Below, in pieces: positions 1 through 10,744 of a DNA stretch of 10,744 nucleotides. Where the stretch lies: assembly GCA_002479215.1 (NCBI GenBank), contig DLME01000085.1, positions 1 to 10,744 on the forward strand. The letters are read 5' to 3'. Both the position numbers and the translations under genes were made by a program. How positions within the stretch are numbered: position 1 is the first letter of the stretch; each line of letters begins with the position of its first letter. The DNA comes from Syntrophaceae bacterium UBA7544 (GTDB lineage: Bacteria; Desulfobacterota; Syntrophia; Syntrophales; Smithellaceae). Under the pieces are notes generated by a model. That model saw only the letters and a program-made list of their open reading frames with translations. It made no database searches and was not told the DNA's origin.

Positions 1-54
1 TCTACAAACAAACGACTTTGAAATGTCTTGATGTTGTGAATTACTATTTAAAAG

Positions 55-118
55 GTGTAACGAGAAAATCAGCGGGAGGCGGGCATAGCCTGCCGAACCG
101 CTGTATTGATCTTGTTAT
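55..118 (-). repeat. attC-like recombination site of the first cassette
   Basis: An imperfect palindrome with integron attC architecture. The outer arms 58-64 and 111-117 pair with one G-T wobble. CAGCGG (70-75) pairs with CCGCTG (98-103). An unpaired GA faces GAA, and GGCGGGC (78-84) pairs with GCCTGCC (88-94) around an ATA loop. On the minus strand the right core reads GTTACAC, close to GTTRRRY. The last codons of the membrane-protein gene run into the site, which is common for cassettes. The layout closely matches the site at 1727-1791. Folding was done by eye. Confidence 0.6.
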
Positions 119-566
119 ATTTTTCTTTACATTTATTTCCCAATACAACCCCAGACCATGCTATAAGTGAGGTCGCAATAAAATAGATAATCGCTTCTAC
201 ACGATATAACATAACCCATGATGGCAAAACGTTGTAGAAGTTAAAATAAAATATCATGCTGTAAATTGTCATATACAATGGATAACCAACCGCACCAATA
301 AGAAAAGCAAAAATCCATAATGCTTTCTTCCCCATTATTAAGGATAGAATTAAAGTAAATAAAAGTACAAAAAAGAAGTCAGCAATATAAAAGACAAGGA
401 AATTAGTTACAGTTAAAATGTATCTTGAATGGATTTCTGCTGTAACAAAGTTTTTAACAGGGAACACCCATCGATCAAAGGAATAAAGGGCAGTCCAATG
501 CCATAGGTATCCCATGACAAGCCAAAGCAAAGCGATATAGTAAACTTTTTTATTTTCTTTCATCAT
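69..566 (-). CDS. Small multi-pass membrane protein, unrecognised (putative integron cassette gene)
   Basis: The 165-residue protein has about four hydrophobic segments, roughly residues 8-28, 50-78, 82-108 and 122-142. They are rich in aromatic residues and are followed by a short lysine-rich tail, so it should be an inner-membrane protein. I recognise no family motif. There is no clear Shine-Dalgarno sequence; the first of two ATG codons lies 16 bases after a GTT core, as in integron cassettes where the leader is very short. The final residues (about 152-165) are encoded inside the attC-like stem-loop, so the natural C-terminus may have been replaced by cassette-end sequence. The reading frame is real by length, hydrophobicity pattern and position. 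The function is unknown. Confidence 0.75.
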   Translation of the reverse strand: MMKENKKVYYIALLWLVMGYLWHWTALYSFDRWVFPVKNFVTAEIHSRYILTVTNFLVFYIADFFFVLLFTLILSLIMGKKALWIFAFLIGAVGYPLYMTIYSMIFYFNFYNVLPSWVMLYRVEAIIYFIATSLIAWSGVVLGNKCKEKYNKINTAVRQAMPASR

Positions 567-576
567 TTTTAATTTA

Positions 577-633
577 ATACAACACGCGCGTCACGCGCCG
601 CCTTCGGGCGCGTCGCTGTGGAGGCGCAGGTTG
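577..633 (-). repeat. Possible second attC-like site (GC-rich palindrome)
   Basis: Nested arms can be drawn: CAAC (580-583) with GTTG (630-633), GCGC (586-589) with GCGC (624-627), and ACGCGCC (593-599) with GGCGCGT (607-613). On the minus strand it ends in GTTGTAT, an imperfect GTTRRRY, 16 bases before the next start codon. It differs from the other two sites in having a strongly asymmetric internal loop (10 against 3 bases), so it is a weaker call. Position between two putative cassette genes is the main support. Confidence 0.4.
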
Positions 634-707
634 AAATCGGTGTCTTTGAAAGCGTAAAATCCCACACGTTCTTCGAGAGGCAAATCAAAAGTGCGGAGGT
701 TCACCAT
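591..707 (-). pseudogene. Short coding-like fragment overlapping the end of the DUF4424 gene
   Basis: A 38-codon minus-strand frame opens with ATG at 707 inside the last codons of the DUF4424 gene and ends with TGA at 591-593, within the GC-rich palindrome. It contains strongly protein-like sequence (FDLPLEERVGFYAFKDTDFN and then LRLHSDAPEGGA). It overlaps the DUF4424 frame in another phase. It may be a tiny overlapping gene, but I think it is more likely the 3' end of another gene left at a cassette junction. No family is recognised. Confidence 0.3.
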
Positions 708-1716
708 AACCATTAGATTTAAAGTTCCTTACATTTCCGAAATATATGGATAATTCTGATTTAGGTTCGAAATTCTGTAAATTGATTTCGTATAGAAGGT
801 CTGACACTTTCGCGATTTTCGATGGAAAGCAGAGGGCTACTATTTCATTCTTTGACTTAGTGTGAATTCTGAGTTTAAAGTCCCGGATTCCATCTTTCCA
901 ACTGTTCGCGGTTGTCAAAATATACTCCACAATTGTCCCTGGAACTTGACCATGACTATCTAGATTTTCATTATTTGATAACAGTCGATCTAGCTTCTGA
1001 ATTTGATCATCAGTGGGACAAAAATCAAAAACATCTTTCAACCCCCAAGAATGAATCGTCCGGGAAACGTCTCTATCGTGACCGGAATACCCTCCGGCAG
1101 TGCCTTCTGCAATGAATGGGCGGTATGTATGCTCTATATGCACAATAGATTTAGAAGGAAAGAACTGTTTCCACACATAAGTGACGTTAATATTCCATTT
1201 TGGAATTCCATGAACAACAAGGCCTTTCTCTGTCAGGGCTTGAATCTGTTTCTTGGAGATCTGCAGTTCATGATCTTTTAGCAGAGTTTCATCAAATGGG
1301 AACAATGCTATTTGTTTCAGTGAAAACCCGACGGACTTGAGAACGTCTGTTACATCACGGCCCTTCAATGTTGCCTTAACTTCTGTATCATAGGTGACTG
1401 ATTTACCATTAGCCACTATTGTGAAACCTGATGGCTGCCCATGTGATATGATAAGGGATTCAGAAGGATTTGCAGGATAGGGCGGCAAAGGAAACATTAC
1501 TACGGCATTTTCGTTTTGATCCGACTCGTTAATGAAATCATAACTCACCTGGATCTTATCGTAAGATATATCTAGTGTCTCATGTTTGATAGCAATGGCA
1601 TTTGTTTTGGCAATGGTTACGCCGCCAACGCCAAGCGAAGCAAAGCCATCATTTGCGAACAGATACTGAGGAATAAGTACCATCAGGACAATTAATATAG
1701 TCACTGCGATCTTCAC
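685..1716 (-). CDS. DUF4424 family exported protein
   Basis: The 343-residue protein has a signal peptide (residues 1-21, hydrophobic core ILIVLMVLIPQYLF) cleaved just before NDG. The family hallmarks follow in order: a start of the type NDGxAxLxxGGxxxxKxxxIxxxxExLxIS, a VxYxFxNxSDxxxxxxVxFPxP strand, a VTDVLKxxGxSLxxIALFPFDE segment near residue 125, W/Y-rich YVWKQFFPSKS near 180, HTYRPF, GTAGG, and a C-terminal NSWKDGIRDFKLRI block. The length is normal for DUF4424. The start is GTG at 1716, chosen because GGAGG lies five bases upstream and the leader begins at a GTT attC core. The molecular function of DUF4424 is not established; the signal peptide places it in the periplasm or cell envelope. 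Confidence 0.85.
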   Translation of the reverse strand: MKIAVTILIVLMVLIPQYLFANDGFASLGVGGVTIAKTNAIAIKHETLDISYDKIQVSYDFINESDQNENAVVMFPLPPYPANPSESLIISHGQPSGFTIVANGKSVTYDTEVKATLKGRDVTDVLKSVGFSLKQIALFPFDETLLKDHELQISKKQIQALTEKGLVVHGIPKWNINVTYVWKQFFPSKSIVHIEHTYRPFIAEGTAGGYSGHDRDVSRTIHSWGLKDVFDFCPTDDQIQKLDRLLSNNENLDSHGQVPGTIVEYILTTANSWKDGIRDFKLRIHTKSKNEIVALCFPSKIAKVSDLLYEINLQNFEPKSELSIYFGNVRNFKSNGYGEPPHF

Positions 1717-1726
1717 AAGACCTCCA
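1717..1726 (-). promoter_or_regulatory. Strong Shine-Dalgarno site deciding a GTG start
   Basis: On the minus strand TGGAGGTCTT immediately precedes the GTG start of the DUF4424 gene. It also directly follows the GTTGAAC core of the attC-like site, so the cassette seems to carry its own ribosome-binding site within a leader of about 16 bases. Confidence 0.7.
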
Positions 1727-1791
1727 GTTCAACGAAAAGCTGAGCCGGAGCAGCCCAACGGGCTGCGATCGGCTCTAGCGACTTGTTAAGG
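1727..1791 (-). repeat. attC-like recombination site (clearest of three)
   Basis: A textbook-like attC fold. GCAGCCC (1750-1756) pairs perfectly with GGGCTGC (1760-1766) around an AAC loop. An unpaired GA faces GAT. GCTGAGCCG (1739-1747) pairs with CGGCTC plus AGC (1770-1779), leaving T1776 as a single extrahelical base. The outer arms TCAACGA and TTGTTAA pair with one mismatch and one wobble. On the minus strand the right core is GTTGAAC, a perfect GTTRRRY; the left core CCTTAAC is one base off RYYYAAC. It lies between the DUF2971 stop and the DUF4424 start, exactly where a cassette attC belongs. Confidence 0.75.
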
Positions 1792-1819
1792 TTTATTTTG
1801 GCACATGTAAATTATTTAT

Positions 1820-2650
1820 TCACTTTAGTTCATTTATGTTAAGACGATACTCATACCTATCAATACTGCATTGTAAAATATCTACATTATAGTTCTTCGA
1901 TGAATATTCATCTTTGATCAATTTCATAACCTGCTGTTTAAACTCATCACTTGCTTTACATCCAAAAATCACTTCTTTTAAAGCTGATTTTTCATATCGA
2001 ATCATTCGTTTGCTTATATCTCTGTATGGCATTGTAATTCGCCGTTCTTTTTCATATTGCCAGTCTATACTTTTAGTGTTGAAAAATTTATAGAGATGAT
2101 GGTGATCGCTGAAAAGAAAATCGTATGGCTCTGGGCGTTTGCTTTGATACTTTACTTTGTCAGCTGGTAAAGTCCTATGATAAATAGGATTTATGTGATT
2201 GTTTAATGTTACGTCATCAGTTTTTATGCACAATGAATTTTGATCTATCATTGTTTCGAATCCTATGCAGATGCCACAGTGTGAGTTTGCGTAATGACTC
2301 CACATAAGAATATTATCCCTTATTTCACTCAGACAATATAACGTAATTGTATGAAAATTCGACTTCTCATATTGCTGCATGATTTTTTCAGTATCGAAAT
2401 TTATTAACTCAAGCCATTTTATAACGGGTCCAGCAAGGTTCTCATCGATGTGGTGTTCCATTACGTGAGTCTCCCATTGCTCCTTGTTAGTAGGTAATAC
2501 AACACTTACTCTGCAATCAAAGGGATCGTTAAATTCTTCAACAAATGAAAAATAGAGTTCATTATTTCGTAGAATATCTAGGGTGTGCTCGTTGTCAGGT
2601 CGGTATTTGTATAATCGCCGGATATTGTCATCACCGTCTTCTAACGCCAT
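1820..2650 (-). CDS. DUF2971 family protein (putative integron cassette gene)
   Basis: The 276-residue soluble protein shows the DUF2971 signature: LYKYRP near residue 13, NELYFS followed by EFNDPFDC at 39-46, the central CLSEIRDNILMWSHYANSHCGICIGFE-type block at 106-132 (CLSE, MWSHYA and the GICIGFE strand), a VKYQSKRPEP segment, and a C-terminal WQYEKERRI block. The length is typical. The biochemical role is unknown; such genes are often seen in accessory and defence-rich regions, which fits a cassette. The ATG at 2650 is preceded by AAGGA within a 13-base leader that begins at a GTTAAGG core (2658-2664). No signal peptide is seen. Confidence 0.88.
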   Translation of the reverse strand: MALEDGDDNIRRLYKYRPDNEHTLDILRNNELYFSFVEEFNDPFDCRVSVVLPTNKEQWETHVMEHHIDENLAGPVIKWLELINFDTEKIMQQYEKSNFHTITLYCLSEIRDNILMWSHYANSHCGICIGFETMIDQNSLCIKTDDVTLNNHINPIYHRTLPADKVKYQSKRPEPYDFLFSDHHHLYKFFNTKSIDWQYEKERRITMPYRDISKRMIRYEKSALKEVIFGCKASDEFKQQVMKLIKDEYSSKNYNVDILQCSIDRYEYRLNINELK

Positions 2651-2698
2651 GTCTGTTCCTTAACAGTGTTTATATGTATCCTTGCTAATATTACAAAC

Positions 2699-2730
2699 GC
2701 CGCAATGCTGTCGGCATAACACCCTGCGGC
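2699..2730. repeat. Bulged hairpin GCCGCA/TGCGGC
   Basis: GCCGCA (2699-2704) pairs with TGCGGC (2725-2730). ATGC (2705-2708) pairs with GCAT (2714-2717), leaving a seven-base one-sided bulge. No U-run follows on either strand, so a terminator is unlikely. It could be a degraded attC or a repeat-associated stem. Confidence 0.35.
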
Positions 2731-2740
2731 AATAACTAGA
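2711..2740 (+). repeat. Imperfect direct repeat, copy 1
   Basis: TCGGCATAACACCC, a variable stretch, then AACTAGA. The second copy at 2816-2846 begins with TCGGCATAACATCC and also ends in AACTAGA. The copies are about 105 bases apart. Confidence 0.5.
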
Positions 2741-2815
2741 ATTTTAAATCTAATAACTTAATATTAAACAATAATCAATCTATTTCCTATTTTCTAACTT
2801 GGGATATTATCTGGA

Positions 2816-2846
2816 TCGGCATAACATCCCTACTCATTAACTAGAG
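2816..2846 (+). repeat. Imperfect direct repeat, copy 2
   Basis: Second copy of the TCGGCATAACAYCC ... AACTAGA repeat. It runs directly into the diverged relative of the 52-base intergenic repeat. Confidence 0.5.
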
Positions 2847-2884
2847 ATTATCCGCCGGACTTATATTGCAGATTACTATTTGAA
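2828..2884 (+). repeat. Diverged relative of the 52-base intergenic repeat
   Basis: It begins with CCCTAC and contains TAGAGATTA and CCGCCGG. It ends with CAGATTACTATTTGAAA, matching the GAAGATTACCAATTGAAA end of the copy at 6471. The alignment needs small gaps, unlike the three central copies. Confidence 0.4.
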
Positions 2885-2997
2885 ACCTTGTAGACACGAT
2901 TGGAAATGTATTTTCAACATTACAGGAAGAACTATATTAACCAATATTTTTAAGAAAATATTATCCATAACACCTACTACTGTTCAGTGGTCGGCAG

Positions 2998-3330
2998 TTG
3001 TCAGAATTGAGGATAGCGGATGGAAGGAGAGTAACGGCGAGCCATCCAGCGTCGTCACTTGGGGATATGCGGTTGCCGCCAGAACCAGCCTACTACCATC
3101 TCTTCGGCTATAGCAGGGATTTCAGTTTGATGATCAATCGAAACAATGACGGCGCCGTGAGTCTTGCCAGTGAACTCGACCCGAGAGCACAAGCGGCCAC
3201 GCGCAAGATGAACGGTTTTAATGAAGACCACGGCGGCATTTTCTCCTGCCCTGCGGTCTCCCAGGTGGTCAATACGATCTTGAGCAACAGCGAGGTACAG
3301 ACGCCATGGGTTGAAAGAAAAAACGAGTAA
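2998..3330 (+). pseudogene. C-terminal remnant of an alpha/beta hydrolase (lipase-like)
   Basis: The frame has no ATG start and no ribosome-binding site; it opens only from a TTG at 2998. From about 3060 it reads DMRLPPEPAYYHLFGYS, then NNDGAVSLASELDPRAQAA, then GFNEDHGGIFSCPAVSQVVN. This resembles the end of PGAP1-like or lipase-like alpha/beta hydrolases, which have a P-x-YY-LFGY strand, an NDGxVxLxSxLDxRAQ acid loop and a GFxEDHxxIL histidine motif. The aspartate of NDG and the histidine of EDH could be the acid and base of the triad; the nucleophile elbow (GxSxG) and the whole N-terminal two thirds are missing. Its base composition is more GC-rich than its neighbours, which suggests an acquired gene that then decayed. 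Confidence 0.5.
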
Positions 3331-3339
3331 CAATACTTT

Positions 3340-3885
3340 TCAAATAACGTAAGGAATAAACATTTTAGTTTTCAGCGTGTAATGCCTGTATCTTTCACCG
3401 AAATACTCTATATTTTCTTTTTCTTCCACCAATGCGGCGAAAATACATGAACAGGTTGCAATCAAAGCAACGATGAGCAAAGTGACCTCGATATTTCTTA
3501 ATAAAATTCCCCAAGCCAGAAATAAAAGCGAGCTGTACATGGGGTGCCGAACATGCTTGAAAATCCCGGACTCTATCAATACAGTAGTCTTCTCAAAATT
3601 GAACAGAGTATGATCACGTCGCTGCTTGCTCACTATGCCCTTTTTCCGCATAATAAATACAGCTGAAAGAACAAACACTAAGGAAGCGAGCATAAGCGCC
3701 GAGGAAATCAATGGCTGAAGGCCAAATTTTTCTGGTATCAAATACCGATAATTTTGAATCGAAATCCATAAAATACACTCCCACACAACCAATCGATACA
3801 AGCCATGGTTTTTCAGACTTAACAGGCTCCGCCAGGAAATGGTTAATAGTGGCAGCGAAAGGATGCAAAAAGAAATGGCTTTCAT
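3340..3885 (-). CDS. Isoprenylcysteine carboxyl methyltransferase (ICMT/PEMT)-type membrane methyltransferase
   Basis: The 181-residue membrane protein has about five hydrophobic segments. The C-terminal half carries the family core: ESGIFKHVRHPMYSSLLFLA with RHPMY at 113-117, a transmembrane helix, then EEKEN (154-158) and YFGERYRHYTLKTKMFIP to the end. In ICMT/PEMT enzymes the RHPxY and E-EN segments form the S-adenosylmethionine-binding site in the membrane. The bacterial members are a broad group whose acceptors are mostly unknown, so a prenyl-cysteine substrate should not be assumed. The protein is complete and of usual length. It converges on the hydrolase remnant, with ten bases between stop codons. 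The ATG at 3885 has only a weak ribosome-binding site. Confidence 0.82.
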   Translation of the reverse strand: MKAISFCILSLPLLTISWRSLLSLKNHGLYRLVVWECILWISIQNYRYLIPEKFGLQPLISSALMLASLVFVLSAVFIMRKKGIVSKQRRDHTLFNFEKTTVLIESGIFKHVRHPMYSSLLFLAWGILLRNIEVTLLIVALIATCSCIFAALVEEKENIEYFGERYRHYTLKTKMFIPYVI

Positions 3886-4007
3886 ATCTGACTAATGATC
3901 ATCCGGGTTGATTAGATAAAATGTTTTCACGTCAGGTACGGCAATGGATGGATGTTCACTGTTCGAACCTCGATGAATTTCATTTTTTTTGATAAGGTAT
4001 TGCTTTT
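3886..4007. other. Intergenic gap without recognised features
   Basis: This is upstream of the methyltransferase gene. It contains a run of eight T at about 3983-3990 but no hairpin beside it, and no promoter I would defend. Confidence 0.4.
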
Positions 4008-4265
4008 TCACGGTGGGAATATATGAAGAACGGTCTTGTTTGTCAATTGGATTTTGGCCACAAAATGTGATGTGTGGTGTCGATGTTTGCCGTCGGGCGT
4101 GAATTCGGCAGCGAGCTCATTCTCCATAGCTTGCTGTGGAGTAAGCGAGCGAATACTAAATTATATTATTCCTTGTGAATCGAAGATTCTTTGCGGCTTG
4201 CCGCGAAGAGCTTCAATTTTGTTTATTGCGGATTGTAACCCTTGATTTCTACCTTCATCACCGAT
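4008..4265 (-). pseudogene. Decayed gene with an in-frame TAA, family unknown
   Basis: One minus-strand frame is bounded by TAG at 4266-4268 and TGA at 4008-4010, with a single internal TAA at 4161-4163. Both sides look strongly coding in the same phase: GDEGRNQGLQSAINKIEALR then GKPQRIFDSQGII before the stop, and SIRSLTPQQAMENELAAEFT then PDGKHRHHTSHFVAKIQLTN after it. There is no start codon in the first part, so the N-terminus is also lost. I do not recognise the family. Overlapping plus-strand frames are cysteine-rich and look like shadows. Confidence 0.4.
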
Positions 4266-4317
4266 CTATTGAGTACAGAAATAATCATCACATCTTCAAT
4301 TAGTTGCGCTCAATAGC

Positions 4318-4653
4318 TTATTCTATGTGTGATTTAGCTGTTTTGAGAGCGAGATCTTTATCCCTTGTAAACAACCTCCACTCCTTTCCTGACAAGCTAG
4401 TACCGGTTGCCTTGTCGCGACCCCTGCAGTAATACCAATGTCCAAAGCGCTCGACAGTAGAAAACGGATGATTGGCTATAGAGAGGATTCCGTTAGGATT
4501 AACCTCCTCGAAAAAAATGGTTTCGTCGGGGACTTCGTCATAAGGCAGGTCATCAGGCAATACGATTTGAGATACATCAAATTTATCTGCCTCCTTTTTA
4601 TCCAACCAGTCTGAAATTTTCATTTCATTTGTTTGTTTGACATTATTTTTCAT
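4318..4653 (-). CDS. Unrecognised 111-residue acidic protein
   Basis: The soluble protein has two parts. Residues 1-50 are acidic and charged (ISDWLDKKEADKFD, then LPDDLPYDEVPDETIFFEE). The second half is compact and aromatic: HPFSTVERFGHWYYCRGRD followed by GTSLSGKEWRLFTRDKDLAL. There is no signal peptide or membrane segment. The ATG at 4653 is preceded by AAGAAGGGA at a good distance, so translation is likely. I recognise no family and assign no function. A copy of the upstream repeat family lies about 70 bases before the start. The spacing to its neighbours suggests a single-gene unit. Confidence 0.65.
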   Translation of the reverse strand: MKNNVKQTNEMKISDWLDKKEADKFDVSQIVLPDDLPYDEVPDETIFFEEVNPNGILSIANHPFSTVERFGHWYYCRGRDKATGTSLSGKEWRLFTRDKDLALKTAKSHIE

Positions 4654-4681
4654 AAGAAATCCCTTCTTGATATCTTGTTTT

Positions 4682-4834
4682 TTATAACTTCCTTTTCCCT
4701 TGCATGTAGGTTGGTGGTTTTTGATATTTCAACCATGTATCCGCTGCCCCAGATACTAATATCCATCCGTCAACCTTTACATCATCCATATCACAATTAT
4801 GGGTTAAAAGAACATCACTGATTACGGATTGAAG
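4682..4834 (-). pseudogene. Startless 50-codon remnant containing a THNCDMDD motif
   Basis: The minus-strand frame is open from TAG (4835-4837) to TAA (4682-4684) with no usable start. It reads SVISDVLLTHNCDMDDVKVD, then GWILVSGAADTWLKYQKPP. The VLLTHNCD pattern looks like a real protein strand ending in Cys-Asp. A related but stop-ridden version (NNCDIEQ ... LKYC) is present near 10371-10447. It is probably the tail of a lost gene that also makes up repeat copy A. Family unknown. Confidence 0.3.
4721..4800 (-). repeat. Upstream repeat family, copy A
   Basis: In plus-strand reading it contains ATATTTCAACCATGTATCCG and ends with TACATCATCCATATCACAAT. Copy B (10351-10447) has ATATTTCAATCATGCATCCG and TATATCACAATTAT in the same order. 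It lies about 70 bases upstream of the 4318-4653 gene. Confidence 0.5.
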
Positions 4835-5076
4835 CTACGCATTTTCGTCGAGGCTGACGATTTGTGGATAACAGGAAGAAGTGCTTGCTGAAAACATCTA
4901 TACCTTCACAGAATTGAAGCGCTAAAGTTTTGTCGATTACCAATGTAAAGATGCACAGCCACTCCTCGAATTTCACTACCCGCTTCTGATGGTGGGAGGG
5001 GGCAAAAATGGCGGCGTTTGCAGGAGGAGGCGGGCGGGATCAATGGTCTTTACCGTCTCTTTGTTCTGAAACTGGA

Positions 5077-5370
5077 CTATACGTCAGTCTCTTTACCAGG
5101 ATAGGGAAGAATCATCAGAATTAAGTATCCTGCTATAGCATACACGATAAGCGCGGCAAGGGTGGCAAAATCAACCACGAAACCTGAAAATTTCAGGTCT
5201 GGAATAATTTTGGCAAATGGCGCTACAAGCCGCGCCGTGACATCATAAAGCCAGGCAACGAAAGGCGTACCTGCATTAACTACCAAAAACTTAAATATCA
5301 ACCTGAAAATTAAAAGTAGTTCGATAATGCCCACGACAATATTAATGAAAGCCCTTATAATTCTAAACAT
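5077..5370 (-). CDS. YggT family membrane protein
   Basis: The 97-residue integral membrane protein has two main hydrophobic regions (about residues 5-30 and 68-90) around a loop. The family pattern is visible: an N-terminal helix IINIVVGIIELLLIFRLIFKF-like in character, the P-F-xx-W-LYDVTxxLVAPFAKIIP loop (residues 36-56), and DFATLAALIVYAIAGYLIL. YggT/YlmG proteins are linked to membrane and division-related functions, but their exact role is not fixed; this copy stands alone rather than beside proC or the ylm genes. The ATG at 5370 has only a distant AGGA, so translation initiation may be weak. Confidence 0.72.
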   Translation of the reverse strand: MFRIIRAFINIVVGIIELLLIFRLIFKFLVVNAGTPFVAWLYDVTARLVAPFAKIIPDLKFSGFVVDFATLAALIVYAIAGYLILMILPYPGKETDV

Positions 5371-5831
5371 AAATTTGTTTTAATCCTGTTTTACTTAAGT
5401 TAATACAACTCCTTATGCTCCTTCGTATTCCATTGCTGAAAACATTTCTGTTGCTATTATTTAACTATAAGTCTTCCGTGTAGTCAAGATAAAGAAAATA
5501 TTTTGTCAATGGCCAAACACAACTGTCCGCGGGTAGTAGGAATCGGTGTAGCTGTAATCATTACCAATTGAACTATCGCATGGACGCGAAGAACAGTGAC
5601 GATTTCTTTCAGGAAGAAGCAAATGCTAACTACACCTACAAAGTGTTAATCTGTTTGAATCAGCAAGAGTCTAGTGACATGTTCTACCCAAAGTAATTTT
5701 TTTATTTTAATCTATTACTGTTGAAGATTGACTTATGGCAAGGAGAGTTTACGAGTACTGTGTGAAACAAATAATGAGAACGATCATAAAAAAATTGCAA
5801 AGGAAAGGGTAATAATAATCAACTTTTTCAT
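5371..5831. other. Intergenic stretch without a supported gene
   Basis: It contains CATTACCAATTGAA at about 5559-5572 and CTACACCTACAAA at 5631-5643. These two pieces also occur in the 52-base repeat, but here they appear in the reverse order and separated. A 25-codon basic frame (5735-5812, plus) has no ribosome-binding site or recognisable content. A T7 tract near 5700 lacks a stem. Confidence 0.45.
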
Positions 5832-6275
5832 TTAGCGCCTTTCTTTACTTACAATCTTTCCATTCTTGTCTTTGCATATATACCAAATAGCGCCGGGAAG
5901 CACTACACCGCCAAGCGGTACACCGTTAGGACTCACTATACCGCCACTCACCCTGCTGGTATCTTGTTCGGTATAGCATTTAAGCTCTTCCTTGTCTGTT
6001 TTCTGTTCTTTTCGATTGATCTGCTGTCCTTGGCGGGTTTCAGCCTCCTGCCTTTGTACTTGCGCTTTCCGTTCTGCTTCATACCCTTGTGTTTCCTTGG
6101 GTGAATCCCGTTTGTATGAATCTATTTTCTTAGCCTTATTCTCGTATTCTTCTGGAATAGGTTCGTTCGTTATAACAGTCTGGCCATCCTTATCCGTATA
6201 TGTGTAAATTTCTCCTGCATAGGCAGCGGTTAAAAGAGCGAAAAAAACACATGATATTAAAAATGTTCGGCTCAT
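5832..6275 (-). CDS. DUF4124 domain exported protein
   Basis: The 147-residue protein begins with a signal peptide (MSRTFLISCVFFALLTAAYA, residues 1-20) and then the DUF4124 pattern IYTYTDKDGQTVITNEPIP, a small beta module common in secreted proteins. A charged Q/E/K-rich coiled stretch follows (about residues 45-95), then a cysteine-containing C-terminal region with a G/V-P-L-G-G-V-V-L-P-G turn and YICKDKNGKIVSK. The ATG at 6275 was chosen because AGAGGGA lies seven bases upstream; a longer frame from TTG at 6329 would place 18 residues before the signal peptide and is rejected. Likely periplasmic. The function is unknown beyond the domain. Confidence 0.8.
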   Translation of the reverse strand: MSRTFLISCVFFALLTAAYAGEIYTYTDKDGQTVITNEPIPEEYENKAKKIDSYKRDSPKETQGYEAERKAQVQRQEAETRQGQQINRKEQKTDKEELKCYTEQDTSRVSGGIVSPNGVPLGGVVLPGAIWYICKDKNGKIVSKERR

Positions 6276-6702
6276 TTTGTTCCCTCTTTGTAGACTGATC
6301 TGCCTTCGAAAAAATGTACACCTCTTCAATCTATATTGACATAATTTTGTTCAAGAAGCAACGGCGAGGTATTTTCTACTCAAGTCATTTTTGCAATCTA
6401 AGAATTGCGACTGTTAACCAGTAGAATAATCTTCCAAGCACCTTGAAAATATTTTGTTAAAAATTGACTACACCTACAAACAAATAGATTAATGAAGCCG
6501 GGGAAACTGAAGATTACCAATTGAAAGAGAGTAAGACTCCACTTCAGCTGCCGTGAGCGATCCCGTGTAGCCGATGGTTATCTGTTATTTTGTTTTATCT
6601 TAGCCTTATATAGTTCTTACTAAATTCTATTTTTTTAACCCATTGATTTATTTTTAAAGCCGTGTTTGAATTAATCGTTCGCAAACAATGATATTTACCT
6701 TG
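6276..6702. other. Intergenic stretch with a 52-base repeat copy
   Basis: It contains repeat copy D1 (6471-6522). Upstream of the DUF4124 gene, on the minus strand, TATAGA lies about 75 bases before the ATG and could be a -10 box, but the -35 match is poor. There is no supported gene. Confidence 0.45.
6471..6522 (+). repeat. 52-base intergenic repeat, copy D1
   Basis: It runs from CACCTAC to CCAATT over exactly 52 bases. Its right part is GGGGAAACTGAAGATTACCAATT, broken here as GGGGAAAC and TGAAGATTACCAATT. It aligns without gaps to 8218-8269 and, more weakly, 7319-7370. It lies about 195 bases upstream of the DUF4124 start. Confidence 0.65.
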
Positions 6703-7221
6703 TTAGTTTGATTTATTATACTCTTCAATAACCTTCTTGCTAAAATCATCTTCTTTAGCATAATAAGGCACCGGCGTACTTGCTATGTCTATAACCAAAG
6801 TGTATTTCTCTTTTTCAGCGATAGCGCGTACAATTTTCAATATTCCCGGCAGCAGCTTCTGAGAAAGTTCCAGTTCGCGCCTTTTGAGTTCTTCATTGGC
6901 GTCATTAACCAGCAATTGATGGTCGCGCAACTTCTTTTGGTAAGCGTCTTCTTTATCTCTGCGCGCGCTAGCCGTTAGAATTGAGCCTTGACTATCCAAT
7001 TCGTCCTTCATTTCCTTAAGTTCTTTTTCCATCGAAGAAATTGAAGCTTGCTGCTTTTCCGCCACTTTTATTAAATCCTCTCCCGCCTTTTTGCCTTCGG
7101 TAGAACTTTGCATTATTTCCCTCATGTTGATAAAACCGATTTTGTCCGTAGCCAAAGAATTAGTGCTCCAGACAAAAAGCAGCAAGATAATTCCTCCCAG
7201 CAGGTAAATATTCCTTTTCAT
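6703..7221 (-). CDS. Skp/OmpH family periplasmic chaperone-like protein
   Basis: The 172-residue protein has a signal peptide (residues 1-24, core YLLGGIILLLFVWS, cleaved near LAT-D). It then shows the OmpH hallmark KIGFINMREIMQSSTEGKKA, a long charged coiled-coil hairpin (about residues 45-125), and the C-terminal strand KEKYTLVID. Skp-like proteins form trimers that hold unfolded outer-membrane proteins in the periplasm, so this protein points to a diderm cell. It does not sit beside bamA or lpxD, where skp usually lies, so it may be an extra paralogue. The ATG at 7221 has a strong AGAGGAGA ribosome-binding site; a frame extending to 7299 is rejected. Confidence 0.85.
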   Translation of the reverse strand: MKRNIYLLGGIILLLFVWSTNSLATDKIGFINMREIMQSSTEGKKAGEDLIKVAEKQQASISSMEKELKEMKDELDSQGSILTASARRDKEDAYQKKLRDHQLLVNDANEELKRRELELSQKLLPGILKIVRAIAEKEKYTLVIDIASTPVPYYAKEDDFSKKVIEEYNKSN

Positions 7222-7318
7222 ATAAAATCTCCTCTCTATTTGTTGATAACAGAAAGTTGTCAATAAAAAAAGTTCCATTAAAAATTTCAAGATCGCCATC
7301 TACCGGAATCGCTGTCTT

Positions 7319-7370
7319 CACCTACTTATCAATGTTTTTCGGTTTGGGATTGAATTGAGGATTGCCAGTT
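7319..7370 (+). repeat. 52-base intergenic repeat, copy D3 (diverged)
   Basis: It starts with CACCTAC and ends with TGAGGATTGCCAGTT, aligned to TGAAGATTACCAATT in copy D1, again over exactly 52 bases without gaps. The middle is poorly conserved. It lies about 98 bases upstream of the Skp-like gene. Confidence 0.5.
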
Positions 7371-7465
7371 ATAGTCATTAGTTTTAAATAATTTTATTTG
7401 AACAATTTATTGTCGATCAAGAAAAATGAGAACGTTTTCAAATTGGTCCATAACACATGCTTAAC

Positions 7466-7511
7466 AAAAAAACCAGGGTACCAATTTTATAGCGAGCAAC
7501 GCTTCGCCCTG
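7466..7511 (-). terminator. Possible terminator after the DUF1566 gene
   Basis: On the minus strand, 34 bases after the stop codon, CAGG (paired with CCTG at 7474-7477) encloses an inner stem GCGAAGC/GCTCGC and is followed within three bases by seven T. The outer stem is short and the enclosed loop is large, so efficiency is uncertain. Confidence 0.4.
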
Positions 7512-7544
7512 CACCCAATGAAAATGATCAAATGACCAAATAAT

Positions 7545-8063
7545 CTATTTGCCAAAACGCACCGGAAGTGCGCTGGAAACGAAGTCGATGGACTGAGGAT
7601 CCCAGAGTCGTAGGCCATTGCCGAAACTGAAGTAGGCGGCTTGGGAATCGCGTGTTTCCGAAGCCCAAACCCATTCACATCTAAGACGAATCAATTTTGT
7701 TAAATGAACATCATTTCCATCTTTTCCACAGTCAGACTTATAAGTTTTAGCCTCATCATACAACCCCGCCAGCTCTTCCCGCGTCGGCATCCGCCAGTCG
7801 TAATAGCCGCCTATGCGATAGTTTTCGCAATAGTACTTGGCATCCGCCCAATTTATAACACTCCCATTGTCCCTCGCTGCCCACATAAGGTTAGTCTTCG
7901 TGTCCAATACCGTCCCGTTGTCATAGGCGATGAAACGGCCGTCCCTGGCGGTTTCCACTGCTGTAGTATGCTCTGCTGTATAAAGCCTGCTACAACAAGT
8001 AAAAATTGCTATCAAGAGAAGCACCACAATTGCCGCTACCATCTTTCCTAATGTCTTTTTCAT
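7545..8063 (-). CDS. DUF1566 domain exported protein, possible lipoprotein
   Basis: The 172-residue protein has an N-terminal hydrophobic export signal (residues 7-22) ending in FTCC, which may be a non-canonical lipobox. The DUF1566 (Lcl C-terminal type) domain follows: FIAYDNGTVLDTKTNLMWAA near residue 45, INWADAKYYCENYRIGG, DWRMPTREELAGLYD near 92, then WVWASE and AYFSFGNG, ending in ALPVR. These domains have a C-type-lectin-like fold and occur on secreted or surface proteins. The strong ribosome-binding site AGGAGAAGG supports ATG at 8063. It is alone in its transcription unit. The ligand is unknown. Confidence 0.85.
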   Translation of the reverse strand: MKKTLGKMVAAIVVLLLIAIFTCCSRLYTAEHTTAVETARDGRFIAYDNGTVLDTKTNLMWAARDNGSVINWADAKYYCENYRIGGYYDWRMPTREELAGLYDEAKTYKSDCGKDGNDVHLTKLIRLRCEWVWASETRDSQAAYFSFGNGLRLWDPQSIDFVSSALPVRFGK

Positions 8064-8107
8064 TAGCTGTTACCTTCTCCTCTATGATTTGTTTTCTGTT
8101 TGAGCTG

Positions 8108-8141
8108 CCCTGGTTTTCCGACGGTGTCACAATATTTCAAC
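8108..8141 (-). repeat. Upstream repeat family, copy C
   Basis: CCTGGTTTTCCGACGGTGTC followed by ACAATATTTCAA matches copy B (CCTGATTTTCTGGCTGTGAC then ACAATATTTCAA), with five differences over 32 bases. It lies about 45 bases upstream of the DUF1566 start. Confidence 0.55.
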
Positions 8142-8217
8142 TATTAACGTTTGTAATGTTGCATAATCTTCAGAATTCGTCAATTAACGCTTACGGGAAG
8201 AAGTCTATTATTTGTTT

Positions 8218-8269
8218 CACCTACGAGTCAATTAATTCATGAAGTATGGAAAACTGAAGATTTCCAATT
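8218..8269 (+). repeat. 52-base intergenic repeat, copy D2
   Basis: It runs from CACCTAC through GAAAACTGAAGATTTCCAATT-type sequence (GGAAAACTGAAG, then ATTTCCAATT). It is 52 bases long and ungapped against D1. It lies about 155 bases upstream of the DUF1566 start. Confidence 0.65.
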
Positions 8270-8467
8270 GAAATCAGCAATATTTCTTTCTTCTGGCTAA
8301 ATATGGATAATAAGGAAGTACTGATTTCGAATATATATGCAAATCCTCGCCCTTCCACAGTAAACTAAATATTGACCAATCTTGTTTTAATAGGGAGGCA
8401 ATGCGGGGGAAACCCGATGAATTGATTATGTCGACTTGGGTACCAGTGTCTTCCAATCGTGCCCGGA

Positions 8468-9763
8468 TTAGGACGAAGGACATGTGTAATAAGTAGCTGA
8501 TATAACGCTGGAGGCGCAAGCGGGGCCACAGTCATACTGAGTTGATCCTACGCCCAATATTCCATTGGCGCCCAAGCTCGGCAGATCATTTTCTTCCGGA
8601 CCGCCACTACTCGAGCAATCGCTTGGGAGCGTAGAAAAGGTGGAATCAAGAACATGAATTGGCACTGAGTGTGCGACCTCACCTGTTAGAGTGGGACCAC
8701 CTAGATACACATCGGCCGTTCGTACAGATCCCCAAATGTAGGATCCATCGGCGAATTGGACACACTCGCCAAGAGTACCACCACCGATTTGTTGTGCCGG
8801 GAGTGAAAGTGTCAGGACAGAAGACAAAAGCCTCAGTCCGGATGAACCAGTGTCCACCAACACACCGTCGATCGTCTGGCACGTGGAAGTGCCGGGAACG
8901 CAAACCGTAACGCTTGTAAACGCGCCATTCGCATAGATAGAAGGATTGCTAGATAGAGTAGCAGTCGGCCCGCCATTCACATAAATTGGCTGCACATTTG
9001 CGCCGGAGGGCGCAACAGTGTACGATAAAAACGCAAGATACGATCCATCGCCATTGGAAGTGATCGATGTGTAAACATTGCGTCCATAGAAGAAGGGCAG
9101 TCCCCAGTCAAAGAAGCTGGGGATGGGGCCTCCCAGAGTGGGAAAGACGGCATCGTTAGGAGGAGATGTATTGAACATATACACCGCGTCATCGACGCTG
9201 AAGTCCACAGTAGGGCTGGTGTCTCCCTTGTTATCCGAGATGGTTGCAGTGAGACTTTGGGAATCTGGTGCGGTGCCACTAGAAGATCCGGAGGTGCAGT
9301 AGAATCCATACGCATTAGAAGTGGCGCTGCACTGGTATATTGCTGTATCCGGGAAAAAGTAGCCGTTGGAACCGCTGTCAATAAAGCTGGGTATGCTCGG
9401 ACTACCATTAAAATTTGTGTAAATGTACCCGGACGAGTCGAGATAAAATGTGTTGGCTGTGCTATTGTTTAACACATTGTTCGATAGTGTATTGATGCCG
9501 AAGACCATATAGCCGGTCCAACTGGCAGTTGGACTAGTAACAAGCGGGAACTCAATGATGACGCCATTGTTATCCCCTGTGGAGCTAAACAGCGCCACTG
9601 GATTTTGCACTTGTTGCGTAAGAGGCACGGTTGTGCCTGTGGGGACCGTCGTGGGTGTGGAGACCGATGTACTTCCGCTACTTCCGCCACTTCCGCACCC
9701 TACAGGCAATATCCACACTCCGAACAATACTAAAATCAACATACAACTACGGACGATCTTCAT
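8468..9763 (-). CDS. DUF3443 protein with swapped (circularly permuted) halves
   Basis: The 431-residue exported protein has a signal peptide with a lipobox-like PVGC (cysteine 23) and a Gly/Ser/Thr/Pro-rich linker to about residue 45. Residues 46-247 contain QQVQNPVALF, DNNGVII, GYMVFGINTLSNN, FIDSGSNGYFFPD (128-139), FYC, and FDWGLPFFYGRNVYTSI (218-234). In DUF3443 proteins as I know them, these form the C-terminal half. Residues 255-431 contain SVTVCVPGTSTCQTIDGVLV, DTGSSGLRLL (304-313), ECVQFADG, WGSVRTADV, GANGILGVG (398-406), DCGPAC and YYTCPSS at the very end, which are normally the N-terminal half. Both D-T/S-G motifs are kept. It starts inside the stop of the DUF2844 gene (ATGA), with GAGGAGA upstream. 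Confidence 0.85.
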   Translation of the reverse strand: MKIVRSCMLILVLFGVWILPVGCGSGGSSGSTSVSTPTTVPTGTTVPLTQQVQNPVALFSSTGDNNGVIIEFPLVTSPTASWTGYMVFGINTLSNNVLNNSTANTFYLDSSGYIYTNFNGSPSIPSFIDSGSNGYFFPDTAIYQCSATSNAYGFYCTSGSSSGTAPDSQSLTATISDNKGDTSPTVDFSVDDAVYMFNTSPPNDAVFPTLGGPIPSFFDWGLPFFYGRNVYTSITSNGDGSYLAFLSYTVAPSGANVQPIYVNGGPTATLSSNPSIYANGAFTSVTVCVPGTSTCQTIDGVLVDTGSSGLRLLSSVLTLSLPAQQIGGGTLGECVQFADGSYIWGSVRTADVYLGGPTLTGEVAHSVPIHVLDSTFSTLPSDCSSSGGPEENDLPSLGANGILGVGSTQYDCGPACASSVISATYYTCPSS

Positions 9764-10257
9764 TGTATCTCCTCGATGGGGATTCCTTGTGGTACCAGTT
9801 CAGGTATGTAAGCTCGGCCAAAGTACGCCCGCATGTGCCCGCCACTTTGTACGACCAACCCAGGCTCTTGGATCAGGAGTGACCCACGGACCCGGGGGCG
9901 CTGACTTTTTAGTTTTTGAGCTGCTTGCGAAAATTGTTCAAAATACGAACCAAAGAGTTGCCGCAAATCTGGTAAAAACGGGCCTTGCCAGACTACAGCA
10001 AATATCTTTCCAGCCGGAGATAGATATTCTCTTACAACAGTGCCTGTTGGCGCCTTAATCTCCTGCACGGTGTACGCATTGGTCGGCGTGTTTCGCAGTG
10101 TGCCTTTCAGGCGAATTTGATCAGCCTGCACCGTTGTTACGTCGCCACCTAGAGATGCTGATGCCGAGGAAGGTAACACGAGCACAACGTATACGATGAC
10201 CACCAGCAGTACCCTCACTATCATAGAACGCATTGTTGTTTGAATAATCATGTTCAT
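9760..10257 (-). CDS. DUF2844 family exported protein
   Basis: The 165-residue protein has a signal peptide (hydrophobic residues about 12-29, then SSASASLGG). The family pattern follows: ASLGGDVTTVQADQIRLKG at the mature N-terminus, GTVVREYLSPAGKIFAVVWQ near 90, GPFLPDLRQLFGSYFEQF near 112, and a C-terminal GHMRAYFGRAYIPELVPQGI. DUF2844 and DUF3443 genes commonly occur side by side; here the stop TGA overlaps the next ATG as ATGA, so the two are translationally coupled and probably work together in the envelope. The role of the pair is not established. ATG at 10257 is chosen for the AAAGAG ribosome-binding site; internal ATGs lack one. Base composition is more GC-rich than in the left part of the window. 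Confidence 0.85.
   Translation of the reverse strand: MNMIIQTTMRSMIVRVLLVVIVYVVLVLPSSASASLGGDVTTVQADQIRLKGTLRNTPTNAYTVQEIKAPTGTVVREYLSPAGKIFAVVWQGPFLPDLRQLFGSYFEQFSQAAQKLKSQRPRVRGSLLIQEPGLVVQSGGHMRAYFGRAYIPELVPQGIPIEEIQ
9766..9774 (-). promoter_or_regulatory. Ribosome-binding site of the DUF3443 gene inside the DUF2844 gene
   Basis: Minus-strand CGAGGAGAT precedes the ATG of the DUF3443 gene at good spacing. It lies within the last codons of the DUF2844 gene, and with the ATGA overlap it indicates coupled translation. Confidence 0.7.
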
Positions 10258-10312
10258 TTTATTAGCTCTTTATTGAAATTTTTTCAAGTCAAGTAAACCA
10301 GATTCTCACGAT

Positions 10313-10326
10313 ACTCAAAGTTGAGT
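10313..10326. promoter_or_regulatory. Small dyad upstream of the DUF2844 operon
   Basis: ACTCAA and TTGAGT form a perfect six-base dyad with a two-base centre, about 56 bases before the ATG. It could be an operator half-site pair. Such a short dyad can occur by chance in AT-rich DNA. Confidence 0.2.
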
Positions 10327-10350
10327 TTTGTATTCTCCCTTTGCCACCTG

Positions 10351-10447
10351 ATTTTCTGGCTGTGACACAATATTTCAATCATGCATCCGTTGTTGCTGCT
10401 GCCGTGGATAATCTGCTGGGACTACATCATTGTTCTATATCACAATT
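10351..10447 (-). repeat. Upstream repeat family, copy B (longest)
   Basis: It joins both halves seen elsewhere. ATTTTCTGGCTGTGACACAA then TATTTCAA is shared with copy C (8108-8141), and ATATTTCAATCATGCATCCG then TACATCAT ... TATATCACAATTAT is shared with copy A (4721-4800). It lies about 95 bases upstream of the DUF2844 start. Confidence 0.55.
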
Positions 10448-10462
10448 ATTGAGATAATTTCA

Positions 10463-10624
10463 TCAATTATTGCCAGTCGATTTATCTAGAACAAACTCTA
10501 TCAATTCTACTTTTCCCTTAATGGCACACTCAACCAGAATTGTCGTATCAAATAGTCCTTTGACTACCACAGATTTATAAAACGACTTTTTACACCACCC
10601 TATGACCCGTAAAGATCTCAAACG
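10463..10624 (-). pseudogene. Startless 53-codon remnant, family unknown
   Basis: The minus-strand frame is open from TAG (10625-10627) to TGA (10463-10465) and lacks an ATG. It reads KSVVVKGLFDTTILVECAIK, then GKVELIEFVLDKSTGNN, which looks like real beta-rich protein sequence. A loose likeness to small retropepsin-type domains (LFDT ... FVLD) is speculative. It appears truncated at both ends. Confidence 0.3.
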
Positions 10625-10650
10625 CTAAGTCCGGCCTAGCCCACTTAACG
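10623..10650. repeat. Interrupted hairpin
   Basis: TAAGT (10626-10630) pairs with ACTTA (10643-10647), and GGC (10633-10635) with GCC (10639-10641) around CTA, with outer CG/CG. There is no strong U-run beside it. It may be a decayed attC-like or repeat stem. Confidence 0.25.
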
Positions 10651-10744
10651 AAAATATTAGTGTAAACTGTTTAAATATTTTCAAAGTTCAGCTGAAACCA
10701 GAAGCATTCTAGCTATTTAACAACCCACTAAACCTTGGTTTCAT

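Follow-up and report, generated by a model that had tools for sequence, protein, structure and literature searches.

A natural DUF3443 variant with the two lobes of a predicted pepsin fold in reversed order

The window, by which we mean the whole stretch of 10,744 nucleotides analysed here, carries on its minus strand a DUF2844-DUF3443 operon whose second gene encodes the two halves of its product in reversed order. Its features are listed below with the evidence for each; type I designates proteins permuted at the lobe boundary.

9760..10257, minus: DUF2844 gene, the usual neighbour of DUF3443, directly upstream with a 4-base ATGA overlap
8468..9763, minus: lobe-swapped DUF3443 gene, 431 aa (open reading frame and profile searches)
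9695..9763, minus: signal peptide, residues 1-23, with the lipobox-like end WILPVGC (sequence; like the leaders of ordinary-order relatives)
9620..9694, minus: Ser/Thr/Gly linker, residues 24-48 (sequence; model pLDDT is low at residues 1-30 and 32-34)
9029..9619, minus: C-lobe, second half of the canonical order but here in first place, residues 49-245 (profile and HMM; model residues 52-250 align with pepsin C-lobes)
9371..9379, minus: C-lobe catalytic motif DSG, residues 129-131 (sequence; in type I proteins DSG in 48/50, DTG in 1/50, a gap in 1/50)
9002..9028, minus: joint where the old C-terminus meets the old N-linker, residues 246-254 (between model strands 242-247 and 257-263)
8480..9001, minus: N-lobe, first half of the canonical order but here in second place, residues 255-428 (profile and HMM; model residues 254-427 align with a pepsin-family N-lobe)
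8846..8854, minus: N-lobe catalytic motif DTG, residues 304-306 (sequence; DTG in 50/50 type I proteins)
8552..8563, minus: N-lobe hydrophobic-hydrophobic-Gly motif GILG, residues 401-404 (alignment column)

An earlier note on this DNA, from motifs read by eye, had described a circularly permuted DUF3443 protein with an intact frame and its signal peptide retained in front, and this description is borne out. The frame is open over 431 aa (8468-9763, minus strand). The first half contains QQVQNPVALF (residues 50-59), DSGSNG (129-134) and FDWGLPFFYGRNVY (218-231), and the second NVQPI (256-260), CQTIDG (295-300), VDTGSSGLRLL (303-313) and GANGILGVG (398-406) before the end at YYTCPSS. The Pfam profile DUF3443 (PF11925) matches in two stretches with a total of 341.3 bits (E 8.3e-102), against a cut-off of 25. 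In a six-frame search of the genome, profile positions 174-367 fall at 9029-9643 (163.7 bits), ahead of positions 3-174 at 8462-9004 (188.2 bits), both on the minus strand; these two matches in reversed order are far beyond chance. A family HMM of 404 columns, derived from 154 ordinary-order members, assigns residues 42-245 to columns 212-404 and residues 249-431 to columns 37-209, so that the domain is present once and nearly whole. A collinear reading is thus ruled out by both the profile and the HMM positions. Each part occurs once, the order is reversed and the old ends are joined, as in a circular permutant, and we file the protein as a permuted DUF3443 variant distinct from ordinary members. 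The six-frame search revealed no second copy or remnant of DUF3443 elsewhere in the window genome at E 0.001, and the protein has no NCBIfam match.

The leader of the window protein, MKIVRSCMLILVLFGVWILPVGC, resembles that of the ordinary-order protein P0007, MKSIRICMLILVLFGVWILPVGC. We take its end, WILPVGC, to be a lipoprotein motif, although Pro at position -3 is unusual for one. P0007 has its two halves in the opposite order, one matching the window protein at 69% and the other at 52%. Near relatives of ordinary order have C-terminal ends like GSYWAY or GPYWAY and begin after the linker with, for example, SGSNVQPITVNGGP (P0009). Across its joint the window protein has DGSYLAFLSYTVAPSGANVQPIYVNGGP; the joint therefore resembles an old C-terminus followed by an old N-linker, minus the stop and the signal. 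Comparison of the stretch between the halves of P0007, YYTCTSSGCSSASVVLSQQVQNP, with the end YYTCPSS and the domain start TVPLTQQVQNP of the window protein places the cut in the linker between the halves, that is, at the inter-lobe boundary. The conserved Cys of HMM column 211, situated at the cut, is absent from the window protein.

Three protein searches, the best 120 of each being retained, yielded 308 distinct DUF3443 proteins: 256 collinear, 50 of type I and two of type II, which have another cut. The frequency of permutation is unreadable from this set because only the best 120 per search were kept and the third search, made with a permuted profile, enriches permuted proteins. The order given in the earlier note is indeed the family norm, given these 256 proteins and the ordinary order of the scanned loci of other genomes (L003-L092, with 80 named-genome loci among them, and L094-L122). 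Its call for homologues of the same order was likewise answered, by three further clusters and many permuted relatives. The type I proteins fall into the window clade (P0001-P0004 plus P0006, which is incomplete), P0096 and a set of 44 around P0233. Within this set, P0264, P0266, P0268, P0272, P0273, P0280, P0283 and P0284 measure 576-589 aa and carry an additional Ser/Thr-rich stretch at the N-terminus; P0273 has no Pfam match beyond DUF3443. In type II (P0005 and P0010), HMM columns 370-404, the last ~35 residues, now stand at the front. The cut in P0096 and the P0233 group separates two conserved Cys five columns apart (206 and 211), the second being kept at the new front. Of 46 type I proteins without a gap at column 211, 44 have Cys there; P0001-P0004 have no Cys in the front linker. 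P0096 and the P0233 group may thus have their new ends linked by a disulfide.

The window genome, a draft, consists of 305 contigs, which could point to an artefact of assembly or gene calling. This explanation is extremely improbable, because the cluster of the window protein holds eight member sequences on 10 contigs and the same order recurs in three further, sequence-distinct clusters (74-80% identity), one of them on a 45-kb contig. The permuted proteins P0096 and P0257 are encoded on contigs of 1.5 Mb and 780 kb.

DUF3443 is a large family (at least 7,582 hits among 7,997 candidates listed). No permuted gene appeared in 80 named-genome loci out of at least 527 relatives, all 80 being ordinary. 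Whole-genome surveys used joint-spanning alignments of 160 (A5) and 180 (A7) positions, on partly overlapping draws of genomes. The window genome gave one match spanning positions 1-160. Among 297 genomes, four others matched, all split in two pieces, and in a draw of 11 genomes, all of which matched, the N-lobe matches started only at position 33 or later. No match passed through the whole model among those listed for 63 matching genomes of 399 and 42 of 349. At E limits of 1e-25 and 1e-28, 6/369 and 3/297 genomes, respectively, matched besides the window's own. Some survey matches start 5-35 positions ahead of the joint, as a second cut site could produce. Of these early-starting matches, L078, L092, L104 and L106 belong to loci in ordinary order, G1184 is likewise ordinary, with its end cut by the contig, and G786, G616 and G691 have their C-lobe piece further downstream in an equally long frame. 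Short single-lobe frames were also encountered (for example in G583, G1137 and G1192). PF11925 itself matched in 10 of 197 relatives, and the nine besides the window genome are all of ordinary order. On plasmids, five records matched, three of them covered over 81-84% in two pieces, a figure that concerns coverage only, order aside. The permuted order is rare in genomes and numerous in the protein collection.

Pepsins are two-lobed enzymes thought to derive from a duplicated single-lobe ancestor. According to predicted models, DUF3443 proteins would adopt such a bilobal fold: P0007 fits pepsin end to end, and the lobes of the window protein align with it separately and in reversed order. Among the structural rows for the front half of the window model, 10/44 have a chain range starting before the C-lobe. 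The alignment behind this model consists mostly of single-lobe rows, and since only seven permuted proteins were given whole, the placing of the lobes relies on few rows. A Foldseek search with the whole model returned three matches at E 0.001 or below (best 3e-4), all of them pepsin-like chains, with TM-scores by query length of 0.23-0.27 and rmsd of 6.5-14.9 Å. Such a weak result is expected for a permutant, because the aligner follows chain order, and is no independent proof of the fold. The DUF3443 profile gave three chance-level rows up to E 10, and no pepsin, against the sequences of solved structures. We consider a lobe-swapped fold very probable: the window protein would be a secreted, probably lipid-anchored, pepsin-fold protein whose lobes run C then N.

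The two Asp-Thr/Ser-Gly motifs of family A1, one per lobe, are present in the window protein; its N-lobe does not precede its C-lobe. It is thus predicted to work like pepsin, yet it is no ordinary A1 member. We compared active sites over 345 ordinary rows (256 proteins and 89 loci, possibly overlapping), 50 type I and two type II. Both catalytic Asp are present in all 397 rows having letters there, one type I protein being gapped at one site. The column presumed to hold the flap Tyr, assigned by sequence resemblance, contains Phe in 331/345 ordinary and 50/50 type I rows, which may mean altered or weak catalysis. This Phe would suit a pseudoenzyme, that is, a pepsin-fold binding or structural protein devoid of protease activity, and we found no publication on DUF3443 in the open-access literature, hence no activity on record there. 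However, a mere scaffold needs neither of the catalytic Asp, and their retention makes a pseudoenzyme rather unlikely. The window protein would probably work as an aspartic peptidase of the cell envelope, possibly in concert with the DUF2844 protein.

How often the lobes were exchanged can be approached from trees. In a quick tree of 73 rows, the window clade (support 97) and the type II pair (99) form one group (99) nested among ordinary-order proteins (18-row set, 99), P0096 lies elsewhere without firm support, and 16 type I and 13 ordinary rows are intermingled in the P0233 group (100). The starred branches of this tree force at least four changes of the type I label. A single clade of all 21 type I rows was rejected (lnL difference 352, p-AU 1.6e-68), as were the window clade with P0096 (p-AU 0.024 in the 73-row tree, 1.6e-6 in a careful 40-row tree) and a clade of the 16 type I rows of the P0233 group (p-AU 0.0024). 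P0096 with P0233 was rejected in the 40-row tree (p-AU 7e-5), a constraint that also separates P0233 from its ordinary neighbour P0263. These AU values are indicative, since the groups were partly named after viewing the tree. A single ancient permutation that later reverted several times to the ordinary order would account for the mixture within the P0233 group and is compatible with the loosely placed P0096, all the more as change counts on a tree cannot separate gain from loss. Nevertheless, the rejected clades, the nesting of the window clade among ordinary-order proteins and the fact that the ordinary order is the pepsin order make such a history distinctly unlikely. If P0096 were sister to the whole P0233 group, two origins plus reversions would suffice. 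More than one origin and more than one cut site in DUF3443 are indicated.

The earlier note had explained the permutation by gene duplication and loss of the outer halves. This remains plausible rather than proven: the joint looks like a tandem fusion, and no fused tandem or half-trimmed intermediate was found in this analysis, so that the route is one we infer. Most likely, tandem DUF3443 copies would have fused in frame, losing the stop and signal between them, before the outer halves were trimmed at matching places. The old chain ends, which belong to neighbouring strands along the model chain, would be bridged by a short linker and the new ends would fall at the former inter-lobe linker, so that the two-lobed shape, with one Asp per lobe at the cleft, is predicted to be kept. 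Kindred events would have taken place more than once in DUF3443. Alternatively, the lobes could once have been separate genes, rejoined in the opposite order. Pseudo-symmetric lobes could pair in trans, as those of homodimeric retropepsins do, and lobes from different paralogues should give different trees. In the C-lobe tree, the window clade indeed groups with type II (83/97), and in the N-lobe tree type II groups with P0019, P0022, P0024 and P0028 (96/99). This disagreement fits, without proving, an exchange between paralogues; a single N-lobe clade of type II and the window group was not rejected (AU p 0.19). We regard fission and re-fusion as unlikely, given a joint of the kind that tandem fusion predicts; no convincing pair of split genes came up in the searches, which had other targets. 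Under tandem fusion, the joint form [SP]YTxxPSGxNVQ common to P0001, P0004, P0005 and P0010 suggests that type I and type II of the window lineage derive from a single fused ancestor by two different trimmings; a portion of this joint form, PSGSNVQ, is also present in the N-linker of an ordinary protein (P0008). Two loci in Acidobacteria (L032 and L092) carry two tandem DUF3443 genes, the starting point that permutation by duplication requires.

The swap has placed the lipid anchor in front of the other lobe and may thereby change the orientation of the protease at the membrane. Taken jointly, and tentatively, DUF3443 could represent a repeated natural rewiring of the pepsin fold with at least three lobe swaps, in which one fused tandem ancestor of the window lineage was trimmed at two places, giving the lobe-swapped and the ~35-residue forms, the ends were possibly tied by Cys (P0096 and P0233 group) and the protease was possibly turned at the membrane.

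In 1995, Lin, Koelsch, Loy and Tang are said to have engineered a domain-rearranged pepsinogen, with the C-lobe before the N-lobe, that was reportedly active. The window protein has the same lobe order, but is natural whereas the pepsinogen was hand-made; we found no natural lobe-swapped pepsin in the open-access literature. It has in common with ordinary DUF3443 proteins (PF11925) both halves, both Asp motifs, the signal peptide and the DUF2844 neighbour, and differs from them in its reversed halves and its new ends at the inter-lobe linker. With pepsin family A1 (pepsin, plasmepsins, endothiapepsin and the bacterial shewasins of PMC4814920), it has in common the predicted lobe fold, the DTG/DSG motifs and the hydrophobic-hydrophobic-Gly motif. 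It departs from A1 in its reversed lobes, the Phe at the presumed flap Tyr and low sequence identity, its activity being predicted. Swaposin, a permuted saposin in plant aspartic proteinases, is given in PMC3320104 as an example of permutation by duplication. It is likewise a natural circular permutation, but there the permuted part is a helical insert, whereas in the window protein it is the protease fold itself. Added to the earlier note are the predicted identity of the swapped units as pepsin lobes, the numerous permuted relatives and the indication of more than one origin and cut site. A fold, by prediction, and a probable activity would thereby be assigned to a large family. With two cut sites and close relatives of either order, this one family lets permutation by duplication be tested, and it illustrates how much freedom evolution has in rewiring a two-lobed protease.

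The permuted gene occupies the usual operon place, with DUF2844 directly upstream: in 77/80 named-genome loci, a relative of DUF2844 is encoded on the same strand no more than 600 bases upstream, and in two of the three other loci the DUF3443 gene starts near a contig end. Horizontal gain of the lobe-swapped gene may have occurred, given its G+C content of 50.6%, compared with 39.7% for the remainder of the window, and the lack of any DUF3443 match in six same-genus genomes (0/6). Elsewhere in the window, at 2998-3333, two overlapping open reading frames of 110 and 92 aa on opposite strands have no Pfam match. The element TTGAAATATTGTGNCAC is found on the minus strand at 10362-10378, upstream of the DUF2844-DUF3443 operon, and at 8124-8140, upstream of an Lcl_C gene, each copy with a similar stretch of ~45 bases behind it. 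No Rfam match was obtained at E 1 for the window and five of the other loci. With up to two mismatches, the element occurs at 10 sites in the genome, against one for a reversed control; the frames downstream, inspected by eye, include another Lcl_C-like protein and a prepilin-like protein, a few sites being without the longer stretch.
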